A stretch of 64,000 nt of DNA from Mycoplasmataceae bacterium. GTDB taxonomy: Bacteria; Bacillota_I; Bacilli_A; Mycoplasmatales; Mycoplasmoidaceae. Location of the stretch: positions 1-64,000 of the forward strand of contig JAITFH010000019.1 of the NCBI GenBank assembly GCA_031281465.1, read 5' to 3'. Below are positions 1-64,000 of this stretch, piece after piece (positions within the stretch are counted from its first letter, which is position 1; each line of letters opens with the position of its first letter). The position numbers and the translations under genes were made by a program. Below the pieces are notes generated by a model. That model was not told the origin of the DNA. It was given only the letters and a program-made list of their open reading frames with translations, and searched no databases.

Positions 1-63
1 ATTAAAACGAAAAATTATCAAAAATAAGAAAAATAAAAAAATTATTAAATTAACAAAAACTAA

Positions 64-483
64 GTAGGGGCATTAAAATTTTACCACAAAAAGTGTTACT
101 TCTGCGGGGTATGGTCTCCGGAGGGGATGGAAAGCGTTTATTCTATAAAGACAGCTTACCATACTTTTTTTGGTTGTGTTTTTACATCTTTAAAGGAATT
201 GAATTTTAAAAATGCTGTGTTTGCGGCGGAGGGGATGGAATGTAGTGACTTACAAATATCTAGTTTTACTTTTTATGGATTTGGTTTTGGAAGTGATTTT
301 TCTACGATTATTTTACCGCAGTATAATGCAATTTTAGGTTTGTGAACATCTACTTTCACCTACAATCATCCGGACTATTTTATAAGTATTTACGGTTATA
401 GCGAATGTCCTACAGATTGATTTAGCAATAGTTACTGACCGGATGCACAATGATGCAAAGATTACCCTACCACTCAAGAATAG
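64..483 (+). CDS. Unidentified open frame with a 36-codon repeat
   Basis: I do not recognise this frame. With TGA as Trp it is open from just after the TAA at 61-63 to the TAG at 481-483, about 139 codons; the first in-frame ATG is at 127, which would give 118 residues. The protein is rich in aromatic residues, Ser and Cys and has no signal peptide or clear membrane helix. A 14-base direct repeat (CGGAGGGGATGGAA, at 119-132 and 227-240) lies 108 bases apart in frame, so the motif EGME occurs twice at 36-residue spacing. There is no convincing ribosome site at a sensible distance from ATG 127. It could be the end of a surface-protein gene whose start is lost, or a decayed fragment. Low confidence that it is expressed. 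Confidence 0.35.
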
Positions 484-543
484 TTTAAAACACCACTACC
501 AATTTTCATATTCTTTATTTTTACATTATTTGTCCTAAATTTA

Positions 544-1419
544 TTATTTCAAAAACTCCTCAACCTTCCCCACCACTTCCTCATAATTCTCTTGATTAAA
601 AACAATTAAATTATCATATTTGTTTTTAATCCAAGTTAATTGTCTTTTAGCATAGTGTCTGGTATCTGTTTTTATTTTATCTACATCTAACGTAATACCA
701 TTACAAATACTATCTAAAATATCACGGTATCCTATAGCGGTAAAAGCATTTAAGCTTTTTAATTTATCTCCGTATGTTTTATAGAGTTGGTTAACTTCGT
801 TAACCCAACCATTAGCTAACATACGATCAACATTATTGTTTATTTTATCATAAAGTTTTTCTCTATCCATTTCACAAAATACAATTAAATAATCGTATAT
901 TTTTTCATTAGTTTTTGTTAAACTTTTGCCTTCTGATAAAATCTCATAAGCTCTAAGTAAACGTTTACGATTATTTAGTCCTATTTTATGAGCTACTTCT
1001 TTATCTTTTTCTTCAATAAATTTATACAATTCTTCATTAGATAAATTATCGAAGTTTTCTTTTCTTTCTGAAGCAGATAAATCATAGTTATAAATTAAAC
1101 AATTAATATAAAGGTTTGAACCACCAACTATAATTGGTGTTTTATTTTTTTGAGTTATTTCTTTAATTGTTTCATTAGCTAATGTTTGGAATTTTTTAAT
1201 GTTTCAATCTTCAAAGATAGAAACCGTTCCATTTAAGTGAATAGATATATCTTGTAATTCACTTAAACTTGGTTTAGCTGTACCTACGCTTATTTCTTGA
1301 TAAACCTGATAAGCATCAGCATTTATTAGTTCTCCGTTAATAGCTTTAGCTAGTTTAACGGCTAATGAGGTTTTTCCAGAACCTGTCGGACCGACGATTA
1401 TCACTATTTTGTTCTTCAT
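544..1419 (-). CDS. miaA: tRNA dimethylallyltransferase MiaA
   Basis: Adds a dimethylallyl group to N6 of A37 in tRNAs reading codons that begin with U. The 291-residue product starts with a P-loop (GPTGSGKT, about residues 9-16), followed by DAYQVYQ, the counterpart of the family's DSRQ-Y substrate motif, and later GGSNLYI, NNRKRLLRA and the C-terminal TRHYAKRQLTW segment typical of MiaA. One TGA (1204-1206) is read as Trp. Length is slightly below the usual 300-310. The ATG lies 6 bases from a TATAAT box at 1426-1431, so the mRNA is probably leaderless. It is the last gene of the leftward group and is convergent with the frame at 64-483. Identity is firm. Confidence 0.95.
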
Positions 1420-1425
1420 TTAAAA

Positions 1426-1431
1426 ATTATA
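1426..1431 (-). promoter_or_regulatory. -10 box of miaA (leaderless start)
   Basis: A perfect TATAAT on the minus strand is separated from the miaA ATG by only 6 bases, so transcription should begin at or next to the A of the start codon. No Shine-Dalgarno sequence fits. The -35 region is not recognisable. Confidence 0.5.
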
Positions 1432-1476
1432 ATCAACACTCAGGTTATGAGTAAATAACTAATTAACTGTCTGTTT

Positions 1477-3336
1477 CTAGTATCATCCTTGTTTAGATAG
1501 TTGAATTTTTTCTGTTGCTACTCTTCCGTTATTGGCTGTCAATTTCATTCCATCGTAAGGGGCAGGGTTAGCACTACTAACCTGTTCTGGGTATTTGATG
1601 TGTACATATCAACCACAAAGAGAGTTACCTGAATCTGTTTCAAGATGAATTTTGTACGTATCGCTTTCTACATTGCCTCTAAAATATGTAATTTTAATAC
1701 TATTAATGTCGATTAATTCGTCGCATTCAAGATCCAAGTAGCAACGTACGCCAAAAAAAATGAGGGATAAACCAAAACCTACATCCTCGTAAATATAGTG
1801 GTATGTATAGTTTATTACAGCGTTTATTGTCAACACTGGTTTAACTACAGAAAAAGAAAGTTCACTTTCAAAACCTTCTTCATTTTCATTTAATACAAAA
1901 TCAAATTCTTGTATAGTAACAGTACTAGGCAGTGTAAAAGATAAAGCATAGTCACTTGATGAAGTTCAACCTATAGTTATGTTTTGAGAACCAAAATATT
2001 GTTCTATTTCACTTTTATACTTATCAATTTTACTTTCCACATAAGAACTATTTTCAGCATCAACACTTATGTTGATTGTGTTTTGAATACCTACTTCATA
2101 TCTAACTTTATCTAAAGAAAACGATGGGGTATGTTCATAATAACAAACCCATTCAGTAGGTAAAGAAAAAACTCCTTCGCTCTCGATATCTTTAATTTTA
2201 ATCTCAAAACTAGTTGTTACGTCTGGTAATTTAGTACTATCAATTTGATAACTAAATTTCCCATCATTATAGAACGTCACATTTTTAATAGGAGTTTCTT
2301 CTGAATCAGATAAGTATAAATCTTCGTAATCGATAACTTCGTGTTTTTCAGTAATTGTTCCTCAGAAAATATTTTCTTCTTCGTCATCATAATCAATCTG
2401 TCCAGTAATGTGATATGGGTTATCTAATGTAAACATTAAATAAATTTCTCTAACAGAAAACTTGTACGTTTTTTCTACTATACCATCGGTGATAGTTACT
2501 TCCATTTCATTGTCAGTAACATCGCCTAAAAAATCCGTTAGTTCATTTGGAGTCAATTTTATTTGATTGTTTATTTTATCTATCTCAATATTAGTGTTAT
2601 CTAATAAAAATTCATCAGTTTTACTTGTATCTATTGCTAAACTATCTTTTCTTAATCCATCATAAAAGTAATTAATCGTAGCATATTCAAAATCATCTTT
2701 GTCATATTCTTTGATACCACCCATACTTAGTTCTACTTCTTTTACTTGTAAATCGTATTCGTTAGAAGAAATAGTAGGATTTTCTGAATCAACGATGAAT
2801 ATTGTTTTACTACATATTTCTTCTCATCCTGATTTTAGTTCAATCACAAAATAATAGTTATCTCCAACTTTCCCATTTCCTGTTTGTTGGAAACAACTTT
2901 CATCGAATTCTAGTTCTATATCGGTAGCATCTGATATACCGGTTAAACTATATGTTATAGTTACTGGTTGAGGATCATTGTAATAAACGGTTTCTGAGGA
3001 AACACTAATTATCGAGATAGAAGGTGTTATGTTAGGAATTCCACCGGTACCGTTATCACCGTTTCCATTGCTTCCGTTACCTTTACCACTTCCACCACCA
3101 TTGCCACCATTTCCATTCCCAGGATCGCTACCATTAGCTCCATTACCACCTTTTGAGTTTCCACTATCTTCTTTACTATCAATACCAGCTAAATTATCGT
3201 TTCTAAAAAGCATGATAAACGCATATGATAAACCACCACTAGCGAAAGCGGTGATTATGGTTACATAAAATCAAAATAAAAAGAATAAAGGCGTAGTCCT
3301 TTTACTATTAGTATTCTTAGAGTTAGGATATCTCAT
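1477..3336 (-). CDS. Membrane-anchored surface protein with Ig-like domains
   Basis: 619 residues with several TGA Trp codons. The N-terminus has a hydrophobic anchor at about residues 17-46, then a linker of about 45 residues built almost only of Gly, Asn and Ser with a few charged residues. The rest is beta-rich, in blocks resembling the putative Ig/cadherin-like repeats of bacterial surface proteins: alternating hydrophobic strands and Asp/Asn/Gly turns. No enzyme motif is visible. Inference: the anchor sits in the membrane and the flexible linker projects the beta domains outward. It lies just downstream of the Pro/Gln/Val-rich membrane protein at 3452-4936; an equivalent pair is found at 52.7-57.6 kb. 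Start chosen at the first ATG giving a complete anchor. The specific function is unknown. Confidence 0.75.
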
Positions 3337-3451
3337 ATTCTTAGTTGTATAAATTATAGTTTCCACATACAACTAATTAGTGTTTATGGTAGATTAGGAT
3401 TCGCTTCTTTTGCTAAAATAGTTTAATTAGTAGTAACACAATACTCCAAAA

Positions 3452-4936
3452 TTATTTCTGCTTAGACATTTTTTCTTCTAAATCTATTTCGTTTTCTTGT
3501 TGTAAAGTAATAACTAATGGTTCTCGTGATTTTTGAACAGGATTTGTAGTAACTTTTCTTTTACGTTTTTTAGGTTTTGGGTTTGTTGGTAAAACTTGTT
3601 GCTGAGTTTCAACAACTTGAGGAACTGGTTGTTGTGGTGCAACAGGACTATAAGGAGCTGTGTAGTAAGGATTTCCTGGTTGTGGTACCATTTGTTGAGG
3701 GTACTGAACAAATTGTTGGGGGTATTGGACAAATTGCTGTGGGTAAGGTGCTACCGGTTGAATTTGAGGTGGAGGTGTTTGACGAGGAATAGTTTGTTCA
3801 GGCATATCAACAGTAGCTGTACCGTCAGAATGTAAATTAATACGAATTGGTTCAGGAGAACCATTATTACTTTTTTGTGTTCCAACATTAACCTCTGTAT
3901 TTACTACTTTCTTTTTTGGTTTTCGTCTTTTCTTTTTAACTTGGTGAATAACAACCGGAACAGGTTGAATAGGAGCGGTTGTTTGAACCACTGGCTGAGG
4001 TTGTACATAAATAGGTTGGACTGGTGCTGGTTGGACAGGGACAACTGATTGATTCACTGGCTGGGGTTGTTGCGCATAAACTGGTTGGGCTACTGGTTGG
4101 ACAGGAGCAACTGATTGAATCACTGGTTGAGGTTGTTGCACATAAACTGGTTGGGCAGAAGTTGTTGGCTGTACAGGAACCTGCATTGTAGGAGTGGGTG
4201 TTTGGTTTACTTGAGAAACAACAGGAATTTGTTGAGGAACAGAAACATTAATAGTTGCAGCGACTGGTTGTTGTGTGTTTGCTACAGGTTGAACCTGAGG
4301 TGCTGGAGCAACTACAGGAGTAGGAGTTTGTGCCACAATCGGAGTTCGAACAACTGTTTTAACTGTCTTAACTGTTTTTTCTGTTTCTACAGAATTTAAT
4401 GCATCAAATTTAGTTTTCTTCACTACATAAACTATTAAAAGAATATTTCCAATTATTCCAAATATAGAACAAATTGTTCCAGTAAGTCCGTATCCAAAAG
4501 CTGCTGCTACCATTCCTTTTTCAAGGACAGGAAGGTTAGGAGCAATAAATATTGAAAGAATTGACTCGTAAACCAATTGGTTAGGAATAATAACCAAGAT
4601 TGAAAAAATAAATGTTATTGCAGAAAATGTTTTTTTAAGTTTTCCACTGCGAGTGGCTAAAGTTAGAAAAAAGAAATTTAGTCATACTATAAAAAATATT
4701 CCTGCAATAATCGCAATGTACAGAGAATCATTTGCATCTATGTATTCTTTGTACAATTCCAAAATATTTTTATAAACAGAATCTTTTGACCCAAACAATA
4801 CAGAAAGAATATCTTGCCCAGTGAATCCAGGATAAGCAACTAATTCCAAAGTTGCTAATCCTAAAATTAAAAATCCTAATACTGAAAACACTATACCAAT
4901 CGGTAACAAACTTGATTTATATTTTTTTGTTTCCAT
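3452..4936 (-). CDS. Four-helix membrane protein with Pro/Gln/Val-rich tail
   Basis: 494 residues. The first 170 contain about four membrane helices (roughly residues 11-33, 70-92, 98-118 and 138-165). The remaining 320 form a low-complexity tail rich in Pro, Gln and Val, with repeated units such as VYVQQPQPV and QYPQQFV, interrupted by strongly basic stretches (KKKRRKPKKK, KPKKRKRK). Within the tail a segment reading PIRINLHSDG resembles DIRINITDG near the end of the protein at 52680-53810, marking the two as paralogues. Proline-rich tails of this sort occur in cytadherence and cytoskeletal proteins of mycoplasmas, but no specific homologue is recognised. A TATAAT lies upstream near 4996. 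Its neighbour downstream is the Ig-like surface protein. Confidence 0.75.
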
Positions 4937-5118
4937 AATATTTTTGCAACCTAACTACATTTTATCCACATAAAAACATAGTTTTAGTTTATGCAAAAAT
5001 TATAACCTATTGATTAACCCTAATTAGCGACTTAGTCGCTCAGCAATCATTCTGGTAAATTAGTTACTTTTATTCCAGATATTATTTTTTGTGTTGAATC
5101 ATACAATGAAAGGATAAT

Positions 5119-7095
5119 TTAATTTTCTTTTGCGTGACTAAATAGTTTAGAAGGTAAACAACAAGTCTTTACGATAATCTGAGTTTCACGTCTGATTTTG
5201 TCTAAATCATCTGGTAAAAAATATGATTCATCATCGGTTTTCTTAAGGTATAGATAATAACAAATGTTTGTCAAGAATTTTTTCTTTTCATCATTTGTAA
5301 TAATTCCTTTTCATAATTCATCATAATTGTCATCTTCAAACTTGTAAGTCTTAGAAATTAAAAACTTCATGTTTTTACCATCTTTTTCTAAATCAATTTT
5401 GATTGGAAGAGAACTATCGTTAACGAAATCAATTGAAGCGGTAATTTTTTTCAAAACTTTCTGTACACCATTCATTCTTCTTTTTGATCATTGTCCAATA
5501 TTACTTTGGATTTCTTTGCCACCATCAGAATAAATTGCTTGCACAGCACTATTACAATATTCGTTTTTAAAGTTAACGCTATATTTTATTTTTCCATCAG
5601 TAGTTTCTACGAAAGAAATTTTTTCTATTGCACTTTTGTCACATTTAAAAAATATCTTTGTTAGTGCTTTATCATTTTCTTCTTTAGAAACATTAGTTCT
5701 TAAAAAGAAATTTTCACTCATTTTATAGAATGTTTTACTACTAGGAACAAGTAGTTTTTTAATAGTTTCATCTTGATGAATTGGTGAACTTCCGTTTGAA
5801 CTTCCACCTTTTCCTTCTCCAAAAATTGTTTCATCTTGACCTGCTGATACTAATGGATCTTCAGGATTGTTAGTGGCGATGGGAACTTCACTATTTTTTT
5901 CATAGTCTTCATTAATTAAATCATTAATCATATTAGTTAATTCTTTAGAAGCTTCAGTATCGTTTTGTAATGACATTTGGTCATTTAAGTTAGCCAATTC
6001 TTTATTATTAATAATTAACTCTTGGACTTGTTGGAAAAATAAATTTTTCTCTTCTGTTTCCATAAAGTCTTCACGAGATGTTATGATTAGTTCTTTAAAG
6101 AATGCTGGGTTATTTTTTATTTCAACATTAATATAAATTTTGTTAAGTAAAGAACCTAGATTATCAAAAATATCTTTTAAATATTGCTTTTTAATAAATA
6201 CTCCATTTAAAGAAAAGAACACTTGGTTGATACTATTGTACTCAGTGTATTTTTTTAAGATATCAATATGTTTTTCTTTGGTAGGATAAAAGATATTGAT
6301 GGTAAAATTAGTATCTTCTATTTTTAACAATTTAAGTTGGTTTTGTTCAATTAAGAAATTGTTAATAGGTTTTATCGTAATTCTATGTGCTTCATCTAAA
6401 TTTCTTGAATCACATACTACTATATTCTTTCTAATTCCACAAAAATAATTTGATAAAAATCTGTGAGATGGTGTAATACCACTAGAAGTTATTACAGTTT
6501 TAAGTTCATCGATTTTTTTGTAATCAAAATATTGTATTTTTGTACCAGTATATCCATCTTGTTCTTCGTATGGTTCAGTGAATACTTTTTGGTTTTCATC
6601 TACTAAGTAGCAATAAACTTCACCTAGTTGGTGAAGTGATACTTTTAATTTAAAACAAATTGTTCATGATTTTACATTTTCTTTAATACTTTCGACATAA
6701 GTTATTTTGCTGAAACTTAGTGATTGTTTAAATCCTTGAGAATATACACCATTTCTTGATTCAGATTGGTTTTGAGAATTAAAAGACAATAGATTGTTTT
6801 CCATTTCTGTTTGGGTTAATCCTCTTCCTGAATCTTCAATGGAAAAGATAAATACAGGATTATATTGAACAATTCTAATAACTGGTGATAAACCAGGAAG
6901 TTCATTCATTGCATCCAATGCATTATTGTATGTTTCTTTTATACCACTCATTGGTTCTCTAAGAGTGTTGATTCGAGAATAATTTCTCTCATCATTACCT
7001 ACAGGTTTAACATTATCTGGTAAAACACTGTAGACTTTTTCTAAATCTATATTTTTCTCAAAAAGAATGTTTTTTACATCGTCAAAATCTAGCAT
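5119..7095 (-). CDS. GHKL-type (Hsp90/MutL/MORC-like) ATPase of unknown role
   Basis: 658 residues reading two TGA as Trp. The N-terminal 140 carry the Bergerat ATP-binding signature: an N-box (ETYNNALDA), the DxGxG motif (EDSGRGL) and a glycine-rich lid (NGVYSQGFKQSLSF). There is no His-phosphoacceptor domain, so it is not a sensor kinase, and nothing resembles the GyrB/ParE transducer. The middle and C-terminal parts are alpha/beta with a low-complexity Gly/Ser patch around residues 400-420 and are not recognised. No partner gene overlaps it. GHKL proteins of this general form occur in chaperones, DNA-repair clamps and some phage-defence genes; which applies cannot be decided here. Confidence 0.7.
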
Positions 7096-7250
7096 TTTTT
7101 GTTTCTTACTGTATAAGTAAAATTATTATACTTTTAATTTTAAGTTTTTAACCCAAGGGCTTTTTACTATGTTTTCCCATCTAAAACATAGTTTTCACAC
7201 CAGATTAGAACGAGATATTTTTCGGTTCTAATAAATGAGAAAATTATGTT

Positions 7251-7541
7251 CTATTCCTTTTTTTGTCTACCAAGAAAACAATGATAAGCGTGTTCAAATT
7301 CATATTCACCACCAAACCTATATGCGCCTTCTTTTTCAGCGAAACATACCACGATTTGTTTTATAAAAGCACTAAACGACTTAATATCTTTGGAATATTC
7401 TTGCTCATATATATCTTTTAAAACTCATAAATACTTTTTACTAAGTTTTAATGACACTAATTCTTCATAAAGTTTTTCTTTATGGAGTTTTACTCCTTCT
7501 ACTTTTTTTAATATCGTTTGGTTTACTTTAGTGTTATTCAT
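7251..7541 (-). CDS. Small unknown protein (96 residues), possibly truncated
   Basis: Starts at ATG 7541 and ends at TAG 7251-7253. Lys- and Glu-rich helical N-terminal part, then an aromatic segment containing YRFGGEYEFEHAY. The same reading frame is coding-like upstream of the ATG (ten codons reading FQTLSELKEL after a TAG at about 7572-7574, and a further stretch before that), so this may be the 3' part of a longer gene split by a nonsense mutation. The GG-aromatic patch is loosely similar to the cytoplasmic part of the membrane protein at 8232-8588. It is the last member of the leftward small-protein operon. Function unknown. Confidence 0.45.
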
Positions 7542-7659
7542 TAATTCTTTTAGTTCGCTTAGTGTTTGAAACTATTGTTCTATATCATCTTTCAATAAGT
7601 GTTCTTTTGTTAGACTCTTTTATACAATTAGTTAAATCTTTTTACTTTCCTTAATTCCA

Positions 7660-7941
7660 TTATATCAATTTCAAATCTTTTCATTGTTCTAATAAATACT
7701 CAGGTTCTGTGTTTTGATATATCTCGATAAAAGCTACATTTTCTCAAATTTCTTTGGTTTCCAAAACACAATGAGCAAAATCATATAAATATATTCAGAC
7801 AGGATCATAATAATCTATTACATACTTTCCATCTTGCAACACAATATGACACTTTTTCATAAAACCATTAACGAGTTTTATCTGTTTCTCTGTAAGTAGA
7901 TTTTTTCATACTATTTCTACTCAACTCTTTGTTTTTACCAT
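7660..7941 (-). CDS. Unknown 93-residue protein, paralogue of its neighbour
   Basis: 93 residues with several TGA Trp codons. It aligns along its whole length with the 93-residue product of 7949-8230: both begin with a Trp-rich basic segment, contain a lysine and DGKY(V/F), then a DP(V/I)W(I/A)YL core and end with EP...EQWK. The two genes are 7 bases apart, a recent-looking tandem duplication. No membrane helix, signal peptide or catalytic motif is visible. Conserved Asp, Trp and Tyr in the core suggest a folded small domain, perhaps an immunity-type or regulatory protein, but this is only a guess. Confidence 0.6.
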
Positions 7942-7948
7942 AACTATT

Positions 7949-8230
7949 TTATAAAACTCCTTCCTCTTTCCATTGCTCCATTATCCCTTCTGGTTCATTA
8001 TCTATGTATATTTCACAATACTTAACTTTTTTTAATAAATTTTGTCTTTTTTGTATTTCCACTACAATATGCATTAAATATGCTCAAATAGGATCGGTGC
8101 TATCGACAAAATACTTACCGTCAATTTTTACTATTTTGCCAAATTCTATTCAGTCTTGTAACCATTCGTTTTCTTCGTCAGTTAATGGTTCTTTTCATTC
8201 TAGTACTAATCAATTATCTTTATTTAACAT
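7949..8230 (-). CDS. Unknown 93-residue protein, tandem paralogue
   Basis: Same length and layout as the product of 7660-7941: Trp/Glu-rich N-terminus, DGKYFVDSTDP, IWAYL, then NEPEG and EQWKEEG at the end. Its ATG comes one base after the stop of the membrane-protein gene at 8232-8588, which indicates translational coupling in one operon. Four TGA codons are read as Trp, so the gene belongs to this host's code. Role unknown; conserved pairs of small proteins behind a two-helix membrane protein are often secretion, toxin/immunity or envelope-stress modules, but nothing in the sequence decides this. Confidence 0.6.
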
Positions 8231-8231
8231 A

Positions 8232-8588
8232 TTACTTATCTCCTCTCGATTTAAAATGTTGTTCATTACCAGCTTCTCTATACAATTTTTTAAATTCTTT
8301 GTATTCAGTTGGTTCAGTAATATTGTAATCATTACAATATTCTTGAAAGTCTCTGTAAAAACCACCAAATTCAAAAGAGTTATAACCACCCTTTTTTCAC
8401 TTTTCTCATCTTTTAGCTGTTCTAGCTTCGTCTGTACAAACTCATACAAAATAGATTAAAGCTATTACAGTTAATATTGAGGGAACCCAAATTAAAAGCG
8501 GAAAACCCTGGCCTATAGGGGTAACACCAAACAAAATAGATAATCCCAGGAAAAATAATAACGCTATAAGAGCTTCAAATATTCTCAT
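8232..8588 (-). CDS. Small two-helix membrane protein, unknown function
   Basis: 118 residues. The first 45 form a helical hairpin (about residues 4-18 and 28-46, joined by a Gly/Pro turn), followed by a cytoplasmic part starting with Cys-Thr-Asp-Glu-Ala-Arg and containing the aromatic patch GGYNSFEFGGFYRDFQEY. A clear Shine-Dalgarno (TAGGAGG) sits 6 bases before the ATG, one of the few strong ones in this stretch. It follows the 162-residue gene by 9 bases and is itself followed by the 93-residue pair. No family recognised. Confidence 0.65.
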
Positions 8589-8597
8589 CTTTACCTC

Positions 8598-9086
8598 CTA
8601 TTTGTTGTCGTTTTGACTCGCTCCTTTACCAGTATTAAATTCATTTTCTCAATCATAGTAATAATCACTTCTGCTTTGACTCATATGAAATTCAATAAAT
8701 TTTTCAATAACATAATCTCAAGTAACTTCGATAGCAGCAGAATGGTTTCCGATTAATTTAAGTTTGTTATCTATAAAAGTTAACTTTTCTAAAAGTCCCA
8801 TTCAAAGTAAATTTCATTTAGCTCTTTTATGGTAACTTAAATACAACTCCATTAAAACACTTAAACCATAAGTTTTGCACATACCATTATGGTTTAATAA
8901 AGTTACTGCTTGATATTCTTCACCGTTTTTTTCATCATATACAGTTTGTAATGGTTCATCCATTAAATATCATAAATAGTCACGATATTCTTTATCAATA
9001 TCATAAAAATTTCTTAGTTTGTCATTCATTTCAGAAATTTTATCGTGGATTTTTTGTTTATTTAATTCGTGTTTTGTTCTTATCAC
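8598..9086 (-). CDS. Unknown 162-residue protein heading a small-gene operon
   Basis: Predicted start is GTG at 9084-9086, 9 bases after a TATAAT box (9096-9101), giving a virtually leaderless mRNA; the alternative is an internal ATG about 19 codons later. Helical, soluble protein with DKEYRDYLWYLMDEP near the start, an acidic/aromatic middle and a Tyr-rich end (RSDYYYDWENEF). No motif or known family. It is the promoter-proximal gene of a leftward operon whose next gene starts 9 bases downstream with a good ribosome site. Confidence 0.6.
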
Positions 9087-9095
9087 AACGTTTTT

Positions 9096-9101
9096 ATTAT
9101 A
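9096..9101 (-). promoter_or_regulatory. -10 box of the small-protein operon
   Basis: TATAAT on the minus strand, 9 bases before the GTG start of the 162-residue gene. It would drive the four- or five-gene operon extending to 7251. Confidence 0.45.
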
Positions 9102-9278
9102 TCAAAAGTTTTAAAATAAATATACTTTTGAAACTATTTTTTGTTTTTTGCGCGTAAAGTTTGTTTATTCTAAAACTTTTCAAGCTAATTTTTGATTTTT
9201 TGCCTGAAAATATTTCTAAATTAGGCTTTTTTTTCTAAGTCGTTCCCGGGAAATTTTGAAAAATTTATATAATTAAAA

Positions 9279-9368
9279 CACCGAGGTTGGCTGGTTTGTG
9301 CCGCGGAGGGTTCGTAAAACCTGTAGAAAAGCCTGTAGAAAAGCACCGGAACGATTCGGTGCTTTTTG
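9279..9368 (+). ncRNA. Short structured RNA of unknown class
   Basis: A TATAAT at 9268-9273 is followed by about 90 transcribed bases ending in a strong intrinsic terminator (stem AGCACCG/CGGTGCT, then TTTTT). No reading frame with a start fits. The 5' end (CACCGAGG) can pair with the terminator's 3' arm (TCGGTG), so two exclusive folds exist: a closed 5'-3' helix, or the terminator hairpin. The body contains a perfect tandem repeat of CCTGTAGAAAAG (9320-9343). It lacks the SRP RNA GGAA-loop core, RNase P and tmRNA signatures, and although the tail resembles tracrRNA terminators there is no CRISPR array here. The CACCGAG start recurs near 57.9 kb. Confidence 0.5.
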
Positions 9369-9444
9369 TTTTATATGCCATATAAAAGCATAACCATACC
9401 AGTAAATACTATGGTGTTTTATTTAGATATCTAAAGAAATTTTT

Positions 9445-9567
9445 ATGACAAAACGAAATAAAAGTCGAAACCAGAAAAAAAGTAAATCTGGCGGATTTTT
9501 TAGACAGCTTTTTCAGGAAAACCCTAGGCAACCAAACTGACCAACCCGAGTTACTTTGATTATATAA
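9445..9567 (+). CDS. Possible 40-residue basic peptide
   Basis: ATG to TAA, 40 residues, one TGA as Trp. The first 16 residues are Lys/Arg/Asn/Gln/Ser (MTKRNKSRNQKKSKSGG), then FFRQLF and a hydrophobic end. No clear ribosome site. It lies 76 bases after the terminator of the small RNA and has its own possible downstream hairpin near 9705-9728 followed by a T-run. A basic peptide of this kind could bind nucleic acid, but it may be chance. Confidence 0.3.
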
Positions 9568-9574
9568 AAATAGT

Positions 9575-9736
9575 TTAATCTATGGGTTTTAAATTCATAC
9601 CAAGATGATCGTACATTTGTTTCTCGATTGTTTTGATGGGTTTATCTTTACATTTTCTTTGTTCAAGAATAAATGCTAGCAAATCTGGTTTTATGGTATA
9701 AAACCTATACGTTATGTGACAGGTTTTTTTTATCAA
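9575..9736 (-). pseudogene. Coding-like remnant A
   Basis: A frame of 53 codons, open from a possible TTG to TAA, with protein-like composition (YTIKPDLLAFIL, then IKTIEKQMYDHLG). It lacks an ATG and is cut off upstream by stops. It loosely resembles remnant B at 9861-10105 (both contain Y-IKP--L--IL), so both may derive from one gene family. Source gene not identified. Confidence 0.3.
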
Positions 9737-9860
9737 AATTTAGAACCTGGATTTAGGTAGCTCTATGAGCGGGTATCCAACGACCCAATACTATTTTTAT
9801 ATAAAATTTTAGAACTTTTGGGTTTTTTGCTTTCCCTTTAATTTCTTCTCTATTGTTCTT

Positions 9861-10105
9861 TTATTTAATTATTGCAGCAGTTATATTGCTTTCTTTAAAT
9901 ATATCTAAACTCACCGAGTTATTTATTATTTTTAGCGTATCATTAATTTGTTGGTGACGGGGTCGTAACCCCATTATGTTATATCTATGTTGCTATAATC
10001 ATACTTCTATTATACAAATTCTGGTAAACCGGAGTTAGAATTTTGTTTTTAATTAAGTGTTCTGGTTTAATATGACGATATTCTATTTTATTTTTTATTG
10101 TAAAT
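9861..10105 (-). pseudogene. Coding-like remnant B, frameshifted
   Basis: Upstream part (about 10,000-10,105) reads IEYRHIKPEHLIKNKILTP and continues to YNRSMIIAT; a shift of frame then gives QHRYNIMGLRPRHQQINDT and so on to a TAA at 9861-9863. The two pieces look like one protein broken by a small indel. A short hairpin (GGGG-N6-CCCC) lies inside. The parent gene is not identified; a DNA-binding or mobile-element protein is possible, but no motif proves it. Confidence 0.3.
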
Positions 10106-10131
10106 AAAAAACCGGTATTACCCGGTTTTTT
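10106..10131. terminator. Bidirectional intrinsic terminator
   Basis: Perfect 10-base arms AAAAAACCGG and CCGGTTTTTT around a 6-base loop give a hairpin with a U-run on either strand. It separates the remnant region from the sequence downstream of the 102-residue gene. Confidence 0.6.
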
Positions 10132-10359
10132 CTCCACAGCTTTTCCTGGATAAGACAGCAAGTATTCGTGGACTAACTCTTATCTCTTTCATTATATAAA
10201 ATTTAAATCTAGCGGATTTTTTAACTGAATAATTTATCAGTTTATTAAATGTATTTTTTAAGCCTGAGTCTTTTTTGTTCTGGGTTGTCTAACTAATTTC
10301 TAAGTTCTTCTTATTTGTTTCTTTCTCTTTATTTTTTATACTGAGAGTTCTTAGAATCG

Positions 10360-10668
10360 TTATCATTTCCCATCTTCTATACAATCCGCTTTTCAGTCAA
10401 TCATTTCGTCAGATTCTTTAAATAGAAGTTCTCTTATGTATTTGTGATATTTCCTTAACTCTAAATCTACAGTTGAACAAAAAACTCCACATCTTTCTTG
10501 GAAATCATCTGGATCTTCAACATCTGGATAATACCACCCATCGCCCTGACTTCGCAACATAAGAGAATATGATAAACTTTTAATCAATTCTTCAAACTCG
10601 TATTTTTCTCATTTATCAAAAATTTCTTCTACTTCTAAATAAACTCCGTATTCCTTATCTACTTTCAT
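10360..10668 (-). CDS. Unknown acidic 102-residue protein
   Basis: Start ATG 10666-10668, stop TAA 10360-10362, with in-frame TGA read as Trp. Acidic, with GDGWYYPDVEDPDDF in the middle and a helical end (ELRKYHKYIRELLFKE). No transmembrane segment. No recognised family. It stands alone among remnants downstream of the tmRNA gene. A further open frame of 50 codons (10655-10807, MYVAYRGDLGKFDREF) overlaps its start from upstream; it has one hydrophobic stretch and may be the tail of a lost gene. Confidence 0.5.
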
Positions 10669-11012
10669 AATTAAAATATATCCCAACTGGGAAAAGCAGT
10701 AGTTTACACCTGAGTAGATATCACATAAATTTAAATCATTTTATGATAAATTCTTTGATAAATTCCCTGTCAAATTTACCTAAATCACCCCTATATGCTA
10801 CATACATTATGAGAAAAATCGCAAATTGATAAACCTACCGAGTAAAGAATTTTCTAAAATGTTACAGATTTGTATTTAACATTCACCATACTAGTTTTCT
10901 AACATAATTCTATGTATCTTAAATTTTTTCAAAAGATAAAAAATATTTTATTCCTAATCCGATCTTTATTTTCTCTTGTAGGAATTAGGATTAAACCAAT
11001 TCCAACTTAACA
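10669..11012. other. Spacer between the 102-residue gene and tmRNA
   Basis: 344 bases, very AT-rich. It contains the weakly coding-like frame mentioned with the 102-residue gene and, at about 10952-10989, an interrupted inverted repeat (TCCTAAT/ATTAGGA) just after the 3' end of tmRNA that could help end its transcription. Nothing else is seen. Confidence 0.4.
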
Positions 11013-11419
11013 TGGCGGAGATGACGGGATTCGAACCCGTTTCCACAATTACCTTTTTTCCTAGTACTACAGTTTAGTTCTAATTTGGTGCTTCGCTAAT
11101 CATTATGGTAATAGAACGAACCATGATTAGTATATGTTTGTGGTTTTCTTTGCTCAGCCAAACAAACCGAACAATATATCATTTTATTTAATGTACCAGA
11201 GTAAAATGATAAAACTACTTAGTACTTTGGAAGCCTAGGACTTCGGAGTAGACTATGCTACAGCGAAGTTAGCTTGGCTTTGAAGTAATTCTGGAGATAC
11301 TGCAGAGTATTCAGAAGCTTCATTTTTTGAGTTGTCATTTCGGCATACCTCGAGCTATAAAGGGCAAACCCTACTGCGCTAGGAAAATAAGTAATCATGT
11401 CGAGACCAATTACATCCCC
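11013..11419 (-). ncRNA. ssrA: Transfer-messenger RNA (tmRNA)
   Basis: Rescues stalled ribosomes by acting first as alanine tRNA, then as template for a degradation tag. The 407-base gene has encoded CCA at 11013-11015, an acceptor stem pairing GGGGATG (5' end at 11419) with CATCTCC, and the T-arm GGGTTCGAATCCC. The tag frame runs from about 11339 to TAG at 11253-11255, 28 codons beginning NDNSKNEA and ending LLQSQANFAVA; a final Ala-x-Ala after an aromatic residue is usual in mollicute tags. The exact resume codon is not certain; CGA or AAT lies at the junction. A TATAAT box (11426-11431) fits the 5' end. It follows the 3' end of the tandem 1,027-residue gene copy A. Confidence 0.95.
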
Positions 11420-11425
11420 ATTTGT

Positions 11426-11431
11426 ATTATA
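11426..11431 (-). promoter_or_regulatory. -10 box of tmRNA gene
   Basis: TATAAT on the minus strand, six bases before the first G of tmRNA, which is the expected spacing to the transcription start. Confidence 0.65.
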
Positions 11432-11502
11432 GTCTCAATTATTAAACTGTTGGGAAAAGCAAATAGTTTAAATAACACAAGTTACAAGATTAGTTATGAA
11501 CT

Positions 11503-14500
11503 TTATAGTTCGCTCTGCATTTGTTGGATAATTCACGCCTGGTCTTCCGGAACACTAGGAGCTAATCTATCCATTAGCATTTGTACTACGCCTACTACCA
11601 AAGTAATTGTGCCAAAAACTATGGCTGCTTTACCGACAGAAGGATTTAAACTTTGTCTGTTCATATATTTAGCATACTCTTTTTCAGATGTAATGTTTTT
11701 GCTGTATTTTTTCACTTCTTGTGCTCAACTCTCACTATTTCTATATTTGGTTTCATATTTTTTTGCATTTGCAACTACTTCATCTATTTCAGTATATTTA
11801 GCTATTGTACCGTCCGGGAATTTATAAGTCATATTTTCTCTTTCAACGAATTGTGGACCTTTACGAAGAAAATTTTCAGCTCGTTCTCTTCAAATTAGTG
11901 CGGTTCCTTTTTTTGCATGATTAATTTTATAAGATACATATCCTTTTGTTCCGATGTTTTTTCATAAAAAGAACTGTGTACCAACTAAATCAAGTATTCT
12001 TCCACCAAGTATGCCTCCGACAACCCCTACTCCAAATAAATTGAATCATTCTTGATGTGTGAGAAAACTAGTGATTATTTCATCATTTATATTTTGAATA
12101 TTGTCTTTCGTATCAGATACATCAAGTAATTTGTATGCAGCAATTACATCGTCGTTATGGTAATTTAAAAATTCTTGATCAAAATCGCATTCGCTATATT
12201 GTTTTGGATTTTTTTCTTTCACAAAATCAATCAACATATCTTTGATTCTCAACGAGTCTTTTTTCAAACCTTCCGATCATGTTTTTTCTTTGTTTATGAT
12301 TTCTTCATTGTTAGTTAATTTTGCACCGTAGTCGAAGAAATCAAAAATCATTTTGTCAAAGATAAATATATAAAATTTAATGGTTCTGGCAATTTTTAAT
12401 TTCGCATCAACAGTAATTGTTTCATCGTTCAGTTTTTCATAAAAATCAGCATACGTTTTAGCTACATTTTTAGGAACCACACTCTTAAATTTATTTACAA
12501 GTTCAACTAATTCTTCTACCGCTGGTAGCATATCTCGTTTTGCTTCAGCTGTTTTTACACCGTTGTACGCTAATACACCGTCAAGAACGGTACCGGCAGC
12601 TGAAAAACCAACAGAAAGTAAGCCAACAGCAGACATTAATGAACAAATGTCGTTTACTGCTGAAGAACCAATAAGTAAACCAGCGAGTCCAGCATCAATT
12701 CCTGAAACCAAATTCATATTGTCATATATGTCCTTAGCTACGTTTCTTTCGTTACCATCTTCATCATAAGACATTGTGTAAAAGTCGGAAATAAGTTTAG
12801 AAATTGTATTGCTCTGTTGAAGCAAATTTAATTCTTCTGATGAGTAAGGAAAATAAAAGGGTAAGGTATTTGCTTCCTGTTTACTTGTGCTATTTACTCA
12901 CTTATATTCTTTAATAATTTTATACTCTTCAGAATTTGGGTTAGTATCAGTTAAAACTCATTTAGCTTCAACAAAAGGAATTAAGTCTTGGAAACGGTAA
13001 GGTTTTGAATTATTTTCTACTAATTCATAATCTTCTAATAGTTCATCTAGTGTCCCGTTTTTAGCAAAATTAGTATTAGCTTTGGCAATTGCTAACATAA
13101 TTTTTTCATTAGTGTGATTATCTTCTAATTGCTGTGGTTTAACAATACCAGGCAATTCCAGATTATCAACATTTACAACATATGGGTTTTCTTCACTAAA
13201 TGTATAGTGATCATTGCTATCATATGGAGCATCTTGCAACAAATCAGCAATTGTTATTCTTTGAGAAATTTTTTTAGCATCAAAATTTTCGTTTCTGTAT
13301 TCTATTTTTAAATCTTGTGGGTAGAAAAATGTATTAGCACAATTAAATTTTTGTTCAAAAGAAGAAACTTTGAAAGTATCAGGTAAATATCCGTTTTCAG
13401 ATTTATCGTTAGATTCTGCAGAAATTCAACTAACATCGGAGTTTAAATCTCCAGTTTTAGAAATGCCAATTTGAAAATTAACATTAGCTACATTTGAATC
13501 AGATGTGTAGTCTATACTAATGATTTTAGCTTGTAAAGTGTATCCTGGAACAATTTCGTTTTTAGCAAATGATGGTAAGCATTCATTTTTAGGGACATAT
13601 ACATCTAAAGGTAAATATTCCTGCTTAGTAGGCTCAACATCACCAATATTTTTTTCCTCTCCCTGAGACAAATCATCCGGACTTAGTAAATCGCTATTCC
13701 CTAAATAATCTCTTTTAGCTAAAAATAATTTATTCAAATCGTCTTGAGACAAAATGTTTTGTTTGTCTTTATCGCTATATCCGGTTTTACCGTCAGGTGA
13801 ATACGGAGCAAGTAAACCGACAAAATCAATGTCAGGATTTTCGTTTAAAATCAAAGTTCTATTAGCTAACATTTTAGCAACTTGTGAAACAACTAATTCC
13901 ATATCTTTTTCATCTGTCAAACCTTCATCATTTAAAGTGGCTGCCAACATTCTGTTAAGACGAAAAGAATCGAGATGTTTTTGCATTTTTTGTTCTTCTA
14001 ATTGTTTTTCAAGTAAATTGATTTTTCTACTAAATTTTTGTTTAGAATCAGGAGAAGCATTATGTAGGATATTTTCTTCCATTTGCGGCAACAAAATATT
14101 TTGTAGTTGATAGTAATCGATTGGGTCAATACCATATTCTACGTTTAGTTGCATTAGCTCTGAATAAACATTAACAAAAGGTGAAGTTAAACTATTCTTT
14201 TGCATATTAAAATATTGTTCGTCATAATATTTTCCTAGAATCCGGTAAAACTCTTTTCCATATGCTTGTGCTTGAGTGTAGGCGTCATTGATAGATTCCT
14301 CGTTACTTAAACAAAGTATACGTAAATCATGAGTATAAATTTTAGATTTAAGGAATTCTATTGACTCATTTTTATAACTTTGCAACATCTCATTGTTGTT
14401 GATCGCATCAATAACATCTTGTGAAGTTGTGTTTGCGCTTCAAGTAAACTTTCCAAAGTCATAATACTGAAATTGTTTATTTTCTAAATATTTGCAAGTT

Positions 14501-14586
14501 AAGAAAATAGAAGTAGCTGCTCCGACTGTTAGTATTCCTACTCCCAATAGAATTTTCGTTTTATTAAACAATATTTTTGTTTTCAT
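11503..14586 (-). CDS. 1,027-residue membrane protein, tandem copy A
   Basis: One reading frame of 1,028 codons using TGA as Trp at several positions. N-terminal hydrophobic anchor at about residues 11-31 (ILLGVGILTVGAATSIFL), followed directly by Cys, although the residue before it (Thr) makes a lipobox doubtful. Residues 50-600 are mainly helical and hydrophilic. A central block has two adjacent hydrophobic helices (GLAGLLIGSSAVNDICSLMSA and VGLLSVGFSAAGTVLDGVLA), then helices rich in Lys and Val, a GxxxG-rich segment (FGVGVVGGILGRIL) and a last membrane helix before the C-terminal QQMQSEL. A hydrophobic hairpin between long helices recalls alpha-helical pore formers, but that is only a resemblance. 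Copy B at 14749-17832 is exactly the same length. Start set by the TATAAT and ATGAAAACAAAA common to both copies. Confidence 0.75.
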
Positions 14587-14641
14587 TTTATCCCACGCCT
14601 ACATTATAGGTATCCTATAAAAAACATAAAACGAAATTTAT

Positions 14642-14660
14642 CAAACATATATATAGTTTG
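14642..14660. promoter_or_regulatory. CAAAC...GTTTG palindrome upstream of copy A
   Basis: An inverted repeat CAAAC-TATATATAT-GTTTG (read on the coding strand) lies 56 bases before the ATG of copy A, upstream of its TATAAT. The same element precedes copy B and, with one mismatch, the broken copy C, making it a candidate operator. Confidence 0.4.
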
Positions 14661-14748
14661 TTTTTTATCTCAATTCACATCGATGGTTTGAACCACTAGG
14701 AAAAATAAGATGTTTAAACAATACGAGCTTCAAGAACAACTAAGAACT

Positions 14749-17700
14749 TTACAGTTCACTCTGCATTTGTTGGATAATTCATGCTTTGTCTTTTGGAACA
14801 CTAGGAGCCAATTCATCCATTAGCATTTGTGCCACACCTACTACCAAACTAATTGTACCAAAAACTAAAGCTGCTCTACCGACAGAAGGATTTAAACTTT
14901 GCCTTTTCATATATTTTGAAAATTCTTTTTCAGATGCAATATTTCCTTTGTAATTTTCCATTTTTTTTGCTCAACCCTTACTATTTCTATATTTAGTTTC
15001 ATATTTTTGTGCATTTACAACCATTTTATCTATATCAGTTTGTTTGACTATTGTACCATCCAGTAATTTATAAGTCATATTTTCTCTTGGGATTGGTACT
15101 TTTGTACTTTGAATAAAACTAGTAGTTTCTACTCTTCAGTGTCCTATGAGCGTACTTTGATCTGAATAATTAATTTTGTAAGCCACATGGTCTTTTATTC
15201 CAATATTTTTTCATAAAAAGAACTGTGTGCCTACTAAATTGAGTGCTCTTCCACCTAGTATACCTCCAACAACACCTATGCCATATAAAGCGAATCAACC
15301 GTGTTGTGTGAGAAAACTAGTAATTACTTCATCGTTTATATTTTGAATATTGTCTTTTGTGTCAGATACATCAAGTAATTTGTACGCAGCAATCACATCG
15401 TCGTTATGATAGTTTAAAAATTCTTGATCAAAATCATACTCGTCACGTTGTTTTGGATTTTTTTCTTTCATAAAATCAAGCACCATATCTTTAATTTTTA
15501 ATGAATCTTTTTTCAAACCTTCTGATCACGTTTTTTCTTGTTTTATGATTTCTTCATTGTTAGTTAATTTTGCACCGTAGTCGAAGAAATCAAAAATCAT
15601 TTTGTCAAAGATAAAAATGTAAAATTTAGCAGTCCTAGCAATTTTTAATTTAGCATCAACAGTGATTGTTTCGTCGTTCAACTTTTGATAAAACTCCGCA
15701 TATGCTTTAGCTACATTTTTGGGAACCACACTCTTAAACTTATTCACAAGTTCAACCAGTTCTTTTACCGCTGGTAGCATATCTCGTTTTGCTTCAGCTG
15801 TTTTTACACCGTTGTACGCTAATACACCGTCAAGAACAGTACCAGCAACTGAAAAACCAACAGAAAGTAAGCCAACAGCAGACATTAATGAACAAATGTC
15901 GTTTACTGCTGAAGAACCGATAAGTAAACCAGCGAGTGCTTCATCAATTCCTGAAACCAAATCCATATTGTCATATATGTCCTTAGCTACGTTTCTTTCG
16001 TTACCTTTTTCATCATAAGATAATGTGTAAAAATCAGAAACGAGTTTAGCTATCGTATTACCTTCTTGAAGCAAATTTAATTCTTCTGATGAATAAGGAA
16101 AGTAAAGTGGTAAGGCATTTGATTCTTGGTTGTTCGCACTATTTGCCCACTTGTATTCTTTGATAATTTTATATTCATCAGAATTTGGATTAGTATCAGT
16201 TAAAACTCATTTAGCTTCGACAAAAGGAATTAAGTTTTGAAAACGGTAAGCGTTCGAACTATTTTCTACTAATTCACGATTATCCAATAGTTCATCTACT
16301 GTTCCATTTTTAGCGAAATTAGTATTAGCTTTGGTAATTGCCAACATAATTTTTTCGTTAGCATGATTATTTTCTAATTGCTGCGGTTTAACGACACCGG
16401 GTAATTGTAAATTGTCAGTGTCAACAATATATGGATTTTCTTCGCTAAATGTATAGTGGTCGTCACTATCATACGGAGCATCTCGCAGCAGATTAGTAAT
16501 TGTTATTCTTTGAGAAATTTTTGTAGCATCAAAATTTCCATTTTTGTATTCTACTTTTAGCTCTTGTGGGTAGAAAAAAGTATTAGCACAATTCAATTTT
16601 TGTTCGAAAGAAGAAACTTTAAAAGTGCCAGGTAAATATCCGTTTTCAGCTTTATCGTTAGATTCTGATGAAATTCAACTAACATCAGATTTTAAATCAC
16701 TTGTTTTAGAAATACCAATTTGGAAATCAACTTTAGCAGCATTTGAATCAGATGCATAATCTATACTAATGATTTTAGCTTGTAAAGTGTATCCAGGAAT
16801 GATTTCATTTTTAGCGAATGATGACAGACCTTCGGTTTTAGGAACATATGCATCCAGGGGCAAATATTCCTCTTTAACAGGTTTAGTATCATCATTACTT
16901 ATCTCACTTTGAGATGATTCGTTTGGACTTAGCAATTCGCTATTTCCTAAATAATCTCTTTTAGCTAAAAATAATTTGTTTAAATCGTCTTGAGATAAAA
17001 TATTTTGTTTATCTTTATCGCTATATCCGTTTTTACCGTCAAGTGAGTATGGTGCAAGCAAACTGACAAAATCGATATCAGGATTTTCGTTTAAAATTAA
17101 TGTTCTATTCGCTAACATTTTAGCAACTTGTGAAGCAACTAATTCCATATCTTTTTCATCTGTCAAACCTTCATCATTTAAAGCAGCAGCTAACATTCTA
17201 TTAAGATGAAAAGAATCGAGATGTTTTTGTATTTTTTGTTCTTCTAATTGATTTTCTAGCAAGTTGATTTTTCTACTGAATTTTTGTTTAGAATCAGGAG
17301 AAGCGTTGTATAAAATATTTTCTTCCATTTGCGGCAACAAAATATTCTGTAATTGATAGTAATCAATTGGGTCAATACCATATTCTGTATTCAGTTGCAT
17401 TAGTTCTGAATAAACATTAACAAAAGGTGAAGTTAAACTATTCTTTTGTGTGTTAAAATATTGTTCGTCGTAATATTTTTCTAGAATTTGATAAAATTCT
17501 TTTTCATATGCTTGTGCTTGAGCATAAGCGTTGTTAGTAGCTTCTTCGTTACTTAAGCAAAGTATACGTAAGTCATGAGTATAAATTTTAGATTTAAGAA
17601 ACTCTATCGATTCGTTTTTATAACTTTGTAACATCTCATTGTTGTTGATCGCATCAATAACATCTTGTGAAGTTGTACTTGCACTTCAAGTAAATTTTCC

Positions 17701-17832
17701 AAAATCATAATACTGAAATTGCTTATTTCCCAAATATTTACAAGCTAAGAAAATAGAAGTAGCTGCTCCGACTGTTAGTATTCCTGCTCCTAATAATATT
17801 TTTGTTTTATTAAGTAAATTTTTTGTTTTCAT
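14749..17832 (-). CDS. 1,027-residue membrane protein, tandem copy B
   Basis: Paralogue of copy A with identical length, the same N-terminal anchor (here TSIFLACKY, a somewhat better lipobox than in A), the same central hydrophobic pair and the same C-terminal helix and QQMQSEL ending. Similarity is very high across the first 800 residues. It drops in a block of about 100 residues near the C-terminus (15.0-15.2 kb), where B has a different sequence between the GxxxG segment and the ENMTYK motif, so the copies look like mosaics. The spacing between genes (162 bases) and the promoter palindrome are shared. Function unknown; the duplication suggests dosage or antigenic variation. Confidence 0.75.
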
Positions 17833-17889
17833 TTTTGTCCCTTGTTCTACATTATAGGCATCATCGAAAAAACATAAAAAATAGTTTAC

Positions 17890-17906
17890 CAAACATATAT
17901 AGTTTG
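17890..17906. promoter_or_regulatory. CAAAC...GTTTG palindrome upstream of copy B
   Basis: CAAAC-TATATAT-GTTTG, 58 bases before the ATG of copy B and about 30 bases upstream of its TATAAT (GCCTATAATGTAG). Equivalent in position to the element before copy A, with a spacer two bases shorter. Confidence 0.4.
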
Positions 17907-17960
17907 TTTAGCACATTTGATAGTTTTGTGTAAACTCAAGTATATGACTGATTAAAGATT

Positions 17961-18455
17961 TTATAGTTCATTCTGCAACTGGTAGTAATTAATTGGGTTT
18001 ATACCATATTCTCCATTTAGTTGTGTTAGCTCCGAATAAACATTAACAAAAGGTGAAGTTAAGCTATTCTTTTGTTCTCTAAAATATTGTTCGTCATAAT
18101 ATTTTTCAAGAATTTTGTAAAACTCTTTTCGTATACTTGTGCTTGAGCATAAGCATCGTTAGTCGCTTCTTCATTATTTAAACAAAGTATGCGTAAATCA
18201 TAAGTATAAACTTTGGATTTAATAAACTCTATTGACTCATTTTTATAACTTTGCAGCATCTCATTGTTATTGATTACATCAATAACGTCCTGCGAAGTTG
18301 TATTTGCACTTCAAGTAAATTTTCCAAAGTCATAATACTGGAATTGTTTATTTTCTAAATATTTGCAAGTTAAGAAAATAGAAGTCCCTGCTCCGATTGC
18401 TAATATTCCTATTCCTAATAATATTTTCGTTTTATTAAATAAGTTTTTTCTTCTT
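17961..18455 (-). pseudogene. Third copy (C) of the 1,027-residue gene, collapsed
   Basis: Matches the N-terminal 150 codons of copies A and B, then jumps straight to their last codons: ...YYQLQ is fused to NEL and the stop at 17961-17963, where the full copies end QSEL. About 2.6 kb is missing, with the short shared sequence GCAGA at the junction. Two further lesions are visible: the ATGAAAACAAAA start is lost, and one base is missing at about 18129 (A/B have GAA AAA GA.. where C has GAAAAGA), shifting the frame. It is a decayed tandem copy, not a gene. Confidence 0.8.
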
Positions 18456-18510
18456 GTTTTTCTTGTTTTACATTATATTTACTATGACGAAAACGAAGCA
18501 CAAAGTTTAC

Positions 18511-18527
18511 CAAACATATATAATTTG
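18511..18527. promoter_or_regulatory. Degenerate palindrome upstream of copy C
   Basis: CAAAT-TATATAT-GTTTG on the coding strand: the same element as before copies A and B with one arm base changed, retained although the gene behind it is dead. Confidence 0.35.
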
Positions 18528-18611
18528 TATTTTTCCACAAAATAAAAGTTCTTTTATAGTTTTTAAAAAAGGAGTCTATTGTTGCTTGTGTTTGCAAGAA
18601 AATGAATCAAA

Positions 18612-20332
18612 TTATTTTTGTGTAAAAATGATTAAAATTATTATTACAATTAAAGCAAAAACAAATGCTCACATTACTGCATAAATTACATTGGATTTTT
18701 TATCAAACTTCTTGATTTTTTCTTCCATATTGTTATTACTACTTTTACTTTTTAATTTTGTATTTTCGCCCATTTTATAATTTTGTTCCCATTTTATAGA
18801 ATCAGCTATTTCTTTAGGAGTAGGTATAAAGGTTCTATTCCACGGACTGCTTTTAGAAATGTTTTTTTTAGAAGAAACACGAGTGCTAGAAGTATAGTTT
18901 GTTTCAGATTTCTCTTTGGATAAACGAAGAAAAGCTTTTTCAAAACTAACTCCTTCAAATTCTTTTTTGGGTTCGTAGTTTTTCTTAAAATGGATACCTT
19001 TGTTTTTAATATCCGTTTCTTCTTTTGTTTTGGATTTAGTTTCAGAAACTGATGTAGAAAGAACTGAAGAATCTTCATTTGTGCGTTCCGGTAACATTTC
19101 ATTTTCTGATTGCTTTAAAATTAGATAATTTTCAATCTTTTTATCTCTAGAATTTTTTTCCATATTAAACAATTTTTTTAAGTCAAAAACTTCTTCTATA
19201 TTTTTGTTTTGTGTTCCAAGATGTTCTTGCATTCAAGGTAAGATTACCTTTTTATTAAGTGTTTTATTTCCAGTTTCTAAAAAATAATATGAAGCATAAA
19301 TAAAAGATAGGGTATCGTTTTCTGAATTTGCTTTTGCCGTAGTAACCGGTCAACCACTTAAATAATAAGATACAGCCCGAATGGCAATAGCAAAATTTTG
19401 TCAAGAATTTAACATATTTTTTACGCACAAATTTACTTCATCATTTTCTGTTTGACTATATGTATTAAAAAAACTTTGCGGATCTTCTCAAAAAGAAAAA
19501 AGTATTTCTTTGTTCATACTATTACCTGCTTTTTTAAAATTGATTCCGTCTTGTTCTTTTATCTCAGTAGAAGTTGTAGCTAAAACATTATCTATCTTTT
19601 TAAACCGAATCTCTTCATCATAATATCCCACTTGATTAGTAATAACATTGTTATAGCAATAGTTACGATGATTGTGTCCATACAAAATAAATAGATACTC
19701 AGTATCAACTATCGTGGTGTTGTAAAACATTTGTTCGTGAGTAAGCAAAATTGTTTTATCATTTTTGTATGTTTCTAAATTGCTTAAAAACTCTTGATGC
19801 TTTTGCTTAATAAAATCCTGAAGTTTAGGCTGTTCATTAGCTCTTCAACCCATAATATTAAATTGTTTTTCTTTACTTTCTTTATTGGTTATTTTTTTAT
19901 AAGCTTTTTGATTAACCTCATTTTCAGCAATATTGTAACCTTCACATCCAATGAAACGATATCCAGCAAAATCATAGTAATTTCCAGGTACAACATCAAG
20001 AATAACAATGTTTTTTAAAGTACTCTGTAATTGTTTAAAAAGGACAAATCTTTTTTGAGTATTTTCTAAACTATTAGAATTATTTTTTCAAAAATCATGG
20101 TTACCCAAAACAGCTATTACTTTAATATTTCGTTCATCTAACTTTCTGAAAAACTTCTCTATATTATGTCATTCATTGTAGTAATCTCCACCAAGTAATA
20201 AAATATCCTGTCAGGAGATAATTTATCTACTTCTTTTCAGAACAGAACTTCCTTATTTTTTGGATTTACTAGATTTTCCTTTCTATCGATTAGGATATCA
20301 AAATGTAAATCTGAAATAAAATATAAGTTCAT
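18612..20332 (-). pseudogene. Calcineurin-like metallophosphoesterase, frameshifted
   Basis: Reading from ATG 20332 the product begins MNLYFISDLHFD, the first metal-binding motif (DxH). The later motifs GGDYYN, GNHDFW, LTHEQM and GHNHRNY follow in order but in another frame, so about one base is missing near 20207-20212, between motifs I and II. After the catalytic part (about 250 residues) comes a charged low-complexity region and a C-terminal membrane helix (FALIVIIILIIF), then TAA at 18612-18614. All catalytic residues survive, so the lesion is recent, a sequencing error or a slippage site; there is no long homopolymer. The substrate of this subfamily cannot be told. The gene stands between copy C and the 16S terminator. 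Confidence 0.75.
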
Positions 20333-20370
20333 AGTAAGTACTGGATTTGGAATACAAGATTCCTTAATAA

Positions 20371-20405
20371 ACTAAAAAAGAGCTACCAATTAAGGTAGCT
20401 CTTTT
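20371..20405 (-). terminator. Terminator of the 16S rRNA transcript
   Basis: Perfect 12-base arms AAAAGAGCTACC/GGTAGCTCTTTT with a 6-base loop, followed on the minus strand by a U-run. It lies about 150 bases past the mature 16S end and shows that no 23S or 5S is co-transcribed. Confidence 0.8.
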
Positions 20406-20422
20406 AAAGGATAAGTTCCTTC

Positions 20423-20440
20423 AAAACTAAATAGAATCCG
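20423..20440. repeat. 16S processing stem, 3' arm
   Basis: AAAACTAAATAGAATCCG is the exact complement of 22074-22091, just upstream of the 16S 5' end. Paired, the 18-base helix loops out the whole 16S gene: the classic RNase III processing stalk. Both arms lie within the single-gene transcription unit. Confidence 0.75.
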
Positions 20441-20558
20441 GCTAAACTATTGTTGTATGTTTTAGAGTGTTTTCTCACTATTAGGTTTTGTTAACAATAA
20501 ATTTAGACTTAAATATGTACACGATATATATATCGTATGTAAAATTAATTACTCCGAC

Positions 20559-22069
<1,511 letters not shown>

Positions 22070-22073
22070 TTGA

Positions 22074-22091
22074 CGGATTCTATTTAGTTTT
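22074..22091. repeat. 16S processing stem, 5' arm
   Basis: CGGATTCTATTTAGTTTT, complementary over 18 bases to 20423-20440 beyond the 3' end of 16S. It begins about 5 bases upstream of the predicted mature 5' end. Confidence 0.75.
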
Positions 22092-22131
22092 CAAAGAACT
22101 TTCAGTGCATTTATTCAATCGCACTAATTTA

Positions 22132-22137
22132 ATTATA
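22132..22137 (-). promoter_or_regulatory. -10 box of the 16S rRNA gene
   Basis: TATAAT within AAGATTATAATTAA on the minus strand, placing the transcript start near 22125, upstream of the processing arm. No good -35 hexamer is visible. Confidence 0.5.
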
Positions 22138-22279
22138 ATCTTTTTTAGAAAAAATTGGGGAAAAAATCTTGGAAAATAATTTTCGTGAATTTTTGCGATA
22201 AAAATATGGCTATAAATACATTAATATATTAAGGAAGTTTTTGTAATTAAATTTCATTAGCAAATATAATCCTTTTAAT

Positions 22280-22981
22280 ATGAAAAAATACCGTTTTATT
22301 TATTTAGCACCAATAACACTAACTATAGGAGCTGTCATTCCACCTTTATTATTAAATAGTTGTAGTGAAGAAACTAAAACTATTTCTTTTACCAATTTAG
22401 AAATAGAAGAAATGGAGCAATATATGTTGGATAACTCATCACCTATTAATAAGACTGGAGAACCTTTGATTGCCGGTTCAAACAATGATGAAGATTTCTT
22501 AAAAGTAATTCAGGAAAATTTAACCATTCAAAACTTTGTTAATGCTGCAATTGTTTTCTTTGATTCCAATTGTACTCCAGGCATTACAGACGGTAACGTA
22601 AAAATCGAATTCACTAGTAAATATGTTCATTCTTATTGTGAAATTTCGTACGAATATTTAGATGATGTAATAACACTTCATAGCGAAACAGAGGTTAAAC
22701 TGGAAAACAATAAAATATGGGCAAAAATGGTCACACCAGAGGCTGCTGCCGTTGAAATTAACGACGGGGTTGTTTACTTAGCTGATTTTAGAGATTTGAC
22801 AACTATTTATACAAATGCTATCTATTTGAAAGAAAGAAATGAAGATAGTGAACAAAATTTATGTTTTTTTCTAGGTTCTCCTATGTATATTAACGGAGAT
22901 AATAAATATGTTCCCTGTGGTGACACAAAAGATATGTATTTTTGAGGAATTCCAGCAGCAAGTATTCCGGTTTTAGAATAA
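22280..22981 (+). CDS. Surface lipoprotein, first of a tandem pair
   Basis: 233 residues. Lipoprotein signal peptide of about 28 residues ending at the lipobox LNSC, after which the mature protein begins with a lipid-modified Cys. The mature part starts SEETKTISFTN and contains ENLTIQNFVNAA. The next gene has the same order of features (TISFNSGE, EHLTIQNFVNSF), so these are paralogues; neither resembles a known enzyme or binding protein. One TGA (22943-22945) is Trp and extends the protein by 11 residues to TAA at 22979-22981. Exposed on the outer membrane face; function unknown. Confidence 0.8.
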
Positions 22982-23091
22982 TAGAAACATCAAAGATTTC
23001 TAAATTAAAATATTATTTGAACTACATAAGTCTGTTTTTCTCTCCTAAATTAGATTGTTATTATGTGGAAATATAATACCAAACATATCAC

Positions 23092-23838
23092 ATGAAAACT
23101 AAAAAGCTCTTATTTTTTTTACCCACACTGCTTATTGGTTTTGTTTCTTTACCTTTATTAAGCAGTTGTAATGCTGAAAAATCTACAACTATTTCTTTCA
23201 ATTCTGGAGAAATGGATAAAGTTAATAATTACTTAGAAGCAAACAAGGCAGTTATCAATAATACTGGTAGTGCTTATATCAGTGAGTCAAACTCATATGA
23301 TAAAACTTACTTCATACCTTTTCTTCAAGAACATTTAACAATTCAAAATTTCGTAAACTCTTTTATTTCTGCTTTTATTTTTTATTCATCCGATGTACCA
23401 TCAGGTTATTTATCATCAATCAAAGTCACATTTAATAGTCACGAAGTAAGTTCGGTAATCAACACCTACACATCTCAACTTGCAGAAAAATGTATTGAAG
23501 AAAAAGTTACTATGAGAGATGGTAAAATTTCTGTCGAAGGAAAAACAGGAGATTTAATATTAGAAATTCATGATGCAGAGATTGTAGATTGTGGATGCAA
23601 AACCATAACAAAATCCGGGGAAATACTTGGTTATATGAATGTAATTAATATAGAAGAAAAAGATTCTAGTGGAAATAGTACTGCATTTGATTCGTGTCTA
23701 TTCATTCTAAGTAATTTAATGTATCCTGTTGAAGGACACTATGTTACTTCTGGAGATATGGAAAATGTATATCTTTATGGTTTTCCACAAGAAGACATTC
23801 CATTAGGAGATGGTGATGGTGGTACTCCTTATTGATAG
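23092..23838 (+). CDS. Surface lipoprotein, second of a tandem pair
   Basis: 248 residues with signal peptide and lipobox LSSC at about residue 26. Paralogous to the preceding lipoprotein over its whole length, including the shared HLTIQNFVN segment and an ending with a cluster of acidic residues and glycines (LGDGDGGTPY) before TGA (Trp) and TAG. It ends 2 bases from the plsX stop on the opposite strand. The upstream ACCAAACATAT resembles half of the palindrome before the 1,027-residue genes, but no full inverted repeat is there. Function unknown. Confidence 0.8.
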
Positions 23839-23840
23839 GA

Positions 23841-24830
23841 TTAATTTTCAGTTTGTTTATTAAATTTAGTAGCTATTTTTTGTACTAGTTCTTCACTAAC
23901 AGCTTCGTACAACATACGTAGGGCTGAAGAAAATTCTTTATACTTAGCACTACCGTGAGTTTTAACAACTGTTTTTTGTAATCCAACCACAAAAGCTCCA
24001 GCATAGTTTTTATAGTCAAACTTATGTTTAATAGTTTTGATTACATTAAGTGAAGATAAAGCACCTAGTCAATTTCATGGTTTTTTGTATAACCCTTTCA
24101 TTAATTTGTTAATAGCTGTTAATGAACCTTCTAATGCTTTTAAAGTAATATTTCCTGTATAACCATCAGTTACTACGATATCATTTTCACCATTAATAAT
24201 TCTATTAGATTCACAAAAACCTTGGTAATTAATTCCAGCTTCTTTTAAAAGTAATTCATTAGCATCTTGTAAATATTGTGAACCTTTATTTTTTTCTGTT
24301 CCAATATTTAATACTGCTACTTTAGGATTATTAACTTTTCTTACACTAGTAGTATAAATGTTAGCCATAATAGCAAACTGGTATAAATCTTCACCAGTAC
24401 AGTTAAGGTTAGCACCAACATCTAATAGCATCATTCCATTTCCTGTGGTAGTAGGAATATAACTCATAAAAGCAGCTTTATTAATGTTTGGCAAATTACC
24501 AATCACCACTTGCGATAAAACTACGTAGGGAGCAGTGCTACCACCACTAAGTATCCCATCAGCTAAATTATTCTTAACTAACTCAAGAGCTTTATACATT
24601 GAAGTCTCACGATTACGCATAGTTTTAATAATCAAGTCTTCAGTATGTACTACATCTGTAGCATTAACACAACTAAGTTTTGGTTCATCTTTTATTAATG
24701 GTAAAATAACTTTTTCATCACCAACTAAAATTAACTCTACATCTTGATGTTTTTTAACAAAATCTTTAGCGGCATTAATTGGTTCAATTGGACCAAAGTC
24801 CGTTCCCATTACATCCAAAACTAATTTCAT
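23841..24830 (-). CDS. plsX: Phosphate acyltransferase PlsX
   Basis: Makes acyl-phosphate from acyl donors for the PlsY acylation of glycerol 3-phosphate, the start of phospholipid synthesis. 329 residues, the usual size. Diagnostic segments: MKLVLDVMGTDFGP at the N-terminus (family MxIAVDAMGGDxAP), NRETSMYKAL, DGILSGGSTAP, LLDVGANLNC, NIGTEKNKGS and VTDGYTGNITLKALEG. The catalytic pocket looks intact, although the usual MGGD is MGTD here. It is followed upstream by dnaK with a 19-base gap and both are read leftward, so they may share a transcript. Firm assignment. Confidence 0.95.
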
Positions 24831-24849
24831 ATAGGAATTATAAGATTAA

Positions 24850-26628
<1,779 letters not shown>

Positions 26629-26630
26629 TT

Positions 26631-26636
26631 ATTATA
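26631..26636 (-). promoter_or_regulatory. -10 box of dnaK
   Basis: TATAAT preceded by TGC (extended -10) on the minus strand, about 24 bases before the ATG and directly downstream of the CIRCE-like operator. Confidence 0.65.
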
Positions 26637-26643
26637 GCACAAA

Positions 26644-26670
26644 TTAGCAGTCGGTGGTATCAATTGCTAA
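26644..26670. promoter_or_regulatory. CIRCE-like HrcA operator
   Basis: TTAGCAGTC, nine spacer bases, AATTGCTAA. Against the consensus TTAGCACTC-N9-GAGTGCTAA it matches 8 of 9 and 7 of 9 positions with the exact 9-base spacer, and it lies upstream of the dnaK -10 where HrcA would block polymerase. HrcA itself is not in this window. Confidence 0.8.
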
Positions 26671-26772
26671 CTTTTTTATTTTATTTACTATGTAAATAAT
26701 TTTTTTAATATTGTTAGAAAATTAGGGGGTAAAGAAGTTAAAAACAGATGTGGAATCCTAAGCAATAATTTA

Positions 26773-27444
26773 TTAAACAGAAATCTTTAAACTTACGTCT
26801 TTTTTAGCTTCATCACTTGCAGCGAACATTGGGTAAGTATATAGGTGTTTTTTAGTAGCAATAACGTTTCCATAGAAAACGAATAATTGTTGGTTGAATT
26901 CAGTTGCTAATGAATTGTAAATTCTTCTTGTAGCAGCGATTTCTCTTTCTTGATAATCAGCCGCATCCATTAATTCTACAAACGCTTGTACTGATTTAAC
27001 ATTAGGGTAAGCTTCAACTTGAGCAAATAAACGATCAAGAGTGCTTTTGTTTTGTTGTCCTTCAGTAGTAGTTTGATCGAAGTTTTTTGTTTGTCTCATT
27101 TTAGTTACTTCTTCTAATAAACCTTTTTCGAATTTAGCAGATGAAGAAGCAGCATCAACCATTTTAGTAAGAGTATCTCTTCTTTTTTGTAATTGAATGT
27201 CAATTCCAGAAACTGCTTCATTAATACGCATTTGCATTTTATTAAATCAGTTACGTTTTTTTACAGTAAGAATAACTGGTCCAATTCATAAGAATCAGAA
27301 TATTCCAAGAACCCCAAATACGAAGTAGAAAAAGATTTTTGCAGATTTAGGAGCTTTAGCATAAACTGGTTCGTTTTGGACATTTAAATCTTGACCATTT
27401 TGTGCAAGTTCTTGGTTCTTATTTCGTGGATCTGGTAATAACAT
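26773..27444 (-). CDS. LemA family membrane protein
   Basis: 223 residues. A Pro/Asn/Gln-rich N-terminus of about 40 residues precedes one membrane helix (about 46-68, FFYFVFGVLGIFWFLW), then the LemA core: a helical region beginning NEAVSGIDIQLQKRRD with the characteristic later segments FAQVEAYPNVKS and REIAATRRIYN. LemA proteins are widespread single-pass membrane proteins of unclear role. The ATG is 9 bases from a TATAAT (27454-27459), so the leader is a few bases at most. It lies downstream of nothing on its strand and upstream of dnaK's operator. Confidence 0.85.
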
Positions 27445-27568
27445 AATGTAGTTATTATATCTTTCTAATTAATCATACGAAAATAGCCTTTGTTTCAGCA
27501 GTTAGGATTGGTTGACACAACATACTTAGATAAGGTGTGATGGGTGTAGGAAATTTTTTCTAGAAAAT

Positions 27569-28933
27569 TTATCTGTTTTTAGAACGCTCAATATTTTTCT
27601 TTAGTAAGTTTTCTTTAATTTTCTTTTCGATGTATTCGTGTTTTAATTTTTGTTTAATTTTAGCAATTTTGGTTTTAATCTTTTTCTTATAATTGGGGAC
27701 AACTTTTTTGCTGCCAGTAACAATAATTTTTTTAATTTCGTTATTTGTTTTATTATCAAACACTAATTTTTGTTTAAGTCTTAATTTTAATGGTGGTTTA
27801 GAAACCAATTTATCATCTTTAATTTGGTAATAGTAAAAATTGATTCCTTTTTTATTTAAACGGTTAATATTACTATCGATACCGTTTTTATAAATTACAA
27901 AAGCATCACCATTACTTTTATATCTTCCTATTCTACCTATTCTATGCATATATCATTGGTCATCTTCTGGTAAACCGAAAGATATTACTACATCCGCTCC
28001 AGCGATATCAATTCCTCTGGCTGCTAAATCTGTAGCTACTAAATATTGATATTTGTTTTTATTAATATCTTCGAATACATTTTTTCTTTGTCTTGGCAAT
28101 AAGTCCTTATGTAAAAGAGCAACATTTTTATTTTCACTCTTCATTTTTTTATAAATTTCTTCTGCTTCTTTTTTAGTGTTGCAAAAAATAATACAGAAAA
28201 AAGGATTAATGTTTTTTAATAAAGCAAATAGTGTTTTTTGAGGATTAGAGTTATCGCTTAAATAAACAATATTATGATTCACCTGTTGGTTAGCTCAAAT
28301 AGTTTTAGAAGTAGAAATAACTTTTGTATCTTTAAAATAATTTTTTAGTTGATTGGCTAAAGATTCGTGAGTAGTTGCACTACAAGCAATCTTTTGCAAT
28401 TTAGGTGTATCGACAATATCTAGTATTTTATTAATTTGACTCATAAATCCTAAATCAATAAACATATCTACTTCATCTAAAACCAAGATGTCAATATTTT
28501 TATTAATAGCTTTTTGTTGGAGCAATTCTAATGTTTTTACTACAGTACCAATAATAATATGTGGAGGGTTATTTATCAAAGATTTTTTTTGGCGTTCCAT
28601 ATCATTTTCACCAAATCCAATTAATAGCAACGTTTTTAATTTTGGACAGCACTTTTGAAATTCATTCACTTTGCTATAAATTTGTCTAGCTAGTTCTTTT
28701 GTCGGAACAACAATTATAGCTTGGGTATTTTTTTCTTCTACATTTATTCTTTCTAAAATGGGAATTAAATAACAAAGTGTTTTACCACTTCCTGTTCTAC
28801 TGGTAACAATCACACTATGATGATTTAAAACATAAGGAATAACTTGTTCTTGAATTTTTGTTAATTCATTAATCTTTAAGTTTTTTAAAGTTTCTAGTAT
28901 AAAAGGTTTTAATTTAAGTTGTCCAAAGTACAT
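27569..28933 (-). CDS. DEAD-box ATP-dependent RNA helicase
   Basis: 454 residues. Ordered motifs: Q-motif region (INELTKIQEQVIP), Walker A (SRTGSGKT), PTKELARQ, motif II DEVD in place of DEAD, SATT for SAT, ATDLAARGIDIAG and the arginine-finger motif HRIGRIGR. A lysine-rich tail of about 100 residues, likely RNA-binding, follows the two RecA domains. Two TGA codons are Trp. Probable role in ribosome assembly or RNA decay, as with mycoplasma CshA-like helicases; I do not assign a specific name. The DEVD variant keeps the two essential acids. Confidence 0.9.
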
Positions 28934-29168
28934 TTAGTGAATTATATTTTAATTAATTTTTTATTGGATTTTGTATAGGTGAAACCGGTGTTCATCACAG
29001 TAACCAAAATTAAACTGCTCCCATTTTTTTGGAGCATATGCTAACTAAAATAGGGAGTGCTCTGTTTTAGTTTTTGCGATTGTTCCAACTTTCAGGGCCT
29101 ATTCTAGTTCATGCGAATGTTGTTTTCACAGAAAGCTATAATATTTTACAATTGCACTAATCACAAAT

Positions 29169-29969
29169 ATGATTCAGCTTTGAACACTTCCAACTTTGTA
29201 TTTTTTCTTAATTTCTTTAGCGGTTGTGGCACCGTTTTTTATCTATGGTATCATTAGTAATAGAAAGAATGTAAATGATCCAGATTTGTTGTTCAAAAGG
29301 ACGGTTTTCCCTTTAAAAATAATTGGGGGGTTGCTTTTATTGGAAATTGTCAAGCTTATTTGAAACATCAATTCTTCATCAATCTCAGGAGCACTTCCGT
29401 TCTACTTTTCTGATTTAGCTATTTACACTTTAGTTTGTTTTGTTTTTTCGAAAAAAGACACATCTTTTAACAAACTTAGTTATCTAGCAGCTTTATGTTT
29501 AGGAATGTTGACTATTTGTTCATTTTTAGTAGCACCATATTTTATAGTTTATTTTGAAGGTTTATCTAAAGAAGGTTACGAACCAACTTATAACACCGTT
29601 CATGGTTTAATCACTCATTTTGCCATATGCTACAGCTTTATTTGACTAGCTTTATGAAGAATAGTTAAATTAGAGAAAAAAGACCTCCTAAATATTTTTT
29701 ATTTAGCTGGAACATTTACGATTTTTGTAATGAGTTTTTCTTTTATATTTAGATGTAATTACAATTGATGTTTACAAAGTCCATTAACAGATAAGGCACT
29801 TATTGGTTTTCACCCGGATCGTACATATATTGAACCGATATATGCGTTTTGTCTTTGAATGCCATTATCTCTTGCACTTCAAGTAGGATGTGGTGCTATT
29901 TTAGTTTTTACAGATAAATTTAAAATCGGATATCAATGGAAGAAAAATGAAAGAGTTGAAATAGGATAA
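29169..29969 (+). CDS. YwaF/TIGR02206-like multi-helix membrane protein
   Basis: 266 residues with six to seven membrane helices and several TGA Trp codons. The second helix ends in LEIVKLIWNINS and the third begins LPFYFSDLAIYTL, which matches the L-E-x-x-K and LPLxxCDL signature of the YwaF (TMEM164-like) family. A conserved histidine (TVHGLITHF) lies in the loop before helix 5. The biochemical role of bacterial members is unknown. The start is an ATG without a strong ribosome site. The 235 bases upstream, divergent from the helicase gene, contain no clear promoter pair. Confidence 0.65.
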
Positions 29970-30032
29970 AACCACACCGTTTCTCCTTTCCTACTAAGCT
30001 TAAAATGTTTTTAACATTATAATTATTCATAT

Positions 30033-31427
30033 ATGAAAGTTGTAGAAATCAAACAAATCGTTAACGGTGGTTTAGAAGGTAAAGAAATAAATGTTCACGG
30101 ATGGGTTAAAACAAATCGTGATAGTGGAAAAATTTCATTTTTTGAAATTAACGATGGTTCTTGTCTTAAAAATTTACAAATCGTAGCTAAAGATGGGAAA
30201 ACTGAAGGATATGATACGATTGTAAAATCTGCAAGAACCGGAAGTTCTATTACTGCATCAGGAGTGGTTAAAAAAAGTTTAAAAACTAATGATTATGAAA
30301 TTGAAGCTGTTTCAATCAAGTTATTAAAACAAGCAGATGAAGATTATCCTTTGCAAAAGAAAGAACACTCTTTAGAATTTTTAAGAGACATTGCTCACTT
30401 ACGTCCTCGAACAACTACAATTAGTGCTATTATGCGTGTTCGTAGTAAGTTAGCTTATGCGGTTCATAAATTCTTCCAAGAAAATGATTTTATTTGAGTA
30501 GCAGCACCAATTATTACTTCTAACGATGCCGAAGGAGCTGGAGAAGGTTTTACTTTAGCTCAAGACCCTAAAAACCCATTCTTCGATAAAGTTCCTAGTT
30601 TAACAGTTAGTGGACAGTTAAATGCTGAAGCTTATGCTCAAGCATTTAAAAAAGTTTATACCTTTGGTCCAACATTCCGTGCCGAAAAAAGTCACACTAA
30701 CAGACATGCTAGTGAATTTTGAATGGTTGAACCAGAAATCGCTTTTTGTAATTTAGAACAATTACAAGTAGTTATCGAATTGTTTATTAAAAGTATTACT
30801 AAATACGTTAATGATGAATGTAGAGATGAAATAGAATTCTTTGCTAAAACTAAACCATACATTAAGGAAAGAATCGAACAACTATTAACTAAACCTTTTA
30901 AAAGAGTTGATTACCAAGAAGGAATTAAGATTTTAAAAGAAGCAGTTGAAAAAGGACATAAGTTTGAAGATAACGATATTTACTTTGGAAAAGATTTAGC
31001 AAGTGAACACGAACGTTATTTATGTGAAGTAGTTTTTAAATGTCCAATCTTCTTACAAAACTACCCATTAGAAATTAAAGCTTTTTATATGAAAGAAAAC
31101 GATGAAAGCAAATCTTATAAAGGTTCTGATTTACGTGATGTTTCAGGAAGAACAGTTGCTGCTAATGATTTATTAGTTCCAGGTGTTGGAGAAATAGTTG
31201 GTGGAAGTCAAAGAGAAGATTCTTTTGAAAAACTTTCTGCTCGTGTAAAAGAATTAGGGATGGATGTTTCTTCTATCGACTGATATCTAAACTTAAGAAA
31301 ATACGGTTATCATTCTTCAGCAGGTTTTGGTTTAGGATTTGAAAGAATGATTATGTATATTTTGGATGTGGAAAATATCCGTGATACTATACCGTTCCCA
31401 AGAACTGGTGGAAGCTTAAAATTTTAA
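30033..31427 (+). CDS. asnS: Asparaginyl-tRNA synthetase
   Basis: Charges tRNA-Asn. 464 residues: an OB-fold anticodon-binding domain ([20 protein letters not shown]), then the class II catalytic core with motif 2 ([21 protein letters not shown] in part) and motif 3 (GLGFERMIM) and the family ending TIPFPRTGG. Three TGA codons are Trp. The ATG is 9 bases after a TATAAT (30018-30023), so the leader is very short. The last 40 bases of the gene and the following 35 are duplicated at 42.4 kb, before the second restriction system; the TA-rich hairpin after the stop may serve as terminator. Confidence 0.97.
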
Positions 31428-31486
31428 TGGTGTCTAATTTAGCAAATAATTCTTTTACTCATATATATATATATATATATATATAT
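31383..31486. repeat. asnS 3'-end repeat, left copy, with (AT)13 tract
   Basis: From ATACTATA in the last codons of asnS through GAACTGGTGGAAGCTT, the stop, and GTCTAATTTA, this stretch recurs with a few changes at 42391-42451. It is followed in both places by a run of alternating A/T, here 13 AT units (31461-31486). Inference: flanks of an insertion, or two independent uses of one site. Confidence 0.65.
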
Positions 31487-31547
31487 GAAAATTTAGCATT
31501 TTCAAGTTCTAACTTCTGCTCTTTTTTCGAAACAAAAGGAGGGGAGA

Positions 31548-33800
31548 ATGTCTAATTTTTCTACCGTTTCTAATGTCATTTGAAATAGTGCAGGCGTTCT
31601 TCGTTTTCCATTCGGAGAAAGAAGATATAGAGATTTTATTTTACCTTTTGTAGTTCTAAGAAGATTTGAGTGTGTTTTAGAACCAACTAAGCAAAATGTT
31701 TTACAACTATACAAATCGAAAGGAAAAGAAATCGAGTCATTATTAAAAAACGAAACAGGATTAGATTTTTACAACATCTCTAATTTTAATTTATCAGAGC
31801 TTTGTAAAGAACCAAATACGATTTTAGAAGATATGAAAAACTATATTAATGGATTTTCTTCTAACATCAAAGAAATATTTAAGAAGTTTAAGTTCGACAA
31901 ACTAATAGACGAACTTCATGAGGGAAAGAAATTATTCCAACTTTGTAATATGTACAAAGATATAGATTTAAGTCCTAACACTATTTCTAATGTAGAAATG
32001 GGAACTATGTTCGAAGATGTTTTGAGAAGATTCAACGATCAAAATCCTGACGGAGCGCACTATACAGCACCAGAGGTAATTAAATTATTAACAAGAGTTT
32101 TAATCTCTTCTGATAATTCTTCTATTCTTAAGAAAGGTACAATAGTAAATATTCTAGATGCAGCCTGTGGAACTGGAGGTATGCTCTTTGGAATGAAAAA
32201 AGAGATTGCTCAAGTTCTACCCATAAAACCCGAAGACATCAGTGTTTATGGACAAGAGAATACCGACGAAACATATGCTATATGCTGTGCCGATATGCTT
32301 ATTAAGGGAGAAAATCCAGATCACATAGTTTATGGTTCTACTTTACAAAAAGACGGAGCAGAAGGAGAACTAATGGATTTTGTCATTATGAATCCTCCTT
32401 TTGGCGTAGAATGGGGAGATAAAAAATCTAAAGAAGATTATGACGCAGTAGTAGCAGCTAATAAAAAAGGTACTCGTTTTTCTCATGGTTTACCACCGAT
32501 TGATAATGGACAGTTATTATTTATTCAACATGGAATTGATAAATTAAAACCAAACGGTCGAGCAGCTATTATGAGTGATAACAATCCATTTAGTGCTGGA
32601 AAAGCAGGGAGCGGAAATTCAGAAGTAAGAAAATGAATGGTAGAATCAGATTTATTAGAAGCTTGTTTTAAACTTCCTGGAAAACTATTTTACAACACAG
32701 GAATTACTACTTATTTTTGAGTGTTTAACAAAAACAAGCCTAAAGAAAGAAAAAACAAAATACTATTCGTTGACGCATCTGGTGATGAATTTTATTCTCC
32801 TATGTCCAAAGGATTAGGAGATAAACACAACGAACTAAAAGATGAACACATTGAGAAAGTAGTAAAACTTTACCAAGAATTCAAAGGTCAAGAACATGCT
32901 AAAGTTTTGGATATTAACGAATTACTATTTGATGAAGTTAAGACAAAAAGACTATTTCAACGAAGCTATATTTTAAATGAGGAAACTTTAGAAAAAATAA
33001 AACTTGGAACAAAGTTTAATGATATCGTAGAAAAACATTCTAAAGATAGCTTCTTTGCTAGTGAAGCAAATAGTGTTAAAGACTTATTGAAATTAGCAGA
33101 AAACGAACTAAAGGTATTAAAAGAAAAGTTGAAGAAAGATGAATCCAATGAAAATCTGAAATCAGAGATCGAAGAAAAACAAAAGAACTGTGCTCATTAC
33201 AAAAAACTTAATGATGAAATTAAAAGTGATTCAGCTATTGTTATGAACCAATATAAAGTTCTTGTCAGTCAAGAAAAAGAATTAACTAAAGAGGAAAAGC
33301 AATTTGTTGACACAATTTCTTTAGAAATTAAAAAACAAGAAAATATTTTATCTGTTTTATCAAAAAACTTTGATGATAGAAAATACTTAAATCGTAAATC
33401 TTTTGAGCAGAAAATGAACAAGCTTTTTCCAGAATTACTAGCGGATAAATCGAGTTCTGCTTTGCTCAAAGAAATGATTGATACATGTGGAGAGTATGAC
33501 GAAGAAGCTGATATTATTAAAAACGAATATGATAGTGAATTTAATGATTCTGAAATTTTAAAACATAATGAAAATATAGACGAATACTTTGAAAGAGAAG
33601 TTAAACCATATTCTCCTACAACAGTAATGGTTAAAGATAGTTTAGTCGTTGGATGTAAAATTGAATGAAACAAAATCTTTCCTAAAAAAATTGAAGAAAA
33701 GAATATTAAAGATATTTTATTGGAGTTAAAAGAAAATGTTAAAGCTATGAGCGATTTAGAAAAAGAAATCGATGAATTTTTTAAGGAGATCGTTGAATAG
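31548..33800 (+). CDS. hsdM: Type I restriction system methyltransferase subunit HsdM
   Basis: 750 residues. N6-adenine methylase of a type I restriction-modification complex (HsdR2M2S). An N-terminal helical domain (LRFPFGERRYRDFILPFVVL) resembles HsdM_N; the SAM-binding motif is LDAACGTGGM and the catalytic motif NPPFG. The C-terminal 250 residues are charged and coiled-coil-like, making it longer than the typical 500-residue HsdM. Several TGA Trp codons. Excellent ribosome site (AAAGGAGGGG). It opens an operon with very tight or overlapping junctions: GIY-YIG protein, ATPase, HsdS, KAP NTPase, HsdR. Confidence 0.92.
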
Positions 33801-33803
33801 GTT

Positions 33804-34595
33804 ATGGAATTTCTTGGAGAAGGTCAGTATATTTATGTTTTAGAATCAGTTATTTCCCCTTGTTTGATTAAAATAGGAAAAACAGAAATTAAAATTAAGA
33901 AAAGTAAATCACAAGGAAGAATTGCAGGTTTAGCGTTACACGGGTATCAAGGTGTGACATTTAAAAGAGTTTTAGCTATTTGGAAAATTGATGGTAGTTT
34001 AAGTAAAGCAGAAAGTCTGATTGGAGAAAAAGCAACTCATCAAGAAAAAGGGAATGCTCGAAAAATTGGAAGTACAGAATTATTTGTTTTTAAAAGTGAA
34101 GAATCTATGAAAAATTTCGTTTCCTTTGAGATATCAAAAATAGAAGGTTTTGTTACTAGAGTCAAAAACGAAATAATTTCCGACATTAACAGGTGCGACT
34201 TTGATGATTGGAAAGATATGAATTCTTATTATTCTAAGAAAAATACGGACAAAAAAACAAGAAGTAATGTTTCTAAAACTTCAAAAGAAAAACAAGTTTT
34301 AAAATCTGATAAAACCGATAAAGAATCAACTAAACAAAAAAATAATTCTAAAAACATAAAAAATTATGCTGATATCACAAACCAAAAACATAAAGAAACA
34401 GCAGACATCGCTAGGGAATTAATTAAAGTTGTTCCAGAAAAAGAATTAGAAGTTTTAGGTATTAAAAAAGATATTACTAAATGAAAAAATGTTAGAATCA
34501 TAGATATTGGAAATGGTTACTATTTTAACAACAATTTATCGGCAGAAGATAGAAGCAAAATCAATAAAAGATGAAAGGAATATTTAAAAAAATAA
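33804..34595 (+). CDS. GIY-YIG/T5orf172-like domain protein
   Basis: 263 residues, starting 3 bases after the hsdM stop. The first 110 residues resemble the T5orf172/MUG113 branch of the GIY-YIG nuclease superfamily: QYIYVLE, then IKIGKT, a conserved Arg in GRIAGLALHG, a Glu in SKAESLIGE and the final RKIGSTELF. Next comes a Lys/Asn/Ser-rich linker and a short C-terminal domain (KNVRIIDIGNGYYF). In phages and plasmids such domains act as DNA nucleases; whether it cuts DNA here is unknown. Such an insert is unusual in a type I operon. It might restrict modified DNA or recognise invading DNA. Confidence 0.7.
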
Positions 34596-34599
34596 TATT

Positions 34600-35925
34600 A
34601 TGAAAAAAATTAAAGCGATTAAAGTTTTAGGAGGAGATATTTTTGAACAAAATATGCTCGATTTAATTAATCCTATAACATCGAAACCTTTTTCAACTAT
34701 TGTAATTGCAGGAGAAAATGGAACAGGAAAAACCATTTTTTTAAATCGTCTTGGTTATCAAGAAACGAATAGCCAAAAAAGTGTTGAATCATTTATTCTC
34801 GAATGAGACAAGAATGACCCTATACCTCAAAATTTACCTTTTAACCAAAGACTTATGCTACTTGATTTGAAAGACGAAGAAAACGAGATAAATATAAACA
34901 GAAACCAAAACCCTACTTCGGCTAAAGCTATCCTTTCTGAAGTTTTCACAAAAACAAAAGAAAACTATTACGCTATCGGAGTCAAAAATAAAGATGAAGA
35001 AAAAAAGCTAAATAGTGAAGAAATTTACAATGAAGCCACAAAACATTTAAATAATTTTAAAAGTGCATTTGATTATTTTTTTTACGATAGTAACCTTGTT
35101 ATGGACGATAATTTTGATAAAAGTAGGGGGATTTTATTTAGGCAAAATGGAAAGTTTTTTGGGATTAATAATCTCAGTGACGGACAAAAATCTATTATTT
35201 CCGGAGCTTCAAAAATACTTTGGACTGGTTCGTTTTTTCTTCCAGTATGTCTAGACGAACCTGATCAAAAACTCCATTTTTTGTGACAAAAGAAATTACT
35301 TTCTTTTTACAGGAAGCTTCTCACAAAAGATGAAGAACAAACACAGCTTTTTTTAACCACTCATTCAGAACATATAGTTAGGGAATCGCTGAATGCCGAA
35401 GACACTTTGCTTCTAATGTTCAAAAGGAACGAAAAATCAAAACTTACACAAATTTTTAGTTACTCAAAATCAGTTTCTCAAAGGCAACTTGATGAATCTG
35501 ATATTTTAAAAAAACCGACTTATTCGTATATCATTTTTTCACTTCTCAATATAGCTACCAATGAATTATTTGACGAACTTTACTGTGCTATAGAAGATAA
35601 AATTCGTTCTTCTTCTAAGAAACGAATAAATCATAATAAATTTCAAGAGTTCATAGATAATAATATCGACTTAATTTCTTCTAAAAATGAGTTCGAATAT
35701 TTTTCTTTAGAAGATGACGAAAACCCCTGAAAAGTTGAATACAAAATCAACGAAAAAAAAGTATGTAAACAAAAGATATCAGAACTAATAGTGTACCGTC
35801 AGCAAATACACCATCCAAATAATTTTGGTGAAAATACAAAAAATAAACTTTTATTATCTGTGGATAAATTACATAGTTACATAGAAGATTTAATTTCTCT
35901 TTTAAGAAAAGGAGTGACTCAGTAG
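34600..35925 (+). CDS. SMC/OLD-like ATPase inside the type I operon
   Basis: 441 residues. ABC-type ATPase of the AAA_15/AAA_21 kind: Walker A GENGTGKT (about 38-45), a signature-like LSDGQKS, Walker B LDEPDQKLH and a His switch TTHSEH. The OLD-type TOPRIM nuclease is not evident in the short C-terminal part. Starts 4 bases after the GIY-YIG gene and ends in TAG overlapping the GTG of hsdS. ATPases of this shape are partners of effectors in many defence systems (Gabija, PARIS, Septu, retron partners), so it may sense damage or phage DNA and work with the GIY-YIG protein next to it; this is inference. Confidence 0.75.
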
Positions 35926-37043
35926 TGGCTTCGCTTAGTTATTCTACAATCCTTGATAATTTACAGGAGTTAAAACGACAAATTATTGTTTCTACTCTTT
36001 CAAAATATAATTCGTACCCAAAAACTAAATTAAAATATCTGACAAAATTTATTCAAGCAACAGTTTATCCATATAACAAAGAAATTTGAAAAACAAAAAC
36101 CACCGAACACGAAATTGCGATCGTTACTGCTGGAAAAACTTTTATTTATGGGTATGGAGAAAAACAAAATCACCCATGTTTTAGTAAGCCTTGTATTTTA
36201 TTTGATGACTTTACTACAGATTGCAAATACATCGATATCCCATTTTATTTTCCTTCTTCTGCCGGAAAAATAATACTAAATAACAAAAACACAGACATTA
36301 AATGACTTTACTACACTATTCTTTCTCTACGTGGTACAGTTGAAACTAAGGATCATGGAAGACATTGAATAGAAGTATATTCAAATATCGAAGTCCCAAA
36401 TATACCCCTACACGAACAACAAATAATATCAAAGTACCTTGATGAAAAAATCAAGTACCTTGATGAAAAGATCAAGTATACTTTATCTTTAAAAGAATCG
36501 TTAGAAAAACTAAAATACTCTTTAATTTCAGAAAAAATTAAAACCTGTGCCAATAAATTTATTCCAAGTAAACGTTTTTTTTCAACAAAACGTGGCTTAG
36601 TACTATCAGTTGATAAAATCAGCAATTTGCAAACAGATATTTACAAATACCCTGTTTATTCTTCTCAAACAACTAACGATGGTTTGGTAGGATTTTATAA
36701 TTCATACCTTTTTGAAAAAAGTATTACATGGACTACTGACGGTGCTAAAGCTGGAACTTTTGTTTATAGAGATAAAAAATATTTTGCTACAAATGTATGT
36801 GGTACCCTAACACCTATATCTAAAAATATTGATTCAAAATTCTATTGTTATTGTTTTATGGCGAATTCTCATGAACAGAAAATTGATGGAGCAATGATGC
36901 CTAGGATGATGGGAGAAGATGTTCAAAAAATTCTGCTTCCGTTAGTTGATATTACTACCCAAAATAAAATAGCAGTTTGATTAGACAAAAAAATTTCTTG
37001 ACTAGACTCAAAAATAAAACTATTAGGAGGTAAAAATGAATAA
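35925..37043 (+). CDS. hsdS: Type I restriction specificity subunit HsdS
   Basis: 372 residues; GTG start overlaps the preceding TAG. Two target-recognition domains, each followed by a helical spacer: first half ends IPLHEQQIISKYLDEKI, second half ends DITTQNKIAVWLDKKISWL. The first spacer contains a direct repeat of the 7-residue unit KYLDEKI. Such spacer repeats set the distance between the two half-sites of the DNA target. The TRDs contain a typical beta-rich core (SSQTTNDGLVGFYN). The gene ends in TAA overlapping the start of the KAP NTPase gene (ATG 37036). Confidence 0.9.
36432..36473 (+). repeat. 21-base tandem repeat in hsdS spacer
   Basis: AAGTACCTTGATGAAAAAATC repeated twice (one base different, the second unit has AAGATC), encoding (KYLDEKI)2 in the helical linker between TRDs. 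Loss or gain of a unit keeps the frame. Confidence 0.85.
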
Positions 37044-38778
37044 CAGCCATATCAAGATAGTTAATGAAAAAATTAAAAAATACTTAACAAAAAATGATGA
37101 ACGAGCTTTTTTAATCGAAGGTGGATGAGGGATAGGAAAAACTTACTATATTAATAAAATTTTTAAACCAGACAAACACATTAGAAACTCAAGGGAGTGT
37201 GTTTATATTTCTACATTAGGTTTAAAAACTACAGAACAGTTGAATAATTTAATTCTAAAAAAATTAATGCTTTTAACAAAACATCAAATTAAAAAAGCTC
37301 TGTTAAAAGGGACAGAGACTGCTTTAAATACTTTAGCATTTTTTTTAAAAGGAGAGACTTTATTAAAGAAAGATTTCAAGTACACAATAAATTTGGAATC
37401 AGAAAAATTTGTTCTAATCATAGATGATATAGAAAGAAGCTTTATACCTGTCGAAGAAACTTTTGGATATATTTTTCCGTTGACTTCTACCGGAAATATG
37501 AAAGTTATAGCTATTTGCAACACTAACATAAAAAGCGGAGATAAATCAAATGAGGAGAAAATAACCGATAAAATTAAACTATCTAGAAACAAGTATTTTT
37601 CGGATTGAGTTAATTTTGACGAATTTAGCGAAAATTTAAGTTATCTTTTTAAAGATTATTCTTTTCTACAAGAGACACAGCCGTATATAAAATGAGAAGA
37701 TTTACCTCTTTGCTCTTCAACACTAAGCAATTTGACAAAACTTTTAATTGAAAACAACTTGGTTACAACTAACATAAGAGACTTAACTCAAAAAATTGAT
37801 GAATGTGAAAAACCTATAGAATTTTTTACCAGTATTATAAAAAACGAGATGCTATTTGCATATTTTTTGTTTTTATTTTGTACAAAACACGATATTAACA
37901 ATCGGATTTTCCTAAAAGATAAAAATACATATGAAGACGAGTTTGTCAAAGAAAAAGCTTTAGAATTATATAGACGATATACAAAGACAAATAATCTAAA
38001 TGAAGATTTTAAAGATAACATATCTGATTTTATAAAAGTATCGGAATCAGAAATTTCCAGCTTAAAAAACGAAAATAAAAATGTTCAAACATTAATTGAC
38101 TACTACTCTAATTCGTGATTTAAAGATAACTTTGATGAAGTAGTTGTTTTGGTAAAAGAAATAACTGACAATATGGACAAATATATTGGTTTTTATTCAT
38201 CTTTATTAAAACCAATAAGTATTTTTGCTACAGAAAAAATAATTTCATTAGAATTGTTTGAAAATTTCATGAAAAAATTCAACGAAGAATTTTTATTAAA
38301 TCATAGCAAAATACTACCTGGTTTATTTTTTTTCTACCACGAAACTTCTGCTGAGGTTCAAAAAGTCTTAGACGAATTTAGAAAGCCTGATAAGAAATTA
38401 GTAATGTGTAGGAAAATTTTTAATCGCAATACAAAACAATGAATAGAAATCGATAGAAATTATTACATAGACGATATATTCAATAATTCCAAATATGATA
38501 TATATTCAGATTGAAATGAATTTTTATTGCATCCTTCTACCGGTGCAATGAGCTATATTTACATTAAGTTAGAATTAATTCGTGATGAAATATTCAAAAA
38601 CAATACTCAACTCGATTTTCCTGAAAAGAAATTAAGAGAGTTTCTATTTCACAAGCAAAAAGAAATCAACGAAAGAAGTGAAATATTTAAAAATCCACAT
38701 GTTGAAGAGTTTAAAGTGTTGTTAGATGAGATAATAATTAAATGCGATAGTTTAGATTCAAAGGAGAAAAACACATAA
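37036..38778 (+). CDS. KAP-like P-loop NTPase in the type I operon
   Basis: 580 residues. N-terminal P-loop GGWGIGKT at about 29-36 and Walker B FVLIIDDIERS at about 130, a pair typical of KAP/STAND P-loop NTPases. The remaining 430 residues are helical and charged and contain no recognised sensor repeat or toxin domain; a hydrophobic patch (FAYFLFLFC) is present. It overlaps hsdS by 8 bases and hsdR by 1 base (TAATG), so it is tightly co-expressed with the restriction subunits. KAP and STAND NTPases in defence islands recognise phage proteins and trigger effectors; whether this protein does is inference. Confidence 0.7.
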
Positions 38779-41700
38779 TGACAAAACTGCAACTCCAACA
38801 ACTACGAGAACTTAATAAGAAAAAGTTACTCGAAAAAGAATTTTCTAACTACGAAGTAAGTAATGAGATGCATTTTGAATTTTACGTTCACAAATACTTA
38901 GTAAAAGAAAACGGTTTCAATGTGTACTTTGAAAAACTAGGAGATTCTATTTTTGATTATTCAACAAATCTAATTAAAGAAGACTTATTTGATTTTATCA
39001 AAACTAGTCAGCAAGAAGAATGAGATAAATTTGCAACATTATATTCATCTGAAAACGAATCAAAATTAGAAAATAGATTTATCGAAGAAATGGATAAAGC
39101 TATTGAAAAAGAAGGACTAATTCAAATACTAAGACATGGTTTTAACATAAACAAAATTCATTTTAACATATTCGGAAATTTACCTTCAAGTAAAAATTCT
39201 GAGAAACAAAACAAACTCTACGAATCTAATGTATTTACTTGCATCCAAGAATTTCACTACACTAGATCTGAACAATATAAAAAAAACCGAATCGATTTAG
39301 TATTATTTATTAATGGTTTTCCTTTAATAACTGTTGAACTTAAAAAATCAAACCAACAAAGTGTTTATGAAGCAATTGAACAATACAAAACTACTCGTCA
39401 ACCAGATGAAAGATTTTTCAAACAAAATTACCGTTCAGTAGTTTATTTTGCCATGAGCGATACCGATGTTTTCTTCACTACAAAATTAGACAACGAAAAA
39501 ACCAAATTTTTACCATTCAACAAAGGAAACGATTCTCACGGAGGAAACCCTATTGTTCCTGGTAAATACCCTACTCATTATATGTGAGAAGAAATTTTTA
39601 CCAAAGAATCGCTAATTAACATTTTTCAAAATTTTGTTTTCGTTTATAAAGAACATAACGAAGAAGGAATAGAAAAAAATTCTATCACTTTGTGACCACG
39701 TTTTCATCAACTAAACGATTTATCAAGAACGAAAGAAGAATTATTAAAATACTCAAGCAAAGAATGATGAAACGGTAAGGATTTAGCGGACAAAAATATT
39801 AGACATCATTTTCTATTTGCAAATGCACCTGGTAGTGGAAAAACTCACGAGATTGGCTGGTTATCTTTTTTATTAGCTAAATTAAAGGATAAAGAAAATA
39901 ATAACTACTTTGACTCAATAATTATCGTCACAGACCGTAAGGTTGTTGATCGACAATTACAAGAAGAGATTAAACAATTGGATAATGCGTATCATAATGA
40001 CTCTATTGGATACTATCAAATTTTAGATGATAAAACTACAAGTACCGATTTAGAAAATTATTTAAATAAAGGGACACGAATTATTGTGACAACTATTCAT
40101 AAATTTTCTAGAATAAAAGGGATTTTAAAAACAAAAGACAAAAATTATGGAGTAATTATCGATGAAGCTCACAGTTCAACTAGCAGTGATCTTAAAAATA
40201 ATATGGAAAAGGTTTTGAATAATACTTATATTTTTGAAAATAATACGGAAAAGAAAAATACTTATACTTTTGAACCAGAAAAAGAAAGTGAAAGTGAAAG
40301 AACTCAAACCGACGAGGAAAAAGAAACAGACGTCGATTCTGATGCGGTTACATATTTCACTTTTACTGCCACACCTAAACCTATCACTAAAGAACTTTTT
40401 GGAATTCCAAATAAAGAAGGTAAACCTGAAGCATGAGCTTGTTATTCCATTCAACAAGCTATCGAAGAAGAATTTATTTTAGACGTTCTTAAAAGGGTAA
40501 TAATTTACGAATTAAAAGGTGCAAAAATAGAAAAAGTTATTGATGAAAACCCTATTCTAGAAACAGGAAAAACTATCAAGAAAATAAAAAATAAAATAAT
40601 TGATTGTAGTCCGGAAGTGATTTCAAAGAAATGTGAAGTAATTGCTAAGAATTTTCCTTTCGTTTTATCTTCGCTTAACGGAGAAGGAAAATGTATGATA
40701 GTTGCTCCTAGTGTTAAAAGTGTTCTAGTTTATAAACAATGTTTAGAAAACTTACCAGAATTTAAAAATCAAAAAATATTTGTGGCATTTACGGGAAAAG
40801 TTGATGGACAAACAGAATCTAGTATTAACGGATTTTCTGACGAAAAAACAGCTATTGAGTTTAACAAATCCGAAAACAAAATACTAATTGTTTGTAATAA
40901 ATTTCAAACCGGATTTGATCAACCTAAACTAACCACACTTTTTGTCGATCAACCGTTATTCGGTGTACATGCCGTACAAACATATTCAAGACTTAATAGA
41001 ATTAGAAACAATAAAGAAACTTTGATAGTTGATTTTGTAAATACTATGAACGATATCATCCAATCTTTTCAACCTTTCTTCGTACCTACAGTATTGGATT
41101 CGAGTGATTTTGATCAAAAAGAATTCGAAAAAGTAATGCAAGAAATAAAGTCTGAAAATTTTTATACTTCCGAAGAACTAGAAAGATTCAATGAGATACT
41201 AAGAATGAAATACAACAAAAAAGATAAGTTAGATGAAAACGATGACAAAGAATTTGTAAACATTTTGCTCCAAATAAACAATCGTATTCATAACAAACAA
41301 AAATATACAGATATTCAAATTTCTGATTTCGAACAACGATTTAAATACTTAGTTAAATGGTATCCAATTATTTATTCAATATTTAAATTAAAGTACGACG
41401 ACGAATATAGACTGTTTAAATGTTTAGAAAAAAGTTTTCCAAGACCAGAAAGAGGTTGAAATCCTATAGGAAAAGTAGATTTAAAAAATGCTAATATAAG
41501 ACTGGTTGGAGAATACTATGATAACGTTGTAATTCCTCAAACAGAAATAACTCTCAAAAGTCCGGTTGTTCAAACCACTCCTATTACACTTCAACAATGC
41601 TTGGATGAAATTATTAAACGAATAAACATGTACCTTGAACCAAACCTAATGCCTTCAAAAATAGAAAAGTCTGTTCGAAATTTGCTTGAAGAAGCTGTTA

Positions 41701-41960
41701 AAAAAATAAATGGTGACGAAGATTTGATGAATAAAATCGCCAATGCTAATAATAGCGATAATAAAAAACTAGAATTTTTAGGAAAAGCTTTAACAAAAGA
41801 AATAAGTAATATTTATAAGAATAATGAAGAATATGATGGTGAAGACAAGGGAAAATTAGAACGTTTGCTAGATAAAAATAGTACAGAATTTAAATACGTT
41901 CTAGATGTTTCATACGAGTTTTTAAAGAACTCATTACATACAGGAGAAACAGATGAATAA
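38778..41960 (+). CDS. hsdR: Type I restriction endonuclease subunit HsdR
   Basis: 1,060 residues, many TGA Trp codons. N-terminal nuclease domain with RIDLVLFINGF and TVELKK (PD-(D/E)xK type), then the DNA translocase: Walker A NAPGSGKT, DEAH box IIDEAHSS, FTFTATPKP, and in the second RecA domain QTGFDQPKL and QTYSRLNR. The C-terminal helical part would contact HsdM. ATG overlaps the KAP gene stop. This is the motor that drags DNA before cleavage. Product size agrees with other HsdR proteins. Firm. Confidence 0.94.
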
Positions 41961-42201
41961 AGTAATATTAAAAGAAATAGAAAGTCTAATTTTTAGGAGT
42001 AATAAATTTAAGGCCGTTTATCGTACCGGAAATAGTACACTAATTAAAGAATTTTTAAAAGATAATCTTCCATATTACACTAAAAAAGCAATAAAAAATT
42101 ATAAAAAGACTAAAGAATTTTTTCTTTCTCAAACGGAAAATTCAGCTTTTTTAAAAAATGTCACAGAATCTATTTTAAAAGCTTTAAGGGAAAGTAAATA
42201 G
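41953..42201 (+). CDS. 82-residue protein ending the type I operon
   Basis: Basic (many Lys), helical; its ATG lies within the last codons of hsdR (ATGAATAA), an 8-base overlap that argues for a real gene. Sequence: contains RSNKFKAVYRTGN, KEFLKDNLPYYTKK and ALRESK at the end. No known family. Small genes at the end of such operons can be antitoxin-like, regulatory or anti-restriction proteins, but none of these is shown. Confidence 0.6.
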   Translation: MNKVILKEIESLIFRSNKFKAVYRTGNSTLIKEFLKDNLPYYTKKAIKNYKKTKEFFLSQTENSAFLKNVTESILKALRESK

Positions 42202-42545
42202 TTTAAAGATTGAATATCTTAGGATTTTGTATTGTTGTATTTCTTTTTGATTTGGTATTTTCTCATAATATTCGTATTAAATAACGATACCAACGAGGGA
42301 CAAAGTCTCATGCCAACCACACAAAGCTAATCTATTAAAACTCGTTTGTTTAAAAATTACATTATAATTTTTACAATAGTATTTATTCTAATACTATATA
42401 CTGTTCGCAAGAACTGGTGGAAGTTTGAAATTTTAATGATGTCTAATTTAACCAAAAAATCTTTTAGTAATTACCTATATATATATATATATATAGGTTT
42501 TTAAACCCGATAAACTCAAATTTTATACGAAAGGAGGCATTTTAA
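42202..42545. other. Gap with second copy of asnS 3' end
   Basis: 344 bases between the two restriction systems. It holds the duplicated asnS 3' end at 42391-42451, an alternating TA run at 42476-42495 flanked by ACC/GGT, making the palindrome ACC(TA)10GGT followed by TTTTT, and a strong ribosome site (AAAGGAGG) for the next gene. No separate gene is seen. Confidence 0.6.
42391..42495. repeat. asnS 3'-end repeat, right copy, with (TA)10 tract
   Basis: AAGAACTGGTGGAAGTTTGA and its flanks correspond to codons at the end of asnS; the stop and GTCTAATTTA follow as at 31427-31440, then a TA run. About 60 bases are homologous with some substitutions and a 2-base indel. Rather than a second asnS, it is a fragment of the end only. 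Confidence 0.65.
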
Positions 42546-44312
42546 ATGCCTAATCGCTACAAAATAATTGATATTATTGGAAAAAAATATTATGAATCAA
42601 ATATAGAAAATGGAGAGTTTTCTTATCCTAAAGCATTAAAGGATGATTTAAAAATTCTGAAAGAAAAACTAGAAGGAAATAAATATTTAGATATCAGGTT
42701 TACTGATAAAACCAAAAAAGTTTCAGTTTTAGTAGAAACGAAAGCGAAGTTCAATATAAAAGATGAAGAACAACTTTTTAATTATGTAGAATTAGAGAAA
42801 AGACTGGAAAAAACAAATGATATCATAGCTATTTTAGCGAACACGACTGACGATAAAATTAAGGTTTGGAAAGTTATGCACAATAAAATAGAAAAAGAAT
42901 TATTGGAAGCAGAAAGTAAACTCAAGTCTTTCTCTGAATATACTTCTCTTCTTGAACCACAAAAAGCTAATGATAAAGAGAAAATAATTCAATCCACTTA
43001 TGAATTAAATGAAATTTTACACAAAGAAGGAATTGATGAAAATTTAAGAAGTCAGTTTGTAGGAACTATATTACTTAGTCTTAAAAATGGTTTAAACTAC
43101 AACGGGTTAACTACCTCTCAAATTTTAGCTGGAATAAAAGAAATTTTAAACAGACTAGTAGAAGGTTTAAATAAAGCTGAAAAACTTGTAATATTGGATA
43201 GAAAAATTATTCAACACGAACACATTCGTAAGTTAGAGAGTAAAAACTTAATAAGAGTGCTTGACTTTATCAAAAATAACATTCTTCCTTATATAAACGA
43301 TAACACTAACGAAGGACAGGATTTGTTGAATTTGTTTTTTACTACTTTTAATAAATATGTAGGTAAAAAAGACAAAAACCAAGCTTTTACTCCTGATCAT
43401 ATTGTTCACTTTATGTGTAAGGTTGCTAAGGTAGATCGTAATTCTCGTACTTTAGACCCAACTTGTGGTTCTGGAGCGTTTTTAGTTCAAGCTATGGTTC
43501 AGTCGTTAAAAAACTGTAGAACGGAAGCGGAAAAAAATAAAGTTAAAAAGGAACAAATTTATGGTATAGAATATGAAGAGCAAGCTTTCGGACTAGCTAC
43601 TACAAATATGCTAATTCACGGGGATGGAAACACCAATGTAATAAATGCGGACTGTTTTAAATCAGAAGACTTTATTCGAAATGCTGACATTAATGTTGTT
43701 TTAATGAACCCTCCTTACAATGCTCAGAAAAAGTATATGCCCAAAGAATTTACTGATAAATGATCTAATTCTTCAACAGATCCATCAAAGGGTTTTTATT
43801 TTGTAAACTATGTATCTAAATTAGTCGGCAAAGGAAAACTTCTTTGCTTACTTCCTTTAGCTTGCGCTATTGGAAATAGTGGTCCGATTGAGGAACAAAA
43901 GGAACAGATGTTAGAAAACAATACGCTAGAAGCAGTCTTTACTCTTCCTAACGAAATGTTTTACCCAGGAGCAAGTGTGAATGCTTGCTGTATGGTTTTC
44001 ACTTTAAACAAACCTCATCCAGAACACCATAAAACATTCTTTGGTTATTTTAAAGATGATGGTTTTAAAAAGAAAAAGAATTTAGGAAGAATCGATAAAG
44101 GAAACTGAAATTCAATAGAAGATGAATGACTGAATCTATTTGAAAATAAAATCGAAAAAGCTGGTTTATCAGTTGTTCACGAAGTTACTTATAAAGATGA
44201 GTGATTAGCTGAAGCATACATGGAGACTGATTATTCAAAACTAACTCAGCAAGACTTCGAACAAACAATCAATGATTATTTGGCTTATTTGGTGAAAAGA
44301 GGAGATAAATAA
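42546..44312 (+). CDS. BcgI-like fused methyltransferase/nuclease subunit
   Basis: 588 residues. N-terminal 120 residues contain a compact domain with DIRFTDKTKKVSVLVETKAKF, resembling the acid-acid-Lys core of HSDR_N-type PD-(D/E)xK nucleases, then a helical linker and an N6-adenine methyltransferase (DPTCGSGAFL, NPPY). The C-terminal tail is helical. Three TGA Trp. Good ribosome site. The locus contains no separate hsdR; with a specificity gene two genes downstream, it fits a type IIB/IIG (BcgI-like) enzyme in which one protein both modifies and cleaves. The nuclease call rests on the VETK motif only. TAATG overlap with the HEPN gene. Confidence 0.75.
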
Positions 44313-44692
44313 TGACACAAAGCTTTTTAGAAAATATTCGTAACGAATTTGAGATATTAATAAAAAAGTGTCCCCAAATGACACCAAAAGATTTATGACC
44401 TAAATATTTTCCTACCGGTATGATGGAAATTAGATGAGACGAAGATATGAGAGGGGTTGAAAATAGATATAACTATATAATTTTTCATCTTTACGACGAA
44501 TTAAAACAAAAACAAAATAATTATTTAAGTGATGTTATAGGCGCTGAAAAAATGTTATGACTCCGAGAAAGCAGAAACCAACGTGCACACCCAGGGGAAA
44601 TGATGGAAAAAATCAGACAACAAAAATATCATTTTTCGTCATGCTGTAATTTATGAGAAATTATTAAAATTTTAGAAAGCAACGTTAAATAA
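44312..44692 (+). CDS. Small Swt1-type HEPN domain protein
   Basis: 126 residues, all Trp codons TGA. Near the C-terminal third stands ESRNQRAHPGE, matching the R-x4-H motif of HEPN RNases (Arg-Asn-x3-His). Its sequence from MTPKDLW to the end resembles the Swt1-family HEPN domain found in restriction loci. Its ATG overlaps the stop of the methyltransferase gene and its stop is 1 base from the hsdS start. HEPN proteins commonly cut RNA as abortive-infection toxins; here it could be a second line of defence or a structural partner. No activity is proved. Confidence 0.6.
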
Positions 44693-44693
44693 T

Positions 44694-45745
44694 ATGAGAT
44701 TGGATATACAAAAATGAAAAGATTTCAAATTAAAAGATTTGTTTACTTTTGTGAAAGGAAAATGTTCCAATGCACCAGATTTAGAAGACGGAGCGGATAT
44801 TCCTTATATCGGTGCTAAAAAAGAAGAGAATGGTGTTATGAAGTGAGTAAAATTTGATAAAGACTTAGTTAACGATGGAAACTGTATTTGTTTTATTTGT
44901 CAGGGAGAAGGTTCTAATGGTTTTAATAATTATTTTGAGAACGATACAATTAATACCACTTCCAACGTTTTAGGATATAACAAAAAATTAAACAAATATA
45001 ATGGTTTGTTTTTGGTGACTGTTTTAGATTTAGAACGCCCTAAATGATCTTTTGGAAGAGGACGTGCGCCAAAATTAAAAGATACCATTATCAAACTTCC
45101 TGCTATCTTAATTAACGGAAAATACGAACCAGATTGAGAAAGAATGACAAATGAAATAAAAGAAATATATATATACCTAAGCAAGAAAGCTTACGAACGA
45201 ATGTTGAAAAAAGAATTCCAAATTTAAGAACAGACATCGCAAAATACAAAGTTTCCGAAATTTTCGAAATTATTAATGGGAAAGGAATAACTGATGAAGA
45301 AATTTCTGAAATAGCTGACGGAGATATACCGTGTATACAAGGTGGTGAACAAAATAATGGTATATTAGGATATTTTTCAAAAAAACAAATAGGTGACAAA
45401 AAATATAAATATATCGACGAACCGTCACTCACTTTATCTAGAGTTGGTTCTGCGGGAGCAATTAATTTTCACAAAAAATGTTTTATAGGAGACAAAGCCA
45501 AAAGTCTGATATTAAAAGAAAATTATGCGTCCCATAAAAGCACATATGTTTATTTATATTTATCCGTAATACTAAGAGCTAATCAATTTAGATATACCTA
45601 CGGAAGAGGAATTGTTAACGAAATTTATCAAAATATTATTTTAGAACTTCCAACTAAGAATCACCAACCAGACTGGGAATTTATGGAAGAATACATTAAA
45701 TCTTTATCTAACAGTGATTTAATAAATACATATCATAATCTTTAA
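44694..45745 (+). CDS. hsdS: HsdS specificity subunit, split by TA-tract frameshift
   Basis: Specificity protein for the BcgI-like enzyme. ATG 44694 opens a first half with a TRD (KLKDLFTFVKG, CFICQGEGSNGFNN, RPKWSFGRGR) that ends prematurely at TAA 45225-45227 after 177 residues. The second half, 45176-45745 in a different frame, is a complete TRD2 (KYKVSEIFEIIN, ADGDIPCIQGGEQ, TYGRGIVNE) with a spacer ending EFMEEYIKSL and TAA. They join smoothly if the ATATATATATA tract at 45165-45175 loses 2 bases: GAA ATA TAT ATA CCT AAG. So the frame break is at a dinucleotide repeat, the hallmark of slipped-strand phase variation. In this state only a TRD1 half-protein is made. Confidence 0.8.
45165..45175 (+). 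repeat. (AT)5A slippage tract in hsdS
   Basis: Alternating A/T run at the boundary between TRD1 and the second half of the second-system HsdS. One TA unit fewer (or two more) restores a continuous frame. Confidence 0.8.
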
Positions 45746-45858
45746 GATTAAACAACGATGCTTTTTTACAGTTATCAACCATATACTTTATCCCCCAACC
45801 CCACATTTTTATTACCCAATCCATTAACTTTTAGGTAATAAAACTTATAATCTCAATA

Positions 45859-46911
45859 ATGAGAGTATTTAACTACAAAAAATTAATTGATTTAAAATTA
45901 ACGATGGAAACAGTTAGTTATCTAACTGAAATAGATAAATACAATAAACAACAAGAATTTTTTATCCAACAAAAACCAAATATTTTAAATCAACTAATTA
46001 AAACTTCTAAAATAGATTCTATAGAGACTTCTAATAAACTCGAAGGTATAAGTACTTCTGGTTCTAGACTAAAATATATTGTAGAAGAAAAGATAGAACC
46101 AAAAACTAGAAACGAAGAAGAAATAGCTGGATACCGAGATGTATTAAAAATTATTCATGAATCATACGATGAAATTAAAATATCAGATAACTATATTTTG
46201 CAACTACATAAAATACTATTATCACACCTAAATAATTCTAATGGTGGAAAATTTAAAAACACTAATAACTTCATCCAAGAAACAAAAGAAGATGGTACTC
46301 AATTTATCCGTTTTAAACCCTTGTCAGCTTTAGAAACTCCACAAGCAGTAAAAGATATTTGTTCGCAATATAACGAAGCTTCTAAAAACTCTAAAATTAA
46401 TAAGTTAATATTGATTTTCACTTTTGTTTTAGATTTTTTATGTATTCATCCTTTTGATGATGGAAACGGAAGAATAAGCAGAATACTAACATTGCTTTTA
46501 ATGTACAAAAACAGATATATGATTGGAAGGTATATTAGTATCGAAAAACAAATCGAAGAAACAAAAGATGGATATTACAATTCTTTGCTATCAAGTTCAA
46601 TTGATTGGTATAAAAATACTAATGACGCATTTCCTTTTATTAATTACATGCTTTTTGTCGTTTTAGAAACGTACAAACTGTTTAATAAAAAAACAATTGA
46701 AACCGTATCTAAAAATAAAAGTAAACCAGAACTTATTAAAGAACTATTTGACAATCATATTGGTTGATTAACGAAAAATAAAATTGTTGAGTTATTACCA
46801 ACTATTAGTCAAAAAACTATCGAGAACACTTTAACTGTTTTGGTTAAAGAAAAATATGTAGAAAAAACTGGTTCAAATAAAACTGCTAAGTATAGAAGGT
46901 TTGAGTCATAA
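45859..46911 (+). CDS. Fic domain protein (class II, self-inhibited)
   Basis: 350 residues. AMPylates or otherwise NMP-transfers to target proteins. Fic core motif HPFDDGNGRISR (HPFxDGNGRxxR, catalytic His present); an N-terminal inhibitory helix motif SNKLEG matches [S/T]xxxE[G/N], typical of class II Fic proteins that self-inhibit. C-terminal winged-helix DNA-binding part (LPTISQKTIENTLTVL). Leaderless: TATAAT at 45846-45851, ATG 7 bases later. Lies after the second restriction locus on the same strand; a link to defence is plausible, not shown. Confidence 0.88.
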
Positions 46912-47181
46912 TATTAACTAGACTAAATCGTTTTATCACCTTTCAAATAATCGATAATTTTATGTTATTACCCGTCATAATTTTTTACACTTGTCATTTT
47001 TTACATTTATGTCAATTTTGACAAATACACGGAAGTAAAACCGGTTAATTTAGTACTTTTAATCAAAAACCATTTTTACCAGAAATTTTGATAGTGCACC
47101 ATATTTTTTCCAAAATTCTCAGAGGCAAACTATACAAAACAGCAAAAATCTTAAAATTGTATCGTTTACTATAATATGCTT

Positions 47182-48404
47182 ATGTTTGAGTACTACCAAA
47201 AAAAAGTATATAGATGAGCTTATTCAGTTAAAAAATAAGCCCTACATTAAAGTTCTTATTGGATTAAGAAATTGTGGTAAATCCACTATCTTAAGACAAT
47301 TTAAAAACAAAATAATAAACGATTTTAATATTAAAGATAATCAAATCATCGAGTACAATTTCAATAATCCTAAATTCGAAAAATACATCTATATGGAACT
47401 TTATGATGAAATTATCAATAAATCTCAACCATCAGTAACTAACTATATTTTCTTGGATGAAATCCAAGATATAGAAAAGTGAGAAAAGTGTGTTATTGGT
47501 TTATTCGAACACGCAAAGTTTGATTTTGATATTTATTTAACTGGTTCTAACTCAAAAATGTTGTCTAGTGAATTGTCAACACTATTAACTGGTAGACATA
47601 GAGATATTCATGTTATGCCACTTTCTTTTAAAGAATTCAACGAAATTACAAAAGAACAAAACTTTAATAAAGACTTTTATAAGTATGCTGAGATTGGTGG
47701 ATTAGGGATAATAATCCCTAATATTAACAATCCCGAAGAAGCGAAAAAAGACTTATCTTTAGTATTACGAGATACTATTCAAAAAGATGTCAGAAAAAAG
47801 CATCATAACACAACCAACATTTTAATCGATAAAACTATTAGTTACGCATTAAATAACATCGGAGTTCCCATCAGTGCTTATAAAACATCTGAAAAAATTA
47901 ATAAGCAAAAGAGTAAAAAAATAACAAGAATTTCTTTTGCTAACTATCTGCAATGAGGATGTGATGCAATGATTTTATATAGAGTTAATTATTACAATAG
48001 AAAAACAAATACCATTCTTTCTACTAGTGGAAAATACTATGCCGGAGATTTGGGTTTATTAAATTCAGTAATTGGTTATTCTGATAATACTTTCGGTTAT
48101 AAACTCGAAAACATCGTGTTATTAGAACTAATATCTTTAGGTTGAGAAGTCTATAACTCTCAAACTATATCAAAAAGATAAAGAAGTGGATTTTGTTATA
48201 AAAAATGGTTCTATAACAAAATACATCCAAGTTACTCACACATTAACTAATAAAAATAAATCTCGTGAGGTAAATAATCTTCTATCCATTAAAGATGGAC
48301 ATGAAAAAATAATTATTTTAATCAGTGATGAATCAGATTATGTAAATGATGGAATAAGAAGAATAGATTTGGTTAGGTGATTAATGGGAGAGATAGTTAT
48401 TTAA
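47182..48404 (+). pseudogene. DUF4143-type AAA ATPase, frameshifted copy
   Basis: AAA ATPase plus C-terminal PD-(D/E)xK-like domain (ATPase_AAA/DUF4143 family). P-loop GLRNCGKST, Walker B FLDEIQDIEKW, sensor LTGSNSKM and GGLGIIIPN are intact. Two breaks: (1) the ATG at 47182, placed 6 bases after a TATAAT (47170-47175), is out of frame with the rest because of an A8 run (47198-47205); seven As would join it. A TTG at 47186 could start the correct frame instead. (2) At about 48170-48178 an A5 run has one base too many, cutting off the last 75 codons (DKEVDFVIKNGSITKY onward, ending in TAA 48402-48404). An intact paralogue is at 50423-51649. Confidence 0.75.
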
Positions 48405-48428
48405 GTGCTAACACTTGTGAGTGAAGGT

Positions 48429-50279
48429 TTATTCTCCTCCATTACCTTCTGATGGATCTGCATCAACTATATTTAGTAATACTGCAATTCAAATAGTTGC
48501 AAGTGTTGTAGCTTGACCTCTTGCATTAACTTGGACTTTAAGATATCAAATTGTATTTCCAGTAGCAGCATTTTCATCAATTTTGATGCTAAGTGTTAAA
48601 TTGTCAACAGAACAAGAAGAACCATAGTGACCAACTTGGACTTCAGAATTTAGTCCTTCAACTCAAACACTCGCAAAGATAAATTCAAATAAATTTTGAA
48701 CTTTTTCAACATTATTAAAAACAAACGAAGTTAAAGGTATAGTGGTTGTTTCGCCTTTTTTAACCGTGTTATGTTGACCTTCAATTCCATATACCGCTTC
48801 TAAAGTATTTACAACTTTTAAAATAAATGTTCTATTTTCGGAAAATGATACTCCATTAACTGTGTATCCAACTATTACTTCTATTACGTATTCTTCTTGA
48901 AGACCAGGAACTCTTTCTGTTGGATAACCTGTAATTGCATTATTTGCTATCGATACGCCAGTAGGTAATGCGTCACTACTAGAATCTAATACCATAGTTA
49001 AGTTGTTTTGATTAACTAACTCGCCGTTAAAAGCAGCTATAGGTTTAATAGATAGTTGATTAGCTTGATCATTTACTCCAACCGTAATTTCTCCAGTAGG
49101 CAAAGGCGAGCCATTATTTTCCATTCATGAATCAAATACAGAATTTTCAACCCCTAAATTAAATTTTACTTCAGTTTGAGAAGAATATTTTCCATTAATA
49201 GTTGTTGTATATGTATATTGTTTTGATGTAGAAGTAGCTCTAGCAGTACCAGTTATTGTATGGTTTACAGAAGAAAATTCTAAACCATCTGGTAAACTTG
49301 GAGTTAATGTATAAATAACATCACATTCATTAGTTACATCTGTACTGTCTTCGTCTCTTGTAACAGAAGTAACAGTTGGTAAATGAATATTTACACTATA
49401 TGCTGTTTTTAGATTTTGATTTTCTACTTCTTCTCCTGAAGTAGCTACAGTAACACCATCATTAGGAACAATAGTGATAGTAAAAGGATTAGACATTACT
49501 ACATAAGTGTGGTCTGGTGTAACATAACTTGCTTGGATTAGACATGGGAATGGATTAGCTGGAAGTTGATCTAATTCTAGTTTTCCAGTAATTTGTCCTG
49601 TTAATGAATTAAGTTGTAAACCATTTAAAGCTGGTTGGTTTCCATAGAAAGAAAAACTTACATTAGCGTTTATTGGTAAAGGTTGTTCTTGGAAACGTAA
49701 AGTTTGTTTTAGGTTTGGAGTTGGAGTAATATTAGAGTTGTATTTAAATGTTAGATTGTTAATTTGTCCAGCATAATCTAAAGCATCAACTTCTATAGTA
49801 AATTCATTACTTTCAACTTCTATTGGTTCTTCGCCAACAGGTGTGTATGAGCCAGTGATTTTAAGTGGTAACGGTGGAAGATCGTGTTGGTATGAACCAG
49901 TAAGAACACCAGTTTGTGGACTAAAACTTAGTCATGTAGGTAGCGTAGTTTCGGCTTGTTGAATTTCATATCCAAACACTAATGTTGAATCTTCAAGTTT
50001 GTTATCTTGAGTAAGAATACTTCCGTCAAGTTTAAGTTCAGGAGTTACGGTTACAGTTTCATAAGCATTCTTTTTTACATTAGCAATGTTTGAAAACTTT
50101 AATCCTAATTCTTCATCTTCTTGTTCTTCCTCGCCTGGATTTTGATTTTCGTTACCAGTATCTTCTTCATTGTCGTCTGGATTTCCAGCATTTGTTTCAC
50201 AACTTGCTAGCGTTCCAACAGAAGTTAAAACTACTAGTCCAGCAAGCATAGTTGAGAGAAGCAGTTTAATGTTTTTCAT
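48429..50279 (-). CDS. Large surface lipoprotein with Ig-like repeats
   Basis: 616 residues, with lipoprotein signal peptide and lipobox LASC at about residue 27, followed by an acidic/Asn/Gln-rich linker (PDDNEEDTGNEN). The body holds repeated putative Ig domains of about 85-100 residues, with recurrent patterns such as LPTWLSFSPQTGVLTG and LPDGLEFSSVNHTITGTA: the He_PIG/cadherin-like signature (P-x-G-L-x(5)-G-x-I/L-x-G). Two TGA Trp codons. An A14 tract lies at 50318-50331, next to the probable -10, so expression may switch. Exposed surface protein, possibly adhesive. Confidence 0.85.
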
Positions 50280-50317
50280 AATGTTTAGACAAATTAGTCC
50301 TTTATAGTGTTATATGT

Positions 50318-50331
50318 AAAAAAAAAAAAAA
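50318..50331. repeat. A14/T14 homopolymer at a lipoprotein promoter
   Basis: Fourteen consecutive A on the plus strand (T14 on the coding strand), about 40-53 bases before the lipoprotein ATG and immediately upstream of TATAAC or CTATAAAG -10 candidates. Position within the -35/-10 spacer resembles the phase-variable poly(A) tracts of mycoplasma vlp promoters. Confidence 0.6.
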
Positions 50332-50422
50332 TTGCTTTTTTTTCTATACATATATGAATATATGGAGGCTTGGTGAAAATTGGTTTTGTTAGGTACACCC
50401 TCAAAACTGGGACAATCAAAAA

Positions 50423-51649
50423 TTAAATAACTACGTATTTATTTTCCCCTAGCGTTCATTCAACTATATTTATTACCATTACCCCATTCATTAAAACTCC
50501 CGATTCATCATATAACGAAATAACTACTTTAGGAAAATTATTTCTAACACTTCTTAAATTTCCGATGTCTCTTTTATAGTTTTTGCTTTCTATATCTCAG
50601 TCAATTTTTTCAGTCACTTGAATATATATTTCCCATCCTTCTTTAGAAGCAACAAAATTAATTTCTTTACCATCTTTAAGTTTTCCGGTAACAACCCGAA
50701 AATTTTTTCTCAGTAGTTCAAAGAGAACAATATTTTCAAGTAAACTTCCTCTATTTGTATTTTCTTTACCACATTCAACGTTTCGGACTCCGGTATCAGA
50801 AGCATAGTATTTATTATTTTGTAATAAAAGTCTTTTTCCGGTAATCGAAGAAATGGGACATTTATAAATTAGAAATGCTTCTTCTAATCAACCAATATAT
50901 CTCATAATTGTTTTGTAATTTATAGCTTCAACATTTGACTTTAAAAAATTAGCAATATTTATTCCAGAAATAACTTGTCCTACGTGAGCATAAATATACT
51001 TAAGCAAATTTTGAAAGGCATTAGTTTTTATTTGGTGTCGACGTTTTACATCAATCTCAACACTATCCGCTAAAACTTTTTCTATTATTTTTCTAGTGTT
51101 GTCTTCTTTGTCTACATAATCTAAAATTATGGGTAACCCACCATACTCTACATACTTTAAAAAACACTCTAGCTTTTGAATATTTCCGTTTCGTTCTTTA
51201 CAATACGAAAAATATTCTTTAAAAGACAAAGGAAATACTTTTATTTCAATATTTTTTCCTGTAAATAGTGCTGTCAAAGAAGAGGAAAACATTTTAGAAT
51301 TTGAACCGGTTATGTAAATATCGAATTTTATAGTTCTATGTTCGAACAAATTAACGATACATTTTTCAAAATTTTCTATTTCTTGCACTTCATCTAAAAA
51401 TAGATAGTTTGTTTTTTTATCATCTGCTTTGCTGACGATTAGTTCTTGAAGCTCGATATATGAAACTTTCTTCATAAAAATATTATTGAAATCAAATTCT
51501 ATAACGTTTTCATCTTTTAAAGTTTCCATGAACTGATGCATAATTGTGGTTTTTCCACTCCTTCTCATTCCTGTAATCACTTTGATAACGTGTTTATCTT
51601 TTCAACCTTTTAATATATCTATATAAAATGTTCGATTAATTATCTTCAT
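50423..51649 (-). CDS. DUF4143-type AAA ATPase, intact copy
   Basis: 408 residues. Begins MKIINRTFYIDILKGW, with P-loop ITGMRRSGKTT, Walker B FLDEVQEIENF, YITGSNSKMF and the GGLP segment, and a C-terminal domain with LLENIVLFELLRKNF and GKEINFVASKEG, the region resembling an archaeal-Holliday-junction-resolvase-like nuclease. Such proteins are common in bacteria and archaea and often found in defence islands, but their function is unclear. Several TGA Trp. This copy is complete; the copy at 47182-48404 is broken at two homopolymers, while gene order and Fic proximity suggest both belong to one accessory region. Confidence 0.88.
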
Positions 51650-51845
51650 ATTTCAATTATATGGGAAACTTTGAGTGGTTTTGGTTAATATTTCCCGTTG
51701 GAGATGGTTTATGTAGGAAAATAATGAATGATTTGTGCAATATTTCCCACTCAAGTGATTCCATATGGGAAATTTAGATCTAGTTCGATAATATTTGCCT
51801 AAGGATATTAAATCAAGACAAATCATTAAGACGAAAAATGGAGCA

Positions 51846-51888
51846 TTTTCTGTCGATTTTCTGTCGAAAATATGCACAAAATATGCAC
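51846..51888 (+). repeat. Iteron-like direct repeats, copy 1
   Basis: TTTTCTGTCGA repeated twice at 11-base spacing, then (A)AAATATGCAC twice, again at about 11 bases. The set recurs at 52511-52551 with two substitutions. The 11-base spacing places each pair on one face of the helix, as in operators or replication iterons. Confidence 0.6.
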
Positions 51889-51920
51889 AAAATTTTCATT
51901 TATTCGGGATATAGTATAGT

Positions 51921-51968
51921 TGTACACATTAGCTATCTGGTTCTCCTAATGTGTACCATGTTTTTTTT
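51921..51968 (+). ncRNA. Possible short hairpin transcript
   Basis: A TATAGT-like -10 is followed by a perfect 11-base stem with 13-base loop and then eight T. It looks like a miniature transcript that terminates at once or a terminator of a longer one. A second, less perfect version lies at 52585-52619. Confidence 0.3.
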
Positions 51969-51992
51969 ATTTTAATTATTTCATATTTTTTT

Positions 51993-52020
51993 AAAGGGTG
52001 CACGGTGGTGCACCCTTTTT
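51993..52020. terminator. Terminator AAAGGGTGCAC/GTGCACCCTTT
   Basis: Eleven-base arms with 4-base loop and T-run on the plus strand, A-run on the left giving U-run on minus. It terminates the chimeric frame at 52020-52319 on the minus strand. The related terminator behind the 376-residue gene has wobble pairs instead. Confidence 0.7.
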
Positions 52021-52319
52021 TATTTCTTAGTCTCAACCTCTAGTATTTTAGTTGCCTTGCTATTTCCTTCTGTAAGCTTTATCTTTTGTAATATGATTGT
52101 AAATCCTAACTGTGCTAGCATCGGTATAGTTACGTACCACTTTACAACCGTAAATGTGGTAAAAAATGTGCTATTTTTGGGAAGATTCTCAAATTTATGT
52201 TTTTTTCTTTTTAGCCTAGCCTGAGTTTTTAATCTAGGGTAGTTTGCAGTTGGGTTTCTTTGAATAACTTGTACGACTTCATTACCAAAAACCGTTTTAA
52301 GTTTCCCGTTAGATGGGAT
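52020..52319 (-). pseudogene. Chimeric remnant ending like the Pro/Val-rich protein
   Basis: Frame of 99 codons, open from the TAA at 52320-52322 to the TAA at 52020-52022, without an ATG except an internal one. The last 18 residues (LTEGNSKATKILEVETKK) match the C-terminus of the gene at 52680-53810. The upstream part does not: FGNEVVQVIQRNPTANYPR, LKTQARLKRKKHKF and a hydrophobic segment (VTIPMLAQLGFTIIL). So a different coding segment is joined to a copied 3' end. Whether any of it is translated is not known. Confidence 0.5.
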
Positions 52320-52679
52320 TTATACGAAAAAATAATGAATGATTTGTATAACTTTTTCCAGTTAATAAGATTTATATGGGAAATTTAATTTTATATGATA
52401 CTATTTGTTTAAGTATATTAAAACAAACATATTCAAACACTCGGTTCTAACAAAACAATATCTTTTAATTTTACAAAACCTAAATAATTGATAAAGAAAA
52501 ACACAGCAAATTCTGTCGATTTTGTGTCGAAAATATGCACAAAATATGCACAAAATTCTCATTTATCTGGGATATAGTATAGTTGTACACGTTGGGTTCT
52601 TAATTCTCCTGATGTGTACTTTGGTTCTTTATTTGACATAATTTGTTTTTTAAAAGGGTGTACTTATGTGTGCCCTTTT
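52320..52679. other. Intergenic duplicate, copy 2
   Basis: 360 bases related to 51.65-52.02 kb: the same order of AATAATGAATGATTTG block, TCTGTCGA/TGTGTCGA repeats, two ATATGCAC units (52511-52551), TATAGTATAG, a shorter stem GTACAC/GTGTAC (52585-52619) and a GGGTGTAC/GTGTGCCC terminator. Divergence of roughly a quarter suggests an old duplication. No gene seen. Confidence 0.55.
52511..52551 (+). repeat. Iteron-like direct repeats, copy 2
   Basis: TTCTGTCGA and TTTTGTGTCGA followed by two ATATGCAC units at 11-base spacing, as in the set at 51846-51888. Confidence 0.6.
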
Positions 52680-53810
52680 TTATTTCTTAGTTTCTACTTC
52701 AAGTATTTTAGTTACTTTACCATTTCCATCTGTAATATTAATACGAATATCGTTTAAAGCATTTGGATCGGAATTAACTTCTACTTTAGCTTTATGAGCT
52801 TTATGTTTTTTCTTTTTAGCACTAGTTTGAGGTTTTGTTCCTGGAGTAAGTTGTGTTACAATTTCCTCAACTGCTTGTGGTTCAGGAGTAGGTACTTCCT
52901 GAACTGGAACAGGAGTTTCTAAAACTTGTGCAGTTTCTACTGGTTGTTGGTATTCAGGAACTGATTCAACTTCTTGTACAGGTGCTGCTTCCACTTCTGG
53001 TTCAGGTTGAGAAACAACTACGGGTTCAGAAACAGTTGGCACAGAAGAAGTAATATTAACATTGATTTGTTGAGGAACGGGAGTTGGGGTTGGGATTGGT
53101 TCAGCTTCAACAACAGGAGTAGGAACAACCATAACTGGTTCTGCTACTGGTTGTGCAACACTAACTTCTTCAACAGGTTTAGAATCTGGTGTTTCTTCAG
53201 TAATAGTTTCTTCTTCTTTTTCTAAAACAATCACCCCTTTTTTACTTTCTTTTGTTGGTTTAATTCCGCCCAATTCTTTTTTAACTTTATGTGATTTTCT
53301 AATATAAGAAATAAGAATTAATATAACTCCGATTATTTGAATCGCTTCTAGTGGAATTCAAATAAACATCAAAGGAACTACCACTAAATTTACACCCATG
53401 AAATTAAGCATAAATAGTGATAGCACCATTTGTGCTATAACTATTGCTAAAGTAATAATTGCAAATATGACATTCTTACTAAATTTATAATATTCAGCTA
53501 CTGATAAGGAATAGAAAACAAGTAGCAATATAACTGGAGCAATAGCTATGATTAGATTAGGGATACTTGCAGGAGCTAATCCTGCATAAATACTAGTTAG
53601 AAATTCTCCTATAAAAGGGGTGTCTATATTTCACCCATCTCCTAATATAAAATTAAGAAGTAATAAGACAAAAAATAATAGTGAAATAATGGTACTGAAA
53701 ATTACTCCTAATATAAACAATAATTTTCCAAACCAAAACATGAAACCACTGTTTTGGATATAAATCAGCTTGATATCCTTTTTAAATTTTTTTTCTACTC
53801 TTTTTGACAT
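52680..53810 (-). CDS. Four-helix membrane protein with Pro/Val/Glu-rich tail
   Basis: 376 residues. Basic N-terminus (KRVEKKFKKD), then about four membrane helices (roughly residues 27-52, 75-100, 110-135, 140-165), and a 200-residue low-complexity tail rich in Pro, Val and Glu (VAEPVMVVPTPVVEAEP), ending in a basic stretch (KKKKHKAHKAK) and NDIRINITDGNGKVTKILEV. It is acidic where its paralogue at 3452-4936 is Gln-rich, but both share helix layout, tail and the RIN motif. Its ATG lies 4 bases beyond the stop of the 1,263-residue surface protein, whose last codons contain its ribosome site (GGGAGGAA), so the two are co-translated. Confidence 0.75.
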
Positions 53811-53813
53811 ACT

Positions 53814-56800
53814 CTATATTTCCTCCCTAGTCAATCCTGGTAGAAAAAATAAAATATCAAGTAGTTTAGCAGCAATTTTTGATAATCCCGCTTTTTCTTC
53901 TTCAGTAGGATTTAAAATACTTACAATAACTGAAGAAAAAATAGTTGAAACATCTTGATCTTCAAATTGTATAATTTTTATTTTATCTTTTATAGCAATA
54001 AATTTTGATTTTCCGTGTACTACAGTGTTTCCGATTACAAACGAATTAGTTGCTTCTCCTGTTACTAATTCGTTATTAATAGTTTTAGAGACGGTAACGG
54101 TATATGTTCCACGACAAACTGTACCTTCAGGAATTGTTTGTCCAGATTTTTTCTTTATAATTCCAGTGTTTACATTTATTTCTAAAAATTCTGGTAGTCC
54201 ACTAGCCTCATATTTAACTCCCTCTGTTTCAGCACCGCTAAGAACTGCTTCAAGTTGTTTTGTATGTCAGTCTTCATTACTTATTTCGTTAATACTAGCA
54301 TAAATAGGTAAGGAATGTTGGATTTTAAAAAATGAAAATTTCGTTACTATCATCCCTAATGTACCACCACCATATATTTCCATTCCTGCTTCTACTTTAT
54401 CAGCAAGTATTGGAAAAAAACAGAAATTTCCTAGTTGTTCTTTTGTCGGTGTACCTGTAAAATATCATCCGGTTTCTCCATCAGGTGTATCATCATCAGC
54501 AGCTGTTTTTATTTTTATCTCCGTTCCTTCGGGTATGGGGTGTGTATAATCATCCGAATCATTTTGTATGAAACCTGTTATTTCACTTACTTCTAATACT
54601 CTAGCATCAGAAGGAGGAGCATAATTAAGGTCGAAACTAAAGTCATTGATACTATCGACTGGAACATCATAAACTATTAATTTAATATCTTCCAATGGGT
54701 AGTCCACCATTGTTTGGTAAGTACTAAGAGGTTTTCAAATCTGGCTTCCTTCGTCTCAATTATTTGGCTGAACAAAAATAAAATGATATGCAGATTCGCT
54801 TTCACCAGAAGATTCGCTTTCTCCATCATACGGAATAAAATTTGGATTGGAATAAGGGTTTTCTTTTGCTTCTTGAGAAAAACCACTAGGAAAAGTATCT
54901 TTTGGATCTTGATCACCGTCGCCACCAGCCACTGGTATATCGTAATTACAATAAAAAACAGCAGCAGCATAAATTGTGAAGTCTTTGTAAGTTTCGTATC
55001 AAACGCCTTTAGTTACAGTAACTTTTACAAAATATACTCCAACCGATGTTGGTCAGTCACTTTTAGCTTTATTGGTATCGTAGCTTATAACTCCCGTGTG
55101 CTCGTCGTACAATAATATGTCCGGTAAGTTAATAAATTCATACTCGACATCTTCACTATTAATTATTGCATCTTCACCATTTTCTCCTCCACCAGGCACA
55201 ACAGTCTGTAATGCTGGGGTCGTTGGGAATGTTTCTAAACTGGGGTCAGTTGGATATGCTCCAGTAGTAATTTTATTGATAATTAAATTTTTCATATTTT
55301 CAACTTTCAAATAATTAGCACTAACGAATTTAAAAGCATACACATACTTTCCGTAATAAACCGTACCGTCAGCAGCAGTATAAGTTGCCGTAATAACAGA
55401 TGTTCCAGAAAAAGCGTCATCCGGTGTATCACTAATCACTCCTGTACCAGAGTCAATACTTAAACCATCAGGAAGATTGTTGCATGTATACGTTACATTT
55501 GTAGGAACGATAGAAGAATCACTACAAGAAGTAGATAATGCAGGTGTATCTTCGATTTTTGTACCAACCGCACCATAAATCATTGGAGTACCCCCTTCAA
55601 CAATTAGTTTGTTATAAGTAGCACTTAATATTCCCGCACTAATATCAGCATTATCTTTAACATCTTCTTCGTTCAAATAAATCATCGGTATAAGTACTGG
55701 AGTTGGGGGAGGAGGAACGGTTACAGGTTCTGAATTACTCATTACCGAACTTTCGGGATTAGGGTTTGGCTCTCCGGCACCTTGCTCAGGTTGAGAATCA
55801 TCTTCTCCGTCGCTTCCTGGTTGTGTGTCTCTTTCTTCGACTCCAGTACTAAAATACGGATTGTCTGCATTTTGTGTTGTTCCTATACAAAATTTTAAAT
55901 CAACAGTAGTATCGATATCAAATTCGTCAATTTCGATATGGATTGCTCCGGTATTCATAGTAAACAAAGGACGTGGAGTCATCAAATCACCCATCAATGG
56001 TTGTCCATCAAAAACAAAAAGTTTACCATCATCATCTAAAATACTCATCATTCAAATGTATGAACCAACTTCAGGTGTTAAACTTCCACCGTTAGTTAAT
56101 TGAATGATTTCATCAATACTAAACAAACTAGCAATATCAAGACTTTCTAAATTAATAGAACTTAATGGATTTATTTTACAAAATAAATCATATAAGGTAA
56201 GTTTGATTTCTCCAATAGGATTGACGTTTGTTTCAAAAATATTTATTTTTTGATATTCTTGTTCAATATCTTGTCAAGTTGTGTGGGTGGTATCTTCCCA
56301 ATCTTCATCATCATTTGTAGGGAAAAAACCATTAATTGCCATCAACACAAAAGTAATATAAATTTCTACTAAGTCACCCATGTTTTGACCAGTCATTGAT
56401 TCAGGTAAAGATACAGGCAATTCATAATTTTCTAAAAGATTAGCTATTAGAACACATAGCTTTTCGCTAAAGAATACTTTAGCAAAAGCTAAGGAATCAC
56501 CAAAATCGTTCATTTGTTTGATAACAGCTTGTGAGTCACGAATCAATTCTACTATTCCATTATCATTCGTCGTAACATGATCGCTTTCATTACCATACCA
56601 TATTTGGTGAAGAGCTTGAGATATATTTCCTGATGATAAGTCAGGAATAGCAATATTCATAAATAAATCGCTAAACATTCCTAAAAAAGCATTTAAAAAG
56701 TTTTCTTTTACTATGGTATAAGTTTTTTCATCATCTGGATTAAACGTACAACCAGTGTTTGGTATCTTATAGTCATGTTTGTTTTGAGAATCTAATAAGT

Positions 56801-57605
56801 ATAAAGCTCCGTCCACCGCAGTCAATACATCTATTGGGTTTTCTGAAGACATCCCAAGTTTTGTATCAAGCTTTGCTATCTTATCATAAAAACCCATCAA
56901 ACTTTTATTTTCATTAGTGTTTATTTCGTGTTGATCTACAGAAAATAAAACTAAAAAATTTGTTGCACTAATTGTCATAGGTAACATCATTGTTGGAAAT
57001 AATACACACCCAACAAGTTTACTAATCACTCCACCATTAGGTTTTAGTTTTATTTTATGGTAAACTGCAGTTGTTCCCATTGAAAGTTTTGTTTTTTCAC
57101 CATTTTCATCTACTGCATTAATTTGTTGTATTTCTTCAACCATTAGTGTTTTTGTAGATTTCTTATTAAGTTTCAATATCTTACGGTATACCAAGAAATA
57201 AAGAGGGAGAGAAATAAATACCGTTACTACAAAACAAATGATAACCATAAAAACAAAATCTACTAATGGGACAACCATAAAGTTTACTGTGTCTACTAAT
57301 GTTTCAGCAGTAACCTGTACGCCATACCCTTGAATCATTTCTACCAGTGTTCCAGAAAAATTGTTTAATATAATCGGAACAATGTATAAAGTAAAGATTA
57401 CTGTTAGTCCCCAACAAAGTAAAGCATTACCACCTCAATAGATAGCTTTCTTCCATCCTTTTCAAGCGAATAAAACAGCTGGAAAAATAATCAACATCAA
57501 AAACATTGCTATTGGCATCCAGATAGGAAGAAAGTTAACTGAATGAATTGGTAAATCAAAAGAAGGTATCTCTATCGGAGCGTCATTTAGGTACAATTGA
57601 TGCAT
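53814..57605 (-). CDS. Very large membrane-anchored Ig-like surface protein
   Basis: 1,263 residues. N-terminal part with about four membrane helices (roughly 25-47, 57-80, 108-138, 185-215) interspersed by cytoplasmic loops; then about 1,000 residues without helices. Beta-type repeats with He_PIG-like motifs (LPDGLSIDSGTGVISDTP, LPDILLYDEHTGVISYD, LPEFLEINVNTGIIKKK) and Pro/Gly/Ser/Glu-rich linkers (PPPPTPVLIP, GESESSGESES) occupy the C-terminal half. Several TGA Trp. Topology inferred: repeats outside. Couples to the Pro/Val-rich gene downstream. No enzymatic motif. Probable adhesin or scaffold; unproved. Confidence 0.78.
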
Positions 57606-57920
57606 ATTAAGAATTATAACTTTAAGATTGTTTTAACATAAGTATTAAAGTAGTAATTTCTATAAAGGTGTTTTTCTTAACTTTAAGCTTTGATTTTAGA
57701 GTTAATAAGAGTTAATGGGACAAACCGAGTACATTTTTAAGTTGTTTTACTTCCCAAAAATACCTCGAACTATATGAACAGTATCATTCTCTAAAAACAA
57801 AGTAGAAATAAAAAGTACTGGTTAGTTACTCCAGTACTTTTAGTTTGGTTTTACCCCCCACCGAGATTGGTTAAATTATAATTTATTTATTTTTTTGTTT
57901 TTTTGTTATATAATAAGCTT
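57606..57920. other. Intergenic region with terminator-like hairpin and CACCGAG repeat
   Basis: 315 bases between the leftward 1,263-residue gene and the plus-strand RNA. Contains the perfect hairpin at 57811-57841, then ACCCCCCACCGAGATTGG and TTATAATTTATT, which echo ACCCCACCGAGGG and TTATAATTCATT at the start of the next RNA. On the minus strand a TATAAT near 57872 could start a ~50-base transcript ending at the hairpin. Confidence 0.5.
57811..57841. terminator. Bidirectional hairpin AAAAGTACTGG/CCAGTACTTTT
   Basis: Perfect 11-base stem with 9-base loop; minus-strand reading is followed by TTTTTATTT. It may be an attenuator between a promoter near 57.87 kb and the surface-protein gene starting at 57605. 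Confidence 0.6.
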
Positions 57921-58158
57921 AGCTTAACCCCACCGAGGGAAAGTTATAATTCATTAGTTTGAATTGATAGTGCAGTGCATGCCATACACGAAGTTGGAGC
58001 TTAGATAAAAGAGCCATGATAGAAATATCAAAATCTAGTGATACGAGGAGTTTTAAAAAGAAACGTGATGTTGTAAACGGAACTCACCTAAAGCCATGGC
58101 TTTTGGGGTGAGAACTCCTGTAAGCATCAAGAACCCATCTTAGTCGGTGGGTTCTTTT
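57921..58158 (+). ncRNA. Structured orphan RNA, about 240 bases
   Basis: TATAAT at 57909-57914, then no reading frame of length, and an intrinsic terminator (AAGAACCCA/TGGGTTCTT with TTTT) at 58129-58158. Nested complementarity is strong: CTCACC with GGTGAG enclosing AAAGCC-AT-GGCTTT (58082-58111), AGGAGTT with AACTCCT, TGATG with CATCA. The 5' AACCCCACCGA can pair with the 3' TCGGTGGGTT, closing the whole molecule but disrupting the terminator. I excluded tmRNA, SRP, RNase P (no GAGGAAAGTCC) and T-box (no GGTGG-specifier pattern). Its neighbours on both sides are minus-strand genes, so it is a free-standing RNA gene, class unknown. Confidence 0.65.
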
Positions 58159-58186
58159 CATTTTATTTAGATTTTCCACTTAGAAA

Positions 58187-59059
58187 TTATTTGTCTTGGT
58201 TTTCTTCCACTAAAACAAAAGTTTTTTTAGCTTCTTTTCTGGCATTAATATCTTTCATCAACATTTCAAACTCTTTTTCATTAATATGGTTATTTTTTAA
58301 TAGTTTACGATATCTTTGCTCGTTGGTTAAACTGATGGTTTTGGTGAAATAATTCATATCTCCTGTTTTGTAGAAAAGTTCGTATCTTCTTCTCATACTA
58401 GTTGTTGAATTATTTCAGTATCCAGAAAAAGCTATTTTAGCATCTTTTATTACTGTTAAATGATTAGCGTATTTCTCTATTTCATCTAAATTGTGAGTTG
58501 AAACAAAGAAAGTTGTTCCACGTTTTTGGTACTCAGCAGCTACTTTAAAGAAATTGTTTCTCATAATTGGATCTAAAAACTCAGTTGGTTCATCCATAAT
58601 TATCAATTCTCTTTCACTTACAAAAACATTGATAATTAAAATTAGTTTTTTTAAACCAGCTGATAATTTGTTTAGTTTACTATTTAACTCTTTTTCTGGA
58701 AAATTTAGTTTTTTAGCTAATACATCAATCCTTTTATTTACTTCTGTTTTTGAGATACCATAATAAGCATTTTGCTCGATAAGTCATGTTCGAGGGGAAA
58801 TAGCTAAGAACTCTTGATCATCTGGCATATAAGCCACTTGTTCACGAGCACGATAATCTCGAGCATTTTTGCCCATAAGAGTTACATTGGTATATTTACT
58901 TTGTTGTAACCCTAGGATTGATTTGATGGTTGTGGTTTTTCCTGAACCATTTTCACCAACAAACACACTAAAAGTTCCAGTCGGAATTTCAAAATTAAGA
59001 TTATTTAAAATTACCCTATTCTTAATTTTAACTGTTAAATTTTCTACTTTTATTCCCAT
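58187..59059 (-). CDS. ABC transporter ATP-binding protein
   Basis: 290 residues. Walker A GENGSGKT, Q-loop region MPDDQEF, an unusual signature LSAGLKKL in place of LSGGQ, Walker B LIIMDEP and the His switch STHNLDE. C-terminal extension of 80 residues, helical and charged. Couples to the ABC-2-type permease (59069-59806, 9-base gap) and to a lipoprotein gene upstream. ABC-2 exporters of this design export lipids, bacteriocins or drugs; cargo cannot be deduced. Last gene of the operon, near the shared terminator hairpin at 58129. Confidence 0.9.
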
Positions 59060-59068
59060 AACTACTCC

Positions 59069-59806
59069 TTATCCTTCTATCCTTTGTTTTTTAAAGAATA
59101 AATATGTTAAACCATAACATATTCCAGCTATTGGCAAATAAAACAAAGGAGCAATGCTACTGTATATCAATTGATTTATTTTATTTTCTTCAAGTGGAAT
59201 AATATATGGAGATAAAACAATATACAATACAACAAGTAGTAATGGGATTAAAGCAGCAATAATCGGATGGAAAAAGAAAGATAAAGAATTAGCAATTACA
59301 CATGTTGCTACTGGTATAGCTAAAATAACAAAAAAGAAACCAACCACATTAAAGTTTTTTCTAAATACAACAGTTAATGGTTCTGACATATCTTTTATTG
59401 TTAATAGAAAAACTATTAAGTGCATTAAGAAAACGATAAAACCAAATATCAAAGAAACTACTGCTGAAGTTAATATTTTATTTCATAAAAAATTTCTTCT
59501 AGTAATTGGTTTTGATAAGATGAATATTTTCTCACTTTTGTTGTAGTTCAAAATTCCAATTAAAATTCCTACAACTGCAATGATTCCATAAGTGAATTGT
59601 AAAAGGAATTCTATTCAAAAAGAAGAATTGATATAAAGTCTGTAGTAAGCTTCAATTCCACTAGAAAAAATTTGTGGGACAGCAAAAATAATAAAACCTG
59701 ATAGCAATAATCCTGCAGCCAAAATAATTAGGACAGATTTCAACTTTAGTAAGTTGACAAACGATTGTTTAAATAATAATGTTTTACTTACTCTTCTTGA
59801 ATTCAT
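59069..59806 (-). CDS. ABC-2 type permease
   Basis: 245 residues with six predicted helices: after a cytoplasmic basic start (MNSRRVSKTLLFKQ), helices at about 22-46, 63-85, 103-128, 142-170, 175-200 and 215-240. Segment LSKPITRRNFLWNKI between helices 2 and 3 resembles the conserved coupling element (SKPISR) of Nat/ABC-2 permeases. One TGA Trp. Its ATG lies inside the last codons of the lipoprotein gene upstream (19-base overlap), indicating coupled translation. Confidence 0.88.
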
Positions 59807-61737
59807 TTAATGCTGCTGTTTGGAATACGTAGGTATTTTAAAGGATTTTGTGCTTCACTATAAAAAGAAGTATCTAGTTTTATTATAAATTGTGGTGGAA
59901 CCGTACCGACGGGTGAACCATTCTCTAATTTACTAGTTGGTTCTTCACCTTCGTAATATTCGTCAGTATCTTGTCTTCAACTAGAAAAGGGCATATAGCC
60001 ATCGCCACTATATCCTCATCCTTGGCAATCTTGAATTAGTGCATCATTAGCGACTGTAGACAATTGTCAAAATTCGACATATTCGGTTTTATATTTCGTT
60101 CCATCTCATACTTCGATTCCAACTTTAGCATTTGGTACGTCTGTTTGTTCACCTATTCCATAAAATGCATTAACTGTTTCTTTGATATGTGGATTGCCAC
60201 CATTTTCTCAATCTACCCAATTACTATATTTGTAAACGCTGTATTCTTCAAGTAAAGCGTTCTTCTCGGCTTCAGTTTTTCCGTTAAAAGTTTCACTATC
60301 TCACTCTCATTGGTTAAAGAAATATTTCTCGAAATAGTCTTCTGATTTTCCTGGAGTTCTTTTTAAGAATATAGGAGTTTGTTTGTCTAAATCTATTTTG
60401 TTTTTTGCCAGTCTTTTACTTTCTGGAAGTAATGTTTCTTCATTTTCATTAACATCAAAATCACTGAAAGTATAGGAAAAGAAATTAAGTCCATAGAATT
60501 TCATAGATTCTGTAGCACCAAAAACATTATTTGTGTTTCATCAATATGCTCTTTCGTTTCTATTTCTTGCAGGTAGTAAAGCATTAATTATGGTTCCGGC
60601 AGCTTTGTTAGATGATGTGATTGAAGTTTGATAAGTGTAAACAGAATATTCGTCAACCGGATGTAATGTAAAACCTGTTTTACCACTTCCTCGAGTCTTA
60701 CCATCTAATTCCATGTATTTTATTTCATCTTCAAAAAAATTAGCCAAACCATTTACTCGGTATTTAGAAGTAGATTTTTCAGGATTTGTAAAATAGTTAT
60801 CATAGTCTCCGAATTTCATGTGACTTTCAACAGCGAGTGGGAATGCGGAAAATTTTCCATTTAAAACCATTTTAAAATCAAAACATTCAAACTCACCAGT
60901 AATTGTGTCATAAACATATTTCAAGTGAGAATTTTCTTCATCGAAAGAATCGAACTTTAGAGATTTCATAATCGTAGCTCTTGCAGGATCATCGAAATAA
61001 CGAAATTTACTTTGATCAGCAGCATAATTTATGTGGTAATAAAAATCAGCCGCTAACATATTGTTAATTTCTTTTTGTTTTTCATAAAATTCTTCAGTCC
61101 CTACTTCTTCACGATTTAAATAAAAGTGTTCGAAAGTTTCCACTCCACCTCTAGGTTTATCTCCAAAAAAACTATCAAATCATTCGTCATCAACACTAAC
61201 ACGTTTGTGGTATGATTCCGGATCAGTTCTATTTTCTCCAAAAGGATTGTAAATTTGAGAGTCGAAGATTATTTTGGTGTTAGAGTTAACGACCGTTAAA
61301 GTTTTGGTTTCGTCAATTCTTCCGTCATCACTAAAAAAACGGAAGATTACATAAAACTTTTTTTCTTCATTAGATGGAGAACTTACTACCACAATATTTG
61401 GACAAACGAAATTATTGTCCAAAATTACATGTTGTGATAATCATTCATCAATAGACTCAAGTTCTTCTCCTTCTGTTTGAAACATAACATATGCGTCTTT
61501 ATTTGCTACCGGTACATTATGTTCATCTTTTACTTCTACAGATAAATTAAATTTCTCAGCATAATACTTTTTAGTATTAACTACTAAATTGGTAGTTACA
61601 CCAGGTACTCAGCTAATAGTGTTTTCGCTTCCGAAAACAACACTAGGCGTAGCTACTCTTGAACAGCTGGTAGCTGTAAATGCTCCAAAAGGGATAACTG
61701 CTAGACAACCAAAATATTTTAAAACACCAAATTTCAT
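59788..61737 (-). CDS. Exporter-linked lipoprotein
   Basis: 649 residues; signal peptide with lipobox TATSC at about residue 26. Mature protein has a beta-rich N-terminal part (SVVFGSENTISWVPG) and a large middle domain containing many aromatic residues and Asp/Asn (HINYAADQSKFRYFDDPAR), but no known binding-protein signature. As first gene of the operon with an ABC-2 permease and ATPase, it is a likely accessory or substrate-capturing protein at the outer face. Preceded by TATAAT at 61763-61768 and a perfect palindrome at 61738-61761 that abuts the ATG. Confidence 0.8.
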
Positions 61738-61761
61738 CACTATATATACTTATATATAGTG
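61738..61761. promoter_or_regulatory. Perfect palindrome abutting the lipoprotein start
   Basis: Arms CACTATATATA and TATATATAGTG, each 11 bases, 2-base centre, directly before the ATG. The -10 box (TATAAT, 61763-61768) ends just before it, so the transcript would begin inside: a likely operator or a 5' hairpin hiding the start codon. Confidence 0.45.
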
Positions 61762-61894
61762 GATTATAGTTTATTTTTTTATTTTACACGGATTTTGAGG
61801 TTGTTGTTTATGGTTTATTTGAGGAAACAATGATTCGTCTAAATTTTTGTTAGGTTTACAAAATAAGCTATAATTTTTTTATTTAATTATACGT

Positions 61895-62659
61895 ATGGCA
61901 AGATCTAGGATTTGTTCAGCAATCATTTTGGGTTACAACGGATTATGTGATGTTGATAGTTTTATCTATGCACATATTGATTCCATTTTAAATTCGAACC
62001 AAAAAGCTTTAGAAAAAGTTAAAAATAGAACATATCGTGACTTAGCTTGATTTGATGATGGTAGTGCTCTTACCAAAGAAGGTGTATTAAATCTTATCAG
62101 TGCTTTTTCTAAATCTGCTTTAGAAAATGAAAATAGGAAAATTTTCGTAGTAAAAAACTTAGAAAACGCATCAACTATCGTACAAAACAATTTGCTTAAA
62201 CTACTTGAAGAACCACCTGGAAAAGAAATTTATGCCATATTCACAACTCATAACCCTGCTGGAATTTTGGTAACCGTTCAAAGCCGTTGTGCTCGTGTTA
62301 ATTCTTATACCGTCGATTATGAAATAGATGAAATTTTAGATGAATTAGATGTTCAAAATAAAGAACTTCGAAATTTAATTCCGAAGTTTTACTACGATAT
62401 AGATAAATTAAAAAGAGACTTAGAATCAGGAGCTTTAGAAAAAGCTCTAAAATTGTGAAAAAGTATTCAAACAAACAAATCAAAATATGATGTGCTTAAC
62501 TCGTTAGCTGATGAATTTAAAAAAATGGATTACTACACCATTGAAATGATTTTAAATATTGAATTTTCTCATTCAAAAGATCAGTATATATTAAAAGCGA
62601 TTCATAACTTAAAAAGTAATCCTAGTAAAACATTACTTTTTAACCTTCTAACTCAATAA
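61895..62659 (+). CDS. holB: DNA polymerase III delta' subunit
   Basis: Clamp-loader subunit of DNA polymerase III. 254 residues, short but typical for mollicutes. The AAA-type core contains IFVVKNLENAS, NNLLKLLEEPPG (the hallmark LLK-LEEP segment) and TTHNPAGILVTVQSRC (sensor 1/arginine-finger region, SRC). The N-terminal P-loop is degenerate (ILGYNGLCD), as in many delta' proteins, which do not bind ATP. One or two TGA Trp. TATAAT at 61869-61874, leader about 14 bases. Adjacent pgsA and SDR are divergent in strand. Confidence 0.88.
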
Positions 62660-62664
62660 ATTTT

Positions 62665-63453
62665 TTATTTGTTTTGCAATCTTTTTAGTTGGAATTTAGC
62701 AAGAATTTTTTCCTGTAGTTTAACACAAATAAACAAAGAAAAGAAATGTAATATGTTTTCTTTTGTACCAATAAAAATATTATCCTTGTTTGAAGTAAAT
62801 ATTTTCTTTCCACATAATTCAACAAACTTATTTACAGGGATACCAGTTTTTTTACTATTTTTCTTTCCAGAAGAACTTGTAAAAAAATTAGTATCTACCA
62901 CCCCTGGATTAATACATAAAACTCTTACACTAGATTTACTTTTTTTAAGTTCTCAATTAACTGCGTTTGACAAACTTCTTACATATATTTTTGAAGCATA
63001 GTATGATGATAAATATGGACAAGGAACATTGGCAGAAATAGTACCAATATTTATCACTCTGCCACCATTTTTATTTTGGGTAAAATATTTGACAAAATAG
63101 TTTGTTAACATAGTTAACAAACTAATATTCAAATTTATTAGTCGCTGGTGTTGTTCCCAATTAGTGTTAACAAATTCGCCATATACTCCAACCCCTACAT
63201 TGTTAATCACCATATCAATTTGTTTATTTTTTACGGTTTCTATAATGTTCTGAAAGTTTTTTTCATCAGATAAATCCATACAAAAATATAACAAGCTTTT
63301 TTCGTTCTGTTTTTTTAACAATTCTAAGTTGTTAGATGAACGAGAAAAAGCATATACTGTTCATCCTAAACCTAAAAAGTATTTAACAAAACCTAGTCCA
63401 ATACCATCGTTTGCTCCAGTTATTAAAACATATTTTTGTTCACTATTAATCAT
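62665..63453 (-). CDS. Short-chain dehydrogenase/reductase
   Basis: 262 residues. NAD(P)-binding TGANDGIGLG (TGxxxGIG), NNVGVGVYGEF in place of NNAG, catalytic Ser in INIGTIS and YxxxK as YYASK. Second half LCINPGVVDTNF also fits the family. The C-terminus is rich in Lys/Phe and may contact membrane. The ATG overlaps the pgsA stop by 8 bases, so both are in one operon. The substrate is not predictable from sequence; a lipid or sugar carbonyl is possible. Confidence 0.88.
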
Positions 63454-64000
63454 GTGTAATAAATAGTCAGTTTTTCTTGAGATAAATAGCTCCAGAAATT
63501 ACTGATAAAATACATGAGACATATATTAAAGAAAATAATGGTTGAGTAAGTCAGAAATCGTGAGCATTACTAGGGGTTCCATTAATAAACTGTGTTCCAG
63601 TATAGTAAGGCATTAAAATAGATGACATTGTTTTGCTATTTACCAAAAACAATAGAGCTATAGCAATCATTAAAACAAATGTCTTAATTTTTCCATAAAT
63701 GTTTGCAGCTACTACTACATTCTTTTTTGCAACCATCATTCTCATTGCATCAACGACTAAATCTCTAATAATGATAATAACTACTGCTAAGATAAAAAGT
63801 CAGTTGTTTTTAAAAACCAAACTAGCACTAAGATATGGCGCATCTACTAATGCACTACAAGCAAATAAGATTAAGAATGAATTAGTTAAAATTTTATCAG
63901 CAATAGAATCTAAAAATTTTCCAAGATTAGTTATTTGGTTGTATTTTCTCGCAATATATCCATCTAAAAAATCAGTTGCTGAAGCTATTACAAAAATTCA
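63446..64000 (-). CDS. pgsA: CDP-diacylglycerol-glycerol-3-phosphate phosphatidyltransferase, partial
   Basis: Makes phosphatidylglycerol phosphate. Only the C-terminal 184 codons lie in the window; the start is beyond the right edge. The CDP-alcohol phosphatidyltransferase motif DG-x2-AR-x8-G-x3-D-x3-D is complete: DFLDGYIARK, then GKFLDSIADK. Following helices are consistent with the six-helix family. The last residues continue past a TGA (Trp) to TAA at 63446-63448, overlapping the SDR start. Closest choice among the family is pgsA because of length, motif and mollicute context; cls-type alternatives do not have this motif. Confidence 0.85.

Follow-up and report, generated by a model that had tools for sequence, protein, structure and literature searches.

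A candidate TA-tract phase switch in the specificity gene of a BcgI-like restriction-modification system from a Mycoplasmataceae bacterium

In the DNA analyzed here, a window of 64,000 nucleotides from a Mycoplasmataceae bacterium, the gene for the specificity subunit (S) of a restriction-modification (RM) system is divided: its two TRDs lie in different reading frames, and a short AT run stands between them (Table 1). This arrangement raises the question of whether the gene is permanently split or whether the run acts as a switch that separates and rejoins the two halves, as an earlier note on this locus had proposed. A TA-tract phase switch of S in a BcgI-like RM system is probably the best explanation. 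The anatomy of the locus, its frames, the protein family, and the junction position and frame behavior of the relatives were all directly observed and are described below.

Table 1. Features of the BcgI-like locus and its repeat tracts (window coordinates).
Feature	Position	Strand	Description	Family match
(TA)10 tract	42476..42495	+	within a perfect ACC...GGT palindrome, 50 bp 5' of the RM start	
RM subunit	42546..44312	+	588 aa; PD-(D/E)XK nuclease at the N-terminus, N6-adenine methylase in the same polypeptide; partner of S	
ORF between RM and S	44312..44692	+	126 aa	none
S gene as presently read	44694..45227	+	TRD1 half of 177 aa, the last 18 aa being an out-of-frame tail	PF01420 Methylase_S, 9e-14
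TRD2 frame	45128..45745	+	shifted +2, open	Specificity_II, 5.7e-14
AT tract	45165..45175	+	candidate slip site between TRD1 and TRD2; ATATATATATA; 11 bases = 5.5 units	

All frames of the S gene were called with translation table 4, in which TGA is read as Trp, as in this organism. Translated in this way, the gene bore out the description in the earlier note: an 11-base AT run with TRD1 and TRD2 in different frames. The present 11-base state yields the TRD1 half-S. Removal of exactly one TA in silico (9 bases) joined the halves into a 349-aa two-TRD protein, again as the note had claimed, and the addition of two TA units (15 bases) gave a joined two-TRD protein of 351 aa. With one TA added (13 bases), a half of 162 aa resulted, and the joined phase is thus one of the three possible tract phases. 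A single half-S profile matched both TRD1 and TRD2 over almost its full length, and the TRD2 domain proper (~45230-45706) lies within its open frame. Among the ATG, GTG, and TTG codons of that frame we found just TTG 45134, which lies 5' of the tract and lacks a Shine-Dalgarno sequence, and ATG 45683, which lies close to the end of the TRD2 domain; neither is a usable start. Independent translation of TRD2 was rejected because suitable start sites are absent.

When the S gene was shuffled 5000 times with its dinucleotide counts preserved, 0.4% of the shuffles contained an AT run of at least 11 bases anywhere in the gene, and none (0/5000) contained one within the 110-bp junction. For the junction position, this test rejects the idea that a run of this length is commonplace in a genome rich in AT. 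Three TA runs of at least 11 bases were observed in the 64-kb window, against 0.05 expected from dinucleotide-preserving shuffles, and nine in the whole 1.25-Mb genome. Four of these nine are located in RM loci that together make up ~19 kb, namely in the hsdM gene of contig 2, 5' of hsdM1, 5' of the RM gene, and in the S gene.

The class of the system was assigned from the partner of S. The nuclease motif of the RM subunit (D49, E64-T-K66, Q76xxxY80) is kept in 27-28 of 28 RM homologues from many bacterial groups, and an N6_Mtase domain was also detected. PADLOC ranked models of Type IIG nuclease-methylases best for the RM protein; for TRD2, its best model was a Type II specificity subunit. 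The RM subunit showed no match to the HsdM N-terminal domain (PF12161), which was matched by the genuine HsdM of this genome, encoded on contig 2. We therefore rejected filing the locus under Type I, given a partner that carries a nuclease motif, lacks PF12161, and is not a separate nuclease-free HsdM. Because a PD-(D/E)XK nuclease is fused to the methylase in the partner, the locus is, judged from its sequence, a BcgI-like (Type IIB/IIG) RM+S system with a nuclease-methylase subunit and a separate S. The label hsdS given in the earlier note consequently holds insofar as the product is a specificity subunit, but not in its Type I sense, since it is a BcgI-like S that serves a fused nuclease-methylase. 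In the joined phase, S has two TRDs in 349 aa and fits the ~340 aa of BcgI-like S subunits, whereas the present phase does not.

An hsdR gene lies upstream of the RM gene (38778-41960). A tblastn search found no relative of this hsdR in any RM-homologue locus, and the gene is most likely part of a distinct Type I locus, with hsdM1 (31548) and hsdS1 (35925) as its likelier partners. The latter gene (35925-37043) carries 2.2 copies of a 21-bp repeat (KYLDEKI; 36432-36478) in its central spacer, similar to the TAEL repeats of EcoR124. The 126-aa ORF between RM and S had no counterpart in the homologous loci examined; by eye, it shows an R-x4-H motif (RNQRAHP) resembling that of HEPN-like proteins.

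The (TA)10 tract 5' of the RM gene is possibly a second variable tract, acting at the level of expression. It is one of two long TA tracts in the window (20 bp, and 26 bp at 31461-31486), each of which lies 5' of a different methylase gene and follows a copy of the 3' end of asnS (~42399-42462 and ~31386-31449, respectively, by alignment). The Type I genes between the two tracts have the appearance of an island that was inserted or duplicated.

We located the TRD junctions in related loci by running the half-S domain profile over them. Including the window, 17 S-gene junctions in Mollicutes contain a dinucleotide tract of at least 5 units, and 11 of these are split, close to the two-thirds expected under random phase. 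No split was found among the 27 tract-free junctions, 16 from Mollicutes and 11 from other bacteria. For Mollicute junctions with and without a tract, the difference corresponds to a Fisher p of 9e-5, which is only a guide because the counts are not independent: several of the tract-bearing genes are closely related, and the window itself is counted.

The closest TRD1 homologue (G082, 62% identity) is split at an (AG)11 junction tract with the same frame offset as the window. Other split junctions include those of G129 and G054 (~9 AG units each), G246 with (AG)7, and G151 with (AG)11, and the junction tracts of G146 are (AG)13 and (AG)15. In-frame tract-bearing junctions were found in G111 with (AG)9, G238 with (GA)8, G005, and G035. 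Three near-identical S genes (G147, G149, and G150; TRD1 97.7-98.1% and TRD2 96.2-97.4% identity) carry (GA)16, (AC)9(AG)20, and (AG)10, respectively, and only that of G150 is in frame. This trio, in which tract length differs between near-identical genes, is the strongest single comparison. A point against the switch is that the repeat unit differs between the window (AT) and its relatives (AG, GA, or AC/AG). In the eight further tract-bearing loci for which upstream genes were retrieved, the ORF before S shows, by eye, a nuclease-like D...ExK motif close to its N-terminus. A search of IMG/VR for close TRD1 relatives, in which other tract lengths might have been seen, found no such relative.

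According to the earlier note, the switch would be refuted by homologues that share a fixed split and begin their second half at a genuine start. A TRD2 start preceded by a Shine-Dalgarno sequence was present in none of the 11 split junctions, several of which have no start codon at all. With tracts at homologous junctions being widespread and variable in length, and near-identical genes occurring in both phases, the comparison supports the phase-switch idea.

Several of the related loci showed further peculiarities. In G144 (L169:7047-8870), three TRDs follow one another in tandem; the first junction has (AG)35 and the second (AG)5, and neither is in frame. Several of these TRDs are common to neighboring species, which suggests TRD shuffling. 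In G025 (L068 ~6526-6590) and G008 (L069 ~6097-6135), the S junction contains in-frame 21-bp tandem repeats (EKSVKEL-like) and has no dinucleotide tract. The RM gene of G246 (L165:1611-4792) is seemingly interrupted: between the portion for the nuclease (4331-4792) and that for the methylase (1611-3032) lies an opposite-strand ORF (3108-4277) that may encode a transposase. In G150 (L170:5074-7126), where S is in frame, the RM gene is apparently split into overlapping ORFs (5074-5622 and 5609-7126).

The earlier note had argued that both outcomes of such a switch make sense, and the comparison supports this. Natural one-TRD members of the family were found, nearly all of them fused to the RM polypeptide (e.g., L083, L086, L088, L094, and L095). 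The half-S of 177 aa was predicted by AlphaFold to fold well (pLDDT 91), with a single helix (residues 148-175) that passes through the residues encoded by the tract into the out-of-frame tail; the tail prolongs this C-terminal helix. A joined homologue (L075) was modeled with moderate confidence (pTM 0.55). Foldseek matched the half-S to structures of Type I HsdS as well as to BsaXI, an enzyme of Type IIB, and MG438 was matched by sequence profile. Judged from sequence, models, and analogy, both half-S and joined S are plausible products.

The existence of one-TRD relatives and the modest length of the tract (just 5.5 units) also fit a different reading, in which the gene permanently encodes one TRD, with TRD2 left over as a recent, still undecayed remnant. 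We regard this as unlikely: TRD2 is wholly open and matched end to end by the profile, and the confinement of splits to tract-bearing junctions (11/17 vs 0/27) is unexpected under decay. More improbable still is an assembly or sequencing error in a true gene of 9 tract bases that encodes the joined protein. While the genome is a draft of 72 contigs, a two-base error in an AT run of 11 bases would generally be unusual if short reads were used, and splits at tracts recur in other genomes, including the single-contig G149, G151, and G246. Very improbable is a fixed tract whose two halves are translated separately or are united through programmed ribosomal frameshifting. TTG 45134, which precedes the tract in the frame of TRD2, speaks for this reading; against it, all split junctions lack a Shine-Dalgarno-preceded TRD2 start, several lack any start codon, and an unsystematic look revealed no evident frameshift stimulator.

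The tract switch in the S gene is hence most likely real, and we propose that it would work as follows. The TA tract sits in what is predicted to be a helical linker between the TRDs, and strand slippage that adds or removes TA units would change the frame at this point. Tracts of 9 or 15 bases would give a two-TRD S of ~350 aa with an asymmetric two-part target, and the other two phases a TRD1-only half-S of 177 or 162 aa. The half-S might pair with itself and recognize a palindromic TRD1/TRD1 target, or might instead be inactive. Because cutting and methylation both use one S subunit in a BcgI-type enzyme, they would toggle together. Slippage of the TA tract in vivo, half-S dimerization, and target change are steps that we infer, and with its 5.5 units the tract lies at the short end of the range and may slip slowly.

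Repeat-switched S subunits are already known. In the Type I system NgoAV of Neisseria gonorrhoeae, hsdS1/hsdS2 are governed by a polyG tract (PMC9577141, PMC6789123); the system yields a truncated S, which is active, or a joined S that recognizes a different target (PMC9577141). As proposed here, a repeat tract in the S gene sets the one-TRD or the joined two-TRD form, but the NgoAV tract is polyG instead of TA, and its HsdM and HsdR are separate, in contrast to the fused RM subunit of the window. Phase variation has also been claimed for mycoplasma hsdS genes that contain AG[n] (Atack et al. 2020, as cited in PMC9465063 and PMC7394358). As far as these citing accounts go, the likeness lies in dinucleotide repeats in Mollicute S genes, and the difference in the AG units and the description as Type I, against TA in the window. 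In Ca. Mycoplasma girerdii, all observed repeat indels occurred in tracts of at least 5 units, with HsdS among the affected genes and variants present in the reads (PMC5476646); this is likewise a length-variable dinucleotide repeat in a Mollicute S gene, although one described as Type I.

With regard to the enzyme, the closest parallels are of Type IIB. A BcgI-like system comprises two RM subunits and one S, and HaeIV has one TRD fused to RM in a symmetric form (PMC3874165). The locus resembles BcgI and BsaXI in its fused nuclease-methylase and, in the joined phase, in its two-TRD S of ~340 aa, and HaeIV shares the arrangement of the RM-fused one-TRD relatives; no phase variability of these three enzymes is described in PMC3874165. 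EcoR124I/II also have repeats in the inter-TRD linker, where G025 and G008 have their 21-bp repeats, yet these TAEL spacer repeats of EcoR124I/II stay in frame and change the spacing (PMC3874165), leaving the protein unsplit. What is added here is the TA unit, the BcgI-like RM partner, and the comparative junction pattern; we do not claim the BcgI-like context as new.

A broader reading is more tentative. It could well be, though we hold this to be slightly short of an even call, that Mollicute BcgI-like S subunits have repeatedly gained inter-TRD dinucleotide tracts (AG, GA, AC/AG, AT), which would randomly switch cutting and methylation together between the symmetric target of a half-S and the asymmetric target of a full S. 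Other tracts occur in the genome from which the window comes (G000). A (TA)8 within the coding region of the Type I hsdM of contig 2 (L072:8570-8585; HsdM_N and N6_Mtase domains), now in frame, is likely an ON/OFF switch of a second system. Across many contigs (L150-L164) we counted ~20 long (AG/CT)n tracts, and most of the 15 stretches inspected have their tract close to the N-terminus of a gene resembling those for surface proteins (SLSLSLS), in one case with leucine-rich repeats; dinucleotide phase variation is therefore plausibly a general habit of the organism. At L160:1249-1268, an (AG)10 ends a 415-aa ORF with a PAPS-reductase domain, adjoined by a gene for a GHKL-type ATPase, possibly a phase-variable defense or DNA-modification locus.

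If the switch works, cells of one population would cut and mark different DNA sequences, which would affect the entry of phages and plasmids and possibly gene expression. Because cutter and marker use one S subunit, switching would leave unmarked sites open to the cell's own nuclease, and how cells survive this self-exposure is a testable question. With junction tracts present in many Mollicutes, tract length in existing sequence data would then serve as a predictor of specificity.
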